Part shown: piece by piece, positions 1 to 64,000 of the stretch | How the letters are laid out: each line of letters opens with the position of its first letter | How positions within the stretch are numbered: the stretch's first letter is position 1 | Assembly (NCBI GenBank): GCA_022828105.1 | Contig: JAJEJC010000010.1 | Coordinates: 62,001-126,000 of the forward strand | Source: Dehalococcoidia bacterium | Lineage (GTDB): Bacteria; Chloroflexota; Dehalococcoidia; Bin125 | Direction of reading: 5' to 3' | Length of the DNA: 64,000 nt | The notes under the pieces: generated by a model | Told to the model about the DNA's origin: nothing | Database searches by the model: none | What the model saw: the letters and a program-made list of their open reading frames with translations, nothing else | Program-made: the position numbers and the translations under genes

Positions 1-2453
1 CGACGATCGGCGGCGGGATCGGCAACAACTCCTGCGGCACGCACAGCGGCCTCTACGGCAAGACCGTCGATGTCGTTGAGTCAGTCGATGTCATCCTCTC
101 CGACGGCGAGGAATTACGCTTCGATCACACCGACGAGCGACGCCTGCGCGCGCTGATCGACGCCGGTGGACGCGAAGGTCGGCTCTATCGAGACCTGCGC
201 GATCTCGCCGAGCGCGAGCGCGACGAGATCGGCCGGCGCTTCCCCGACATCCCGCGCCGGGTCTCGGGCTACAACCTCGAGACGCTGCTTGCTCCCGACG
301 GGGTCAATCTCTCGCAGATGGTGGTCGGGTCCGAGGGCACGCTCGCGGTGGTCACCGAGGCGACCGTGCAACTTGCTCCGTTGCCGCGTCGCCGCGGCAT
401 CTTGGCCGCTCACTTTCGTACCCTGATTGAGGCGGCTGAAGCGTCGGTTGTGGCCAACGCTCGCAACCCGGCTGCCATCGAGCTGGTCGACGACATCATC
501 ATCGAGCGCTGCCGCTCCAGCGTCGGCTACGCGCCGCTGGCCAGCTTCGTCGTCGGTGAGCCGGGGGCGATCCTGCTGATTGAGTGCTTCGCCGACTCCG
601 ATGCCGACCTCTCGGATCAGTTGCGCGCGATCGAAGCCGATCTCGAATCGCGCGCCATGGGTTACGCCAGCCTGATCGAGACCGACCCTGCAGCTCAAGC
701 TCGGATGTGGCAGATGCGGCAAGCCGGGCTCGGTCTGTTGATGTCAGTGCACGGCGATCCCAAGCCGGCGGCGTTTGTCGAAGACACGGCAGTGCCCCCG
801 GAGCGGCTGCCGGAGTTTGTCGCTCGATTCGACGCCGCCGTGCGGAGCAAGGGGCTGCGCGCCGGGTACTACGGCCACGCTGCCGCCGGCTGTCTGCACA
901 TTCGACCCGTGGTCAACGTCAAGGACCCGGCCGGATTGGAGCAGACTGAGGCGCTCGCGCTCGAGATCGCCGACCTCGTGGTTGAGTTCGGCGGCTCGCT
1001 CTCCGGCGAGCACGGTGACGGCATCGTTCGCGGCGCGTTCCTGGAGAAGATGTTCGGCCCACGCCTGGTCGATGCCTTCCGCGAGACCAAGCGCATCTTC
1101 GATCCGGACGGGCTGCTGAATCCGGGCAAGATCATCGATACCCCGCCCTTCCGTGACAACCTGCGACTCAGCCCCGACACGGTCAACGCCGAACCAAAGG
1201 GCTGGCTCGACTTCAGCGCCGAGGGCGGACTCGCCCGGGCCGTCGAGATGTGCAACGGCCAGGGAGCGTGCCGCAAGTTCGACGGCGGCATGTGTCCCTC
1301 GTTCATGGTCACGCAGGACGAAGAGCATTCCACGCGCGGCCGGGCCAACCTGCTGCGCCAGATTCTCAACGGCGCGATGCCGCTGGAAGAACTCTCGGGC
1401 GATCGCCTCTATGAGGCGCTGGACCTGTGTGTTGAGTGCAAGGCGTGCAAGGCCGAGTGTCCCTCGGGCGTCGACCTCGCCAAGATCAAGTACGAGGTGC
1501 TGGCGCATCGACGCGAGGCTCGACGCACCCCCCTGCGGGATCGTGGCTTCGCGCAGATCTCTGCGTTGCTCCGCATGGGCTCGATTGCGCCCGGACTGGC
1601 CAATGCGCTCGCTTCGTCGCTGCCTGCTCGCGCGTTGCTCTCAATGATGGGCATTCAACGCGCCCGCCCGCTTCCTCGCCTCGCGCCCATGACCTTCGAT
1701 CGCTGGTTCCGCGATCGCGCGACCCCTCAAGCTCCGCGCGGCAACATCGTGGTGTTCGACGACACGTTCACCAACCATGTGCATCCCGAAGTCGGCGCCG
1801 CGATGGTGATGCTCATCGAGGCTCTGGGCTATCGGGCCGTTCGGGTGGAGCAGAGCACGTGTTGCGGCCGGCCTTCGATCTCTAAGGGCTTGTTGGATCG
1901 CGCGCGTTCCCAGGCCCGTCAGAATCTCGACGCGCTGCTGAGCCACGCGCAGGCAGGGACGCCGATCGTCGGCGCTGAACCGTCATGTTTGTTGTCGCTT
2001 CGCGATGAGTATCCGCTGCTGCTGCCCGGCGACGATTCAGCGGCGGTGGCCCGCCAGGCATTCCTGTTTGATGAGTGGTTGAATCGAGAACTGCAGCGGA
2101 ACGACGCGCCCGAGATATTTGCCGGCAACCATGGTCGGCTGCTGTTTCACGCGCATTGTCATCAAAAGGCGCTCGCCGGATTCGATCAGACGCTTGGCGT
2201 GCTGCGGCGAGCAGGGTACGAGCCCGAGGCGATCGACAGCGGTTGCTGCGGGATGGCGGGATCATTCGGTTTCGAGGCGGAGCACTATGACATCTCACGG
2301 CGGATGGGCGAGCTGCGGCTCTTCCCCGCCATTCGCGCATCAAGCAGCGTGCCCGTCGCGATCACCGGCGTCTCCTGTCGGCAACAGATTGGGCACTTCA
2401 CCACCGCGCAGCCGAGGCATGTGGTGGAGTACCTGGCGGAGGCGCTGAAGTGA
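1..2453 (+). CDS. FAD-binding and Fe-S oxidase (GlcD-GlcF-type fusion), 5' truncated
   Basis: The frame is open from the first base; its start lies outside the window. The visible N-terminal part has the GGGIGNNSCGTHSG loop of the PCMH-type FAD-binding domain, followed by the FAD-linked oxidase C-terminal domain (GSEGTLAVVTEA, then SGEHGDGI). The C-terminal half is a GlcF-like module with a ferredoxin-type cluster motif (CVECKACKAECP) and two CCG-type motifs (STCCGRPS and SGCCGMAG). The family oxidises 2-hydroxy acids such as D-lactate or glycolate and passes electrons to the respiratory chain. The substrate cannot be read from sequence. The fusion itself is common in this family. Confidence 0.9.
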   Translation, partial: TIGGGIGNNSCGTHSGLYGKTVDVVESVDVILSDGEELRFDHTDERRLRALIDAGGREGRLYRDLRDLAERERDEIGRRFPDIPRRVSGYNLETLLAPDGVNLSQMVVGSEGTLAVVTEATVQLAPLPRRRGILAAHFRTLIEAAEASVVANARNPAAIELVDDIIIERCRSSVGYAPLASFVVGEPGAILLIECFADSDADLSDQLRAIEADLESRAMGYASLIETDPAAQARMWQMRQAGLGLLMSVHGDPKPAAFVEDTAVPPERLPEFVARFDAAVRSKGLRAGYYGHAAAGCLHIRPVVNVKDPAGLEQTEALALEIADLVVEFGGSLSGEHGDGIVRGAFLEKMFGPRLVDAFRETKRIFDPDGLLNPGKIIDTPPFRDNLRLSPDTVNAEPKGWLDFSAEGGLARAVEMCNGQGACRKFDGGMCPSFMVTQDEEHSTRGRANLLRQILNGAMPLEELSGDRLYEALDLCVECKACKAECPSGVDLAKIKYEVLAHRREARRTPLRDRGFAQISALLRMGSIAPGLANALASSLPARALLSMMGIQRARPLPRLAPMTFDRWFRDRATPQAPRGNIVVFDDTFTNHVHPEVGAAMVMLIEALGYRAVRVEQSTCCGRPSISKGLLDRARSQARQNLDALLSHAQAGTPIVGAEPSCLLSLRDEYPLLLPGDDSAAVARQAFLFDEWLNRELQRNDAPEIFAGNHGRLLFHAHCHQKALAGFDQTLGVLRRAGYEPEAIDSGCCGMAGSFGFEAEHYDISRRMGELRLFPAIRASSSVPVAITGVSCRQQIGHFTTAQPRHVVEYLAEALK

Positions 2454-2459
2454 TCGGGT

Positions 2460-2481
2460 GCGCCGTTGAGGCTCAACGCGC
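2460..2481. terminator. Bidirectional hairpin between oxidase gene and tRNA-Phe
   Basis: Inverted repeat with arms GCGCCGTTGA and TCAACGCGC (one bulged base, 3-base loop). It lies 6 bases after the oxidase stop codon and just past the 3' end of the convergent tRNA-Phe gene. There is no clear T run, so termination is inferred from position and shape. Confidence 0.4.
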
Positions 2482-2492
2482 GATGGGATGGC

Positions 2493-2568
2493 TGGTGCCG
2501 AGGGGCAGAGTCGAACTGCCGACACCACGATTTTCAGTCGTGTGCTCTACCAACTGAGCTACCTCGGC
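2493..2568 (-). tRNA. tRNA-Phe (GAA)
   Basis: Minus-strand cloverleaf with acceptor GCCGAGG pairing CCTCGGC, anticodon loop CTGAAAA (anticodon GAA), T arm with GTTCGAC, and an encoded 3' CCA. Length 76 with CCA. Confidence 0.97.
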
Positions 2569-2649
2569 CGGACAGCGGAATCAGCATATACCCTGCCTGC
2601 GCGGCCAGACGCAGCCAGAGAGACGCGAGCACGACCGCCACGTTGCGCG

Positions 2650-3345
2650 TCAACTGCGCGGCATGGCTTCGACGGTCGGCATGACTGCGCGGCGCACTCC
2701 CTCGAAGACCTGCTCGATGGTGCCGCGCGCATCGATCACATCCCAGCCGTAACGCTCGGCCATCTCCGACATTTCGCGCAGCTGTTCGCGCTGGTGCTGC
2801 ATGAATCCGTCATAGATGCTGCGGTCATGCAGGTAGTCGCCGCCTGACTCCCAGAAATCGAAACCTCGCTCGAGCACGCGCAGCACCAGGTCTTCCGCGT
2901 CAATGTCGAGATAGATGACCTGGTCAGGAATCAAGGCGAATCCATAGATCTGTTCCAGCCATTCACGAGGCGCGCCGCGCACGATTGCCCGGGCCATCAA
3001 GGAGAAGATGTATCGATCCGCCAGCACGACCATGCCCGCCTGGAGCGCCGGCAGCATGATCCGCTCGAACCGGTCCCAGAAGTCGGTCGCGTAGAAGAGG
3101 TTGAGCGTGATCGGGTCGAGCGTGTGACCTTCTTTGGCTTGATCGATCCCGGGACCGACCAGCGGCGAGCGTCGCAGACCGCTGTCGACCACGCCCCAGC
3201 CGCTCGCCTCCAGGTAGTCCTTGAGGATCGAGATGATCGTCGAACGCCCGACCCCGTCGGTGCCCTCGATCACGACCAGTCGACCGGGCAGCCACTCTTG
3301 TTCGATCCCCGGCGGCGGCTCCCCGTAGAACCTGACCTCGGTCAC
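2650..3345 (-). CDS. Thymidylate kinase-like protein with altered P-loop
   Basis: 231 aa, P-loop kinase of the dTMP kinase family, which makes dTDP from dTMP and ATP in the cytosol. The Walker A motif reads EGTDGVGRST (residues 27-36): the invariant lysine is arginine (R34). The LADRY motif of the family is present. The GTG start overlaps the stop of the upstream paralogue by 4 bases (GTGA), so the two are probably co-translated. An arginine in place of the P-loop lysine usually weakens phosphate transfer, so this may be a regulatory partner, a kinase for another substrate, or a subfamily where Arg is tolerated. I cannot decide between these. Confidence 0.8.
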   Translation of the reverse strand: MTEVRFYGEPPPGIEQEWLPGRLVVIEGTDGVGRSTIISILKDYLEASGWGVVDSGLRRSPLVGPGIDQAKEGHTLDPITLNLFYATDFWDRFERIMLPALQAGMVVLADRYIFSLMARAIVRGAPREWLEQIYGFALIPDQVIYLDIDAEDLVLRVLERGFDFWESGGDYLHDRSIYDGFMQHQREQLREMSEMAERYGWDVIDARGTIEQVFEGVRRAVMPTVEAMPRS

Positions 3346-4082
3346 CGGCCACCTCCGGCGGCGAGCGAGGCGAAACCTGTCTGGATGTGGGCCGGCACGT
3401 TTGAAATCTCACGGCGCGGCATATCCGCGATCAGCGGCTCGACCAGTTTGCGTACCTGCACCTGTTGGCTGACCAGCGGCTGAGACGCATCGATCCGCGT
3501 AATGTCGTACTCCTCGCAGAGCTTGTCGTACTCCTTCAGGATGCGGCCCTGGAACAATCTGAATGAGTCCTGCAAGTCGTCCGAGAGGCCGAGGTCCATG
3601 CCGGCCTCGTAGAACTTGATCTCGGCCCGCGCGGCGGCGATTCGACGAATCGACTCGTCCAGCGAGACGCGGAAGTAGAGGGCGAGATTGGGCGGGGGGG
3701 CAAACGAATAGAGATCGCGCACCCAGTTGCGGTTCACGCCCCGAGCGGCGTCGCGGGCAAACGCCGTGTACACATAGCGGTCGGCCAGGACGATCACGCC
3801 GGCCTGCAGCGCCGGCAGAATCTGTTCGTGGGTGCGGCTGGCGAAGTCGGCCGCGTGTACGAGGCTGAACGACATCGGCGTGAGCAGCTGCTTGCGCTTC
3901 CCGCGCTTGGTCGTATCGCGGACGATGGGAGACGAGTTCCACTCGGTGAAGACCGTGACATAACCCTCGCTGCGGAGCCACTTGTGGAGCAGATCGAGCT
4001 GCGTGCTCTTGCCCGAGCCGTCAATCCCTTCGACCACGATCAGGCGGCCGGGCAAGTGGGAGAAATCCGTTGTCGTGCTCAC
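3342..4082 (-). CDS. tmk: Thymidylate kinase-like protein
   Basis: 246 aa. It has a canonical nucleotide-kinase P-loop, EGIDGSGKST (residues 18-27), and the LADRY motif. The usual family length is about 200-215 aa, so it carries some 30 extra residues, mostly a C-terminal tail rich in Gly/Ala. The expected role is phosphorylation of dTMP to dTDP for DNA synthesis. It is the first gene of a two-gene unit with the P-loop-altered paralogue downstream. A related small-molecule kinase remains possible, so the symbol is tentative. Confidence 0.75.
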   Translation of the reverse strand: MSTTTDFSHLPGRLIVVEGIDGSGKSTQLDLLHKWLRSEGYVTVFTEWNSSPIVRDTTKRGKRKQLLTPMSFSLVHAADFASRTHEQILPALQAGVIVLADRYVYTAFARDAARGVNRNWVRDLYSFAPPPNLALYFRVSLDESIRRIAAARAEIKFYEAGMDLGLSDDLQDSFRLFQGRILKEYDKLCEEYDITRIDASQPLVSQQVQVRKLVEPLIADMPRREISNVPAHIQTGFASLAAGGGR

Positions 4083-4227
4083 TCATCGGTCCTCTCGATT
4101 ACCCGGACGGGAACGGCGACACCCGCTCGACATCGGCCGAGCAGCCGCTGGTTAACGCTAACAAATCGTATCGTTGTCCGACCGAACCAGCTCGAGCCTG
4201 CGAGCCGGCCTGCGGCGCCCCCGACGA

Positions 4228-5925
4228 TCAGCGGCGCCACTCGGCGATGTTCCACAGTTCGCTGTCCCAGGGATTCAGATCCACACCCTGAAGCGTCTGC
4301 GCGTGGGCCGAAACGATGCCCCGGCGCACGAGCGGGATCTGGACGTAGCTCTGCACAAGAATGTCATTCAATCGCTTGACGAGCGCGTCGCGATCCCGGC
4401 CCGGCGAAGCTAACCGCAACAATTCGAAGACGCTGTCGTACTCGACATTACAAGCGCGAGCGTGGTTTCCTGCGCCCCAATAGTTGTTCCGCGTGGGGAT
4501 TTGGTCGCACCGATGTTCCAGCAGATGCGCCTGGGGCTCAATCCCGCCGCCCGTTGCGTACATCTGGACGTCGGCGAAGAACCTGCGGTAGGAGCGATCC
4601 GCATGCTCGACAGGATCGCCGCCGAAGTAGTCGCTGGCGTCATAATCGACCAGGATCGTTTCGATCCCGATCGCCCTCCACCAGTCGCGGATCAACTCTT
4701 GTGTCGCCTGGCGAATCGAGTTCGTTGAGGTCATGTAGACGATCCGCAGCGGCACGCCCTGGTGTTCCCGGATGCCGTCGCCGTCGGTGTCCAAGACCTG
4801 ATGTCGATCGAGCAGTCGTCGGGCGTCATCGATGTCCTGCCCGAGACAGTCGTCGTTGGCAGCGGAGCGGTACTGCTCAGGGCCGGCGACAAGGTTGCAT
4901 TCGGGCTGACCGGCGAATCCGTACAGCGCGGCGATCTGGCTGCGGTCGATCGCAAGTGACATGGCCTGGCGGATTGCAGGAATAGTGAGGAACGGGTGCG
5001 GATTGCTCCCGTCGAGATACTCGGAGCGATCCGCGCCCAGTTCAGGATCGGGATTGGTCTGGTTGAACACGATTCGCTCGACGAGATCGGAGAACGCGGA
5101 AATCACGGTTCCGTGTCCCGCCTCTTCCAACTCGCGAAGTAGGTCGGGCTCCACTTGCAGGTTCCAGGCGTAGTCCGCCGTGCCCAGTTGCAACACTGCT
5201 TGAGCCGCGTCTTCCGCGTCACCGCCGCCGGTGATTACTACTCGATCGAAGTACGGTTGTTCACCGCGGAAGTGTGGATTGCGCTCGTAGACTACCTCGC
5301 GCTCGGGGGTGAACGAGATGATTCGGTATGGACCCGTTCCAACCGGCTTCGTGTGCTCTTGCTCGCACGATCGCGCGTCCGAGCCCACGCACTCCGCGAA
5401 CTGGATGCGGCTGATGATTGGCGCGGCCGTGGTAACAAACGCCTGATATGGGTAAGGCGTCGGCGCGTCGAAGTGAATCCTGATCGTATGTGCGTCGAGC
5501 GCTTCGACGGACTCGACGCCGGTAAAGAGGTCTGCCGCCGTGCAGCCAGTTGCCTCGTCGGTGCAGTAGCGCCAGGTGAACACGACGTCCTCGGCCGTCA
5601 GCTCGCTGCCGTCCGACCACTTGACTCCTGAATGCAGCGTCCACGTGATTGACCGCTGGTCCGGCGCGACGCCGCCGTTTTCGATCGTGGGAATCTCGAC
5701 TGCCAGGACCGGCGCGAGCGAGCCGTCCGGTTCATAGAGCGCCAGAGGCTCCAGCGTCACCGCGCCGGCGTCACGATCCTTGAATGCGCTGGATTGGTAC
5801 GGCACGCTGACCGACGGCGCCTGCCAATAGAGGATGTTCAGGACCCGCGACTCGCCGCCGGAACATGCCAGCAGCGTGCATCCGGCCAGCAACGCCATCA
5901 CCGCGACGATGAAGCGAGTCAGCAT
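4228..5925 (-). CDS. ABC transporter solute-binding lipoprotein, family 5
   Basis: 565 aa, extracytoplasmic solute-binding protein of the peptide/nickel (DppA/OppA) family. The N-terminus is a lipoprotein signal with two possible lipoboxes, LAGC (Cys16) and LLAC (Cys21). The family core is recognisable (VLNILYWQAP, WTLHSGVKWSDG, TAEDVVFTW). Such proteins deliver oligopeptides or similar solutes to a membrane permease and ATPase. No permease or ATPase gene lies next to it, so it is an orphan receptor here; the partner must be encoded elsewhere. It is the first gene downstream of the 16S-tRNA-Ile unit but 177 bases away. Confidence 0.88.
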   Translation of the reverse strand: MLTRFIVAVMALLAGCTLLACSGGESRVLNILYWQAPSVSVPYQSSAFKDRDAGAVTLEPLALYEPDGSLAPVLAVEIPTIENGGVAPDQRSITWTLHSGVKWSDGSELTAEDVVFTWRYCTDEATGCTAADLFTGVESVEALDAHTIRIHFDAPTPYPYQAFVTTAAPIISRIQFAECVGSDARSCEQEHTKPVGTGPYRIISFTPEREVVYERNPHFRGEQPYFDRVVITGGGDAEDAAQAVLQLGTADYAWNLQVEPDLLRELEEAGHGTVISAFSDLVERIVFNQTNPDPELGADRSEYLDGSNPHPFLTIPAIRQAMSLAIDRSQIAALYGFAGQPECNLVAGPEQYRSAANDDCLGQDIDDARRLLDRHQVLDTDGDGIREHQGVPLRIVYMTSTNSIRQATQELIRDWWRAIGIETILVDYDASDYFGGDPVEHADRSYRRFFADVQMYATGGGIEPQAHLLEHRCDQIPTRNNYWGAGNHARACNVEYDSVFELLRLASPGRDRDALVKRLNDILVQSYVQIPLVRRGIVSAHAQTLQGVDLNPWDSELWNIAEWRR

Positions 5926-6102
5926 TCGTCAGCGGCGCCTTCCTGGCCTGATCGCTTCCGCGAGACATCGCTCACCGGGGCACGACTTGGAGGGTATCAG
6001 CAGATACGTCGCCTAACAGGCCGAAACGCAGCGTTAACGCCCACACGCCGACATGGCCAGACTGCGTCGGCCGTGTTGGAGCTGTACGAAGAGGTGAAGA
6101 GG

Positions 6103-6179
6103 TGGTGGGCCATCCTGGACTCGAACCAGGGACCTCAGTCTTATCAGGACTGCGCTCTAACCTGCTGAGCTAATGGCCC
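6103..6179 (-). tRNA. tRNA-Ile (GAT)
   Basis: Minus-strand cloverleaf with acceptor GGGCCAT/ATGGCCC, anticodon loop CTGATAA (anticodon GAT), T loop TTCGAGT and an encoded CCA; 77 bases. It lies 242 bases downstream of the 16S 3' end, the position of tRNA-Ile in a standard rRNA spacer, but no 23S gene follows. Confidence 0.97.
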
Positions 6180-6421
6180 GGGATGGCTTTCGGCGGATGC
6201 GCGCCCGCAAGGCGGGGGCGGCGGCCTTAACCGTTGAAGAGCGGAAGCCAATGCAATCGAGGAGCCGGACACGCCGTTGACCTCGTGACCGCGACCCGGG
6301 TTAGGGGTGTTGGCCTTGAGGCGTCCCCGACTGAACGGGGACTGGCGGATCGACCTGGGAGCTCGGCCGGCGATGGGATCGCCGGTCGGCATTCCCCGCA
6401 TCGAGTGCGGGGAGATCTCCC
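6180..6421 (-). other. 16S to tRNA-Ile spacer with two hairpins
   Basis: Transcribed spacer of 242 bases. It contains an 8-bp stem (6393-6400 with 6406-6413) immediately after the 16S 3' end and a 6-bp stem (6323-6328 with 6337-6342). These are likely processing or pausing structures of the pre-rRNA. No protein gene is seen. Confidence 0.5.
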
Positions 6422-7926
<1,505 letters not shown>

Positions 7927-8138
7927 CAGCCGGTCGTGCCGGCTGCAAAGGTAGAGATTGTTCGGACATCGTCGCCGCCGGCGCTCCCGCACAAGGCGCA
8001 AGCGCGACCGCTCCGCGTCCGGACTTGGGGGGCTCCCCAAGCACACTGGACTTCCGCTCTTCAATTGTCAAGGCCTGCCGTCCGCCTGACGCCTCGGTCT
8101 CTGGCCGAGAAGTGCGCCCTGCTTTTGCGCAGACCCAC

Positions 8139-8168
8139 ATCGTAAACCGCCGCGATCCGCGCTGTCAA
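8139..8168 (-). promoter_or_regulatory. 16S rRNA promoter overlapping the tilS stop codon
   Basis: On the minus strand TTGACA (8163-8168) is a perfect -35 box and TACGAT (8139-8144) a good -10 box, 18 bases apart. The -35 box includes the tilS stop codon. Transcription from here would give a leader of about 200 bases before 16S, which contains a 7-bp hairpin (8024-8030 with 8035-8041). A second TTGACA at 8066-8071 lacks a good -10. Confidence 0.7.
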
Positions 8169-9190
8169 CCGCAATCACCCGCCGGTGGACAGCCCGACTC
8201 GAAGGCGATTGTGCCGCCCGCCACAGAGAGCCGTCCACCCTCCGGTAGCTCCACCACCCCGTAACCGTGTTGAATCACCTGCATTGCCGCCGCGGTGCGT
8301 TCGGCGCTGAGCGTGACGTCGTGCGACCGGCAGAATGCCCGAATCACCCGGATCTGCAGCGGTCCGGGCAGCGCCAGGAACGAGCGCCGCGCCATCGCGC
8401 CGTCCGCCTCCAGCAGTTGCGACAGCGACTCTCGGCCGATCAGCTCCAGCAACTCACGGTCGGCGGCGACCGAGCGCGCGAGCTGTGCCAGGCGCTGGGC
8501 GACGTTGGGATTGATCTCCTGCATCAGGGGCAGCAGCGAGCGGCGGATGCGGTTGCGCGTGTGGACCTGGTCGTCGTTGGACGGATCGTGAACCGGGACC
8601 CAGTCGTAGGCGCGGCAGACCGATTCGGTCTCTTCGCGTGTCACGTCGAGCATCGGCCGGACGAGCTGCAGACCATCTCCCAGCGGCCGAAGCGGCGGCA
8701 TGCCGCTCAGACCGTCGAGGCCGGAGCCCCGCAGGATGTGCATGATTACCGTTTCGGCCTGGTCGTCGCGCGTGTGCGCGACGGCGACGGCCGGCGCGCC
8801 GCGATCGCTCGCGATCCGGGCGAGCGCGTCATAGCGCACGCGCCGCGCCGCGGCTTCGAGTCCGTCCTGAGACCGTTCCGCTTCCGCCCGGGCGTCGGCC
8901 TCGCGTATGTCGAGCGGCACGTCGGCGGCCGCCGCGAGTTCGCGTGCCGCCTCGCGAAAGCGCGCGCGGACGGACGGAGCCTGGATGACGTGATCGACGT
9001 GGGCGGCGCGAGTGCGCCAACCGTGGCGAGACTGCGTGTCGGTCAGCAGGCGCAACAGCGCCGAGGAATCCGCGCCGCCCGAAACGGCGACGACCAGCGG
9101 TCTGCCGGATCCGTGTCCCAGCTGGTCAACCAGGGACCTCGCGGCCGTGCGCGCAATCTCGCGAGTCCGTCGGTCGGCGGGTAGCGTCAC
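8165..9190 (-). CDS. tilS: tRNA(Ile)-lysidine synthase
   Basis: 341 aa, N-type ATP pyrophosphatase with the PP-loop SGGADSS (residues 37-43) and family motifs such as HTRDDQAET and RPML. It converts C34 of tRNA-Ile(CAT) to lysidine so that AUA is read as isoleucine and not methionine; this is essential in nearly all bacteria. GTG start, 21 bases after the ftsB-like gene on the same strand. The C-terminal substrate-binding part is short compared with E. coli TilS, as in many Gram-positive-type enzymes. Confidence 0.92.
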   Translation of the reverse strand: MTLPADRRTREIARTAARSLVDQLGHGSGRPLVVAVSGGADSSALLRLLTDTQSRHGWRTRAAHVDHVIQAPSVRARFREAARELAAAADVPLDIREADARAEAERSQDGLEAAARRVRYDALARIASDRGAPAVAVAHTRDDQAETVIMHILRGSGLDGLSGMPPLRPLGDGLQLVRPMLDVTREETESVCRAYDWVPVHDPSNDDQVHTRNRIRRSLLPLMQEINPNVAQRLAQLARSVAADRELLELIGRESLSQLLEADGAMARRSFLALPGPLQIRVIRAFCRSHDVTLSAERTAAAMQVIQHGYGVVELPEGGRLSVAGGTIAFESGCPPAGDCG

Positions 9191-9211
9191 GGTCGGCGCT
9201 CCAGCCGAGCG

Positions 9212-9646
9212 CTAGTCGGCGCCCTCGGGCAACAGATTTGCCCACCACGGGGAGCGGTTGACTTCAAGCTGTCCGCGCCCCGGCGCGTGGACGGCGAAGG
9301 CTTCCTCGCCCGGACGGACCATGCCCAGATCTTCGCGGGCGATGCGTTCGATGTAGGCATCGGAGTCCAACCAGGCGATCAGCGCCGCGAGCTGATCGGC
9401 GTCGTGCCGCAATTCAACGATTTCGGCTCGCGTCCGGCTGATGCGATCGTCGAGGGAGTTGGCCTGGACCAGTCCTTCGACTCCGCTGAACACTACGAAT
9501 CCAACCAACAGCAGCGATCCGATGAACGCAATCCTCCGGATCAGCCAGGCCAGCGGGTCTGGTCCAGCGGCCGAGACCATCGCCGGATCCGTCGTCAGGA
9601 CATGCTCGACCGGCGGGCCTGCCGTATTGCGATCCGGTTGGTCCAT
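9212..9646 (-). CDS. ftsB: Septum formation initiator (FtsB/DivIC family)
   Basis: 144 aa. One transmembrane helix (about residues 36-58) is followed by a coiled-coil stretch (about 60-95) and the family signature near YIERIAREDLGMVRPGE. This is the layout of FtsB/DivIC, a bitopic divisome protein that joins FtsL and FtsQ/DivIB and controls septal peptidoglycan synthesis. It lies directly upstream of tilS, an arrangement also seen in Firmicutes (divIC near tilS), which supports the call. The N-terminal cytoplasmic tail is longer than usual. Confidence 0.85.
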   Translation of the reverse strand: MDQPDRNTAGPPVEHVLTTDPAMVSAAGPDPLAWLIRRIAFIGSLLLVGFVVFSGVEGLVQANSLDDRISRTRAEIVELRHDADQLAALIAWLDSDAYIERIAREDLGMVRPGEEAFAVHAPGRGQLEVNRSPWWANLLPEGAD

Positions 9647-9721
9647 GCTGCGTGGTTCGCGCCGCTGCCGTTGGCACTGTACACCTGCAGGACTGTCGAT
9701 GCGCCGTCGATGTGCAGGACC

Positions 9722-10336
9722 CTACAGGTGGCGCAGATGGTGTCGATCGTTCAGCCGCTCGACCGCCGGAATGCCGTCGGCGATTCGGAAGAATGTGATG
9801 CCGCAGAGACCGGTGTCGACTCGCCGCCAGGCGCGCGGCGGCATCTCGAGGGCGTGCACCACCAGCATCTTGACCACGAAGTTGTGCGTGACGATTACGC
9901 CGGCGCCGTCGGCCGGGTCGCTCACGAGTTCGTCGAAGACAGGCCGCGCGCGATTGAGCACATCGAGCAGCGATTCTCCGCCCGGCATCGGCACGCGGAC
10001 CGAGTCGTCGCCGCGCCAGTCGCGCAGGAATGCGCCGAAGCGCTCGCGCACGATCGGCCACTCGACCCCTTCCAGTTCGCCGACATCCAGCTCGATCAGT
10101 GCTTCGCACGACTCGGCCTGAAGATCGTGGGACTCGGCGATGCGCTCCGCCAGCAGTCGGGCGCGGGACAGCGGACTGGTCAGGACTCGCGTGACGGGCT
10201 CGTCGGTCAACGCCTGGACTGTCGCTTCGAGTTGCTTGAGTCCCATCTCGGTTGGCGGCGAGTCGGCCCGGCCGAGACCGACGCCCGAGCGGTTCGCCTC
10301 CGACTCGACGTGACGGATCAACAGAATCCGGTTCAT
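9722..10336 (-). CDS. Histidine phosphatase family protein
   Basis: 204 aa, phosphoglycerate-mutase-like fold. The catalytic loop reads LIRHVESEAN (R8, H9) where RHG is the common form, and the second histidine is in IVTHNF. Members of this family dephosphorylate small phosphometabolites or act as cobalamin-pathway phosphatases (CobC type). The neighbouring B12-dependent genes make a cobalamin role thinkable but not shown. The ATG overlaps the preceding DUF2344 stop by 4 bases, so I start here and not at the long upstream extension of the frame. Confidence 0.8.
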   Translation of the reverse strand: MNRILLIRHVESEANRSGVGLGRADSPPTEMGLKQLEATVQALTDEPVTRVLTSPLSRARLLAERIAESHDLQAESCEALIELDVGELEGVEWPIVRERFGAFLRDWRGDDSVRVPMPGGESLLDVLNRARPVFDELVSDPADGAGVIVTHNFVVKMLVVHALEMPPRAWRRVDTGLCGITFFRIADGIPAVERLNDRHHLRHL

Positions 10337-11010
10337 GCCGGCACTGGCTCGGCCGAGAGTTCGATGGCGGTCCGATGAATGCGCGTCGGCTCCGAGCTCG
10401 CGCCGAGCGACAGCGCGACCTGCTCCGGACGCCCCGCACCCTGCTCGTCGTTGCGCAGACGCATCGTCAGCGTTGCGACGCCGTCCTGCGCCGAGACGAC
10501 ATCGAGATCGAAGACCAGCTTGCGCAGGTCGTACGACTTGGTCTCGTTGCCGCGCTGATGGCTCCAGGGAATCTCGTCTCTGCCGAGCAAGGCCGCAATC
10601 GCGGTTCGCCACTCTTCGATTGTGCGTGGGTCGGGCACGTCGACGACGTACTCGGCCGCCTTGAGCATCGATTGCAGCGACGCCTGCTTCAGCGGCCCCT
10701 CGCGGACCTCGAAGAGCGTTAGTCCTGCGGTCAACTCGGCCGAGAGTTGGCGCATCGTCTCTGCCGGGTCGACGCGTTCGGTCAGCAGCAGATCGAGCAG
10801 CTCGGCTTCGGACGTTACTCCGACCGCCAGCGGCGCCGCCAGCGCGATCTTCGGCCGCGGCGAGAATCCGTGTGACGTCGCCAGCGGCAGACCGGCCCGC
10901 TTGCAGACTCGTTCCCAGACCCGCATCAGATCGAGATGCGAGACGTACTTCAAGGGTCCGTCGGCGCCGAAACGGATCTGCAGTCGCTGTGCCGGTTCGG
11001 GATGATTCAT
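10333..11010 (-). CDS. TIGR03936 / DUF2344 radical-SAM-associated protein
   Basis: 225 aa. The N-terminus (RLQIRFGADGPLKYVSHLDL) and the GFSPRPKIALAAPLAVGV segment are typical of the DUF2344 family. In most genomes this gene sits beside, or is fused to, a TIGR03960 radical SAM protein, often near RNase G and L21/L27 genes. Here the radical SAM partner is absent, and the gene lies inside the methylmalonyl-CoA operon with 4-base overlaps at both ends. Its biochemical role is not established. Confidence 0.85.
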   Translation of the reverse strand: MNHPEPAQRLQIRFGADGPLKYVSHLDLMRVWERVCKRAGLPLATSHGFSPRPKIALAAPLAVGVTSEAELLDLLLTERVDPAETMRQLSAELTAGLTLFEVREGPLKQASLQSMLKAAEYVVDVPDPRTIEEWRTAIAALLGRDEIPWSHQRGNETKSYDLRKLVFDLDVVSAQDGVATLTMRLRNDEQGAGRPEQVALSLGASSEPTRIHRTAIELSAEPVPA

Positions 11011-11984
11011 GACTCCGCCAGCCAGGCCGCGGCGGCGGTGTGCGGATCGGCCGTGCGGTTGGCGACCGCGCCGCTCAGGTCGGCGAGACGCTGCTCGCCC
11101 GTCTCCGTGCGCAGCCGGTTGAGCACGTTGGCTCGGGCCAGCGCCGTGATCTGCTGCCGCGCCCGCTCCAACTCGCCCGCCTCCAGCTTGCCCGACGACT
11201 GCAACTCCTCGAAGTGCGAGTCGCAGGCCTCGGTCAACTGTTCAATGCCCTCGCCCTGCGTCGCGACGATCCTCACCACCGGCGGATCCCAGCCTCGGTC
11301 CGGATTGAGCGAGAGCAGCGCCTTGAGCGCCGAGACCATCCGGTCGGCGCCGGGCAGGTCCGACTTGTTCACTGCCAGCACATCGGCGATCTCCATGATC
11401 CCGGCCTTGAGCGTCTGTACCTCGTCGCCCATGTTCGGTGTGTTGACCAGGATCGTGGTCTGCGCCGCGCCGGCGATATCGACCTCGTCCTGTCCCGCGC
11501 CGACGGTCTCAATCAGGATCACGTCCTTGCCGTAGGCGTCGAGGACGTGGACCACGTCCTGCGTCGCCGCCGAGAGTCCGCCCAGCGCTCCCCGCGAGGC
11601 CAGCGAGCGGATGAACACGCCGTCGTCCGAGTACAACTCCGTCATCCGCACGCGGTCGCCGAGGATTGCCCCCATCGTGTAGGGCGACGACGGATCGATG
11701 GCGACGATGCCGACCGTCTGGCCGCGCCGGCGGAAGGACTTGGCCAGTTCGTTGGTGACCGTGCTCTTGCCCGCGCCGGGCGAGCCGGTCAGCCCGATCG
11801 TGCGGGCGCGTCCGCTGCGCGGATACAGCGCGCGCAGCATCTCGCGGCCGCGCTGATCGCCGCTCTCGACCCAACTCAACACTCTAGCCAGCGCCCGCCG
11901 ATCCCCAGCAAGCAGCCGCTCCTCGAGTTCGGCAAGTCGGCCGCTCAGCTCGCTCTGCGGCGCGTCGGCCGTCTCGGTGGTCAC
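11007..11984 (-). CDS. meaB: Methylmalonyl-CoA mutase-associated GTPase MeaB
   Basis: 325 aa, G3E-family GTPase. The P-loop is GSPGAGKST (residues 67-75), followed by the family-typical [20 protein letters not shown] and the NKSD specificity motif. MeaB/ArgK chaperones methylmalonyl-CoA mutase: it gates adenosylcobalamin loading and helps eject inactivated cofactor. It overlaps the B12-binding subunit gene upstream (GTGA) and DUF2344 downstream (ATGA), so the genes are tightly coupled. Confidence 0.95.
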
Positions 11985-12406
11985 GAGCGGTCGAGCTCGG
12001 GCACCTGCGCGCGGACGAACTCGGCGATGTCGCCGGTGTGCGCGCCGGGACCGAAGATGGCCGAGAATCCCGCCGCCTTCAGCCGGTCCGCGTCTTCAAC
12101 GGGGATGATGCCCCCGCCCAGGAACAGCGTGTTGTCCGGCGTGATCCCACGCTGCCCGCAGGCCTCGACGACGCGCGGGAACAGCTCCAGGTGCGCGCCC
12201 GACAACACCGACAGCGCCACCACGTGCACGTCTTCCTGCAGCGCCGCCTCGGCGATCATGTCCGGCGTCTGGCGGATGCCCGTGTAGATCACTTCCATCC
12301 CGGCGTCGCGAAGCGCCCGAGCCACAATCTTCGCCCCCCGGTCATGCCCATCCAGCCCCGGCTTCGCCACCAGGACTCGGATCTGTTCAACAGCAGTTTC
12401 GGCCAT
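11981..12406 (-). CDS. Methylmalonyl-CoA mutase small (B12-binding) subunit
   Basis: 141 aa, a single cobalamin-binding domain with the DxHxxG cobalt-ligand motif (D19, H21, G24 in [12 protein letters not shown]) and the LSG and GGG motifs that surround the nucleotide tail. It is the detached C-terminal half of methylmalonyl-CoA mutase; the catalytic half is encoded at 16207-17877. Together they interconvert methylmalonyl-CoA and succinyl-CoA. It is the first gene of the operon with meaB. Confidence 0.93.
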
Positions 12407-12529
12407 AGCTTCACCTCAACGAGTGTGGATCAGGTTCAGCTTAGAAGGTCCGCCCGTCTGGTTCACCCAGTCATGGCAATAGACTTCGCGGGAACCGAAC
12501 ACGAACCCGTATCCCGTAGGGGTAAGCCG

Positions 12530-14788
12530 ATGGACCAGACCGTCTTCCAGCAAGTGACGTTTCCACTCAGTGTGTTACTCGGGCAAATCAAGACCGGCCA
12601 TATTGGCCTGCCCGACATCCAGCGTCCATTCGTCTGGAAGAATGTCAAGGTGCGCGACCTGCTCGACTCGATGTACCGAGGCTATCCGGTCGGCTACCTC
12701 CTGCTCTGGCAGACTGGTGTCGAACCGACAAATCGCACCATCGGCGGCAACCAGAAACAGGTCGCCCCGTCGCTCGTGATCGTCGATGGGCAGCAGCGCC
12801 TGACCTCGCTGTACGCAGTTTTCACCGGCGAGGAGGTGGTTCGCGGCGACTTCACGCGCGAACGGATTCGCATCGCGTTCAACCCGCTCAACGGCCGGTT
12901 CGATGTCGCCAGCGCCGCGACGGAAAACGACCGCTCGTTCGTTCCCGACATCACTCCCTTGCTGAGCGGTCAACGGAATCTGATTGCCACCTTCAATGAC
13001 TACATCACTCGTCTCGAAGACGCTCGCCCGGTGTCCGACGCAGAAAGAGGGGCGGCTGAGGAAGCGTTGGGAAGGTTGCAGGGACTGTCGACCTTCCCGC
13101 TCACGGCGCTGCAGCTCGCCAGCAATGTCCAGGAAGAACACGTGGCGGAGGTGTTCGTCAGGATCAACAGCACGGGCAAGCCGCTCAATCAAGCCGACTT
13201 CATCCTCACACTGATGTCCGTCTTCTGGGACGAAGGAAGAACCGCGCTAGAGGAGTTCGCGAGACTATCGAAGCAACCCAACGTCACCGAGCCATCGCCG
13301 TTCAATCCCTTCATCGAGCCAACACCGGATCGGCTGCTGCGCGTTGGGGTCGGGCTCGCGTTCCGTCGGGCTCGACTGGAGTACGTCTACTCGATCCTGC
13401 GCGGCAAGGATCCTGACACCGGGGAGTTCTCGGACAACCTCCGCGAGCAGCAGTTCAACCGCTTGCAGGCTGCGCAGGAAAAGGCACTCAATCTCACGCA
13501 TTGGCATGATTTCCTGCAGTGTTTGACCCAAGCCGGCTACAGGAACAGGAGGATGGTCAACTCCGAGACTGCCCTGTTCTTCGCGTACACGCTGTTCCTA
13601 ATCGGTCGCACGGAGCTGAAGGTCCAGCCGAAACCGCTTCGAACGGCCATTGCGCAGTGGTTCTTCATGTCCTCAATGACCGGGCGCTACACCGGCTCGC
13701 CAGAGTCGGCCATGGAGTCCGATCTGGCCATGATTCGGTCCGCTGAGACTGCCGAGAGCTTCCTGGGCACACTTCAGCAAGCCTGCGACATCGCCCTGAC
13801 CAGCGACTTCTGGACAGTTACGCTGCCCAACGAACTTGCCACCTCCACGGCGCGCAGTCCGTCGCTGACCGCCTACCACGCTGCCCAAGTGTTGCTCCAG
13901 GCCCCAGTTCTGTTCTCCGACACGAACATCGCTGACTGGCTCGATCCGTTTGTCAATCCAGCCAAGTCGATTGAGCGGCATCATCTGTTCCCAAAGGCAT
14001 ATCTTGGCGAGCTGGGGGTGACTGCCCGTACCGACACGAACCAGATTGCCAACTATGCCTACGTCGAGTGGACCGACAACATCAAAATTGGCGCCTCCGC
14101 ACCTATTGATTACGTCCCTCACTTTGAAGCGGCAATGAGAGCCGCATCAGTTGCCGAAACGGCGATTCACCACATGTATCGGCTGCACGCACTGCCGATC
14201 GGATGGCAGATGATGGAGTACAAGGAGTTCTTGGCGGCCAGACGGGAACTCATGGCGGCACTGATCAGAGAAGGATTTGAGCGGATTGGAGCGCTTGAGC
14301 CGTCGCTTGCTACCCCCCAGCCTGTCCTCGACATCCAAGCGCTCGTCGCAGGCGGTGAGGGTGACGATGTCGAGTTCAAGTCAACGCTGCGGACGAACCT
14401 TCACACAGGAAAGAGAGACTCCGCGATGGAACACGCTGTGGTCAAGACGATCGCAGGGTTCCTAAACCAGAAAGGGGGAACGCTCATCATCGGAGTTCAT
14501 GACGATGGGACTGCGGTCGGTGTGGAGGCAGACGAGTTCGGATCCGAGGACAAGATGAATCTGCACCTCACCAATCTTGTCAATTCGCAGCTTGGCGAAG
14601 CGGTGTGGGCCAACATCCACGCGAACTTCGAGGACTTTGGCTCGGCGCGGGTGATGGCCGTTCGATGCGAGCCTGTCAGTCAAGTGGTGTATGACAAGGC
14701 AAAGCGACTGTTCGTCAGGACCGGGCACGCCACACATGAATTGTCAGCTCAGGAAGCAGTCCTGTTCGTCCAGGAGCGATTCGAATGA
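12530..14788 (+). CDS. DUF262-HNH-AlbA_2 fusion, probable defence nuclease
   Basis: 752 aa from the ATG at 12530, chosen because AGGGG precedes it; an in-frame ATG at 12473 has no ribosome site. Residues about 1-300 are a DUF262 (GmrS/ParB-like) domain with DGQQR at 86-90, the nucleotide-using motif. Residues about 470-545 carry an HNH/DUF1524-like motif, ERHHLFPKAYL (H484, H485), followed by an asparagine-rich segment. Residues about 605-752 are a Schlafen AlbA_2 domain (EFKS at 615-618, GGTLIIGVHDDG). DUF262 plus HNH is the layout of type IV restriction enzymes (GmrSD, BrxU, SspE); the AlbA_2 tail is unusual. It is a single plus-strand gene set between two minus-strand methylmalonyl-CoA blocks, which suggests insertion. 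The biochemical target is unknown. Confidence 0.82.
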   Translation: MDQTVFQQVTFPLSVLLGQIKTGHIGLPDIQRPFVWKNVKVRDLLDSMYRGYPVGYLLLWQTGVEPTNRTIGGNQKQVAPSLVIVDGQQRLTSLYAVFTGEEVVRGDFTRERIRIAFNPLNGRFDVASAATENDRSFVPDITPLLSGQRNLIATFNDYITRLEDARPVSDAERGAAEEALGRLQGLSTFPLTALQLASNVQEEHVAEVFVRINSTGKPLNQADFILTLMSVFWDEGRTALEEFARLSKQPNVTEPSPFNPFIEPTPDRLLRVGVGLAFRRARLEYVYSILRGKDPDTGEFSDNLREQQFNRLQAAQEKALNLTHWHDFLQCLTQAGYRNRRMVNSETALFFAYTLFLIGRTELKVQPKPLRTAIAQWFFMSSMTGRYTGSPESAMESDLAMIRSAETAESFLGTLQQACDIALTSDFWTVTLPNELATSTARSPSLTAYHAAQVLLQAPVLFSDTNIADWLDPFVNPAKSIERHHLFPKAYLGELGVTARTDTNQIANYAYVEWTDNIKIGASAPIDYVPHFEAAMRAASVAETAIHHMYRLHALPIGWQMMEYKEFLAARRELMAALIREGFERIGALEPSLATPQPVLDIQALVAGGEGDDVEFKSTLRTNLHTGKRDSAMEHAVVKTIAGFLNQKGGTLIIGVHDDGTAVGVEADEFGSEDKMNLHLTNLVNSQLGEAVWANIHANFEDFGSARVMAVRCEPVSQVVYDKAKRLFVRTGHATHELSAQEAVLFVQERFE

Positions 14789-14816
14789 GCAGTAGTCGGG
14801 GTTCCGTCCTTCTGCC

Positions 14817-15632
14817 CTACGCCTCCGACAGGCGCAGGCGGGCACCGTAGGTGTGTTTGGGGGAGATGAAGGCGCCGGCGGTGGCGTCGGTGACGGTCCA
14901 GCCTTCGCCTCTCAGGTGGTCGACCGACGCGGCTGCGTCGCGGACGGTCAGTGCGAGCATGAACAGGCCCTCGCCCGACGTTTCCAGCTTGCGCGGCAAG
15001 GGTCCGCCGCTGCCCGGCAGCGGTCGCACCAGCTCGATCGCGGTCGGGCCGAGGTCGAGGAACTGACCCTCCAGGCCCAGGTGGTCGGCGCTGAACGGCT
15101 CGCGTCCGACCAGGCCGTAGCGTTCGGTCCAGGCGTTGGTCACCGGCGCTACTTCATTCACCGCGACCGTCATGTGATGCAGCGCGTGCGGGCCCGGCCC
15201 CGAGCTCGGTCCACGATGCTGCGGCGCGTCGTCGGGCGGCTGCGCGTACTCGATCAGGACCCCGTGATTCGAGCGTGGGTGAATGAAGCCGATCATCCCG
15301 GTCAGACCCTCGCGCGGCTCCTCGTCGATCATCTGCATACCGCTCGACTTGGCCTCGATCAGGTCGCCCGCGACATCGGTTGACTCGAAACAGATGTGGT
15401 GAAAGCCCTCGCCGCTGTTCTCCAGGTACCTTGCAATGCCGGTGTCGGGACGCGTTGGCTGCAGCAACTCGATCTCGCAGTTGTCGAGCGGGAAGATCAC
15501 GCCACGCACGCCCTGCGACTCCAGCTCGGTGTCGAGCGCCGTCTCCAGTCCGAACGTGTCGCGCCAGATCTCGGCCGTCTTGTCCGCGTCGTGCACGGCG
15601 ATGCCGATGTGGTGAATTCTCGTGAGTGCCAT
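14817..15632 (-). CDS. mce: Methylmalonyl-CoA epimerase with second VOC domain
   Basis: 271 aa with two vicinal-oxygen-chelate domains. Residues 1-132 match methylmalonyl-CoA epimerase (RIHHIGIAVHD, GFHHICFE, FIHPRSNHGVLIE), which interconverts the 2R and 2S isomers of methylmalonyl-CoA. Residues about 150-271 are a second VOC module (HHMTVAVNEV, then IELVRPLP). The standard epimerase is one domain of about 130-150 aa that dimerises; here two modules lie in one chain, and the second looks divergent. It is the last gene of the mcm large subunit block. Confidence 0.85.
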   Translation of the reverse strand: MALTRIHHIGIAVHDADKTAEIWRDTFGLETALDTELESQGVRGVIFPLDNCEIELLQPTRPDTGIARYLENSGEGFHHICFESTDVAGDLIEAKSSGMQMIDEEPREGLTGMIGFIHPRSNHGVLIEYAQPPDDAPQHRGPSSGPGPHALHHMTVAVNEVAPVTNAWTERYGLVGREPFSADHLGLEGQFLDLGPTAIELVRPLPGSGGPLPRKLETSGEGLFMLALTVRDAAASVDHLRGEGWTVTDATAGAFISPKHTYGARLRLSEA

Positions 15633-15658
15633 ATCGCTCCAGTGTCGTGCGGCGCCGC

Positions 15659-16186
15659 TCAGCCGTCGCTGCGGGCTGCGCCGAATCGTGTTTCCAATTC
15701 TCGCCGATGCTCCCGGTCATGTTCCAGCGCCACGCCCAAGAGGATGCGCGCCGGATTGCCCTGCGCGTTGATATCCTCGTCGGGTATGCGCTCGACCAGG
15801 GTCGCTGTGCGCGAGCGCAGATCAGCCAGCGCCCGCACCAACGCGGTCAACCGTCGGTCGCCGAGCGATTCGACCGCCGAAGCGTTGGTCGAGTCGATCC
15901 GTCCGTTGGGGAAATCGAGCAGCGAAGGAAACGCGCCGCCCAGGTATTCCTCGATCGCCGCCCGCTCTTCGGCCTCCCAGAAGAGGCGATGCGCGACCAT
16001 GCCTCGGGGCGACCATGCGCCGTCGGCAAGCGGCGTGGCCGCGTCGTCGGGCGGCACGGCGTTGAGCGCGCGGAGCAGCAGTTCGCGCTCGGCCTGCCAC
16101 CAGTAGCGCAGCCGTTGTGCGTCCGACCAATCCTGGTCCGGCCGGCCCGCCGATCTTCGCCTCATGGTTTTTCGTCCAAACGGCAC
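15659..16186 (-). CDS. DinB-like four-helix-bundle protein
   Basis: 175 aa. Histidines in MVAHRLFWEAEE and in ALEHDREHRRELE are positioned like the metal ligands of the DinB/YfiT four-helix-bundle superfamily, which includes thiol-dependent transferases. No specific function can be assigned. It sits 20 bases downstream of the mcm large subunit and 26 upstream of the epimerase, so it is part of that operon. The start may instead be the internal Met 8 residues in. Confidence 0.65.
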   Translation of the reverse strand: MPFGRKTMRRRSAGRPDQDWSDAQRLRYWWQAERELLLRALNAVPPDDAATPLADGAWSPRGMVAHRLFWEAEERAAIEEYLGGAFPSLLDFPNGRIDSTNASAVESLGDRRLTALVRALADLRSRTATLVERIPDEDINAQGNPARILLGVALEHDREHRRELETRFGAARSDG

Positions 16187-16206
16187 GACGCGTTCCCAGC
16201 CCGCCT

Positions 16207-17877
16207 CTATACGACGATCCGCTCCTGGTACTCGCCCCAGACCGCGCGCAGCGCGTCGGAGATCTCGCCCAGAGTCGCCGACTGTTTGACCGCGTCCAGC
16301 ATCAGGGGGACCAGGTTCTCGTCCGTGGAGGCCGCCTGCTGGATCGCGTCCAGCGCTGCCGAAACCGCCGTTGCGTCGCGGGAGTCGCGCAGGCGTTCCA
16401 GCTTTTCGATCTGCCGCTCGCGCACGCTCGGGTCGACGCGGACGATCTCGACGTCGCTCTCCTCATCCGTCTCGAACCGGTTGACGCCGACGATCACGCG
16501 TCCGCGCGTGCCGGCCGAGCGGTCGCCCTCGCGGGCTGCTTCGGACTCGGTCTCGACCTCGCGCTGGAACTGCGAGGAGGCTTCCAGAATCTCGGCCTGC
16601 TGATAGCCCTGCTCGATCGCCGAGACGGCGCCGCCCAGCGCGTCGATCTGATCGATGTAGTTGCGCGCTTCCGCCTCCAACGCGTCGGTCGTCTGCTCGA
16701 CGTAGTAGGAGCCGCCGAGCGGATCGATCACGTCGGCAACGCCCGACTCGTAGCCGATCACCTGTTGCGTGCGCAGCGCGATCTCGACCGCGTGCTCCGA
16801 GGGCAGGCCGAGCGCTTCGTCCAGCGAGTTGGTGTGCAGAGACTGGGTACCGCCCAGGACCGCGGCGAGCGCTTGCAGCGTGGTGCGGATCACGTTGTTG
16901 TCGGGCTGCTGCGCGGTCAGCGTCACGCCGCCGGTCTGGGTGTGGAAGCGCAGCATCTGGGCGCGCTGATTCTCCGAGCCAAACCGCTCGCGGGCGATGC
17001 TCGCCCACAGCCGGCGCGCGGCGCGGAACTTGCTGACTTCTTCAAGGAAGTTGCTGTGGCAGGCGAAGAAGAACGAGAGCCGGGGACCGAAGCTGTCGAA
17101 GGCCATGTCCTGTTCCAGCGCGGCCTCGACATAGGCAATCGCGTTGGCCAGCGTGAAGCCGATCTCCTGGGCCGCCGTGCAGCCCGCCTCGCGCATGTGA
17201 TAGCCGGAGATCGAGATCGTGTTCCAGCGCGGCACCTCGCGCGTGCAGTAGTCGAAGCTGTCGGTGATCAGCCGCATCGACGGCTGCGGCGGATAGATGT
17301 AGGTGCCGCGCGCAACGTACTCCTTGAGGATGTCGTTCTGGACCGTGCCGCCGATCTTGTCGCGACCGACACCCTGTTCCTCGGCCACGGCCGCGTAGAG
17401 CGAGAGCAGGATGTTCGCCGTCGAGTTGATCGTCATCGAGGTCGTCACGCGATCGAGCGGAATCTGATCGAACAGCGTGCGCATATCGTCGATCGAGTCG
17501 ATCGCCACGCCGACCTTGCCCACTTCGCCCTCGGCCATCGGCGCGTCCGAGTCGTAGCCAATCTGCGTGGGCAAGTCGAAGGCGACCGAAAGTCCGGTTT
17601 GTCCCTGGTCGAGCAGGAATCGGTAGCGCTGGTTGGAGGCTTCGGCGTCTTCCTGTCCGGCGTACTGGCGCATCGTCCAGAGCCGCCCGCGGTACATCGT
17701 CGGCTGGATGCCGCGCGTGTACGGATACTCGCCCGGCAGCGGATCGTCTTCGCCGTTGACATAGATCGGCGCGAGCGGATCGCCCGAGGATCTACGAAAC
17801 GCCTCACGCCGCTCGGGGAAGCGATCCGTCGCTTTGGCGTAGGGACCATCCAGCCAATCCTGGAGTTTCGAGGACAT
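16207..17877 (-). CDS. Methylmalonyl-CoA mutase large (catalytic) subunit
   Basis: 556 aa, catalytic TIM-barrel half only, without the B12 domain. Conserved blocks include [21 protein letters not shown] and [20 protein letters not shown]. The substrate-specificity Tyr (in PTMYRGR) and the Arg of the [17 protein letters not shown] block fit a methylmalonyl-CoA mutase and not an isobutyryl- or 2-hydroxyisobutyryl-CoA mutase. It needs the small subunit encoded at 11981-12406. A GGAGGGAGC ribosome site lies just before the ATG. Confidence 0.94.
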
Positions 17878-17997
17878 CGCAACGCTCCCTCCGGCGGACG
17901 CGGATACCCAGAGGCTACGTAGAGCCCGTCAGCAGGTCAACGCCGTCTGCCCAAGTCATGCGGCATGAATGCGGACGAAGCCGCAGCCAACCGCGCG

Positions 17998-18052
17998 TTG
18001 ACGACTAGCATGCTGAATGGATACTGTGAGCCACAGGAACTGTGCAACTGTG
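17998..18052 (+). promoter_or_regulatory. vapBC promoter with 8-bp periodic operator
   Basis: TTGACG (17998-18003) and TACTGT (18022-18027) form a -35/-10 pair 18 bases apart. Starting inside the -10 box, the pentamer CTGTG or its complement CACAG occurs at 18024, 18032, 18040 and 18048, exactly every 8 bases: CTGTG, CACAG, CTGTG, CTGTG. An 8-base period is typical of ribbon-helix-helix repressors, and the downstream antitoxin has such an N-terminus. Autorepression is therefore likely. Confidence 0.7.
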
Positions 18053-18067
18053 CCAGGAGAGTCGGCC

Positions 18068-18343
18068 ATGAGGAACATCACCGTTTCCGTCGATGACGAG
18101 ACCTACCGTCAGGCGCGCATCTGCGCGGCCGAACTGGACACATCCGTCTCAGCGCTCGTGCGCGAGTATCTGCGAAGCCTCTCCGACTCTGGTCCCAAGC
18201 TCCAGGAACTGGAGACCGCATCCGAGCGTCGCATGCGCGGGCTACTCGAAGTAAGGGAGCAGATTCGCCGCAACAGTCCGAACTTCCGCGTGGCCGACAA
18301 TGTCTCGCGGGACGAACTGTACGAGCGCCATGCGTCTGACTGA
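18068..18343 (+). CDS. vapB: VapB-type ribbon-helix-helix antitoxin
   Basis: 91 aa. The N-terminus (RNITVSVDDETYRQAR, then helices to about residue 40) is a ribbon-helix-helix DNA-binding fold; the charged C-terminal half would bind and block the toxin. The ATG is preceded by AGGAG at a good distance, so the frame's upstream extension is not used. It overlaps the toxin gene by 14 bases, as usual for co-translated antitoxin-toxin pairs. It is expected to repress its own promoter. Confidence 0.88.
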   Translation: MRNITVSVDDETYRQARICAAELDTSVSALVREYLRSLSDSGPKLQELETASERRMRGLLEVREQIRRNSPNFRVADNVSRDELYERHASD

Positions 18344-18749
18344 CACAAACGTACTCCTGTACGCCGCCAGTCTGCACCCGAGCGAGCAAGACAAGACCCG
18401 GATCGCCCTGGAACTGCTCGAACAAGATGACCTCTGCCTTTCCGTTCAGGTCTTGCAGGAGTTCTACTACCAGGCCACTCGACCGACCCGTCATGGTCGT
18501 CTCACCCACCAGGACGCGGTGGACTTCCTGGACAAGCTGAACGCGATTCCCGTACAGCCCCTCGATCAAGCGCTGATTGCGTCTGCCCTGCACATTTGCC
18601 AGCGCTACCAACTCTCGTACTGGGACGCGGCAATCCTCGCCGCCGCACTGGCCATGGGCTGCGACGAGGTCTACTCCGAAGACCTGAGCGACCGGCAGGA
18701 CTACGCCGGTCTGCGCGTGATTGATCCGTTCAGCGCGATTAGCAGTTGA
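18330..18749 (+). CDS. vapC: VapC-type PIN-domain ribonuclease toxin
   Basis: 139 aa, PIN domain. The four acidic active-site residues are all present: D5 (LTDTN), E44 (LQEF), D99 (YWDA) and D118 (SEDL). VapC toxins are Mg-dependent RNases that cut tRNA or rRNA when the antitoxin is degraded. The end of the gene overlaps the convergent MBL-fold gene by 11 bases. The active site looks intact, so the module should be functional. Confidence 0.92.
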   Translation: MRLTDTNVLLYAASLHPSEQDKTRIALELLEQDDLCLSVQVLQEFYYQATRPTRHGRLTHQDAVDFLDKLNAIPVQPLDQALIASALHICQRYQLSYWDAAILAAALAMGCDEVYSEDLSDRQDYAGLRVIDPFSAISS

Positions 18750-19398
18750 ACCGTTTCCGCAAGCTCTCGATCCGGCCGTCAATGGCATCGCGCCAGGCGT
18801 CGGGCGTCAGCTCGACGTAGCCGCTGTCGCCGCCGTAGGCGCTGCTGATCACGAGGTCGGCGGACTGGTCCCGCAAGCGGGTCAGGCTCTCGACCAGGGC
18901 CGAGGCGTCGCCTTCGATCTCCGGGTACACGCCCGTCGCCCAACTTGCGCCGTTCGGCACGATCGTGTCGCCCGTGAACAGATAGGACTTACCGTGCGGC
19001 GACTCGTAGCGCAGGCAGACGCTGCCCGGCGTGTGACCCGGCGTGTGCAGCACGTCGATCCCCTCCAGCGCCGGATCCGCGCACTCTGCGCTGACGTGCA
19101 GGTCGGCCTCAGCGTCGCCGCGAATCGCGTGGTCGTCCGCTTCGTGGTAGGCCAGGCGCGAAGAGAAGCGCTCGCGGATTTGCTCCAGCGCCGGACCCGA
19201 CTCGTCGCGGTGACTCAGCACCTGCACCGCCACGCCGCCCAACCGCTCAATCGCGTCCAGGTCGTCCTGCTGATCCTCGCCCAGGTTGTAGATCAAGAGG
19301 TTGCCCTGCGGCCGAGTCAGCACGTAGGCGTGCGAGTGCACGCCGTCCAGCAGGCGGCGCTTCGAGGTCTGCCAGAGGTCGGCTTCAAGCTGCTTCAT
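18739..19398 (-). CDS. MBL-fold protein with incomplete metal site
   Basis: 219 aa from the ATG at 19398, which has AAGGG upstream. The metallo-beta-lactamase fold is shown by HTPGHTPGSVCLR (118-130) and FTGDT (141-145). The usual HxHxDH motif is replaced by LSHRDES (residues 61-67), so one metal site should be lost or rebuilt. It may bind a single metal or be a divergent hydrolase; the substrate is unknown. Its 3' end runs into vapC on the other strand. Confidence 0.8.
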   Translation of the reverse strand: MKQLEADLWQTSKRRLLDGVHSHAYVLTRPQGNLLIYNLGEDQQDDLDAIERLGGVAVQVLSHRDESGPALEQIRERFSSRLAYHEADDHAIRGDAEADLHVSAECADPALEGIDVLHTPGHTPGSVCLRYESPHGKSYLFTGDTIVPNGASWATGVYPEIEGDASALVESLTRLRDQSADLVISSAYGGDSGYVELTPDAWRDAIDGRIESLRKRFNC

Positions 19399-19499
19399 AT
19401 CCGCATCCCTTTCCTGTTCGCTCGTCGATTGCCCTGAGCATACGTCCTCTGACAACTGGGTTGTTGCCAACCATTGATCCGACGAATAGGCAACGCCAC

Positions 19500-20015
19500 A
19501 TGCAGCTTGATATCGGCTCCCGGCAGATTCGCAGCTACCGCGACGGCGACGCGGAGTCGCTCGCGCGCAACGCCAACAGCCGCAACGTGTCACGCAACAT
19601 GCGCGACAGCTTTCCCTACCCCTATCGGCGATCGGACGCGCGCGCCTGGATTGACTTTGCCACCGCGCAGTCGCCGCGGACCAACTTCGCGATTGCCGAC
19701 GGGAGCGAAGTGATCGGCGGCATCGGGCTCGTGCTGCAGTCCGACGTCAACCGCCGCTCGGCCGAGATCGGCTACTGGCTCGGCGAGCCGCACTGGGGTC
19801 AGGGGATCGCGACCGCCGCTCTGCAGGCGATGACCGACTGGGCTTTCGCCGAGTTCGACCTCGTGCGCATCTACGCCGAGGTCTTCGAATGGAATCCCGC
19901 ATCCGGTCGCGTGCTCGAGAAGGCCGGCTACGAGCTCGAAGCAAGACTCCGCAAGAGCATCACCAAAGAGGGTCAGACAGTCGACGCGTTGCTCTACGTC
20001 ATGATCCGCGATTGA
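19500..20015 (+). CDS. GNAT N-acetyltransferase (RimJ/RimL type)
   Basis: 171 aa. The acetyl-CoA-binding motif A is visible (IGYWLGEPHWGQGIATAAL), followed by RIYAEVFEWNPASGRVLEKAGY, typical of the RimJ/RimL branch that acetylates protein N-termini or small amines. The substrate is unknown. An in-frame TTG 39 bases upstream could extend it; neither start has a strong ribosome site. It ends 7 bases before a convergent tRNA-Val. Confidence 0.85.
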   Translation: MQLDIGSRQIRSYRDGDAESLARNANSRNVSRNMRDSFPYPYRRSDARAWIDFATAQSPRTNFAIADGSEVIGGIGLVLQSDVNRRSAEIGYWLGEPHWGQGIATAALQAMTDWAFAEFDLVRIYAEVFEWNPASGRVLEKAGYELEARLRKSITKEGQTVDALLYVMIRD

Positions 20016-20022
20016 ACGGCGC

Positions 20023-20099
20023 TGGTGGGCGATGGAGGGCTCGAACCTCCGACCTCCCGGGTGTAAACCGGACGCTCTGGCCACCTGAGCTAATCGCCC
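20023..20099 (-). tRNA. tRNA-Val (TAC)
   Basis: Minus-strand cloverleaf with acceptor GGGCGAT/ATCGCCC, anticodon loop TTTACAC (anticodon TAC), T loop TTCGAGC and an encoded CCA; 77 bases. Confidence 0.97.
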
Positions 20100-20133
20100 A
20101 TCGAAGCGTGTGGATGCGGCCCATTGCCGTCCA

Positions 20134-21306
20134 CTACTGAGTGTCTATCACACCGGCGAGATTCTGGGCGGCGCTGTCGAATGTTGCGCGGAACGTCTCG
20201 AACAGGCTGACGGCGATTTCGAGGTCTGCTTCGTTGCCGCTCTCCACCGCGCCTCGTACCAGAGGACCGGCGGCGTTGGCAATCTGCGCCAGCGCGTCGC
20301 CGACCTTGCGGTGCAGCTCGTCCCACTGCGCGGGCGGGCTGAGCTCGGTGAACTGCTCGTTCAGATCGGACCAGATCATGACTTGGGCCAGCATGTTGCG
20401 CTGCCAGCCGGGATCGGCGAACACGGCCGAATTGTCGCGCCAGCGCTGGAGTTCGGAGTCGGCGGTCGCATAGTTCGCCTTCGCCGAGTCGATGATGTTG
20501 CGCGCCGCCTCGCCGTACTCGGCGGGCATCGCTTGCTCGGCGGCGCCGAGTTCTTCACCGATCAGATCGCCGACCAGCTCGCGCAGCGTCTCCAGGTTGA
20601 CGATCCCGACCCGCAGCTTCTTGATGATCCCGTCCGCGCCGATGAAAAACGTCGTGGGACGTCCGACCAGCGGATAGGGACCGTCGGTCATCGACTTGGT
20701 CGGGTCGAGCAGCACGAGGTAGGTCACCCCGGTGACGTTGTCGGCAAACTCGCGCGCCGTCTCCAGGCTTTCGCCGTCGTTGATGCCGATGAATGTCACG
20801 CGCCCGGCGGTCTCCTGGCTGACTTCCTCAAACTCGGGCATCTCTTCAATGCAGGGCTCGCACCAACTGGCCCAGAAGTTGAGCACGATCGGCCCGGGAA
20901 TCTCCGAGAGCCGGTGCGGCTCGCCCTCAAGGTCCAGCAGCCGGAAGTCCGGGGCCAGCGCGCCCTTGTCCGAGGCGTCGCCGTCGCGCTCCAGGTAACC
21001 GAGCTGCGTGGCGTCCTCCAGTTGCATAATCCGCGCGTCAAGCTCGTCCGAGCCGCCCTCAGCGTCGCGCTCTGCGCGCAGTTCCTCCAGCTCCGCGAGT
21101 TGGGCGCTGAATGCCTCGCCCGCGCCTTCCGCCGCGTCGCCGCCGCGTCCGCCGATGAAGATCGGCGCCACGATCGCCGCGGCCACCGCCGCAACGACCA
21201 GGCCCCGATTGATCGCGTCGCGCGCGGAGTACGGCCGGCGCAGGAAGGTAAACAGGACCCACGACTGCTGTCTGCGCCGAAGTCGGATTAGCAAACTGTC
21301 GTCCAT
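20134..21306 (-). CDS. Membrane-anchored TlpA-like thioredoxin
   Basis: 390 aa. An N-terminal cytoplasmic stretch and one membrane helix (about residues 35-52) precede a short coiled coil (60-98), a TlpA/ResA-type thioredoxin domain (about 115-255) with the redox motif WCEPC (148-152) and cis-Pro in GRPTTFF, and an uncharacterised helical C-terminal domain (about 260-390). It should act outside the membrane as a disulfide reductase, for example in cytochrome c maturation. The C-terminal domain is extra compared with ResA (about 180 aa). GGAGG lies 9 bases before the ATG. Confidence 0.85.
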   Translation of the reverse strand: MDDSLLIRLRRRQQSWVLFTFLRRPYSARDAINRGLVVAAVAAAIVAPIFIGGRGGDAAEGAGEAFSAQLAELEELRAERDAEGGSDELDARIMQLEDATQLGYLERDGDASDKGALAPDFRLLDLEGEPHRLSEIPGPIVLNFWASWCEPCIEEMPEFEEVSQETAGRVTFIGINDGESLETAREFADNVTGVTYLVLLDPTKSMTDGPYPLVGRPTTFFIGADGIIKKLRVGIVNLETLRELVGDLIGEELGAAEQAMPAEYGEAARNIIDSAKANYATADSELQRWRDNSAVFADPGWQRNMLAQVMIWSDLNEQFTELSPPAQWDELHRKVGDALAQIANAAGPLVRGAVESGNEADLEIAVSLFETFRATFDSAAQNLAGVIDTQ

Positions 21307-21359
21307 GTCGCGTGCCTCCTCCCTACCCGTGCCGCCCTTCGACGGACTTCCCTGCGTTG

Positions 21360-21956
21360 CTAGTTGTCCTGCACCAACGGCCCGTCGATGGCCCGTACTC
21401 CCTGTCCGCTCGCAGCGGCGCTGAAGGCCTGGTTCCAGAGCGTGGCCGGATCGCTGGTCAGCGGGTCGAACGCCTCATGGTCCAGGACCAGCCATCCACC
21501 CGCCTGGATCTCGCCCTCCAGTTGCCCCGCAGTCCATCCAGCGTATCCCGAGAAAATGCGTACATCGCGCACGACGCCGGCCAGGTCGGACGGTTCTGCG
21601 CCCAGGTTGACGATGCCCAGTTCGCGCCCCGTTTCCGTAATCGACAGCGAGAACCAGCTCTGGTCGGGATCGAACGTCCCGCTTGGTCGGGCCAGCCCGA
21701 TTGCCGCGGTGCGCTCGACCGGCCCGCCCTGGAACACGACCGCGGGCTTAGCCACGAGTGCCGCCCAGTTCGGTACGGCGTCGGCGATTGTGATCGCCGT
21801 GGGACGATTGAGCACGACGCCGAGCGCGCCGTCGCCGTGCTCCAGAATCAGCAGGACAGTTCGGAAGAAGTTGGGATCGGCAAGGTGCCGCGATGCGACC
21901 AGAATGGCTCCGGAGAGGGAAGACTCGGGGTCGTTCGGCCGCCACTCGATGGACAC
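21360..21956 (-). CDS. algH: YqgE/AlgH family protein
   Basis: 198 aa. The family pattern is clear: SLSGAILVASRHLADPNFFRTVLLILEHGDGALGVVLNRP in short segments (for example DPNFFRTVLL, then GVVLNRP) and FQGGPV, with SGYAGWTAGQLEGEI in the second half. The molecular role of this conserved family is still uncertain. I chose the GTG at 21956 because it fits family length and has GGAG upstream; a -10-like TACTCT lies at 22000-22005 on this strand. Frames reaching further upstream run into the divergent tRNA-Met. Confidence 0.85.
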   Translation of the reverse strand: MSIEWRPNDPESSLSGAILVASRHLADPNFFRTVLLILEHGDGALGVVLNRPTAITIADAVPNWAALVAKPAVVFQGGPVERTAAIGLARPSGTFDPDQSWFSLSITETGRELGIVNLGAEPSDLAGVVRDVRIFSGYAGWTAGQLEGEIQAGGWLVLDHEAFDPLTSDPATLWNQAFSAAASGQGVRAIDGPLVQDN

Positions 21957-22088
21957 GATCGCCGGGCTCCGTCGCGTGCTGCTGCGTTCGATCTGCCACA
22001 GAGTATGCGATTGAGACCCGCTCAAGCACCGCCGTGACGCATTCGGCGCAGACATTGGGCCGACGCGTGAGATACGCTGATCCGGCGT

Positions 22089-22164
22089 GGCAGCGTAGCT
22101 CAGTTGGCAGAGCAGGGGACTCATAAGCCCCGTGTCGCAGGTTCGAGTCCTGCCGCTGCTACCA
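22089..22164 (+). tRNA. tRNA-Met (CAT), elongator type
   Basis: Cloverleaf with acceptor GGCAGCG/CGCTGCT (one G-U pair), anticodon loop CTCATAA (anticodon CAT) and an encoded CCA; 76 bases. There is an A-G mismatch at the base of the anticodon stem. It lacks the initiator C1-A72 mismatch and GGG/CCC stem. Sequence alone does not rule out an AUA-reading tRNA-Ile modified by TilS. A TACGCT box lies at 22073-22078. Confidence 0.93.
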
Positions 22165-22178
22165 CGCAACCACGCCGG

Positions 22179-22255
22179 GGGCGATTAGCTCAGCTGGCTA
22201 GAGCGTTCGGTTCACATCCGAGAGGCCGCAGGTTCAAGTCCTGCATCGCCCACCA
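22179..22255 (+). tRNA. tRNA-Val (CAC)
   Basis: Cloverleaf with acceptor GGGCGAT/ATCGCCC, anticodon loop TTCACAT (anticodon CAC) and an encoded CCA; 77 bases. It is 14 bases after tRNA-Met, so probably co-transcribed. Confidence 0.97.
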
Positions 22256-22338
22256 CACACGTCCGGCCCCGATCCTCCGATAAGCTGGCCGGTACCGGAA
22301 CGCGAGACAGATTGGGGTCAGTCCGGCGTTGATTCGTT

Positions 22339-22425
<87 letters not shown>

Positions 22426-22466
22426 GCAATCGAGGCGACCGCAGACTTCGACGTTCCGCTTCTCCC

Positions 22467-22543
22467 GCGCCCGTAGCTCAGCGGATTAGAGCGCTGCCCT
22501 GCGGAGGCAGAGGTCGCAGGTTCAAGTCCTGCCGGGCGCGCCA
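22467..22543 (+). tRNA. tRNA-Arg with unusual GCG anticodon
   Basis: Cloverleaf with acceptor GCGCCCG/CGGGCGC, discriminator G, encoded CCA, 77 bases. The anticodon stem CTGCC/GGCAG encloses the loop CTGCGGA, so the anticodon is GCG. The body matches the usual bacterial tRNA-Arg(ACG), whose loop reads CTACGGA, but with G in place of the A34 that is normally deaminated to inosine. It would read CGC and CGU only. Confidence 0.93.
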
Positions 22544-22615
22544 CTCACTTGCCTTCGTTCGTCCCCCATCAAGCCCCTCTCCCCGAGGAGACCTGCGCGC
22601 AATCCAACCAAGGTC

Positions 22616-22680
22616 GGCCCCGCGCAGGCGGGGCCATGCAGCGGCCATCCGGTTGTGGCGCCCCCGCGTAAGCGGGGGCG
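22616..22680. repeat. Two GC-rich palindromes upstream of uvrC
   Basis: Perfect hairpins at 22616-22635 (GGCCCCGC, 4-base loop, GCGGGGCC) and 22659-22680 (CGCCCCCGC, 4-base loop, GCGGGGGCG), 23 bases apart. They share the core CCCCGCG...GCGGGG with a third copy-like hairpin at 33858-33880. They may terminate the tRNA cluster transcript or be dispersed palindromic repeats. The remainder of the 22544-22758 gap holds nothing else I recognise before the uvrC promoter. Confidence 0.6.
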
Positions 22681-22746
22681 ACTTCTCTGGGTCCTGGCGT
22701 GCAACGCTTCCCTGTGAGATTAAACCGGAAGCGCCTCGATCTTCGC

Positions 22747-22759
22747 TAATCTGAGTTCG
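22747..22759 (+). promoter_or_regulatory. uvrC -10 box placing the start codon at the transcript start
   Basis: TAATCT at 22747-22752 is a -10 box exactly 6 bases before the uvrC GTG; TTAAAC at 22720-22725 could be a weak -35 but spacing is long. No ribosome site precedes the GTG. A leaderless mRNA is inferred. Confidence 0.5.
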
Positions 22760-24717
22760 TGACCACCGACGCCGCCGATCAGACCGCACCGACGTCGCCC
22801 GACGACGCCCGCGCGCAACTCCAGGCGCAGGTCGCGGCAATGCCCGCGCGACCCGGCGTCTACACCTTCCGCGACGCCAATGACCGCGTCATCTACATCG
22901 GGAAGGCGGCGAATCTCAAGTCCCGCGTGCGCAGTTACTTCGGCTCGCCCCGATCGCTCGAGGGCAAGACTCGCGTGCTCGCCCGGCGCATCGCCGGCCT
23001 GGAGTACGTCACGACCCACACCGAGCAGGACGCGCTGCACCTCGAGGCGACGCTGGTCAAGCGCCACCAGCCCTTCTTCAATGTCCGGCTCAAGGACGAC
23101 AAGCACTATCCGTACCTCAAGATCGACGTCGACGAGCCCTGGCCGCGCGTGACCATCACTCGCCGCGTGGCCAGAGACGGCAGCCGCTACTTCGGCCCCT
23201 ACGCCTCGGCCAAGTCGGTCCGCACCACCCTCGACCTGGTCAAGAAGCTCTTCCCCTGGCGATCCTGCGACAAGGTGATCACCGGCTCCGATCCGCGTCC
23301 CTGCCTCGAGTACTACATCCGTCGCTGCATCGCGCCCTGTACCTCGTTCTGTACCCCGGACGAGTACCGCGAGGTGATCGACCAGACCATGCTCTTCCTC
23401 GACGGCAAAAGCGAGACTGTCGTCAAGCAACTCAAGACCGCGATGACCGACGCGGCGGAAGAGTTGAACTTCGAGCGGGCCGCGCAGCTTCGCGATCAGA
23501 TCGGCGCCGTCGAGCGGGTCACCGAAACGCAACTCACCGCCGATACTTCGGCCGCCGAGATCGACGTCTTTGGCCTCGCCGTTGACGGCGACGAAGCGGT
23601 TGTGCAGGTGCTCTTCATCCGCGGTCAGAAGATGGCCGGCTCGGACCACTTCACGCTCGCCGGCGTCAAGGACGAGTCGACCGGCTCAGTGATCGCCTCG
23701 TTCCTCCGCCAGCACTACGAAAGCGGCCTGCAGCCGCCGAGACTGGTGCTGATTCCCGCGCAAATCGACGACCTCGACTTGCTGCAGGACTGGCTCTCGG
23801 AGAAACGGGGCACGCGGGTCGAGGTCCGCCATCCGCGCCGCGGCGACAAGCGCCGGCTGGTCGAGATGGCGGCCGAGAACGCGTCGGAGACGCTGGCCAT
23901 GTCGCGCGTGCGCTGGATGGCCGATCGCGGCCGCACCGACGCCGCGCTGGTCGAACTGGAAGAAGCGCTCAGCCTGCCCGCGCCGCCGCGCCGGATCGAG
24001 TGCTACGACATCTCCAACACGCAGGGTTCCAACGTCGTCGCCTCGATGGTCGTCTTTCTCGATGGCCGCCCCGCGACCAGCGAGTACCGCCGCTTCCGGA
24101 TCAAAGCGGTCGACACAACTGAGGGGCCCAACGACTTCGCCTCGATGGCCGAAGTGATCCAACGCAGATTCAAGCGGCTCGGCGAGCAGCGCCGCGCCGA
24201 GCGGTCAGAGGGTTACGACGTGCCCGACGAGCCGCCGATCTCAGGCTCCGGCGATGACGACCAGTCCGACTCCGAATCCGAGGGCTGGGGCGCGGTGCCC
24301 GACCTGGTCATCGTCGACGGCGGCAAGGGTCAGGTTTCGGCCGCGCACGACGTGATGCGCAATCTCGCCGTCGACGACATCCCGCTGACCGGATTGGCCA
24401 AGCGCGAGGAACTGCTCTACCAGGTCGACTCGTCGGATCCCGTCCGTCTCGACCGCCGCTCGCAGGGGCTCTACCTGGTCCAGCGCATCCGCGACGAAGC
24501 GCACCGCTTCGCGATCAGTTATCACCGCCGCCTGCGCGCCCGCCAGACCTCGCAGAGCACCCTGGATCGGATTAAGGGAATCGGCCCGCGCCGCAAGAAG
24601 GCCCTGCTGAAGAAGTTCGGCACGCTCCAGGCCGTGCGCGAGGCGGAGGTCAACGACCTCGCAGCCACCCCGGGCATGACCCGCCGCCTGGCCGAGCAGC
24701 TCAAGGCCGAGCTCTGA
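22759..24717 (+). CDS. uvrC: Excinuclease ABC subunit C
   Basis: 652 aa, typical length. Domains in order: GIY-YIG nuclease (about 30-110, GVYTFRD and VIYIGKAANLKSRV), UVR motif (about 220-255), RNase H-like UvrC endonuclease (about 390-545, ECYDISNTQG, VIVDGGKGQ) and C-terminal helix-hairpin-helix repeats (about 590-650). UvrC makes both incisions around UvrB-bound DNA lesions in nucleotide excision repair; uvrA is at the far end of the window. GTG start without ribosome site; see the promoter. Confidence 0.96.
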   Translation: MTTDAADQTAPTSPDDARAQLQAQVAAMPARPGVYTFRDANDRVIYIGKAANLKSRVRSYFGSPRSLEGKTRVLARRIAGLEYVTTHTEQDALHLEATLVKRHQPFFNVRLKDDKHYPYLKIDVDEPWPRVTITRRVARDGSRYFGPYASAKSVRTTLDLVKKLFPWRSCDKVITGSDPRPCLEYYIRRCIAPCTSFCTPDEYREVIDQTMLFLDGKSETVVKQLKTAMTDAAEELNFERAAQLRDQIGAVERVTETQLTADTSAAEIDVFGLAVDGDEAVVQVLFIRGQKMAGSDHFTLAGVKDESTGSVIASFLRQHYESGLQPPRLVLIPAQIDDLDLLQDWLSEKRGTRVEVRHPRRGDKRRLVEMAAENASETLAMSRVRWMADRGRTDAALVELEEALSLPAPPRRIECYDISNTQGSNVVASMVVFLDGRPATSEYRRFRIKAVDTTEGPNDFASMAEVIQRRFKRLGEQRRAERSEGYDVPDEPPISGSGDDDQSDSESEGWGAVPDLVIVDGGKGQVSAAHDVMRNLAVDDIPLTGLAKREELLYQVDSSDPVRLDRRSQGLYLVQRIRDEAHRFAISYHRRLRARQTSQSTLDRIKGIGPRRKKALLKKFGTLQAVREAEVNDLAATPGMTRRLAEQLKAEL

Positions 24718-24734
24718 CCACCACTCAGATCGGT

Positions 24735-26982
<2,248 letters not shown>

Positions 26983-27038
26983 GTCGCTGATTCATCTCCT
27001 TCACCCGCATCACGGCCCGCGATGCGTACGTAGTGGCG

Positions 27039-27061
27039 GCGCCGACAACAGGCGTCGGCGC
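27039..27061. repeat. Hairpin between xerD and the unknown gene pair
   Basis: Inverted repeat GCGCCGAC (27039-27046) and GTCGGCGC (27054-27061) with a 7-base loop in the 215-base divergent region. Role unknown; it could isolate the two promoters. Confidence 0.4.
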
Positions 27062-27186
27062 TGATCCCGCTCTAGCAAGCCGCGGGCGACGACCGCGTGG
27101 GGGTTCGGTAATGCCAGTTATCTGTTGTTCCAGCTAACGCAGGGGCAACAATTCGCGCGCACACGCAGCGAACAGAACTGCTGCGA

Positions 27187-27192
27187 TAACCT
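27187..27192 (+). promoter_or_regulatory. -10 box of the unknown gene pair
   Basis: TAACCT lies exactly 6 bases before the GTG at 27199, the same geometry as uvrC, hisH and rnhB. No ribosome site is present, so a leaderless transcript is inferred. Confidence 0.45.
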
Positions 27193-27198
27193 TGGCTC

Positions 27199-27750
27199 GT
27201 GGCCTCTTCAATCTCGTCCGATTCAGGCGTCAGTGAATCTGCGCATCCGCGCCATGAGCGACTGCGTGCGTGGTGGGAGGCCGGATCGGGCGGGGCACTG
27301 GTCTACAACGAACTGCGTCGGGTGCCGTCCGAGACCTGGGCGGACGCCCTGGCGCGCCTGCCCAACGACGATGGACCCGAGCCGGTGCCTCCACCGGATC
27401 GTCCTCCCGCGCGGATCGTCGACCTGCCCGAAGTGTTGGCGCTGCGTGCGCTGCTCATGGATCGGCGCGTCGCCTTCGATACCGTTGAGCGCTGGATCCG
27501 CGCCCTGACCCAGAGCACGCGAATGCTGGACTACGAGCGCCCCCTGGTCTGGACCGCCGACCACGTGGCGTCACGCCTGGTCCAGATCGGCTCCGGCGGC
27601 GAGGGCAGTATGTGGTCGACGCTTGAGGTTGTGCGCGAGCTCTGGGACTGGCATCCCGACGACCCCTACATCGCCGTGCAGTCGGAACGACTGTTGTACT
27701 GGCTGGAGCTGTTGCTCGACGCGCCGCAGACCGGGTCGTCTCAGTCATGA
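27199..27750 (+). CDS. Unrecognised protein, first of a coupled pair
   Basis: 183 aa, soluble, acidic and Trp-rich (for example WWEAG, WTADH, ELWDWHPDD). No signal peptide, membrane segment or known catalytic motif is visible. The N-terminal half has a proline-rich linker (about residues 58-72) and the rest looks helical. GTG start directly downstream of a -10 box. It overlaps the next gene by 4 bases (ATGA), so the two products are probably made together and may form a complex. No function is proposed. Confidence 0.75.
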   Translation: MASSISSDSGVSESAHPRHERLRAWWEAGSGGALVYNELRRVPSETWADALARLPNDDGPEPVPPPDRPPARIVDLPEVLALRALLMDRRVAFDTVERWIRALTQSTRMLDYERPLVWTADHVASRLVQIGSGGEGSMWSTLEVVRELWDWHPDDPYIAVQSERLLYWLELLLDAPQTGSSQS

Positions 27751-28622
27751 GCTCCGAGCCGCGCCAGCGCATCTCGCCGATCACCTTTCCGTCCGAGACT
27801 CCAGAACCGCCCCGCGCCGGAGAAGACGAACCGCAGCATCGACGCGACGCGCTGCGCGAGACCGGCTTCGCCCTGGCGCTCGACTTGCAGTGGCTGCAGG
27901 ACGCGTTCCGCCTCCAGCGCAAGGTGGTCGAACAGTCTTATGGTTCGTCGTTCCGCAATCGCCGTTATGCCTCCGCGTTAATGTTCTGGTCCCGGGTGTA
28001 CGGCGCGGGACTCGAAGCCCGCGCCCTGACCGCCCGCGCGGCGTACTCCTCGGCCCTCGCCTTGCTGCGTGCCGCGATGGAATGGCTCGGCGCGGAGCAG
28101 GCGGTAGTCGGCGATGAACAGATCGAGTTCGAGGACTGGCTGCGGAACGCGTGGTCCAACAATATGGAGCACCACGCCACCGAGATTGGCATGGGCCAGT
28201 ACATGGCCGGCCAGCAGATCGCGATGGCCCCGGAAACCGCCGACGCATACCGTGCCGTTTCCGAACTCTCGCGCTCACACTTCGGCGCGTCGGCGCTGCT
28301 GACCGCCGACGGTTCACACGACAAGCGATTCCTGGTCAACTGGGCCGACGAGGCGTTTCATCTCGGCTGGGCGCAGTTGTTGTTCGGCTGGCAGATCACA
28401 ATCCAGGATCGGCAGTGCCGCTTTGCCATCGGCAGTGGACTGTTCGGCGTTGAAGCGGAGGATCGCCAGGAGTACCAGCGCCTGCACCGGCAGAGTGACC
28501 GCATCCTGGAGGATCCACGCCGTTGCCGAGCCGAGTGGATTGTCGATCAGGGACGGCAACGGCTGCTGATCGACGGATTCCGTCGCCAACCTTCAGGGGC
28601 GCCCAAGCGCATCCTGCTGTAG
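27747..28622 (+). CDS. Unrecognised helical protein, second of a coupled pair
   Basis: 291 aa, soluble. A proline-rich N-terminal tail (about 1-30) precedes a long helical region (about 35-230), including an Ala/Leu-rich stretch near residues 90-115 and conserved-looking His/Trp positions (NNMEHHATEIGMGQYMAG, WADEAFHLGWAQ). A HEPN- or DUF5677-like helical fold is a weak possibility; I see no RxxxxH nuclease motif I would trust. Translation is coupled to the upstream gene by an ATGA overlap. Function unknown. Confidence 0.75.
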   Translation: MSSEPRQRISPITFPSETPEPPRAGEDEPQHRRDALRETGFALALDLQWLQDAFRLQRKVVEQSYGSSFRNRRYASALMFWSRVYGAGLEARALTARAAYSSALALLRAAMEWLGAEQAVVGDEQIEFEDWLRNAWSNNMEHHATEIGMGQYMAGQQIAMAPETADAYRAVSELSRSHFGASALLTADGSHDKRFLVNWADEAFHLGWAQLLFGWQITIQDRQCRFAIGSGLFGVEAEDRQEYQRLHRQSDRILEDPRRCRAEWIVDQGRQRLLIDGFRRQPSGAPKRILL

Positions 28623-28657
28623 CAGCGGGCGACCGAGCGTGTGAATCGCGGGATCCG

Positions 28658-30100
28658 TCACTGACAGACCGGTTCGTAGACGTAGTGCGACTGCTCGAGA
28701 TACGCGAGCGCCAGCTCGAGGCCCTCGACCGTCTGGTCCCGATCTCCGCCTCCGTCGTGCAGGACGGCGATCCGTCCGGGCCTTGCGCTGGCGACGAGGC
28801 GGTTGGCGATCTCAAGCGCGCCGGGTTGCGTCCAGTCGCGCGGACGAATCTCGCCCAACACGATCCGCAGTCCCAGCTTCGCCGCGCGCGACTCGGTGTG
28901 TTCGTCCATAGCCCAGTAGGGCGGACGCATGCAAGCGGTGGCGTGCTCGCCAAGCAGTTCCTGGGTGCGGCGAATCGTCTCGTTGAAGTGCTGCTCGGAG
29001 ATGCCGTCCAGCGACTCATGGTCCCAGGTGTGGTTGGCGAGCGTGTGGCCTTCGCGCACAATCCGGTCGATCAGTTCGGGATAAGCCAGAGCGCTGGAAC
29101 CGACGACGAAGAACGTCGCCCTGGCCTGGTAGCGGGCCAGCACGTCGAGAATCTGCGGCGTGTAGCGAGGATGCGGACCGTCGTCGAACGTCAGATAGAG
29201 CCGGGCGGCCGGAATCGAGAACTCCAACTCGTTCACAATCCGATTGAGATCGCCCTTGCAGCCCAGGAACCCCGCATGGCAGCCCGCCTGGGGACTGAAC
29301 ACGACCCTGACATCGGCGCCGGGATCGGGCTTGAGGGTCACTCGCCACAGGTCGTGGCGCCCGTCGACCCGGTTGACGCCGATCAGGCGTCCGTTCGCGA
29401 CCCGGAAGGCGCGGTCGCGAATCTCCCGCAGGCTGGCCCAGACCGGCTCGTCCAGCTCAAGCAGGAATTCGACCGGCTGTTGAGCCAGGTGATGGGTTGG
29501 CAGTTCCACGACTCGCGCCCTGACCGGCGGTCCGGCGATAACGACTCCGGCCTCGCGCTCGGACAACAACTGGGCGGCAAGGCATGAGGACGGGAATCCT
29601 TCGCACGAACCTCGCCGCGCGATCGAGAGGTTCACGCTGCGCCGACCCTGCGGCGTGATGCTTGCGCTCCACTCGAAGCCGGACGGATCGAGTGGAGAGA
29701 GCGATCGAATCTCGCCCGCCTCGACATGTAGCGAGTGAGGCCAGTCGGGCAGCGGCGTGCCGGCGACGGGATCGGCGAACCGAATCGTGACCTCGAATGC
29801 TCCGCCGTCGTGCCGGTCGGGTGACGACACGATCTCCGCTGCGGGCGCTCCGCGTGGCCCTGGCGAACTCGTGGGCAGCGCGAGTGATGCGCGATTCACC
29901 GCAGGGTCGACTGCACTGCTCTGCGAACTGGCCCGGCTTGCGGGACGGACGGGAACCTCGGTGCGGGCGTCCACGTCGACGGCGGCGAGGGAGTTTGCGG
30001 CTGGAACGCGACCGGTCTCGGGAAAGCCTGGGCCGGCGACGGGCGTCCACCAGATGGTCAGCAGCCAGACGCCGAGCAGGGTCACCGCCGCACTCAGCAT
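28658..30100 (-). CDS. Membrane-anchored polysaccharide deacetylase
   Basis: 480 aa from the ATG at 30100, which has GGAGG 7 bases upstream; a GTG 21 bases earlier is less likely. One N-terminal membrane helix, an extracytoplasmic region of about 270 residues with repeated RRxVxL-like beta segments, then a NodB deacetylase domain (about 300-470). The NodB motifs are present: TFDDGPH, the metal His pair in NHTWDH, RPPYW, DWTQPG and LHDGGG. It should remove N-acetyl groups from peptidoglycan or surface polysaccharide. The long N-terminal region probably binds wall polymer; no family is recognised. Confidence 0.87.
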   Translation of the reverse strand: MLSAAVTLLGVWLLTIWWTPVAGPGFPETGRVPAANSLAAVDVDARTEVPVRPASRASSQSSAVDPAVNRASLALPTSSPGPRGAPAAEIVSSPDRHDGGAFEVTIRFADPVAGTPLPDWPHSLHVEAGEIRSLSPLDPSGFEWSASITPQGRRSVNLSIARRGSCEGFPSSCLAAQLLSEREAGVVIAGPPVRARVVELPTHHLAQQPVEFLLELDEPVWASLREIRDRAFRVANGRLIGVNRVDGRHDLWRVTLKPDPGADVRVVFSPQAGCHAGFLGCKGDLNRIVNELEFSIPAARLYLTFDDGPHPRYTPQILDVLARYQARATFFVVGSSALAYPELIDRIVREGHTLANHTWDHESLDGISEQHFNETIRRTQELLGEHATACMRPPYWAMDEHTESRAAKLGLRIVLGEIRPRDWTQPGALEIANRLVASARPGRIAVLHDGGGDRDQTVEGLELALAYLEQSHYVYEPVCQ

Positions 30101-30260
30101 GGCCGCACCTCCGCCGCACACTAGTTGACGTAACGCTGCTACCGAGCATTATGCCACGTACGCCTTGGTCATGCGATGCGCGCAGTTCGTCGCGCCTGCT
30201 GCAAGCGATCCGACCCGGTCGGGCCGAGACAACGGATTGACGCGATACGCTGTAGCTCCC

Positions 30261-30336
30261 GGGGCCGTAGCTCAGCCGGGAGAGCGCCGCCCTTGCACGG
30301 CGGAGGTCAGGGGTTCGAATCCCCTCGGCTCCACCA
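30261..30336 (+). tRNA. tRNA-Ala (TGC)
   Basis: Cloverleaf with acceptor GGGGCCG/CGGCTCC (one G-T pair), anticodon loop CTTGCAC (anticodon TGC), T loop TTCGAAT and encoded CCA; 76 bases. TACGCT at 30246-30251 is a likely -10 box. It stands alone and not in an rRNA spacer. Confidence 0.97.
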
Positions 30337-30502
30337 CCGCTTTGGTCTTGGGTTGCTTGGCGCTATGAGAGACGGGCGCCGCAGTCAGTCGCCGGACCAG
30401 CCGGTACTGCGGGTGTGAGGTTTGAGGATGTCCGTACCAGCTTCGAGAGACGCATCCTACTGAGCGAAGGAAGTCGATAACGTCCTCTTGTTGGTACTAA
30501 TG

Positions 30503-30511
30503 TGTTATATT
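30503..30511 (+). promoter_or_regulatory. Extended -10 promoter of the restriction-modification pair
   Basis: TGT followed by TATATT (30506-30511) is an extended -10 element in a locally AT-rich patch. No -35 of good fit is seen. Transcription would begin near 30518, giving a leader of about 30 bases with GAGGG before the ATG. Confidence 0.45.
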
Positions 30512-30548
30512 CTCGGCGAGCCGGTTGAGATGGGCTGAGGGACGTCAC

Positions 30549-31502
30549 ATGGTTCAGCGGAGCGGGCTTGCGGAGTTGTTGCCGGGGCATCTTCTTGAGT
30601 TGGAGGACCCTCGGCGGGACCTGCCGCGGATTGCCAAAGACGAACTGACGACGACCTGGATCTCCTCGACGATTGCGTCGTTGCCGACGGAGCACAAGCT
30701 GATTGAGGGAAACGCGACGGAGCCGGACGGGTGGCGCGACCAGGTTGGGGACGTGGATCTCGTTGTAACGTCGCCGCCGTACTGGAGTTTGAAGGAGTAC
30801 CCGCGCCGCGACGGGCAGCTTGGCTGGACTGAGGACTACGAAGAATTCCTGGCCGGACTGCGTCCGGCGTGGGAAGCGTGCTACGAGGCCCTGGTCCCGG
30901 GCGGACGGCTAATCGTCGTGGTCGGGGATGTGTGTCTCTCTCGGCGGCAGAATGGCGGCAGGCACACGGTGGTGCCTCTGCATGCGTCGATCCAGGAGCA
31001 GTGCCGCGATATCGGCTTTGACAATCTCGCGCCGATCATCTGGTACAAGATCGCCAATGCGCGGATGGAGTCGGAGGGCAACGGGGCCGGGTTCCTGGGC
31101 AAGCCATACGAGCCAAACGCGGTGATCAAGAACGACATCGAATACATCCTGATGCAGCGTAAGCCGGGCGGCTACCGGTCCGTGGGGATCGAGCAGCGGG
31201 TGTTGAGCGTGATCCCGAAAGCGCAGCACAGCGAGTGGTTTCAGCAGGTCTGGCACGGCCCGCCCGGCGTGTCGTCGCCCGACCATCCTGCGCCGTACCC
31301 CGAGGAACTGGTCGAGCGGCTGATCCGGATGTTCAGCTTCGTTGGCGACCGCGTGCTCGACCCGTTCATGGGTACCGGAACGACGCTCGTGGCAGCGGCA
31401 CGGACAGGCCGCAACGGGATCGGTATCGACATAGAACCGGCGTACGTCGAACACTCAAGGCAGCGGTTGAGCGGTGTGCCGACGGCGCGAATCCTGCCAT
31501 GA
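30549..31502 (+). CDS. Type II DNA methyltransferase (beta class, probably N4-cytosine)
   Basis: 317 aa from the ATG at 30549, preceded by GAGGG; a TTG 24 bases earlier is possible. Motif IV (TSPPYW) comes in the N-terminal third and motif I (DPFMGTGTT) near the C-terminus, the order of beta-class amino-methyltransferases. SPPY is most common in N4-cytosine enzymes, though N6-adenine cannot be excluded. The ATGA overlap with the next gene and its content make this the modification half of a type II system. Recognition sequence unknown. Confidence 0.9.
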   Translation: MVQRSGLAELLPGHLLELEDPRRDLPRIAKDELTTTWISSTIASLPTEHKLIEGNATEPDGWRDQVGDVDLVVTSPPYWSLKEYPRRDGQLGWTEDYEEFLAGLRPAWEACYEALVPGGRLIVVVGDVCLSRRQNGGRHTVVPLHASIQEQCRDIGFDNLAPIIWYKIANARMESEGNGAGFLGKPYEPNAVIKNDIEYILMQRKPGGYRSVGIEQRVLSVIPKAQHSEWFQQVWHGPPGVSSPDHPAPYPEELVERLIRMFSFVGDRVLDPFMGTGTTLVAAARTGRNGIGIDIEPAYVEHSRQRLSGVPTARILP

Positions 31503-32086
31503 TCTCTATCCACGACACCATCGCCGATTTACATCGGATCGTCTACGTCGAAGGGAAGCCGACATCGCCGTCGCGGCTCGACACGTTGGCGAACTTCTGT
31601 ATCCAGGAGTTGGAGGTTCGCGGGTTGAGCGGGACCACGAAGGAATCCAGGGTGCCCGGATTCGGACGCGAAAAGAACTGGGACGTGGTCTGGAGCTATG
31701 ACCGCAAGGTGCGGCTTGCTATCTCGCTGAAGTCGATTCTCAGCAACATCGCGGGGACGGTGCCGAACCGCGTTGACGATCTAATGGGGGAAGTGGCGAA
31801 CGTCCAACTGCAATCGCCCGAGGTCGTGCTGGGCTACGTGATGATCATCAACCGCGGACGCGACACGGAGGACGGCAGGTGGGCTCAGCGGCTCAGGGAT
31901 TCTCTCGCTGGCCTTTCCGGTCGCGGCGCACCCGCCTGGGCGCCCGGGACGATTGAGGCGTACGCGCTGGTCGAAGCGACGTTTGGTCAGACCCCATCGG
32001 TGGTTGCCGGCGCGGATGACTTCGCTGGATTCTTCGACACCCTTGCCGCTCGTGTAGCCGAGCGTAATCCAGGTCACCTGACCTGA
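31499..32086 (+). CDS. Putative type II restriction endonuclease
   Basis: 195 aa. A PD-(D/E)xK-like core is visible: D62 in WDVVW, then S76-L-K78 in AISLKSI, a variant where the middle acidic residue is Ser, followed by SNIAGTVPNRVDDL. This is the sort of core found in restriction endonucleases. The gene overlaps the methyltransferase by 4 bases, the usual arrangement for a cognate pair. No close family is recognised by eye, so the call rests on the motif and context. Confidence 0.72.
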   Translation: MISIHDTIADLHRIVYVEGKPTSPSRLDTLANFCIQELEVRGLSGTTKESRVPGFGREKNWDVVWSYDRKVRLAISLKSILSNIAGTVPNRVDDLMGEVANVQLQSPEVVLGYVMIINRGRDTEDGRWAQRLRDSLAGLSGRGAPAWAPGTIEAYALVEATFGQTPSVVAGADDFAGFFDTLAARVAERNPGHLT

Positions 32087-32107
32087 GCAGTCTGTCGCTT
32101 TCCCGCG

Positions 32108-32116
32108 TGCTACGAT
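32108..32116 (+). promoter_or_regulatory. Extended -10 promoter of the 5S rRNA gene
   Basis: TGC then TACGAT (32111-32116), the same -10 hexamer as the 16S promoter, lies 7 bases before the mature 5S end. This indicates that 5S is transcribed on its own. Confidence 0.6.
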
Positions 32117-32123
32117 TTCTCGT

Positions 32124-32244
32124 GAGCTGGTGATTAGAGCGCGGTGGGACCACCCGTTCCCATCCCGAACACGGAAGTGAAACGCCGCAGCGCTGACGAT
32201 ACTGGGGGGGCAACCCCTTGCGGAAAATAGGCCATTGCCAGCTC
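32124..32244 (+). rRNA. rrf: 5S ribosomal RNA, free-standing
   Basis: 121 bases. The terminal stem GAGCTGG/CCAGCTC closes the molecule and the internal block CCCGTTCCCATCCCGAACACGG minus its last bases is the conserved loop B/helix III region; GAAGTGAAAC follows. No 23S gene is adjacent; the flanking genes are a restriction enzyme gene and rpsA. Confidence 0.95.
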
Positions 32245-32259
32245 GCTCCTCTTCAACCG

Positions 32260-32292
32260 ACCGCCCGACCTCGCGTCGGGCGGTTCTCGTTT
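32260..32292 (+). terminator. Intrinsic terminator after 5S rRNA
   Basis: Perfect 10-bp stem ACCGCCCGAC/GTCGGGCGGT with a 5-base loop (32260-32284), followed by the T-rich TCTCGTTT. Confidence 0.85.
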
Positions 32293-32307
32293 CCGCGAGA
32301 TCGGCTG

Positions 32308-32316
32308 TGATACGAT
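32308..32316 (+). promoter_or_regulatory. Extended -10 promoter of rpsA
   Basis: TGA then TACGAT (32311-32316), matching the rRNA promoters. The leader of about 70 bases contains AAAGGAGAGG at 32331-32340, too far from the chosen start to serve as its ribosome site. Confidence 0.5.
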
Positions 32317-32391
32317 TCGGCAAACCCCAGAAAGGAGAGGGGCTGGCGCGCGGTTTGTCTGTGTTTTGCCCAGTCCCAAACCCCCGAACTC

Positions 32392-33813
32392 TTGACGACA
32401 CCCAGCACTGAAACTGAACCGACTGCCGCCGAGGCCCTTGCGCACGAGGCGGCGCCTCCCACGCCATCCGGCGAACCCACCACCATGGACGAGCTCCTGG
32501 CCGAACCTGGTCGCGAGCCGCTGAATCCGAGACGCGGCGACATTGTCGAGGGCATTGTCGTGCACTGGTCCGGTTCGGCCCTGATCGTCGATGTGGGGGC
32601 CAAGTCCGAAGGCGTCGTCCACTTCGAGGAAATGCGTTCGCTGACCGACAGCGAGCGCGAAGCGCTGAAGACCGGCGACCCGGTCCATGTGTTCGTCACC
32701 GATTCCGAGTCGGAGGGCGGCTCGCTGGAGCTGTCCATCGACCGTGCCCGAGGCGAGCAAGGCTGGCACGAGCTACAGCGTCGGTTCGACGAGAACGAAG
32801 TCTTCGACGCCCGCGTGACCGGATCGAACAAAGGCGGCCTGCTGGTCAACGTCGAGGGCGTCAACGCCTTCGTGCCGCTCTCGCAGATTGTGGAGATCAC
32901 CGGCGACCGCGAGCAAGCGATCGCGCAGCTCTCCGAGTACGAGGGTCGCTCGTTGCGATTCAAGGTGATTGAGATCAATCGCCGTCGCAACCGCGTGATT
33001 CTCTCCGAGCGCGCGGCGGTGCAGGAGTGGCGCGCCGAGCAGAAGGATCGACTGCTGGAGGAGCTTCAGGAGGGCGAGATCCGCACCGGTCGGATCACGA
33101 GCATTCGCTCGTTCGGTATCTTCGTCGACCTCGGCGGTGCCGATGGCCTTGCGCACCTCTCGGAACTGAGCTGGGAACGGGATGTCGATCCAGAGACGAT
33201 GTTCAGCATCGGCCAGTCGATTGACGTGTACATCACCAAGATCGACAAGGAATCCAAGAAGATTGGCCTGTCGGTCCGACGGGCGTCGCCTGAGCAATGG
33301 GACGAGGTCGTCGCCAAGTTTGAGGTCGGAGACATCGTGCCGTCGGTCGTGACCAAGCTGGTCACATTTGGCGCCTTTGCCCGACTCGAAGGTCCCGTCG
33401 AGGGCCTGGTACACGTGTCGGAGCTCGCCGACCGCCGGATCACGCATCCGCGCGAGGTGGTGCTGGAGAACGACATCATCCCGGCCAAGATCGTGCGCAT
33501 CGAGCGCGACCGGCACCGGCTCGGTCTGTCGCTCCGCCAGGCGCGGTCGGATGCGGAACGGGCCGGCTGGATGTTCAACAACGAGGGCGGCATCGCGCGC
33601 CTGCCCGAGGATGTCGCCGAGCGGTTCGGTATCTCCCAAGAGCCAATGCCCGAGCCGCCGCCGATGCCCGAACCGACTTCGGATCCGTCCCGAGGGACCG
33701 ACGACGCGCAACCGCAGGAGGCGCCCGAGGAGCCGGTCCGCGCCGTGTCTGCAATGCAGGAGGCGCTCGAACGCGCCGGCGTGACGGAGCAGGACTTCGA
33801 CGGCGAGCGCTAA
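32392..33813 (+). CDS. rpsA: 30S ribosomal protein S1
   Basis: 473 aa with four S1 RNA-binding domains, starting at about residues 47, 137, 223 and 307 (GDIVEGIVV, NEVFDARVTG, GEIRTGRITSIRSFGIFVDL, GDIVPSVVTKLVTFGAFARL), then an acidic, proline-rich tail. S1 brings mRNAs to the 30S subunit. Four domains are fewer than the six of E. coli and common in Gram-positive-like phyla. The start is uncertain: TTG at 32392 lacks a ribosome site; ATG at 32485 is an alternative. Confidence 0.92.
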   Translation: MTTPSTETEPTAAEALAHEAAPPTPSGEPTTMDELLAEPGREPLNPRRGDIVEGIVVHWSGSALIVDVGAKSEGVVHFEEMRSLTDSEREALKTGDPVHVFVTDSESEGGSLELSIDRARGEQGWHELQRRFDENEVFDARVTGSNKGGLLVNVEGVNAFVPLSQIVEITGDREQAIAQLSEYEGRSLRFKVIEINRRRNRVILSERAAVQEWRAEQKDRLLEELQEGEIRTGRITSIRSFGIFVDLGGADGLAHLSELSWERDVDPETMFSIGQSIDVYITKIDKESKKIGLSVRRASPEQWDEVVAKFEVGDIVPSVVTKLVTFGAFARLEGPVEGLVHVSELADRRITHPREVVLENDIIPAKIVRIERDRHRLGLSLRQARSDAERAGWMFNNEGGIARLPEDVAERFGISQEPMPEPPPMPEPTSDPSRGTDDAQPQEAPEEPVRAVSAMQEALERAGVTEQDFDGER

Positions 33814-33857
33814 GCGTCATTGCTGATGTGGTATGCCCCCTCTGTCCCTACGGGACA

Positions 33858-33880
33858 TCTCCCCCGCGCTGCGGGGGAGA
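33858..33880. repeat. GC-rich palindrome after rpsA
   Basis: Perfect 10-bp stem TCTCCCCCGC/GCGGGGGAGA with a 3-base loop, preceded by a smaller hairpin GTCC...GGAC at 33844-33856. It may terminate rpsA; it resembles the palindromes at 22616-22680. The rest of the 239-base gap before clpC shows no gene. Confidence 0.55.
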
Positions 33881-34052
33881 GGAGCGACGGCCGTTTCTGC
33901 GGACTCTCGTGAGCTTGGGCGCGCTGTGCGAGCGCGTCCTGACGCGGAGGCCGAGACTGGGGAACAACGGGCTTGAACGCGGTTGGCTCTGATAGGCTGA
34001 CCGTATCTCGCGAGCGGCTGGATTGCGGCTGCATCGTGTACTGGAGACTGCC

Positions 34053-36662
<2,610 letters not shown>

Positions 36663-36719
36663 TTCTCAGACTTCTCCCCAATGCCGCTCTTGGGGGCGCG
36701 TGCCCAGCGGGGCGGCGAG

Positions 36720-37106
36720 TTAGCCGCCTGCAGGGCGCTGCACCAGGACCCAGCCGTTCCCGTCGGGATCGCGGAAGAGGGCCTGGATGCCCCACATTTG
36801 CTCCGTCGGCGGTTCGGCAAACTCGACGCCTTTGGCGGACCAGTCTTCGTAGGTGGCCTGGATGTCGTCGCTCCAGAGCACATAGCCGTTGCTCGATCCC
36901 GGCTGTGCGCCGTCGGGATCGAAGGCGCCGAAGTTGGCCAGCACAAACTGAACCTCGTCCTGCGGCAGCTTGACGGTGATCCAGCGGAGCTCGGGCCCCA
37001 TCGGATCGTCCATGATCTTTTGCATGCCCAGCTTTTCGGTGTACCAGTGCAGTGCCGCTTGCTGGTCTGACACCTGGATTGGCACGATTGAGAGTCGAAC
37101 GGACAT
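36720..37106 (-). CDS. VOC-family (glyoxalase-like) protein
   Basis: 128 aa from the ATG at 37106 (AGAGG upstream). A single vicinal-oxygen-chelate domain with the paired pattern VSDQQAALHWYTEKLGM and FRDPDGNGWVLVQ. Related proteins include glyoxalases, bleomycin-type resistance proteins and PhnB-like proteins; the substrate cannot be told. It is convergent with clpC, whose end is 58 bases away. Confidence 0.82.
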   Translation of the reverse strand: MSVRLSIVPIQVSDQQAALHWYTEKLGMQKIMDDPMGPELRWITVKLPQDEVQFVLANFGAFDPDGAQPGSSNGYVLWSDDIQATYEDWSAKGVEFAEPPTEQMWGIQALFRDPDGNGWVLVQRPAGG

Positions 37107-37146
37107 CAGGAAAGCCTCTCTGGTTGGCAGGTTACGGGACATCGGG

Positions 37147-38268
37147 TCAAGGGACGGGGCCTCGGCGTGCGTCGTCCTGCCATGCGAGCACGCTTTGCAG
37201 CATGCCGAGACCGAAGAAGAATACCAATAGCGACGAGTTGCCCGTGCTAATGAACGGCAGCGGCAGCCCGGTGACCGGGATCAGCCGGATGTTGATCGCC
37301 ACGTTGATGAAGACCTGAATCGCAATCACCGTGATCATGCCGACGGCCAGTAACTGGCCCAGCGGCTCGCCGGCCTTGCCGACGATCCGCAGCATGCGCA
37401 AGAGCAGCAAGAGGAAGAGCAGGAAGAGCGCCATGGCGCCGACGAAGCCGAGTTCTTCGCTGAGCACGCTGAAGATGAAGTCGGTGGTCTGGATGCGGAC
37501 AAAGTCGAGCTGAGTCTGCGTACCCTCGGTCAGGCCCTGTCCCCAGAGGCCGCCTGAGCCGACCGATGTCTCGGCCTGAATGACGTTGAAGCCTGCGCCT
37601 TGAGGGTCGGACTCGGGATCGATAAACGCACGGATACGGTCGCGCTGGTAGTCCTGAACGCCGGCGGCCAGCCCGACCGGCACCAGGCAAAGGCCGATCG
37701 CAGCCAGCGTCGCGTAGTGACGCAGGCGCGCGCCGGCGAACAGCGTCATGACCAGCCAGAGGGCCATGAAGACGACGGCGGAGCCGGCGTCGGGCTCGAT
37801 GAACACCAGTGCAGCCGGGAGCACGGCGATGCCCAGTGAAATCAGGAAAATGCGAAACTCCGCCAACCGATCGCGAAAGTCGGTGAGGAATTTGCCCAGC
37901 CCGATGATCGTCATCAGCTTGCCGATCTCGGACGCCTGGACGACGGTGAAGCCAAGATCAAACCAGCGTCGCGAACCGAATTCGTCGCTGCCCAGAAAGA
38001 GCACCGCGACGAGGACGATGATCCCGAATCCATAGGCGAGCCAGCCAAGCGCGTCGATCAACCGGTAGTCGACGCGGGTCAGCGCGATCATCGCCAGCGC
38101 CCCGACCAGCGCGAAGATGATGTGCCGCTGCACCGCGCTGGAGAGCACGATGCCCTCTGCGCCGCGAGGCAACGAAGCGGAGTAAATCACCAATGCGCCG
38201 TAGCCGGCCAGGGCAAGCGCAGCGATCAGAATCAGCGGATCGAAGTGGCGCCAGGAGTGACCGATCAT
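37147..38268 (-). CDS. rodA: Rod-shape peptidoglycan polymerase RodA
   Basis: 373 aa, polytopic SEDS protein with about ten membrane helices. Family features include VVQASEIGKLMTI, EPDAGSAVVFMALW and the C-terminal TGLPLPFISTGNSSLLVFF. RodA polymerises glycan strands from lipid II for side-wall growth, paired with PBP2 encoded directly upstream. The ATG has AGGGAC in front and is 9 bases after mrdA. Confidence 0.95.
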   Translation of the reverse strand: MIGHSWRHFDPLILIAALALAGYGALVIYSASLPRGAEGIVLSSAVQRHIIFALVGALAMIALTRVDYRLIDALGWLAYGFGIIVLVAVLFLGSDEFGSRRWFDLGFTVVQASEIGKLMTIIGLGKFLTDFRDRLAEFRIFLISLGIAVLPAALVFIEPDAGSAVVFMALWLVMTLFAGARLRHYATLAAIGLCLVPVGLAAGVQDYQRDRIRAFIDPESDPQGAGFNVIQAETSVGSGGLWGQGLTEGTQTQLDFVRIQTTDFIFSVLSEELGFVGAMALFLLFLLLLLRMLRIVGKAGEPLGQLLAVGMITVIAIQVFINVAINIRLIPVTGLPLPFISTGNSSLLVFFFGLGMLQSVLAWQDDARRGPVP

Positions 38269-38277
38269 CAGCCGTCC

Positions 38278-40365
38278 CTAGTCCGATCGCTCGCGAACTG
38301 CGGAGTAGAGTCGCTCGTACTCCTCGTCCGTAATGGCGACGCGCGCGTACGGTGGCGGAATCGCCGAGGCGAGTGCGCCGCTGGTTTCCGCCCAGGCTCG
38401 AAGTATCTCGCCGCCGGCGCCGGCCACCAGATATCCGGCGGAAAACTCGAAGAAGACGACCATGGCAATTTCCGGTTCGTCGAACGGCGCGAAGGCGATG
38501 AACCAGCCGTGCGTCGGACCCTCCTCCGCGCCGGATACGGCGGTTCCCGTCTGATTGAATTCGGCGGTGCCGGTCTTGCCGCCGACGAGCATCTCGGGCA
38601 GCGCCACGAGCGCGTCGTGACAGGTGCCCATCAGTGTGCAGAGCGCCATGCCCTCGCGGACGATGCGCAGTATCTCGGGGTCGACGTCGAGCTGATTGCG
38701 GACGACCGGTTGCCAGGGTTGGATCACCCGGCCTTCGGTGTCGATCAGTTCCTTGACCACGCGCGGCTCGTAGACCGTGCCGCCGTTGGCAATTGCGGCA
38801 GTCGCGACCGCCATCTGCAGCGGCGTGACCGTGGTGAATCCCTGGCCGATTGCCATGTTGTACGTGTCGCCGTCGCGCCACTCTTCGCCGAATGCCTGCA
38901 GCTTCTGCTCAGCCGAGGTAATCACGCCCGCAGCTTCGCCGGCGAGGTCGACCCCAGTGGGTGCGTCGAATCCCAATTCGCGGGCCCAGTGGGCCAACGC
39001 CTGATTGCCGACGCCGTCGAACTCCACGTCGCCGGCAACGATGCCGTCCTCGGCCAATTCATCGACCCGTTCCTGTTCCGACGGGTGTCGGGGAGGATTC
39101 TCCGGGTTGCGGTAGGGATGCCCGCCTGCGACGTAGTAGAAGTAGACGTTCGATGACTCGGCCAGCGCGGTGCGGATGTTGAAGACGCCCTGTGTCGTGT
39201 CGCCGAAGCGGTAGATGATGCCGGGCGAGAGCTCATGGTGGACTTCAAGCATGCCCGGTGAATAGATCTGCGTGTCGGGATCAACCGCGTCTTCGGCGAG
39301 TCCGGCGATTGCGGTGACGACCTTGAAAATGGAGCCGGGCGGGAACTGGTCCTGGACGGCGTGGTTCTTCAACGGCTGTCCCGGGTCGTCGAGCAGATCC
39401 TGGTACTCCGTCGTCGTGATTTCCGCGTAGACGTTTACGTCATAGTTGGGCACCGAGACCATCGCCAGTACCTGGCCGCTGTGGACGTCCAGGACGACGG
39501 CCGAGGCGTACAGCGAGGCGCCGATCTGCTCATTGAGTATGTCCTCGATCCGCTGTTGCAACTCGATGTCAATCGTCAAGACGGCGCTGAGTCCTGGTGT
39601 GGGCGCCGAGTGGTCAAGCGTACGCAGCACGTTTCCGACGGCGTCCACTTCGACGATCTCCCGGCCCGCGATGCCGCGAAGCTGGCGCTCGTATGCCGCT
39701 TCGACGCCGGCCCGTCCGATCTGGTCGCTGTACAGATAGCGCTGGCTCGAGAGCTCCTCGTACTCCGCCTCGGTGATCTTGCCGACATAGCCCAGGATGT
39801 GGCCGAGCAACTGGCCGTACTCGTAGCGTCGAACCGAGACCGTATCGACTTTCACTCCAGGGAGCGCGGATCGACGAGAGGTGACGTCGATCACCTGGGC
39901 CGGGGTCGGCTCTTCGTGGACGAGGAGTGGGAGGAACGGATCGTTGGAATACTTACGGTCCCAGATCTGCTGCTCAATGCTCCAGGCTTGAAGATCGAAC
40001 AGTTCGGCGAGTTCGGCCGACACGTCCGTCACTTCCTCGTCGGGAATCTCGGCGGCGATCAGCGTGATCCGATAGGCGGGCGCGTTCTCGACGAGCAGGT
40101 TGCGGTCGGCGTCGTAGATCAAGCCACGCGCCGGCGGCAGCGAGATCGTCCGCACCCGGTTACTGGCCGCCCGCGCGACGTACTGGTCATGCTGCAGAAT
40201 CTGCAAGCGCACGAGTTGGACCGTGAGGATGCCAAACAGCAGGAGGATGAACCCGGCGAGCAGCCAGATCTTGAAGCGGACGGGGGAGCCTTCGCCGTGA
40301 TCCGGGTGTTGGGCGTACTCGCGGGCAACGCCCTCGGACTTGCCGCGTCGTGGCCGCCGCTGCAT
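38278..40365 (-). CDS. mrdA: Penicillin-binding protein 2 (transpeptidase)
   Basis: 695 aa from the ATG at 40365, which overlaps the mreD stop by one base; longer frames upstream are shadows of mreD. One membrane helix (about 31-52), the PBP dimerisation domain, then the transpeptidase domain with S345-I-F-K348 as the acyl-serine motif, an SSN motif and KTGT. PBP2 cross-links the glycan made by RodA during elongation. Slightly longer than the E. coli protein (633 aa). Confidence 0.95.
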   Translation of the reverse strand: MQRRPRRGKSEGVAREYAQHPDHGEGSPVRFKIWLLAGFILLLFGILTVQLVRLQILQHDQYVARAASNRVRTISLPPARGLIYDADRNLLVENAPAYRITLIAAEIPDEEVTDVSAELAELFDLQAWSIEQQIWDRKYSNDPFLPLLVHEEPTPAQVIDVTSRRSALPGVKVDTVSVRRYEYGQLLGHILGYVGKITEAEYEELSSQRYLYSDQIGRAGVEAAYERQLRGIAGREIVEVDAVGNVLRTLDHSAPTPGLSAVLTIDIELQQRIEDILNEQIGASLYASAVVLDVHSGQVLAMVSVPNYDVNVYAEITTTEYQDLLDDPGQPLKNHAVQDQFPPGSIFKVVTAIAGLAEDAVDPDTQIYSPGMLEVHHELSPGIIYRFGDTTQGVFNIRTALAESSNVYFYYVAGGHPYRNPENPPRHPSEQERVDELAEDGIVAGDVEFDGVGNQALAHWARELGFDAPTGVDLAGEAAGVITSAEQKLQAFGEEWRDGDTYNMAIGQGFTTVTPLQMAVATAAIANGGTVYEPRVVKELIDTEGRVIQPWQPVVRNQLDVDPEILRIVREGMALCTLMGTCHDALVALPEMLVGGKTGTAEFNQTGTAVSGAEEGPTHGWFIAFAPFDEPEIAMVVFFEFSAGYLVAGAGGEILRAWAETSGALASAIPPPYARVAITDEEYERLYSAVRERSD

Positions 40366-40913
40366 TAGTACGACGCCAATCTCGAGGACGACCCGAGCGA
40401 GGCTGCAGCCGTCGTGGGGATGCGCACGAACCAGTAGACCACGGCGCCGACCAGTACGTTCTCCAACAGTCCGCCCAGCATCACCGTGCGCAGCGCCGCG
40501 AGCCAGTTCACTCCGCTCGTCGAGAGCTCCACCGAGATCGCGTGCGCGGTGAAGTGAAGCAACGTGGCAACGCCGATCAGAAGGATGGTCTGCGCCCACT
40601 CAATCGCAACGGGCCTCGACCTCGCCGAGGCGGACGCGGAACTCCAGGTCAGCGCGGCGAAGCCGATCGGAGCCAGCGCCGCCACCGACTCGGCCATCCC
40701 CTGGTACGCCAGCAAGCCCAGACCCACCCCGGCCAGGAGAATCAGTGTCAAGGTCTCAATCGGCGGGCGCACGATCGCCCAGCAGCAGAGCATGATCAGT
40801 ACGAGATGCGGACCGACGCCAAAGATGGCGAACGCTCCGCTTGTGGATGTCTGGAAGATGACCAGCAGGAACAGTCCGCCCAACAGCAGCGGCCAGCGCA
40901 GGATCGCCATCAT
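40365..40913 (-). CDS. mreD: Rod shape-determining protein MreD
   Basis: 182 aa, polytopic with about five membrane helices and little sequence conservation, as usual for MreD. Identified by helix pattern, size and its place between mreC and mrdA, overlapping both by one base. It links MreC and the cytoplasmic MreB filament to the elongation synthases. Confidence 0.88.
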   Translation of the reverse strand: MMAILRWPLLLGGLFLLVIFQTSTSGAFAIFGVGPHLVLIMLCCWAIVRPPIETLTLILLAGVGLGLLAYQGMAESVAALAPIGFAALTWSSASASARSRPVAIEWAQTILLIGVATLLHFTAHAISVELSTSGVNWLAALRTVMLGGLLENVLVGAVVYWFVRIPTTAAASLGSSSRLASY

Positions 40914-41788
40914 CAGCCTCCGTCCGCGGCGCTGGCCTCGGGCTCGAGGATGTCCAGCTCGGGTGGAGGAATCGTGAGCTGGATCAGCACTTGCTCAAGC
41001 TGCTCGAGTGGGGCGATTGGCTCGAGTACGACGTGGCGGAAGGCATCCTGCACGGTGCCCTCGGCGGCGGAGACGCGGCCGACGGGCAGCCCTTGCGGAA
41101 ACTCGCCGTCGAGACCCGAGGTGACGAAAATGTGACCGAGCTCAACTTCGGAGGTCCAGGGAATGCGCACTTCCAGGTTGCCGAGTGTGTCGCCCGTGGC
41201 CACCACCTCGCTGCGCGAGGGCTGGTGGAAGACGCGGATGGCGCTGTCCGGATCCGTAATCAGGCGGACGAACGCGGTGTGCGGACGCACGTCGATTACC
41301 TGGCCGATCAGCGTGCCGCCCCCGGCGAGCACCGGCAGACCGACTCGAAGGCCGTCGTTGGAGCCGCGGTCGATGCCGATGATGGTTCGCAATCCGGTCA
41401 AGTCTCGAGTGGTGACGTAGGCGGTCAGGGTGACGGCGTCGGTTTCGGCCTGGACTTCGAGCAGCGCCTGGCGCGCTCGCACCTGGATTTGCTCTTCGCG
41501 CAGCCGCGCGTTCTCTGCCTCGAGTTGTTCCACACGCGAGCGCAAGGCGCGGTTCTCGGAGTCCAGACGTCCGAAGTTGTCCAGGTCGTTGAGCAGATTG
41601 GAGATTGGCTCGCCTGCCTGACGGAAGACGCGCTGGACCGGGTTGAGCGCGTTGGCGGCGGTGTCCTCGATCGTCGCTCCCCAGCCGATCAGTCCGAGTA
41701 CGGCCAGCAGCACGGTCAGTGCGATGACGCCGAGCAGCCAACGGGTGCGCGCGCCAAGGAATCGAACCAGAGCGCCGACCAGTGGCAC
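40913..41788 (-). CDS. mreC: Rod shape-determining protein MreC
   Basis: 291 aa. One N-terminal membrane helix (about 15-37), a coiled coil (about 65-105) and the beta-barrel region with GIDRGSNDGLRVGLPVLAGG and VRLITDPDSAIRV, typical of MreC. It is the extracytoplasmic scaffold that activates PBP2-RodA. GTG start 30 bases after mreB. Confidence 0.93.
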   Translation of the reverse strand: MPLVGALVRFLGARTRWLLGVIALTVLLAVLGLIGWGATIEDTAANALNPVQRVFRQAGEPISNLLNDLDNFGRLDSENRALRSRVEQLEAENARLREEQIQVRARQALLEVQAETDAVTLTAYVTTRDLTGLRTIIGIDRGSNDGLRVGLPVLAGGGTLIGQVIDVRPHTAFVRLITDPDSAIRVFHQPSRSEVVATGDTLGNLEVRIPWTSEVELGHIFVTSGLDGEFPQGLPVGRVSAAEGTVQDAFRHVVLEPIAPLEQLEQVLIQLTIPPPELDILEPEASAADGG

Positions 41789-41818
41789 GTCAACCCGCCA
41801 ATCGTGAGCGGCCGGTCC

Positions 41819-42877
<1,059 letters not shown>

Positions 42878-43012
42878 CAGAACTCCTCAAGCTCCGGCAG
42901 CTCGGGTCGCTGACGGTCGCGACCGCCTGTCAACGATACGCCTCAGCCGCAGGCGCAATTCGACATAGTCCAGCGTACCGGTTATCCCGTTGTCGCCGGT
43001 AGCTGTAGAACG

Positions 43013-45887
<2,875 letters not shown>

Positions 45888-45891
<4 letters not shown>

Positions 45892-46637
45892 CCGCCAACA
45901 TGATCGACGTGCTGCCCGCGATCGACATCCGCGGCGGGCGCTGCGTGCGGCTCGTGCAGGGCGACTACGAGCGCGAAATGATTTTCGACAACGACCCAAT
46001 CGCGCCGGCGCAACGCTGGATTGACGAAGGCGCGGAGATGCTGCACGTGATCGACCTCGACGGCGCGCGCGAGGGTCTCGCGGTCAATGCAGCAGTCGTG
46101 GAGCAGATCGCCGCTCTGGGCAAGCCGGTCCAGGTCGGAGGCGGCATCCGCACGCTGGATACGGTGCGGCGCTATCTCGATTGCGGCGCGGCGCGGATCA
46201 TCGTGGGCACGGCGGCGGTGACCGACCGACAGTTCCTCGGCGATGCGGTCGGGCTTTGCGGCGCGGCCCTGACGGTGTCGGTCGATGCCAGGGGCGGGCG
46301 GGTCGCACTGAACGGCTGGACCGAAGAGTCCGAGCTGCCGGCGGTCGCACTGATTCCTCAGCTTGAGCAATTGGGCGTCAAGCGGTTCATCTACACCGAC
46401 ATCGCCTCCGACGGCATGCTCGGCGGCCACGACGAGGCCGAGTTCGCGCGCGTGGCCGCGGCGACCCGCGTGCCCGTGATCGCCGCCGGCGGGATCGCGC
46501 ACCCGATGCAGGTCCGCCGGCTGGCCGCCAACGGCGCCGCCGGGGTCGTGCTCGGTCGCGCCCTCTACGACGGCCGCTTGACGCTGGCCGACGCCTTCGA
46601 CGCGGCCGAGGCCGGCCTGCGCGAGCGGACATGCTGA
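45888..46637 (+). CDS. hisA: ProFAR isomerase (1-(5-phosphoribosyl)-5-aminoimidazole isomerase step)
   Basis: 249 aa, (beta/alpha)8 barrel. [14 protein letters not shown] at the N-terminus with catalytic Asp8-region, VGGGIRT, and the second-half TDIASDGML with the second catalytic Asp and AAGGIA. It isomerises ProFAR to PRFAR. Starts in the hisH stop (ATGA), 4 bases before hisF. Dual HisA/TrpF (PriA) activity cannot be judged by eye. Confidence 0.94.
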
Positions 46638-46641
46638 ACAG

Positions 46642-47410
<769 letters not shown>

Positions 47411-47427
<17 letters not shown>

Positions 47428-47761
47428 CCCCACCGAGTTCGCAGTGCCCGAGCTCAAGTACGACGACGCCGGCCTGATCCCCGCCATCGTGCAAGACGAC
47501 GCGACGAACGAAATCCTGATGCTCGGCTACATGAACGAGCGCTCGCTCGCGATGACGCTGGAGAAACGGCTGGTCACGTTCTGGAGCCGCAGCCGGCAGG
47601 AGTACTGGACCAAGGGCGAGACCAGCGGCAATGTGCTGGAGTTGGTCGGCATCCGCAAGGATTGCGATGTCGACGCACTGCTGGTCCGCGCCGTGCCCCA
47701 TGGCCCGACCTGCCACACCGGCGCACGATCCTGCTTCTATCGAGACCTTGGCGAAGACTGA
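47411..47761 (+). CDS. hisI: Phosphoribosyl-AMP cyclohydrolase
   Basis: 116 aa. Family motifs [17 protein letters not shown] and the zinc/magnesium ligand region [12 protein letters not shown]...GPTCHTG. It opens the purine ring of PR-AMP in the third step of histidine synthesis. The HisE pyrophosphohydrolase domain is absent, so HisE must be separate. It is the last gene of this partial his operon. Confidence 0.95.
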
Positions 47762-47778
47762 TCAGGCATTGCGCCTGA
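47762..47778. terminator. Hairpin between hisI and rpmE
   Basis: Stem TCAGGC/GCCTGA with a 5-base loop directly after the hisI stop, between convergent genes. No T run; a weak bidirectional terminator at best. Confidence 0.35.
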
Positions 47779-47798
47779 CCCTTGAGCAACGGCCCGGA

Positions 47799-48014
47799 TT
47801 ATTCGTTCTCGTCCTCGGTGATGCCGTAGCGGCGGCGGAAGCGCTCGACTCGGCCGGCGGTATCGACGATCCGCTGCTCGCCGGTGAAGAACGGGTGGCA
47901 AGTCGAGCAGATCTCGATGCGGATGTCGGTTTTGGTCGCCCGGGTCTGCCAACTCTCGCCGCAACCGCAGGTGATCGTGGCGTCGACGTACTCGGGATGA
48001 ATCTCCGTCTTCAC
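47799..48014 (-). CDS. rpmE: 50S ribosomal protein L31 (zinc form)
   Basis: 71 aa, usual length. The zinc ligands are present: CGC near residues 16-18 and CSTC at 36-39, and the HPFFTG signature follows. The GTG start overlaps the L27 stop by 4 bases (GTGA), so it is translated with rpmA. Confidence 0.95.
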
Positions 48015-48289
48015 GTCCCTACCCCCTCGAGTTCGGCCGGGATCACCGAGACCTTTTTGCGCCGGTTGCGTGCGTAGGGCGAGAACTTGATCGTGCCGTC
48101 GGTGAGTGCGAACAGGGTGTGGTCACGGCCGACGCCGACGTTGTCGCCGGCGTGAATGCGCGTGCCCCGCTGACGCACGATGATCCCGCCGGTGAGCACG
48201 AGTTCGCCGTCGAACAGCTTCACACCCAGACGCTTCGAGTTGCTGTCGCGCCCGTTGCGGGACGAGCCGACGCCTTTCTTGTGAGCCAT
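48011..48289 (-). CDS. rpmA: 50S ribosomal protein L27
   Basis: 92 aa. The N-terminus [22 protein letters not shown] is classical L27 (shown here in part), as is [10 protein letters not shown]. There is no Firmicutes-type cleaved N-terminal extension. AGGAG precedes the ATG; 9 bases after rplU. Confidence 0.96.
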
Positions 48290-48298
48290 CGCGCTCTC

Positions 48299-48847
48299 CT
48301 AGTCCTCGGACTTCTCAGCGGCGTCGTCGCCGTTGTCGCTCTCGTCGGCGGATTCCTCGAGGGCCGCCTCGGACGCGTCGTCCTCAAGTTCGGCAGTCGG
48401 CTCGTCGACCGATTCATCGCTCGCGACTGCTTCGGCGGCTTCTTCGGCTTCGACGACCTCTTCGGCTTCCGGCTCGACCGGCACTTCCCTGACCGGCGCC
48501 GTCCAGGTCTGGTCGCCCAGCGTGACTTCGTCCACGAGCACGGAGGTGTGTAGTTGGCGATGTCCGCGCAGGCGGCGGTAGCGCGTCTTGTTCTTGTACT
48601 TGAAGACGCGAATCTTGCGGCCGCGGCCTTGCTCGATGATCTCGCCGGCAACGCTGGCCGACTCCACGGTCGGCGTACCGACCGCGACTTCGCCGTCGCC
48701 GCTGACCAGCAGAACATCACTAAAGGTGATCCGGTCTCCGGCCGCGCCGTCGAGCCGCTCGAGCTGGAGGCGTTGTCCGGGCGAGACACGGTACTGCTTG
48801 CCGCCGCTGCGGATTACGGCATACACGTCTGGCGCTTCAGTGCTCAT
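48299..48847 (-). CDS. rplU: 50S ribosomal protein L21 with acidic C-terminal tail
   Basis: 182 aa. Residues 1-110 are a normal L21 (AVIRSGGKQYRV, KIRVFKYKNKTRYRR). Residues about 121-182 form an added tail in which about 28 of 62 residues are Asp or Glu. Usual L21 length is about 103 aa. First gene of the rplU-rpmA-rpmE operon. Confidence 0.93.
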   Translation of the reverse strand: MSTEAPDVYAVIRSGGKQYRVSPGQRLQLERLDGAAGDRITFSDVLLVSGDGEVAVGTPTVESASVAGEIIEQGRGRKIRVFKYKNKTRYRRLRGHRQLHTSVLVDEVTLGDQTWTAPVREVPVEPEAEEVVEAEEAAEAVASDESVDEPTAELEDDASEAALEESADESDNGDDAAEKSED

Positions 48848-48961
48848 GGCTGTCTCGCTTCGATCTCGGACGGAGCGGTTGGTTCCTGAGTAATCCAGCG
48901 TAGTCAGTGCCGCTATGCCGTCAAGCGATCAGCGCACAGAGCGCACTCTACAAGCCGGGCC

Positions 48962-50971
48962 TCACTCGAGCGACGAACTGTTCTGGTTGCCGCCCCAGGC
49001 CAGACCGGGCTTGGGCGGCATCAGCGGTTCGCGCTCCTCGTCGGCCTCGCCGCTGGGCGGCGCGGCCGGTGGCGGCGCGGGATCGGGAGCCGGCGGCGGC
49101 GGAGTTGGTTCGGGAATCGCATCGCCCGGCTGCCAGGCCAGGATCGCGCGCAGGTCGTCGCCCTCAAGGGTCTCGACCTCCATCAGCCGCGTGGCCAGCA
49201 GGTCGAGCTGTTCGCGATTGCGCCGCAAGATGGTGCGCGCCCGGTCGCGCGCCCGGTCGATGATCTCGCGCAGTTCCTCGTCAATCTGCTCGGCAACCAT
49301 TTCCGAGTAGTCACGCTGTTCGGAGATGTCGCGGCCGAGGAAGACCATCGACTCCTTCTTGCCGAACGTGCGCGCGCCCAGCCGCTCCGACATGCCCCAT
49401 TGGGTGATCATCGCTCGGGCAATCTGGGTGACCTTGCTCAGGTCGTCGTGGGCGCCGGTGGTCATCTCGCCGAAGACGACCTCCTCAGCCGCGTGGCCGC
49501 CCAGGGCCGAGGCCATGAACCCCTCGTAGTAACTCTTGCCGGCCAGACGGTGCTCGGACTCGGGCAGGTAGCGCGTGTAGCCGCCGGCCATGCCGCGCGG
49601 TACGATGGTCACCTTGTGCACCGGGTCGTGGCCGGGAACATGCGAGGCGACCAGGGCGTGGCCCGCTTCGTGGAAGGCCACGACTTCCTTTTCGCGCCCG
49701 ACCAGCAGGCGCGACTTGCGCTCGGGGCCGGCCATCACGCGGTCCACGGCCTCTTCGACCTCGGCCTGCGTGATGTGCTTCTTCTGTCGCCGCGCAGCCA
49801 GGATCGCAGCCTCGTTGAGCAGATTGGCCAGTTCCGCTCCGGAGAAACCCGGTGTCTCCTTGGCGATCGTGGTCAGATCGACCTCTTCAGCCAACGGCTT
49901 GCCGCGCACGTGTACGTCAAGGATCGCCACACGGCCCTTGACGTCGGGCGCGTCGAGCACGACGCGGCGGTCGAATCGGCCCGGACGCAGCAGCGCCGGG
50001 TCGAGAATGTCGGGCCGGTTGGTGGCAGCCACGACAATCACGTTGGTGTTGGTGTCGAAGCCGTCCATCTCGACCAGGATCTGATTCAGCGTCTGTTCGC
50101 GCTCGTCGTGCGAGCCGCCCACGCCGGCGCCGCGCTGACGGCCGACCGCGTCGATCTCGTCGACGAAGACGATGCAGGGCGCGTTGCGCTTGGCCTGCTC
50201 GAACAGGTCGCGTACGCGGCTGGCCCCGACGCCGACGAACATCTCGACGAACTCGGAACCGGAGATCGAGAAGAACGGCACGCCGGCCTCGCCGGCGACC
50301 GCGCGTGCGATCAGCGTCTTGCCCGTGCCGGGCGGCCCGACCAGCAGCACGCCGCGGGGAATCCGCGCACCGAGCGAGGCGAAGCGCTCGGGGAACTTGA
50401 GGAACTCGACGACTTCCTGCAATTCCTCCTTGGCCTCGTCACAACCGGCCACGTCGTTGAAGGTCACCGAGGGCCGGTTGGCCGTGACCATCCGCGCCTT
50501 GCTCTTGCCGAACGACATCGCCTGCGAGCCCTGACCCTGGGCCTGGCGCAGGAAGAAGAAGATCAGGCCGACGATCAGGAGGATCGGCAGCAGATTGAAG
50601 AAGAGGCCGGCGATCGTCGAACCGAAGCCGCCGCCGCCCGAGACCTCAACGTCGGGGAAGCCCTGCGAGCCAACGTCGATGCCCTCGCGGGCAAGAAACT
50701 CGAAGAAGTCGAAGCCCGTCTCCGGCAGGTTGGTCTCGTATGACTGCGAACCGTCACGCTGGATCAGCGTCACCTTCGATGACGACACTTTGATCGTCTC
50801 GATCAGCCCGGCGCCATTCTCAATTCGGCCGAGCAACGACTCGGTGCCGCCGGCCAGGGGGATCTCGTTGGAGCCGCCCCCGCGAGGGAACACGGAGAAG
50901 ACGACGATGATCAGCACCACAAAGATCAGCAGGTAGATCAGGAAACTGCGCTTGAACCGTGAGCCGCCCAT
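48962..50971 (-). CDS. ftsH: ATP-dependent zinc metalloprotease FtsH
   Basis: 669 aa from the ATG at 50971; GAGGG is 6 bases before it, while the ATG two codons earlier directly abuts it. Two membrane helices (about 8-28 and 120-142) flank the extracytoplasmic domain; the AAA domain has GPPGTGKT (about 212-219), and the protease domain the HEAGH zinc motif. A Pro/Glu-rich tail ends the protein. It degrades membrane and regulatory proteins at the membrane. Confidence 0.96.
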
Positions 50972-51129
50972 CGCCATCCCTCAAAAGCAGCGCGCACCCG
51001 ACGCCGGATCGCGCCGGCAACTGTCTCAGTCAGTTTCGAGCATATCGCAACTCCCGATCGGCCCGTGTCAGGATTGCGTGAATTCCGCAATCCTACGCCA
51101 ACCGCACGTCCGGAACGAGGACAAGTGGG

Positions 51130-52005
51130 TCAAGCTTCTTTCGGTCCGGCCTGGACGCCGCTGATCTTCGCCAGTCCCGACCAGTCCGTCCGCCTGCGTG
51201 CGTCGAGCACGCCGCCCTCCGGAATCGGAGGCACGCCAATGGTGTTGGCGGCCATCCAACCGCCGTCGACCAGCAAGGTGTGTCCCGTGATGTAGCTGGC
51301 CATGTCGGAGAGCAGAAAGACCACGGCATTGGCGACCTCGTCCGGCGTGCCGAGACGCTTGAACGGAATCAGGCCCTCGGCGGTTCGCTTGACGCGTTCG
51401 GGAGAGGCTGGAATGCGGGGCGTGGCAATGCTGCCGGGCGCGACCGAGTTGACGCGAATGTCGTGCGGCGCCAGCTCGACCGCCATGCTGCGCACCAAGT
51501 TGATCAAGCCCGCTTTGGCCGCGCCGTACGAAGAGTGGTTGGGCGCGGACTGCGCCCCCTCGACCGAGGAAATGCAGACGATGCTGCCCGGCGCGCCCCG
51601 CGCGATCATCGATCGGGCGGCCAGTTGGGCGTTGACAAAGAAGTAGCGCAGGTTCATGCGGTGATCGCGATCCCACTGCGCGGTCGTCATCTCGACAATC
51701 GGATTGAACGACGCCTGGCCGATGATCGTGACCAACAGGTCGATCTGGCCCAATTCCTGTTCGGCGCGTTCGAAGACGGTCGCGGCCTGCACGTCGTCGA
51801 GCATGTCGGCCACGAGGGAGACCGATGGCTGGCCAAGCAGATCGACCTCGGCGGCCACGTGGATGGCACGCTCAGCGTTGATGTCGGCGACCGCGACCCC
51901 GCAGCCCGCCTGCGCGAGCAGCCGCCCCGTGCTCAGACTGATGCCCTCGCCGCCGCCGACGATCAGCGCCGATTTTCCTTCAAGCTGGAGCAGTGAGTGT
52001 TCCAT
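51130..52005 (-). CDS. Short-chain dehydrogenase/reductase
   Basis: 291 aa, classical SDR. The dinucleotide site is GGGEGIS (residues about 17-23) in place of TGxxxGIG, the catalytic Ser is in ISSVEG, and the Tyr and Lys in SYGAAK. PGSIATPR follows. Substrate unknown; the C-terminal 40 residues are extra. AGAGGT precedes the ATG. It is followed upstream on the same strand by an LLM oxidoreductase gene, with which it may be co-expressed. Confidence 0.88.
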   Translation of the reverse strand: MEHSLLQLEGKSALIVGGGEGISLSTGRLLAQAGCGVAVADINAERAIHVAAEVDLLGQPSVSLVADMLDDVQAATVFERAEQELGQIDLLVTIIGQASFNPIVEMTTAQWDRDHRMNLRYFFVNAQLAARSMIARGAPGSIVCISSVEGAQSAPNHSSYGAAKAGLINLVRSMAVELAPHDIRVNSVAPGSIATPRIPASPERVKRTAEGLIPFKRLGTPDEVANAVVFLLSDMASYITGHTLLVDGGWMAANTIGVPPIPEGGVLDARRRTDWSGLAKISGVQAGPKEA

Positions 52006-52069
52006 TCAGCACCTCTCCGCTCTAGTGCGAGCCGGGCAAGGTTGCGTCGCCGGCGTGGCCGACCCGCGT

Positions 52070-53155
52070 TCAATCTCTGAGCAGCGGCAACACGTCGGCG
52101 GTGAATCGCGCGGCGGAGGCCTCGGCCTCGGCGGTCGGTCTGACGAAGTCCGGACCGACAATGCCGAACTTCGTCACGCCAAGTTGCGCGAGTTCAGTCA
52201 GCTTCTCGGCGCAATACTCCGCCGGGCCGACGATTGCGTAGCCGTCCATGAAGTCATCGGTGAGCGCAGTGATCTGGTGGCCGCCTTCGCGACCGTGCAG
52301 ATTCATGTCGTAGCGCCGGTGCAGTTCGTGGAAGACCTCATCCTGATTCTCGTCCGTCGGTCCCGATACCTCGCCGTACATGGCCGAGAAGCGCGCGAAC
52401 AGCCCCGTTGACGGACGCCCGAGTTCTCGGCCTGCGGCCGGATCGTCGTCGCAGACGACATTGACGTAGGCGCCGATGCTGAGCGAGTCGGGATCGATTC
52501 CCGCTTCTCCGGCGGCCTCGCGCGCGGTCTGAATGCCCCAGGCGATGCGCCTGGGATCGGCGCCGACGGCGAGCATGACACGGTCGGCCTGGCGGGTCGC
52601 GATGCCGATCACGCGAGGCCCGGTGGCAGCTACTTCCACGGGCACTTTGCGCTCGTCCGAACCGTCGTCGACCCAGCGAATGGCGCTGGTCTCGGGCGCT
52701 TGCGCGAGACTGAGCCGCTCTACCGGCGGCGCGGCCTCGTCGGGAATGCCGGAGCCGTCGAGCGGGACGCCGCCACCGGAGAGATAGGTCTGCAAGTGCT
52801 CGAGGTAGGTCTCGAACCACCCGAGGCGCGCCGGAGCGCGGCCCAGGTGCGCAAGCGCGCTGTCGCCGCGGCCGATGCCGAGCACCATCCGGCCCCGCGA
52901 CAGGCGCTGGACGGCAAAGGCGGACGTCGCAGCGACGGATGCGTGACGGGTCACGGGATTGGTGACGGAGGTCGAGAGACCGAGCCGATCCGTGACGGTA
53001 GCCGCGAGTGCGAGGCACAGGTACGGGTCTCCGGTCAGGCTCTGGGAGTCTCCCAGCCCAATCCCGTCCCAGCCCTGCGCTTCGGATCGCCGCGCGAACT
53101 CGGCGATCCCGGTCGGTTCGGACACGCGCCAGTTCCAGAACTCCATTTCCACCAC
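52070..53155 (-). CDS. LLM-class flavin-dependent oxidoreductase
   Basis: About 360 aa, luciferase-like TIM barrel. GWDGIGLGDSQSLTGDPYLCLALAA and LGLSTSVTNPVTRHASVAA, read in parts, are typical of the F420/FMN-dependent LLM proteins such as methylene-H4MPT reductase-like enzymes. The substrate is unknown; it pairs with the SDR gene downstream. The start lies among two GTGs and an ATG within 10 bases after GAGAGG. Such proteins are abundant in SAR202-type Chloroflexota. Confidence 0.88.
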   Translation of the reverse strand: MVEMEFWNWRVSEPTGIAEFARRSEAQGWDGIGLGDSQSLTGDPYLCLALAATVTDRLGLSTSVTNPVTRHASVAATSAFAVQRLSRGRMVLGIGRGDSALAHLGRAPARLGWFETYLEHLQTYLSGGGVPLDGSGIPDEAAPPVERLSLAQAPETSAIRWVDDGSDERKVPVEVAATGPRVIGIATRQADRVMLAVGADPRRIAWGIQTAREAAGEAGIDPDSLSIGAYVNVVCDDDPAAGRELGRPSTGLFARFSAMYGEVSGPTDENQDEVFHELHRRYDMNLHGREGGHQITALTDDFMDGYAIVGPAEYCAEKLTELAQLGVTKFGIVGPDFVRPTAEAEASAARFTADVLPLLRD

Positions 53156-53336
53156 GCACCTCTCCCTTCGCCCTGCGCAAAGTCGCCGCTGCGCCCAGAG
53201 TAATCGCCCACGCGGCCGCAGGCGGTGAGTCGGTCGCCGTTACCCTCACACCTCAGTAGCTCGGTCGCGTCCTCGCCAACAGGTTGCCGCCGCCCGCGCC
53301 ACCGCCAGACGCAACGATGAGACGGTCGGATCCGCA

Positions 53337-55106
53337 TTGGCCACTCGCAGCGCCGAACAGCCTATTCAGTACGAGCCGGAAGAGGCCTGTCCACCGATCG
53401 TTGCGTTGATCGTCGGCTTCCAGGGGGCCGCACTCGTCCTTGCGCCGACGGTGCTCAACGTGGCAATCGGGTTTCGCGCGGCGGGACTGGATGAGACCTG
53501 GCTCGTCTGGGGCGTATTCGCTGGAATGCTGACCTGCGCCGCGATGACGGCGGTGCAGGTCTTCCGGATTCGGCAGTTCGGTACCGGGCACGTTGTCCTC
53601 TCCTGGTCGTCGGCAATCTTCCTTGCCATCCTCGCAACGACCGTCGAGGCCGCCGGGCCCGAGACGTTCGCGAGCCTGCTGATCATTTGCAGCCTGGTGC
53701 AGATTGCGCTCGCCAGGTGGCTGCCGACCTTGCGGCGGATCATCACCCCGGTGGTCTCCGGCACCGTGACGATGTTGATTGCCGTCAACGTCCTGCCAAT
53801 CGCGTTCAACAGCGTCCAGAACGTGCCTTCCGGCGCCGCGCCGAGCGCGGGCGCCGTCATTGCCGGCGTCACCCTGTTGGCTTCGGTGATCGTGACACTG
53901 CGGGTCAGCGGCCGCTGGCGGCTGATCGCGCCTTTGATCAGCATTGTGATCGGCTGTGCAGTCTCGGTCGCGTTTGGCGTGTTCGAAGTGGACCGGATCG
54001 CGAACGCCGCATGGTTCGGCGTACCGGAACTGCCCGACATCGGCTTCGACATCTCGCCGGGCAAGGAGTTCTGGGCGCTGCTGCCCACCTTCGCGATCCT
54101 CACCCTGGTGTTCACGCTCAAGACGATCAGCGATGGGGTCGTAATCCAACAGAGTTCCCGCCGTCGGCCGCGGGCGATTGACTTTCGCCAGATTCAGGGC
54201 CTCGTCGGCGCCAGCGGGATCGGGATGTTGCTCGCCGGTCTCGCGACCACACTGCCCCCGGCCTCCAACGCCTCGTACAGCAACACGCTGGTCACGCTCA
54301 CCGGAGTCGCAGCGCGCCGAGTTGGAATCGGCGTCGCCGCCGTCACCGTTGTGCTGGCGTTCTTTTCCAAGTTTGCCGCCCTGCTGCTCTCCGTTCCCGG
54401 TCCAGTGCTGGGCGCGTTTCTGATGCTCGCCATGGGCATGCTGTTTGTCAGCGGCTGGCAGACGATTTCGCGCGATGGACTCGACCCGCAACGCGTGCTG
54501 GTGGTCGCGCTTTCGAGTGCGTTGGGATTGGGACTGCATGGCCACCCGATCATGACCGACCTCCTTGGTGATGAGGTCGGAGGATTGATCGGCAACGGAG
54601 TCACGATCGGCGCCATCGTCGCGATTGCGATGACGCTGCTGCTTGAGGCCATGGCGACGCGCCGCTCGCGGCTTGAGGTGACGCTGGACATGGCCTCGCT
54701 GCCCGCCATTGACGAGTTCCTCTCCAGCCTCGCGTCAAGGATGACGTGGGACGATCCGTCCACGGTGCGACTGCGCTCGGCCGGAGAAGAGACCCTCGCC
54801 ACCTTGCTGGTCCGCGAAGAAGCTACGCTCGATGGCCAGCCGCAGGGAGACGAGCAGACGCGCCTGAGGATCGTCGCTCGGCCTCAACCGATGATGGTTG
54901 AGCTGGAGTTCGTCGCGACGACGCGGCATGAGAACATCGAGGATCAGCTCGCCTATCTGACCGAAGAAGCGCCGATCCCGACAGAGAACGATCTCTCGCT
55001 GCGTCTGCTCAGGTACCACGCCGCCGCCGTGCGGCACCAGAAGTTCCACGGCGTCGATATCGTCACCGTCCAGGTTGAAGGCGCTCCCGAAGCGGCGCCG
55101 ACCTGA
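53337..55106 (+). CDS. NCS2-type purine/uracil permease with GHKL-like C-terminal domain
   Basis: 589 aa. Residues about 20-437 are a polytopic NCS2 transporter (12-14 helices), with PPASNASYSNTLVTLTGVAARR and VPGPVLGAFLMLAMGM as recognisable blocks. Residues about 445-585 are soluble and end in LSLRLLRYHAAAVRHQKFHG...VTV, which resembles the last strands of RsbW/SpoIIAB-type HATPase domains, though the N and G boxes are not evident. The usual family length is about 430-480 aa. The start is TTG at 53337 without a good ribosome site, so it is uncertain. Confidence 0.78.
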   Translation: MATRSAEQPIQYEPEEACPPIVALIVGFQGAALVLAPTVLNVAIGFRAAGLDETWLVWGVFAGMLTCAAMTAVQVFRIRQFGTGHVVLSWSSAIFLAILATTVEAAGPETFASLLIICSLVQIALARWLPTLRRIITPVVSGTVTMLIAVNVLPIAFNSVQNVPSGAAPSAGAVIAGVTLLASVIVTLRVSGRWRLIAPLISIVIGCAVSVAFGVFEVDRIANAAWFGVPELPDIGFDISPGKEFWALLPTFAILTLVFTLKTISDGVVIQQSSRRRPRAIDFRQIQGLVGASGIGMLLAGLATTLPPASNASYSNTLVTLTGVAARRVGIGVAAVTVVLAFFSKFAALLLSVPGPVLGAFLMLAMGMLFVSGWQTISRDGLDPQRVLVVALSSALGLGLHGHPIMTDLLGDEVGGLIGNGVTIGAIVAIAMTLLLEAMATRRSRLEVTLDMASLPAIDEFLSSLASRMTWDDPSTVRLRSAGEETLATLLVREEATLDGQPQGDEQTRLRIVARPQPMMVELEFVATTRHENIEDQLAYLTEEAPIPTENDLSLRLLRYHAAAVRHQKFHGVDIVTVQVEGAPEAAPT

Positions 55107-55125
55107 CATAACAGCGTGCAGGCTC

Positions 55126-55131
55126 TAGCCT
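55126..55131 (+). promoter_or_regulatory. -10 box of rnhB
   Basis: TAGCCT exactly 6 bases before the rnhB GTG, with no ribosome site; leaderless transcript inferred. Confidence 0.45.
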
Positions 55132-55137
55132 CCTGCT

Positions 55138-55794
55138 GTGTCCCTGCAACGCCCAACCCGACGCCGCGAACTGCATCACTGGCGCAACGGCGCGAGTTGC
55201 GTCGCCGGCGTCGACGAAGTGGGACGTGGACCGCTGGCCGGGCCGCTCGTCACGGCCGCTGTGGTGTTGCCGCAGGATCGTCGCCCCGAATGGCTTCGCG
55301 ACCTCAGGGACAGCAAACAACTGAGCGCACAGCGTCGGGCGGCGCTCGCTCCTCTGATCGAGGCAGAAGCCGCCCAGTGCGCGATCGGATGGGTCCACGC
55401 CGCCGAATTGGACGAGCTTGGCCTGGCTGAGTCGTTGCGCCTCTGTGTACGCCGCAGCCTGGAGCAGCTGGATCAACGTCCCGACATCGTCCTCGCCGAC
55501 GGCCGAGACGATCTGCGGCTGCATTGCCCGACCGAGATGATCGTCAAGGGCGACGCCTCGGTGGCGTCGATCGCGGCGGCTTCGATCGTGGCCAAGGTGG
55601 CGCGTGATCGCTGGATGGTCGAGCTCGACCGCCGCTATCCCCGCTACGGCTTTGCCCAACACAAGGGCTATGGATCGCCTGAACACGTGCGCGCCCTGCG
55701 TGAGTTCGGTCCCTGCCCCGAGCACCGGCACTCATTCGCGCCGGTCGCCGCGCTGCGCCAGTCCCGGTTCAGTTTCGATGCCGCAGCATCCTGA
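55138..55794 (+). CDS. rnhB: Ribonuclease HII
   Basis: 218 aa. The active-site block GVDEVGRGPLAGP carries Asp and Glu; further acidic ligands are in LADGRDDL and KVARDRWM. It nicks RNA-DNA hybrids and removes misincorporated ribonucleotides. HKGYGSPEH is the C-terminal family motif. Overlaps yraN by 17 bases. Confidence 0.95.
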   Translation: MSLQRPTRRRELHHWRNGASCVAGVDEVGRGPLAGPLVTAAVVLPQDRRPEWLRDLRDSKQLSAQRRAALAPLIEAEAAQCAIGWVHAAELDELGLAESLRLCVRRSLEQLDQRPDIVLADGRDDLRLHCPTEMIVKGDASVASIAAASIVAKVARDRWMVELDRRYPRYGFAQHKGYGSPEHVRALREFGPCPEHRHSFAPVAALRQSRFSFDAAAS

Positions 55795-56170
55795 CCGGCC
55801 AGCCGATCGGCGACGAGCGCTCGGCGCAGCCGGAGAAGATCTTGCCGCCGCATACCTCGAGCAGCGCAGCTACCGCATCCTCGAGCGCAACTACCGGCGG
55901 CGCTGGGGCGAAGCCGACATCGTCGCGCTCGCCGACGACGGCACGCATGTCATCGTCGAGGTCCGCTCGCGCAGCAACCGCCGCTATGCAGTCGAGGCGG
56001 CGCAATCGGTCGGTCCGCGCAAGCAACGCCAACTGGTGCGGCTGGCGCTCGGCCTGATCGCCGAGCAAGAGCAGGAGATCGATGTGCGCGTGGACGTGAT
56101 GATCGTCGCGCCCGACCGCAGCGGCCGGCTGTCCGTGGTCGCTCACATCATCGACGCGATCGAGGGCTAG
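55778..56170 (+). CDS. yraN: YraN/UPF0102 family nuclease-like protein
   Basis: 130 aa from the ATG at 55778. PD-(D/E)xK fold pattern: GEAAA-type N-terminus (LGAAGEDLAAAYLE), RRRWGEADIVA and VIVEVRSR, with Arg where VEVK is common. The rnhB-yraN order is conserved in many bacteria. Function not settled; a role in DNA processing is suspected. Confidence 0.9.
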   Translation: MPQHPDRPADRRRALGAAGEDLAAAYLEQRSYRILERNYRRRWGEADIVALADDGTHVIVEVRSRSNRRYAVEAAQSVGPRKQRQLVRLALGLIAEQEQEIDVRVDVMIVAPDRSGRLSVVAHIIDAIEG

Positions 56171-56206
56171 GAGATTGGCGACTAAGCTGAGCAGGGGCGT
56201 CCGAGC

Positions 56207-56479
56207 ATGCCGATCTACGAGTACTTCTGTGCCGACTGCACGCGCACCGTCGAGGTGTTTCAACGCCGCGTGCGCGCTGAGCACGATCCGTTGCCGGCCT
56301 GTCCCGAGTGCGAGAGCGGCGAATTGCAAACCCGATTCTCGCGATTCCGCTCGCGAACCGAGATCTCGTTCCCCGGATTCGACACGCTTGACGATGTCGA
56401 CGCCGACGATCCGGAGTCGGTCGCGGCCTGGCGGCAATCGGCCGGGGCAGCGCCCGAGCTGCCCGCCGACCTGGTCTGA
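56207..56479 (+). CDS. FmdB-type zinc ribbon protein (first copy)
   Basis: 90 aa. MPIYEYFCADC and CPEC form the CxxC...CxxC zinc ribbon of the FmdB regulatory-protein family; the rest is an acidic tail. Function unknown; a regulator or small RNA/protein-binding factor is possible. 25 bases before a second member. Confidence 0.88.
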   Translation: MPIYEYFCADCTRTVEVFQRRVRAEHDPLPACPECESGELQTRFSRFRSRTEISFPGFDTLDDVDADDPESVAAWRQSAGAAPELPADLV

Positions 56480-56504
56480 ACTCCAGCCTCGAAGGAGCTG
56501 TCCG

Positions 56505-56849
56505 ATGCCGATCTACGAATACCGCTGTCAGCAGTGCGGGCATGTCCAGGAACAGTTCCATCGCTCGTTGGAGCGAGCAGTCGTGCCGTCCTGCGAGACC
56601 TGCCCGTCCAAGGAGATGGAGCGGGTCATTTCACGCTTCGCCACGCCCAAGACCGAGTCGCAGGTGCTGGAGCAATACGGCGCGCCCGGCCCCGGCGCAG
56701 GACCCGACGCCTACCGCGATCCACGTCAGATCGGCCGCTGGGCCGAGGAGCGCTTCGATCAGATGGGCGTCGAGATGCCCGCCGAGGCAAAGCAGATGAT
56801 CGACGCCGCGCGCGACGGCGACCTCCCCGATCCGGTCAAGGACCTCTAG
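56505..56849 (+). CDS. FmdB-type zinc ribbon protein (second copy)
   Basis: 114 aa, ATG with AAGGAG 8 bases upstream. MPIYEYRCQQCG and CETC make the zinc ribbon. The C-terminal half (GRWAEERFDQMGVEMPAEA) differs from the first copy, so the two are not recent duplicates. Confidence 0.9.
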   Translation: MPIYEYRCQQCGHVQEQFHRSLERAVVPSCETCPSKEMERVISRFATPKTESQVLEQYGAPGPGAGPDAYRDPRQIGRWAEERFDQMGVEMPAEAKQMIDAARDGDLPDPVKDL

Positions 56850-56986
56850 GGCTGTAAATCACGAAATTGCCGCGTGATCGCTTGCGCGGTAGCCTGCCGT
56901 CTGGCGGGGCCGTCTGCCCGGCCAATACCGGAACTGCTCGGGTGCGAACTGTTCGACCAGTTTGACTTGTTCGTGAGGGGACCTGC

Positions 56987-59092
56987 ATGGAAATCCTGAT
57001 CTTCGCCATCATCGCCGCGGTCGTGGCGCTGCTGTTTGCAGCGGTACGCGTCCGCGACGTCCTCGCCGAAGACGAAGGCACCGACCTGATGAAGACGATC
57101 GCCCGCGCGATCCAGGCCGGCGCCGCCACCTTCCTTAGGCGCGAGTACACCTTCCTCGCCGCCTTCGTTGCCGTGGTCTTCGTGATCCTGCTGATCTTCA
57201 TCGACCTCGACGTGCTCGACAAGTTCAATGGCACGGCACATCGCTGGACATCAATCTCCTACATCATCGGCGCGATTCTCTCCGCCTCTGCCGGATACGC
57301 CGGCATGCTGATCGCCGTGCGAGCCAACGTCCGCACCGCGGCTAAGGCTCGCGAGGGATTGAACCCCGCGCTGCGCGTCGCGTTCGGCAGCGGCACCGTG
57401 ATGGGCATGACCGTCGTCGGCCTGGGCCTGCTCGGTCTCGTAATCATGTACCTGATCTGGCAGGACGTCGCCCCGCTGGCCGGCTTCGCCTTCGGCGCGT
57501 CCTCGATCGCACTCTTCGCCCGCGTTGGCGGAGGCATCTACACCAAGGCCGCCGATGTCGGCGCCGACCTCGTCGGCAAGGTCGAGGCGGGCATCCCCGA
57601 GGACGACCCCCGCAACCCCGCCACAATCGCCGACAACGTCGGCGACAACGTCGGCGACGTCGCCGGCATGGGCGCAGACTTGTTCGAGTCCTACGTCGGC
57701 TCGATGGTTGCCACCATGGCTCTGGCTGGGACGGCCGCCGTCGTCTTTGGCGGTCTCGGCTGGAAGGACGAGCTGCTCGTCCTGCCGATTCTGATCGCCG
57801 GTATCGGCATCATCTCCGCCGTGATTGGCACATTCTTCGTCCGCACCGGAGAACAGGCGGACCAGGGACGACTGCTCTGGGCACTGCGCGCCGGCGTCTT
57901 TGGCGCATCCGGACTGGTGCTGATCGGCGGAATCGTCGCGATTGCAATCCTCGACCTGGATTCCTTCGACGGCAACAAGTGGAACCTGTTCTTCGCCATC
58001 CTTGTCGGACTGATAGCCGGCCAAATCATCGGAACCGTGACCGAGGGCTACACCTCGTCCGAGGGATTCGCCCTCGGCGGACGCCGCTACTCCCCGACCG
58101 TCAATCTCAGCCAGCAGGCCGAATCCGGCACGGGGCCGATCATCATCGGCGGCCTGAGTCTGGGCATGATGTCCACGCTGATTCCGCTGATCACCATCGT
58201 CGTCGCGATCGTGGTCGCTTTCGAGTTGGGTGCGTTCTACGCTGTGGCGCTTGCCGCAGTCGGAATGCTTGCGCCGCTGGGCGTGACCCTTGCCACGGAC
58301 GCTTACGGACCAGTAGCCGACAACGCGGGCGGTATCGCGGAGCAAGCCGGACTCGATCCGGAGGTCCGTGAACGCACCGACGCGCTGGACCAGCTCGGCA
58401 ACACGACAGCGGCGACCGGTAAGGGCTTCGCGATTGGCTCGGCCTTGCTGACCTCGCTGGCCCTGCTCGTCACATACGCCTTTACCGTCTTTACCAGTCA
58501 GATCGAAGAACTGCTCACCGGCGAAGGCTCGGTGGCCCTGTTCTCGCTCCTCGACTACAAGGTGCTCATTGGTGTCCTGATCGGCGCGCTGATGCCGTTT
58601 GTCTTCTCGGCGCTCTCGATGGGCGCGGTCGGACGCGCGGCCGAGTCGATGGTCCAGGAGGTGCGCCGCCAGTTCCGCGAGATGCCGGGCATCATGGACG
58701 GCACCCAGGACCCGGACTACGAGCGCGCGATCTCGATTTCCACCGACGGCGCACTGCGCGAGATGATCATCCCCGGCCTGATCGCCGTGATCGTGCCGAT
58801 CTTCGTCGGCGCAGTAATCTCGGCCGAGGCTCTGGGTGGTCTGCTGATTGGCTCCATTGCAGCCGGCGCGATGCTGGCGCTGATGATGGCCAACGCCGGC
58901 GGCGCATGGGACAACGCCAAGAAGTACATCGAGGAAGGCAACTTCGGCGGCAAGGGCTCCGACGCCCACTCCGCCGCCGTCGTCGGCGACACCGTCGGCG
59001 ACCCGTTCAAGGACACCTCCGGCCCGTCGCTCAACATCCTGCTCAAGCTGATGTCGATCGTCGCCGTGGTCTTCGGCCCGCTCTTCCTCTAG
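56987..59092 (+). CDS. hppA: K+-dependent membrane-bound pyrophosphatase
   Basis: 701 aa, about 16 membrane helices. The substrate site reads DNVGDNVGDVAGMGADLFE (residues about 213-231, EDDPRNPATIA just before), and the C-terminal site GDTVGDPFKDTSGPSLNIL. The GNTTAATGKG loop has Ala where K+-independent enzymes have Lys, so K+ dependence is expected. The enzyme couples PPi hydrolysis to H+ or Na+ export; which ion cannot be decided. GAGGGG precedes the ATG. Confidence 0.96.
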   Translation: MEILIFAIIAAVVALLFAAVRVRDVLAEDEGTDLMKTIARAIQAGAATFLRREYTFLAAFVAVVFVILLIFIDLDVLDKFNGTAHRWTSISYIIGAILSASAGYAGMLIAVRANVRTAAKAREGLNPALRVAFGSGTVMGMTVVGLGLLGLVIMYLIWQDVAPLAGFAFGASSIALFARVGGGIYTKAADVGADLVGKVEAGIPEDDPRNPATIADNVGDNVGDVAGMGADLFESYVGSMVATMALAGTAAVVFGGLGWKDELLVLPILIAGIGIISAVIGTFFVRTGEQADQGRLLWALRAGVFGASGLVLIGGIVAIAILDLDSFDGNKWNLFFAILVGLIAGQIIGTVTEGYTSSEGFALGGRRYSPTVNLSQQAESGTGPIIIGGLSLGMMSTLIPLITIVVAIVVAFELGAFYAVALAAVGMLAPLGVTLATDAYGPVADNAGGIAEQAGLDPEVRERTDALDQLGNTTAATGKGFAIGSALLTSLALLVTYAFTVFTSQIEELLTGEGSVALFSLLDYKVLIGVLIGALMPFVFSALSMGAVGRAAESMVQEVRRQFREMPGIMDGTQDPDYERAISISTDGALREMIIPGLIAVIVPIFVGAVISAEALGGLLIGSIAAGAMLALMMANAGGAWDNAKKYIEEGNFGGKGSDAHSAAVVGDTVGDPFKDTSGPSLNILLKLMSIVAVVFGPLFL

Positions 59093-59111
59093 ACCGTTCG
59101 ATCAACCTGAG

Positions 59112-59142
59112 TCGGCGGCGGATCATTCTGATCCGCCGCCGA
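59112..59142. terminator. Bidirectional terminator after hppA
   Basis: Perfect 14-bp stem TCGGCGGCGGATCA/TGATCCGCCGCCGA with a 3-base loop, 20 bases after the hppA stop. The stop codon and last codons of the convergent small membrane protein lie inside it. Confidence 0.8.
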
Positions 59143-59290
59143 GCTCGTTTCCATCCGACCCTGCATCCCGCTGCCGATCCGCCTGCTCGCGAATTTGCTC
59201 CTGCAGCGCGCGTCCCGCGTTGCCGGTGGCCAGGACTGTTAACACCGCGCCAATCAGCAGGCCGAGCAACAGACCGATTACGAACCGCAT
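59123..59290 (-). CDS. Small single-pass membrane protein
   Basis: 55 aa from the ATG at 59290, with GGAGG 7 bases upstream. One Leu/Gly/Val-rich membrane helix (about 2-24), then a charged hydrophilic tail (Gln/Glu/Arg) ending in Gly-Gly-Gly-Ser-Glu. No family recognised. It lies between hppA and glyS on the opposite strand and its 3' end is part of the hppA terminator hairpin. Confidence 0.6.
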   Translation of the reverse strand: MRFVIGLLLGLLIGAVLTVLATGNAGRALQEQIREQADRQRDAGSDGNELGGGSE

Positions 59291-59365
59291 AAGTCGCCTC
59301 CCCCATACGCTGTCGTCAGCCTCCACGATACGACCGCCGATAGCCCCTCCAGAAAGGCGACTCGA

Positions 59366-60676
59366 ATGTCTGACGTTTCTCTCGATACCCTCGTCTCCCT
59401 CTGCAAGCAGCGCGGCTTCGTCTTTCCCGCCTCGGAGATCTATGGCGGCTTCGGTTCGACCTACGACTACGGGCCGTTAGGCGTCGAGCTCAAGCGCAAC
59501 GTCAAGGACCTCTGGTGGCGCTCAACCGTGCGCGAACGCTCCGACGTGGTGGGTCTCGACTCGGCCATCATCCAGTCGCCGCGCGTCTGGGAAGCGTCGG
59601 GACACGTGCAGAACTTCCACGACCCGATGGTCGATTGCCTCGAGTGCAAAGGCCGCTTCCGCGCCGACCACCTTGAAGGTCCGGACTGCCCGACGTGCGG
59701 CGCCTCCGAGTCGTTCACCGAGGCGCGAGAGTTCAATCTGATGTTCCGCACTCAGGTCGGTCCGGTTGCTGACGAGGGCTCCCAGGCCTACTTGCGGCCG
59801 GAGACGGCGCAGGGCATCTTCATCAACTTCGAGAACGTGCTCACCTCCACGCGGCGGCGGCTGCCGTTCGGCATCGCCCAGCAGGGCAAGTCGTTCCGCA
59901 ACGAGATCACGCTGGGCAACTTCATCTTCCGCACACGCGAGTTCGAGCAGATGGAGATGGAGTTTTTCGTCGCGCCCGACGAGTCGGATCAGTGGTACGG
60001 CCGCTGGATCGACCTGCGCGAGCAGTGGTACGTCGACCTGGGCATCGACCCGGCCAACATCCGCCGCGACGTGCACCCAACCGAAAAGCTCTCACACTAC
60101 TCAGCCGGCACGACCGACCTGCAGTACCGCTATCCGTGGGGTTGGGACGAACTCGAAGGCATCGCCAACCGAACCAACTTCGACCTGACCCAGCACGGCG
60201 AGTCGTCGGGCAAGCGTCTGGAATACTTCGATCCGCAGACCAACGAGCACATCGTGCCCCACGTGATCGAGCCCGCCGCAGGCGTCGACCGGATCATGCT
60301 GGCGTTGCTCTGCGACGCCTACACCGTCACGCCCGACGAAAAGGGCGACGACCGCACTGTGCTCGCCTTCAGCCCGCGGGTCGCGCCCGTCACCGTCGCC
60401 GTCCTGCCGCTCTCACGCAAGGAGCCGGTCGCCAATCTCGCCGGCGAAGTCTGGGAACGGCTCCGTCCTCACTGGACCACGCAGTACGACGACACCCAGT
60501 CAATCGGTCGGCGCTACCGCCGTCAGGACGAAATCGGCACGCCGCTCTGCGTCACCGTCGACTTCGACTCGCTCGAGGACAACTCGGTCACAATTCGCGA
60601 CCGCGACACGCAGGAGCAGGTGCGGGTCAATCGCGAAGAACTCGTAGACGCGCTGCGCGATCGGCTGGGGTTCTAA
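59366..60676 (+). CDS. glyS: Glycyl-tRNA synthetase (dimeric type)
   Basis: 436 aa, class II alpha2 type found in Chloroflexota, Actinobacteria and eukaryotes, not the alpha2beta2 type. Motif 1 region near the N-terminus (FVFPASEIYGGFGSTYDYGPLG in part), a zinc-binding insertion (CLEC...CPTCG), motif 2 (FRNEIT) and motif 3 (GVDRIMLALL), then the anticodon-binding domain. AAAGG is about 9 bases before the ATG. Confidence 0.96.
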   Translation: MSDVSLDTLVSLCKQRGFVFPASEIYGGFGSTYDYGPLGVELKRNVKDLWWRSTVRERSDVVGLDSAIIQSPRVWEASGHVQNFHDPMVDCLECKGRFRADHLEGPDCPTCGASESFTEAREFNLMFRTQVGPVADEGSQAYLRPETAQGIFINFENVLTSTRRRLPFGIAQQGKSFRNEITLGNFIFRTREFEQMEMEFFVAPDESDQWYGRWIDLREQWYVDLGIDPANIRRDVHPTEKLSHYSAGTTDLQYRYPWGWDELEGIANRTNFDLTQHGESSGKRLEYFDPQTNEHIVPHVIEPAAGVDRIMLALLCDAYTVTPDEKGDDRTVLAFSPRVAPVTVAVLPLSRKEPVANLAGEVWERLRPHWTTQYDDTQSIGRRYRRQDEIGTPLCVTVDFDSLEDNSVTIRDRDTQEQVRVNREELVDALRDRLGF

Positions 60677-60691
60677 CCATCCGCCGTCAGG

Positions 60692-60797
60692 CTTGTCTCC
60701 TGGCAAACGTCCCGCTTCTGGAGACACAAGAACGCTGCCGCAAACGGGGGCTTCGCCTAGCAAATGGCGGACCGCCGCTGGGCAGCGTTCGTGTGTT
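60692..60797. repeat. Overlapping long inverted repeats between glyS and fdxA
   Basis: A 16-bp stem with one mismatch pairs 60724-60739 (ACACAAGAACGCTGCC) with 60781-60796. A second stem pairs CTTGTCTCC (60692-60700) with 60720-60730. The segment around 60724-60730 is shared, so the two cannot form together. Termination or alternative folding is possible. Confidence 0.6.
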
Positions 60798-60826
60798 GTG
60801 GGTTTGTCCTGGTCGGGACGCCGCCG

Positions 60827-61108
60827 CTATGGAGCGAGTTCGGCGACCTTCGCCCGCGCGTCGTCCTTGTTCTCGAACCAGATTTCGTTGATTTCGGTGA
60901 AGGCCTGCCACTCGTCGGGCACGTCGTCCTCGGAGAAGATCGCGGTCACCGGACAGGCCGGCTCGCAGGCCCCGCAGTCGATGCACTCGTCCGGCGAGAT
61001 GTACAACATGCGATCATCATCGTCCGCATGGATGCAGTCGACCGGGCAGACCTCGACGCAGGACTGGTCCTTCACGTCGATGCAGGGTTCCGCGATTACG
61101 TAGGTCAT
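60827..61108 (-). CDS. fdxA: 7Fe ferredoxin
   Basis: 93 aa from the ATG at 61108. Cysteines 9, 17 and 52 fit a [3Fe-4S] cluster, and 21, 42, 45 and 48 a [4Fe-4S] cluster, with an extra Cys25, the same layout as Azotobacter FdI/FdxA. Low-potential electron carrier; partner unknown. The upstream frame extension has no conserved content. Confidence 0.93.
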
Positions 61109-61269
61109 CTGATCATCCTCTCGTCCACTCGTCCTGCGTCGCGCCGTCGCTGATGCAAACGCGACTACCCCACTTATAGGACGGCATTCCACTCTTCGCA
61201 ATAGGCGAATGAGTTTGCTGCAAACAATGGTGTTTACCCGCCCGGAGGAGCGATCCGCTCGAGGTCGGA

Positions 61270-64000
61270 TCAGGACGCGGCGACCGCTTCGGGCGAGCTG
61301 CGCCAGCCGTGTTGAGCCAGCACGTCGCGCAGGAATCGACCGGTGTACGACGCCTCCACCAGGGCCACGTCCTCGGGCGTGCCCTCGGCCACCACCTGTC
61401 CTCCCCGATCTCCGCCCAGCGGCCCCAGGTCAATGATCCAGTCGGCGTTCTTAATCACGTCGAGATGGTGCTCAATCACGACCACCGTGTTGCCGCCGTC
61501 GACGAGTTGCTGCAACACCTCGAGCAGGGCCTCGACGTCGAAGAACGACAGGCCGGTCGTGGGCTCGTCGAGCAGATACAGCGTGCGCCCAGTGGAGCGC
61601 TTGGAGAGCTCCGTCGAGAGCTTGATTCGCTGCGCCTCGCCGCCCGACAACGTGGTCGCTGGTTGACCCAGCTTGATGTAGCCCAGGCCGACCGCCTGCA
61701 GTGTGCGCAGCTTGCGTGAAATCGTCGGATGCGCGTCGAACAGCCCCGCCGCTTCATCGACCGTCATGTTCAGCACGTCGGCGATCGTCTGGTCCTTGTA
61801 GCGAATCTCCAACGCCTCGCGGTTGTAACGATTGCCGTGGCAGACCTCGCAGGGGACCGTGACATCGGGCAGAAACTGCATCTCGATCGTGTTGTAGCCG
61901 TCGCCCTTGCATGCCTCGCAGCGTCCGCCCTTGACATTGAACGAGAAGCGGCCCGGCTTGTAGCCGCGCATTCGGGACTCCGGCACCGAAGCGAACAGCT
62001 CGCGCACCGGCGTGAAGAGGCCCGTATATGTCGCCGGATTCGAGCGCGGCGTGCGCCCGATCGGCGATTGATCGATGTCAATCACTTTGTCGATCGCAGC
62101 CAGGCCGCGCAGGCCGCGCATCGCGCCGGGACGCCGCCGCGCGCCGTGCAGTTGTTGCGCCGCCGAGGCGTGCAGCAGGTCGTTGACAAGCGTGCTCTTG
62201 CCCGAGCCCGAGACGCCGGTCACACAGATAAACGTGCCCAGCGGGAAGGTTGCGTCGATTTCCCGCAGGTTGTGCTCCGAGGCGCCCAGCACGGTCAGCG
62301 ACTCACCAATGCCGGGACGACGCTGAGGCGGCATCGGGATGCTGCGTCGTCCGCTGAGGTACGCGCCGGTCATCGAGTCCTGGTGGTCCATGATCGCCGA
62401 CGGCGGACCCGCCGCGACGATCCGCCCGCCTGCCTCGCCGGCGCCAGGTCCCATGTCGACGATGTAGTCTGCCGCCCGCATCGTGGCTTCGTCGTGCTCC
62501 ACGATCAGCACCGTGTTGCCCAGGTCGCGCAGCCGCTTGAGCGTGCGGATCAACCGCTCGTCGTCCAGCGGATGCAGGCCAATCGAGGGCTCGTCGCAGA
62601 CGTAGAGCACGCCCATCAGCGACGAGCCGATCTGGGTCGCCAGGCGAATCCGCTGCGCTTCGCCGCCCGAGAGTGTGGCTGCGGTGCGATCGAGCGTCAG
62701 ATAGTCGAGTCCGACATCAACCAGGAAGGTCAGCCGCTCGCGAATCTCTTTGAGAATCTGCGTCGCGATCGCCATCTCGCGCGGGCTGAGCGGTGTTTCC
62801 TCTCCGCTCAGATGGTTGGCCCACAGCGCCGCGGTCGCCACCGACATCTGGGTCACATCGACGATCGAACGGTCATCCACCAGCACCGCCAGCGACTCCG
62901 GTTTCAACCGCGCGCCGCCGCAGGACGAGCAAGGTACGGCGGTCATGTAGCGCTCGATCTCCGAGCGCGACCAATCGGAGTCGGTCTCCCGGTACCGTCG
63001 GTCGAGATTGTGGACCACGCCCTCGAACTGCGTCTCGTAACGTCGGTGCCGCCCACGGTGGTTGACGAAGTCGACGACGATCGGCTCAGCCAATCCATAG
63101 AGCACGGCGTCGATCAGTTCCTCGGGCAACTCGTTGAAGGACACGTCCGTCTCGGCGTTGAACTGCACGAAGACCGCCTCCAGCATCCGTCGGTGCCAGC
63201 CGGTGTTCGTGGTCGACCGCGACCAGGGTGCGATCGCGCCCTGGTCCAGTGACTTTGAGCGGTCGGGAATGATCAGCGCCGGATCGACCTGCATCGTGAT
63301 TCCCAGCCCGGTGCAGTCGGGGCATGCGCCGTGCGGAGTGTTAAACGAGAACGAGCGCGGTTCGATCTCGCCCAACGCGAACATGTCCCGCGGACAGGCG
63401 AGCTGCTCCGAGAAGATCAAGTCGTCTTCCGCGTCCAGCGGTCGCACCCGAACGATTCCGTCGCCCAATCCCAGCGCCTGCTCGATCGAGTCGGCCAGCC
63501 GGTTGGCGAGCATGTTGCGCTCGTCCTCATCGATCTCGTCCGCAGGCAGCGCGACCCGGTCGATGACGACGTCGATCGTGTGGTTCTTGTTCTTTTTGAG
63601 CTCGATCTCGTCGTCCAGTGAGAGCACGTCTCCGTCCACGCGCACGCGGACGAATCCGCGACCTCGCGCATCCTCGAACACCCCTTTGTGTTCGCCCTTG
63701 CGGTCGCGAATCACCGGCGCCATGATCATCAGCCGCAGCCCCGCGCCCAGACCCAAGACTGCGTCAACCATTTGCTGGACGGTTTGCTGGGTGATCGGAT
63801 CACCGCAGATCGGACAGTGTGGACTGCCGGCCCGAGCGAACAGCAGGCGCAGATAGTCGTAGATCTCGGTCACAGTGCCAACGGTTGAGCGAGGGTTGCG
63901 CGAGCCGGTCTTCTGATCGATGGAAATCGCCGGCGACAGCCCCTCGATGTAATCGACATCGGGCTTCTCCATTCGACCCAGGAACTGGCGGGCGTAGGCG
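61270..64000 (-). CDS. uvrA: Excinuclease ABC subunit A, N-terminus cut off
   Basis: At least 910 residues; the frame is still open at the window end, so the first part (with the first Walker A) is missing. Visible: [14 protein letters not shown], a zinc finger (CPICGDP), the first signature motif [20 protein letters not shown] in part, the second Walker A (GVSGSGKST), a second zinc finger (CEAC...CEVC) and the second signature [11 protein letters not shown]. UvrA finds DNA lesions and loads UvrB; uvrC is at 22759. Confidence 0.97.

Follow-up and report, generated by a model that had tools for sequence, protein, structure and literature searches.

The window, the whole 64,000-nucleotide stretch of Dehalococcoidia DNA that was analysed, contains an open frame on the forward strand whose 752-residue product combines a DUF262 domain, an HNH nuclease segment and an AlbA_2 domain. 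A longer, GTG-started frame beginning at 12038 is also present, but the alignments with homologues begin at the ATG at 12530. The features of the locus are as follows (window coordinates):

12455..14806, no strand: insertion of about 2.35 kb relative to the empty mcmB-epimerase spacer, containing the fusion gene only; ends approximate
12530..14788, + strand: DUF262-HNH-AlbA_2 fusion gene, 752 aa (open frame, Pfam, homologues, AlphaFold2 model)
12572..13207, + strand: DUF262/GmrSD_N, ParB/Srx-fold NTPase sensor, residues 15-226 (Pfam PF03235, E 7.5e-29)
13976..13996, + strand: HNH motif RHHLFPK, residues 483-489 (alignment A2, BrxU fold match, BrxU motif from PMC8565348)
14330..14785, + strand: C-terminal SLFN_AlbA_2 tail, residues 601-752, with E610, E615, K617 and D658 (Pfam PF04326, SLFN14/SLFN11 alignment, model of the tail alone)

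The fusion gene, present in a single copy in its genome, sits between mcmB/meaB and the methylmalonyl-CoA epimerase gene, and its neighbours in the window (meaB, mcmB, epimerase, mcmA) are metabolic. Alignment to the empty site showed that the insert begins just after GATCAG at ~12455 and ends at ~14806. The fusion gene is the sole gene in it, as the original prediction of a one-gene system had supposed. Comparison with the empty site did not establish a target-site duplication, and a sigma-70 promoter scan upstream of the gene gave no match. The GC content of the gene is 0.59 versus 0.67-0.68 in the flanks. Within the genus, the gene was found in three of the 15 genomes, each time at the mcmB-epimerase site (in one carrier, G312, the contig begins inside mcmB); in ten the spacer is intact and empty, measuring 33-72 bp, and in one further genome the contig stops short of mcmB. 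The same spacer holds an unrelated 1.9-kb insert in G411 (L131, 4470-6347), with a 556-codon open frame encoding a signal-like N-terminus; the spacer is possibly an insertion hotspot. No BREX genes were found at the locus and no ssp/dnd phosphorothioation genes among the window neighbours. No known defence gene lies within 15 kb of the fusion gene, with a lone DNA methyltransferase at ~30.5 kb of the window as the one exception.

The copy of the fusion gene in G408 is 89% identical, whereas the adjoining epimerase gene is just 72% identical, and this difference is a sign of lateral exchange. Comparison of the two fusion genes gave a dN/dS of 0.14 overall and 0.10 in the tail. The epimerase gene (14817-15632, - strand) occurs in two types within the genus (~72% vs 85-93% identity), and meaB/mcmA of G407, a genome with the second epimerase type, are 97% identical to those of the window. 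Set against each other, the epimerase types and the meaB/mcmA identity are a sign of recombination around the insertion.

The DUF262 domain (GmrSD_N is its current Pfam name) contains the three motifs defined for such domains in PMC11411939, QR (Q31, R32), DGQQR (D86 to R90) and FxxxN (F209VRIN213), and all three are invariant in alignment A1. The Pfam model of the nuclease half, GmrSD_C, had no match in the HNH segment. The HNH (DUF1524) nuclease domain was recognized from its motif and from the BrxU fold match: ERHHLFPK (482-489, with HHLFP at 484-488) is visible in the alignment of relatives (A2), where the N517 region is also present, and H485 corresponds to the catalytic histidine of the BrxU DHIYP motif (PMC8565348). 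SLFN_AlbA_2 was found at residues 610-738 (E 8.7e-16; 59 bits against a curated cut-off of 25.3). A search of NCBIfam with the fusion protein gave no match.

The AlphaFold2 model of the full protein has a mean pLDDT of 86.3. Its best fold match is BrxU over residues 6-584 (Foldseek E 2.5e-12; Z 15.4), followed by DndI (Z 10.3) and SspE (Z ~10), and residues 597-752 fit the nuclease lobes of SAMD9 and the Schlafens. Modelled alone, the tail reached a pLDDT of 96 and matched DIP2311 (Z 13.9), SAMD9 (12.7), the SAMD9 tRNase structure (12.1) and SLFN5/11/13/14 (8.5-9.8), with unrelated folds at 5.1 or below. Since it has only one AlbA_2 lobe, whereas the Schlafen core has two, the tail is a Schlafen-type domain, not a Schlafen. 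There is no doubt that the three parts are real and far above chance, because fold matches and conservation across about ten phyla both attest them. The chain had been predicted from the letters of the window; Pfam, the HNH motif and structure prediction confirmed it, AlbA_2 and DUF262 in Pfam's own models and DUF1524 by motif and fold.

When a profile of the tails was aligned with SLFN14 and SLFN11, E610, E615, K617 and D658 fell on E206, E211, K213 and D249 of SLFN14. In SLFN11 the residues matching the first three (E209, E214, K216) are essential and D252 is dispensable, D252A being active (PMC9482658); the antiviral and translation effects of SAMD9L depend on the same site (PMC11221667). 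An assignment by which the third Schlafen carboxylate (the D in FANTDGG) was missing proved wrong: the SLFN14 alignment places the carboxylate on the GVxD aspartate, which is present. The E-E-K-D residues are kept in all 23 fused relatives of alignment A3. Among 88 distinct tails the site reads EEKD in 84, EEKP in three and EERD in one, so that E-E is found in 88/88 and E-E-K in 87/88. A proline replaces the GVxD aspartate in an ACT-domain protein (L246), an HTH/sigma-4-like protein (L223) and one HsdR (L296). The motif supports catalysis by the tail, which would make it a putative nuclease, but is no proof of it, because E-E-K-D is common in AlbA_2 domains generally: it is complete in 12 of 18 other Chloroflexota AlbA_2 domains whose motif was aligned.

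Full-length fused homologues outside the genus share 41-56% identity with the window protein and come from about ten phyla (Chloroflexota, Planctomycetota, Acidobacteriota, Myxococcota, Pseudomonadota, Bacteroidota, Lentisphaerota, Rhodothermota, Actinomycetota and one candidate phylum), as well as from two viral contigs; the fusion is not unique to this genome. The lone insertion and the horizontal spread fit a horizontally moved one-gene restriction enzyme. Close relatives without the tail are equally common, a few of these being cut by contig ends or frameshifts. In a tree of 88 cores, AlbA_2, RAMA, HEPN or no tail occur on one chassis with at least ten state changes. The starred branches alone force four changes for AlbA_2; therefore, the C-terminal slot is repeatedly refilled or emptied. 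A second, distant DUF262 clade (L020-L025, L027, L030) carries AlbA_2 too. Besides the AlbA_2 proteins there were 37 tail-less relatives, 12 with RAMA and four with HEPN.

The RAMA tails, confirmed by Pfam as the predicted modified-DNA reader, replace the C-terminal AlbA_2 in Actinomycetota relatives (L066, L073-L075, L077, L078, L081, L083, L084, L086, L087, L089). Four distant Chloroflexota DUF262-HNH relatives (L017, L019, L026, L029) end in a Swt1-like HEPN domain; these matches are weak (E 0.003-0.0007) and the sequences show the RNAxAHH signature. AlbA_2 as a separate adjoining gene of tail-less relatives was seen only at L070 among the fetched loci and is not general.

Every tail-less (37/37), RAMA (12/12) and HEPN (4/4) relative retains both HNH histidines. 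The pair was lost twice, both times in AlbA_2-fused proteins. One loss is in a Streptomyces/Micromonospora clade (L044, L052, L053, L080 and four more genomes, L140-L143), in which the site reads ERDRLFHR, DRDNLFHR or PRDRLFNS; in the other (L003) the second, catalytic histidine is replaced by arginine. The HNH-lost Streptomyces proteins are full length, and with a dN/dS of 0.11-0.19 overall and 0.16-0.24 in the tail this clade, the sole HNH-lost lineage tested, is under purifying selection. Loss of the HNH site with the tail kept, in two events only, favours the tail as an effector.

In a tree of AlbA_2 domains the tails of both DUF262 clades grouped together against 28 others, with a support of 85, which is not decisive. 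Two outsiders were nearest to the DUF262 tails, and following these led to other carriers. C-terminal AlbA_2 domains of the same subfamily were found on a type I HsdR (L219), a type IIG enzyme (L221), a type III Res (L222) and two Druantia-like helicases (L220, L224). Among 400 Chloroflexota genomes a census found 22 strong matches of full length. Of these, 15 were on DUF262 proteins; the other seven were one each of type I, IIG, III and DruE-like enzymes, an MZB fragment, an ACT-domain protein and an unclear protein. The tail occurs in 30 of 326 Actinomycetota genomes. The 23 carriers read there in full or large part comprise 13 HsdR, four BrxL, four DUF262, one DUF4011-helicase-MTES_1575 and one Ser/Thr kinase; nine of the HsdR were assigned by 52-81% identity to Pfam-tested relatives, and sequence motifs identified three of the DUF262 proteins and one BrxL. 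In all 23 the tail ends at most 18 residues from the C-terminus. The HsdR carriers retain the D-x-ELK motif of their PD-(D/E)XK nuclease. In the Actinomycetota BREX BrxL proteins (L292, L295, L297, L311) AlbA_2 follows the AAA+ domain; described BrxL proteins have an inactive LonP, an HKD DNase or nothing after the ATPase (PMC12839542).

Some carriers were unexpected: the Ser/Thr kinase (L312), the ACT-domain protein (L246) and the HTH/sigma-4-like protein (L223). Small plasmid proteins of Actinomyces, Pontibacter and Methylomonas (L254, L256, L257) have two predicted membrane segments followed by AlbA_2. A tail specific to DUF262 proteins was ruled out by the HsdR, IIG, Res, DruE-like and BrxL carriers, and a tail specific to restriction enzymes is too strong a statement, given the two-TM plasmid proteins, the kinase and the ACT fusion. 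Because it is also found on the plasmid-borne two-TM proteins and on a plasmid-borne methylase, we describe the AlbA_2 tail as a general, mostly defence-linked portable module. The original prediction had missed this portability, as well as the RAMA and HEPN domains that the DUF262 core also takes.

Sixteen fused loci had enough flanking sequence for their neighbours to be assessed; likely defence genes were picked by eye and then tested, so that the choice was not blind. By plain count, at least seven of the 16 adjoin such genes. One lies beside PglX, PglZ and BrxL of BREX (L038) and one beside Druantia III DruE and type I R-M (L040). Three adjoin DrmD/DrmMI-like (DISARM-like) genes (L037, L041, L088), the last with a type III Mod as well. 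Others adjoin type I R-M (L049), a cytosine methylase (L091) and Mokosh MkoA (1671 bits; L042). The defence-island setting that had been anticipated was thus found for several homologues and not for the window gene, whose own neighbours are metabolic.

Among known systems the fusion protein most resembles BrxU/GmrSD, with which it shares DUF262, a helical linker and an HNH core; its best PADLOC model, HEC-05, is equated with BrxU in PMC11411939. The match to BrxU in sequence covers 54 residues only (E 2.7e-7), and the 580-residue BrxU chain, unlike the fusion, ends after the HNH part. SspE and DndI, phosphorothioate-sensing DUF262 nucleases, have a similar DUF262-gated nuclease fold (Z ~10), but they lack the AlbA_2 tail, and their modification genes are absent beside the window gene. 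GmrSD variants with the extra domains DUF4268, DUF4357 or DNA_binding_1 (Machnicka 2015, PMC4619093) and DUF262-HNH-HEPN proteins, noted in 2013 (PMC3710099), are like the fusion in having an added C-terminal domain; the DUF4357 of the former overlaps the RAMA tail of the fusion's relatives. Neither paper lists AlbA_2, AAA_4 or Schlafen on DUF262 proteins. The tRNases SLFN11/12/13/14 and SAMD9/SAMD9L share the fold and E-E-K-D of the catalytic lobe; the window protein differs in carrying a single lobe, a putative RNase, on a DNA restriction enzyme. In bacterial Schlafens, as cited in PMC12839542 (Taboada et al. 2025, preprint), AlbA_2 is likewise a presumed phage-defence RNase. BREX-linked Schlafen RNases are described as genes of their own whose products have a histidine-kinase-like and wHTH part at the C-terminus, and not as restriction-enzyme tails. 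No description of an AlbA_2-DUF262 fusion or of the shared tail was found in the open literature searched, and the view that no such system had been described held in that literature. GmrSD with extra domains and DUF262-HNH-HEPN are known already.

On the best reading, the protein is a type IV restriction enzyme whose tail is a Schlafen-type RNase serving as second effector. DUF262 would sense foreign, probably modified, DNA and bind or hydrolyse NTP, which would free the HNH domain to cleave the foreign DNA. The AlbA_2 tail would be a metal-dependent RNase, most likely directed at tRNA, that becomes active in the same state; RNA cleavage would then stop translation if DNA restriction fails. 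DUF262-linked NTP gating of nucleases has precedents in BrxU, SspE and TgvAB (PMC10952713, PMC11411939), and by analogy with such relatives we infer NTP-gated DNA cleavage by the fusion protein. RNase activity of the tail and its coupling to sensing are inferred more weakly, the RNase step from fold and residues. That the protein has a defence role is highly probable. Judging from its residues and modelled fold, we lean slightly towards the tail being an RNase. The proposal as a whole, a horizontally moved one-gene BrxU/GmrSD enzyme with a DUF262-gated HNH and a coupled RNase tail, stands at about an even chance. Counting against it are the single AlbA_2 lobe, whereas Schlafens have two lobes and dimerise, the presence of the tail on proteins other than nucleases and the metabolic surroundings of the gene itself.

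The original prediction left open whether AlbA_2 is a sensor or a second nuclease; the nuclease fits better, because E-E-K-D is kept and two AlbA_2 lineages lost HNH. The main rival, to which we give a sizeable minority chance, holds that the tail does no catalysis itself but binds nucleic acid or self-associates, and so aids the finding, holding or discrimination of DNA, with HNH as the sole cutter. The solved structure of the SAMD9 AlbA_2 domain contains bound DNA, and SLFN5 binds but does not cut; RAMA in the same slot of 12 Actinomycetota relatives fits a binding role and makes this rival plausible; the primary nuclease is retained in the majority of carriers (HNH in most DUF262 proteins, PD-(D/E)XK in HsdR), and 37 relatives have no tail at all. 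However, E-E-K in all tails but one is expected of catalysis rather than binding, a targeting aid does not explain the two lineages that lost HNH and kept the tail motif (one of them under purifying selection), and on BrxL the tail occupies the place of the inactive LonP or HKD DNase of other BrxL proteins. A regulatory brake, in which the tail as autoinhibitor or self-RNA sensor keeps the enzyme off until the bound RNA or DNA is displaced in infection, is improbable: a generic switch would suit carriers as unrelated in mechanism as HsdR, Res, IIG, BrxL, DruE-like enzymes and the kinase, but leaves the strict E-E-K conservation and the HNH losses unexplained. A housekeeping or stress RNase or regulator that happens to have these domains is very improbable, since the metabolic neighbours and the 15 kb free of known defence genes are outweighed by the gene's patchy distribution within the genus, its lower GC and its position in a lone insertion, by relatives that adjoin BREX, Druantia, Mokosh and R-M genes, and by the HEC-05 match.

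Extended to the other carriers, the RNase reading becomes more tentative. It is possible, though we think it somewhat doubtful, that a portable RNase tail makes dual DNA/RNA effectors of nearly every DNA restriction class (HsdR, IIG, III, IV/BrxU, BrxL, Druantia-like), with a shared sensor, fail-safe tRNA or mRNA cleavage and growth arrest, and with the tail as sole effector in some HNH-lost Streptomyces/Micromonospora proteins. Restriction enzymes are seen as enzymes that cut DNA. If the proposal is true, types I, IIG, III and IV and BrxL would have an RNA-directed back-up built in, so that a single chain combines restriction with abortive infection. Bacteria would then offer a counterpart to the human antiviral Schlafen and SAMD9 tRNases, and the Streptomyces proteins whose HNH is naturally dead lend themselves to testing this.

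Elsewhere in the window, PADLOC matches to UvrA, FtsH and ClpC are housekeeping genes, not defence. Two overlapping small genes beside the mcm cluster (18017-18749, + strand), read by eye only, resemble an antitoxin (108 aa, ribbon-helix-helix-like) and a PIN-type toxin (149 aa); PADLOC gave no match for the second. The lone DNA methyltransferase (30525-31499, + strand) has an SPPY motif, no obvious restriction partner and a match to PADLOC MTase_II (E 1.8e-51), and a tRNA-Ala gene (30261-30336) lies close to it.
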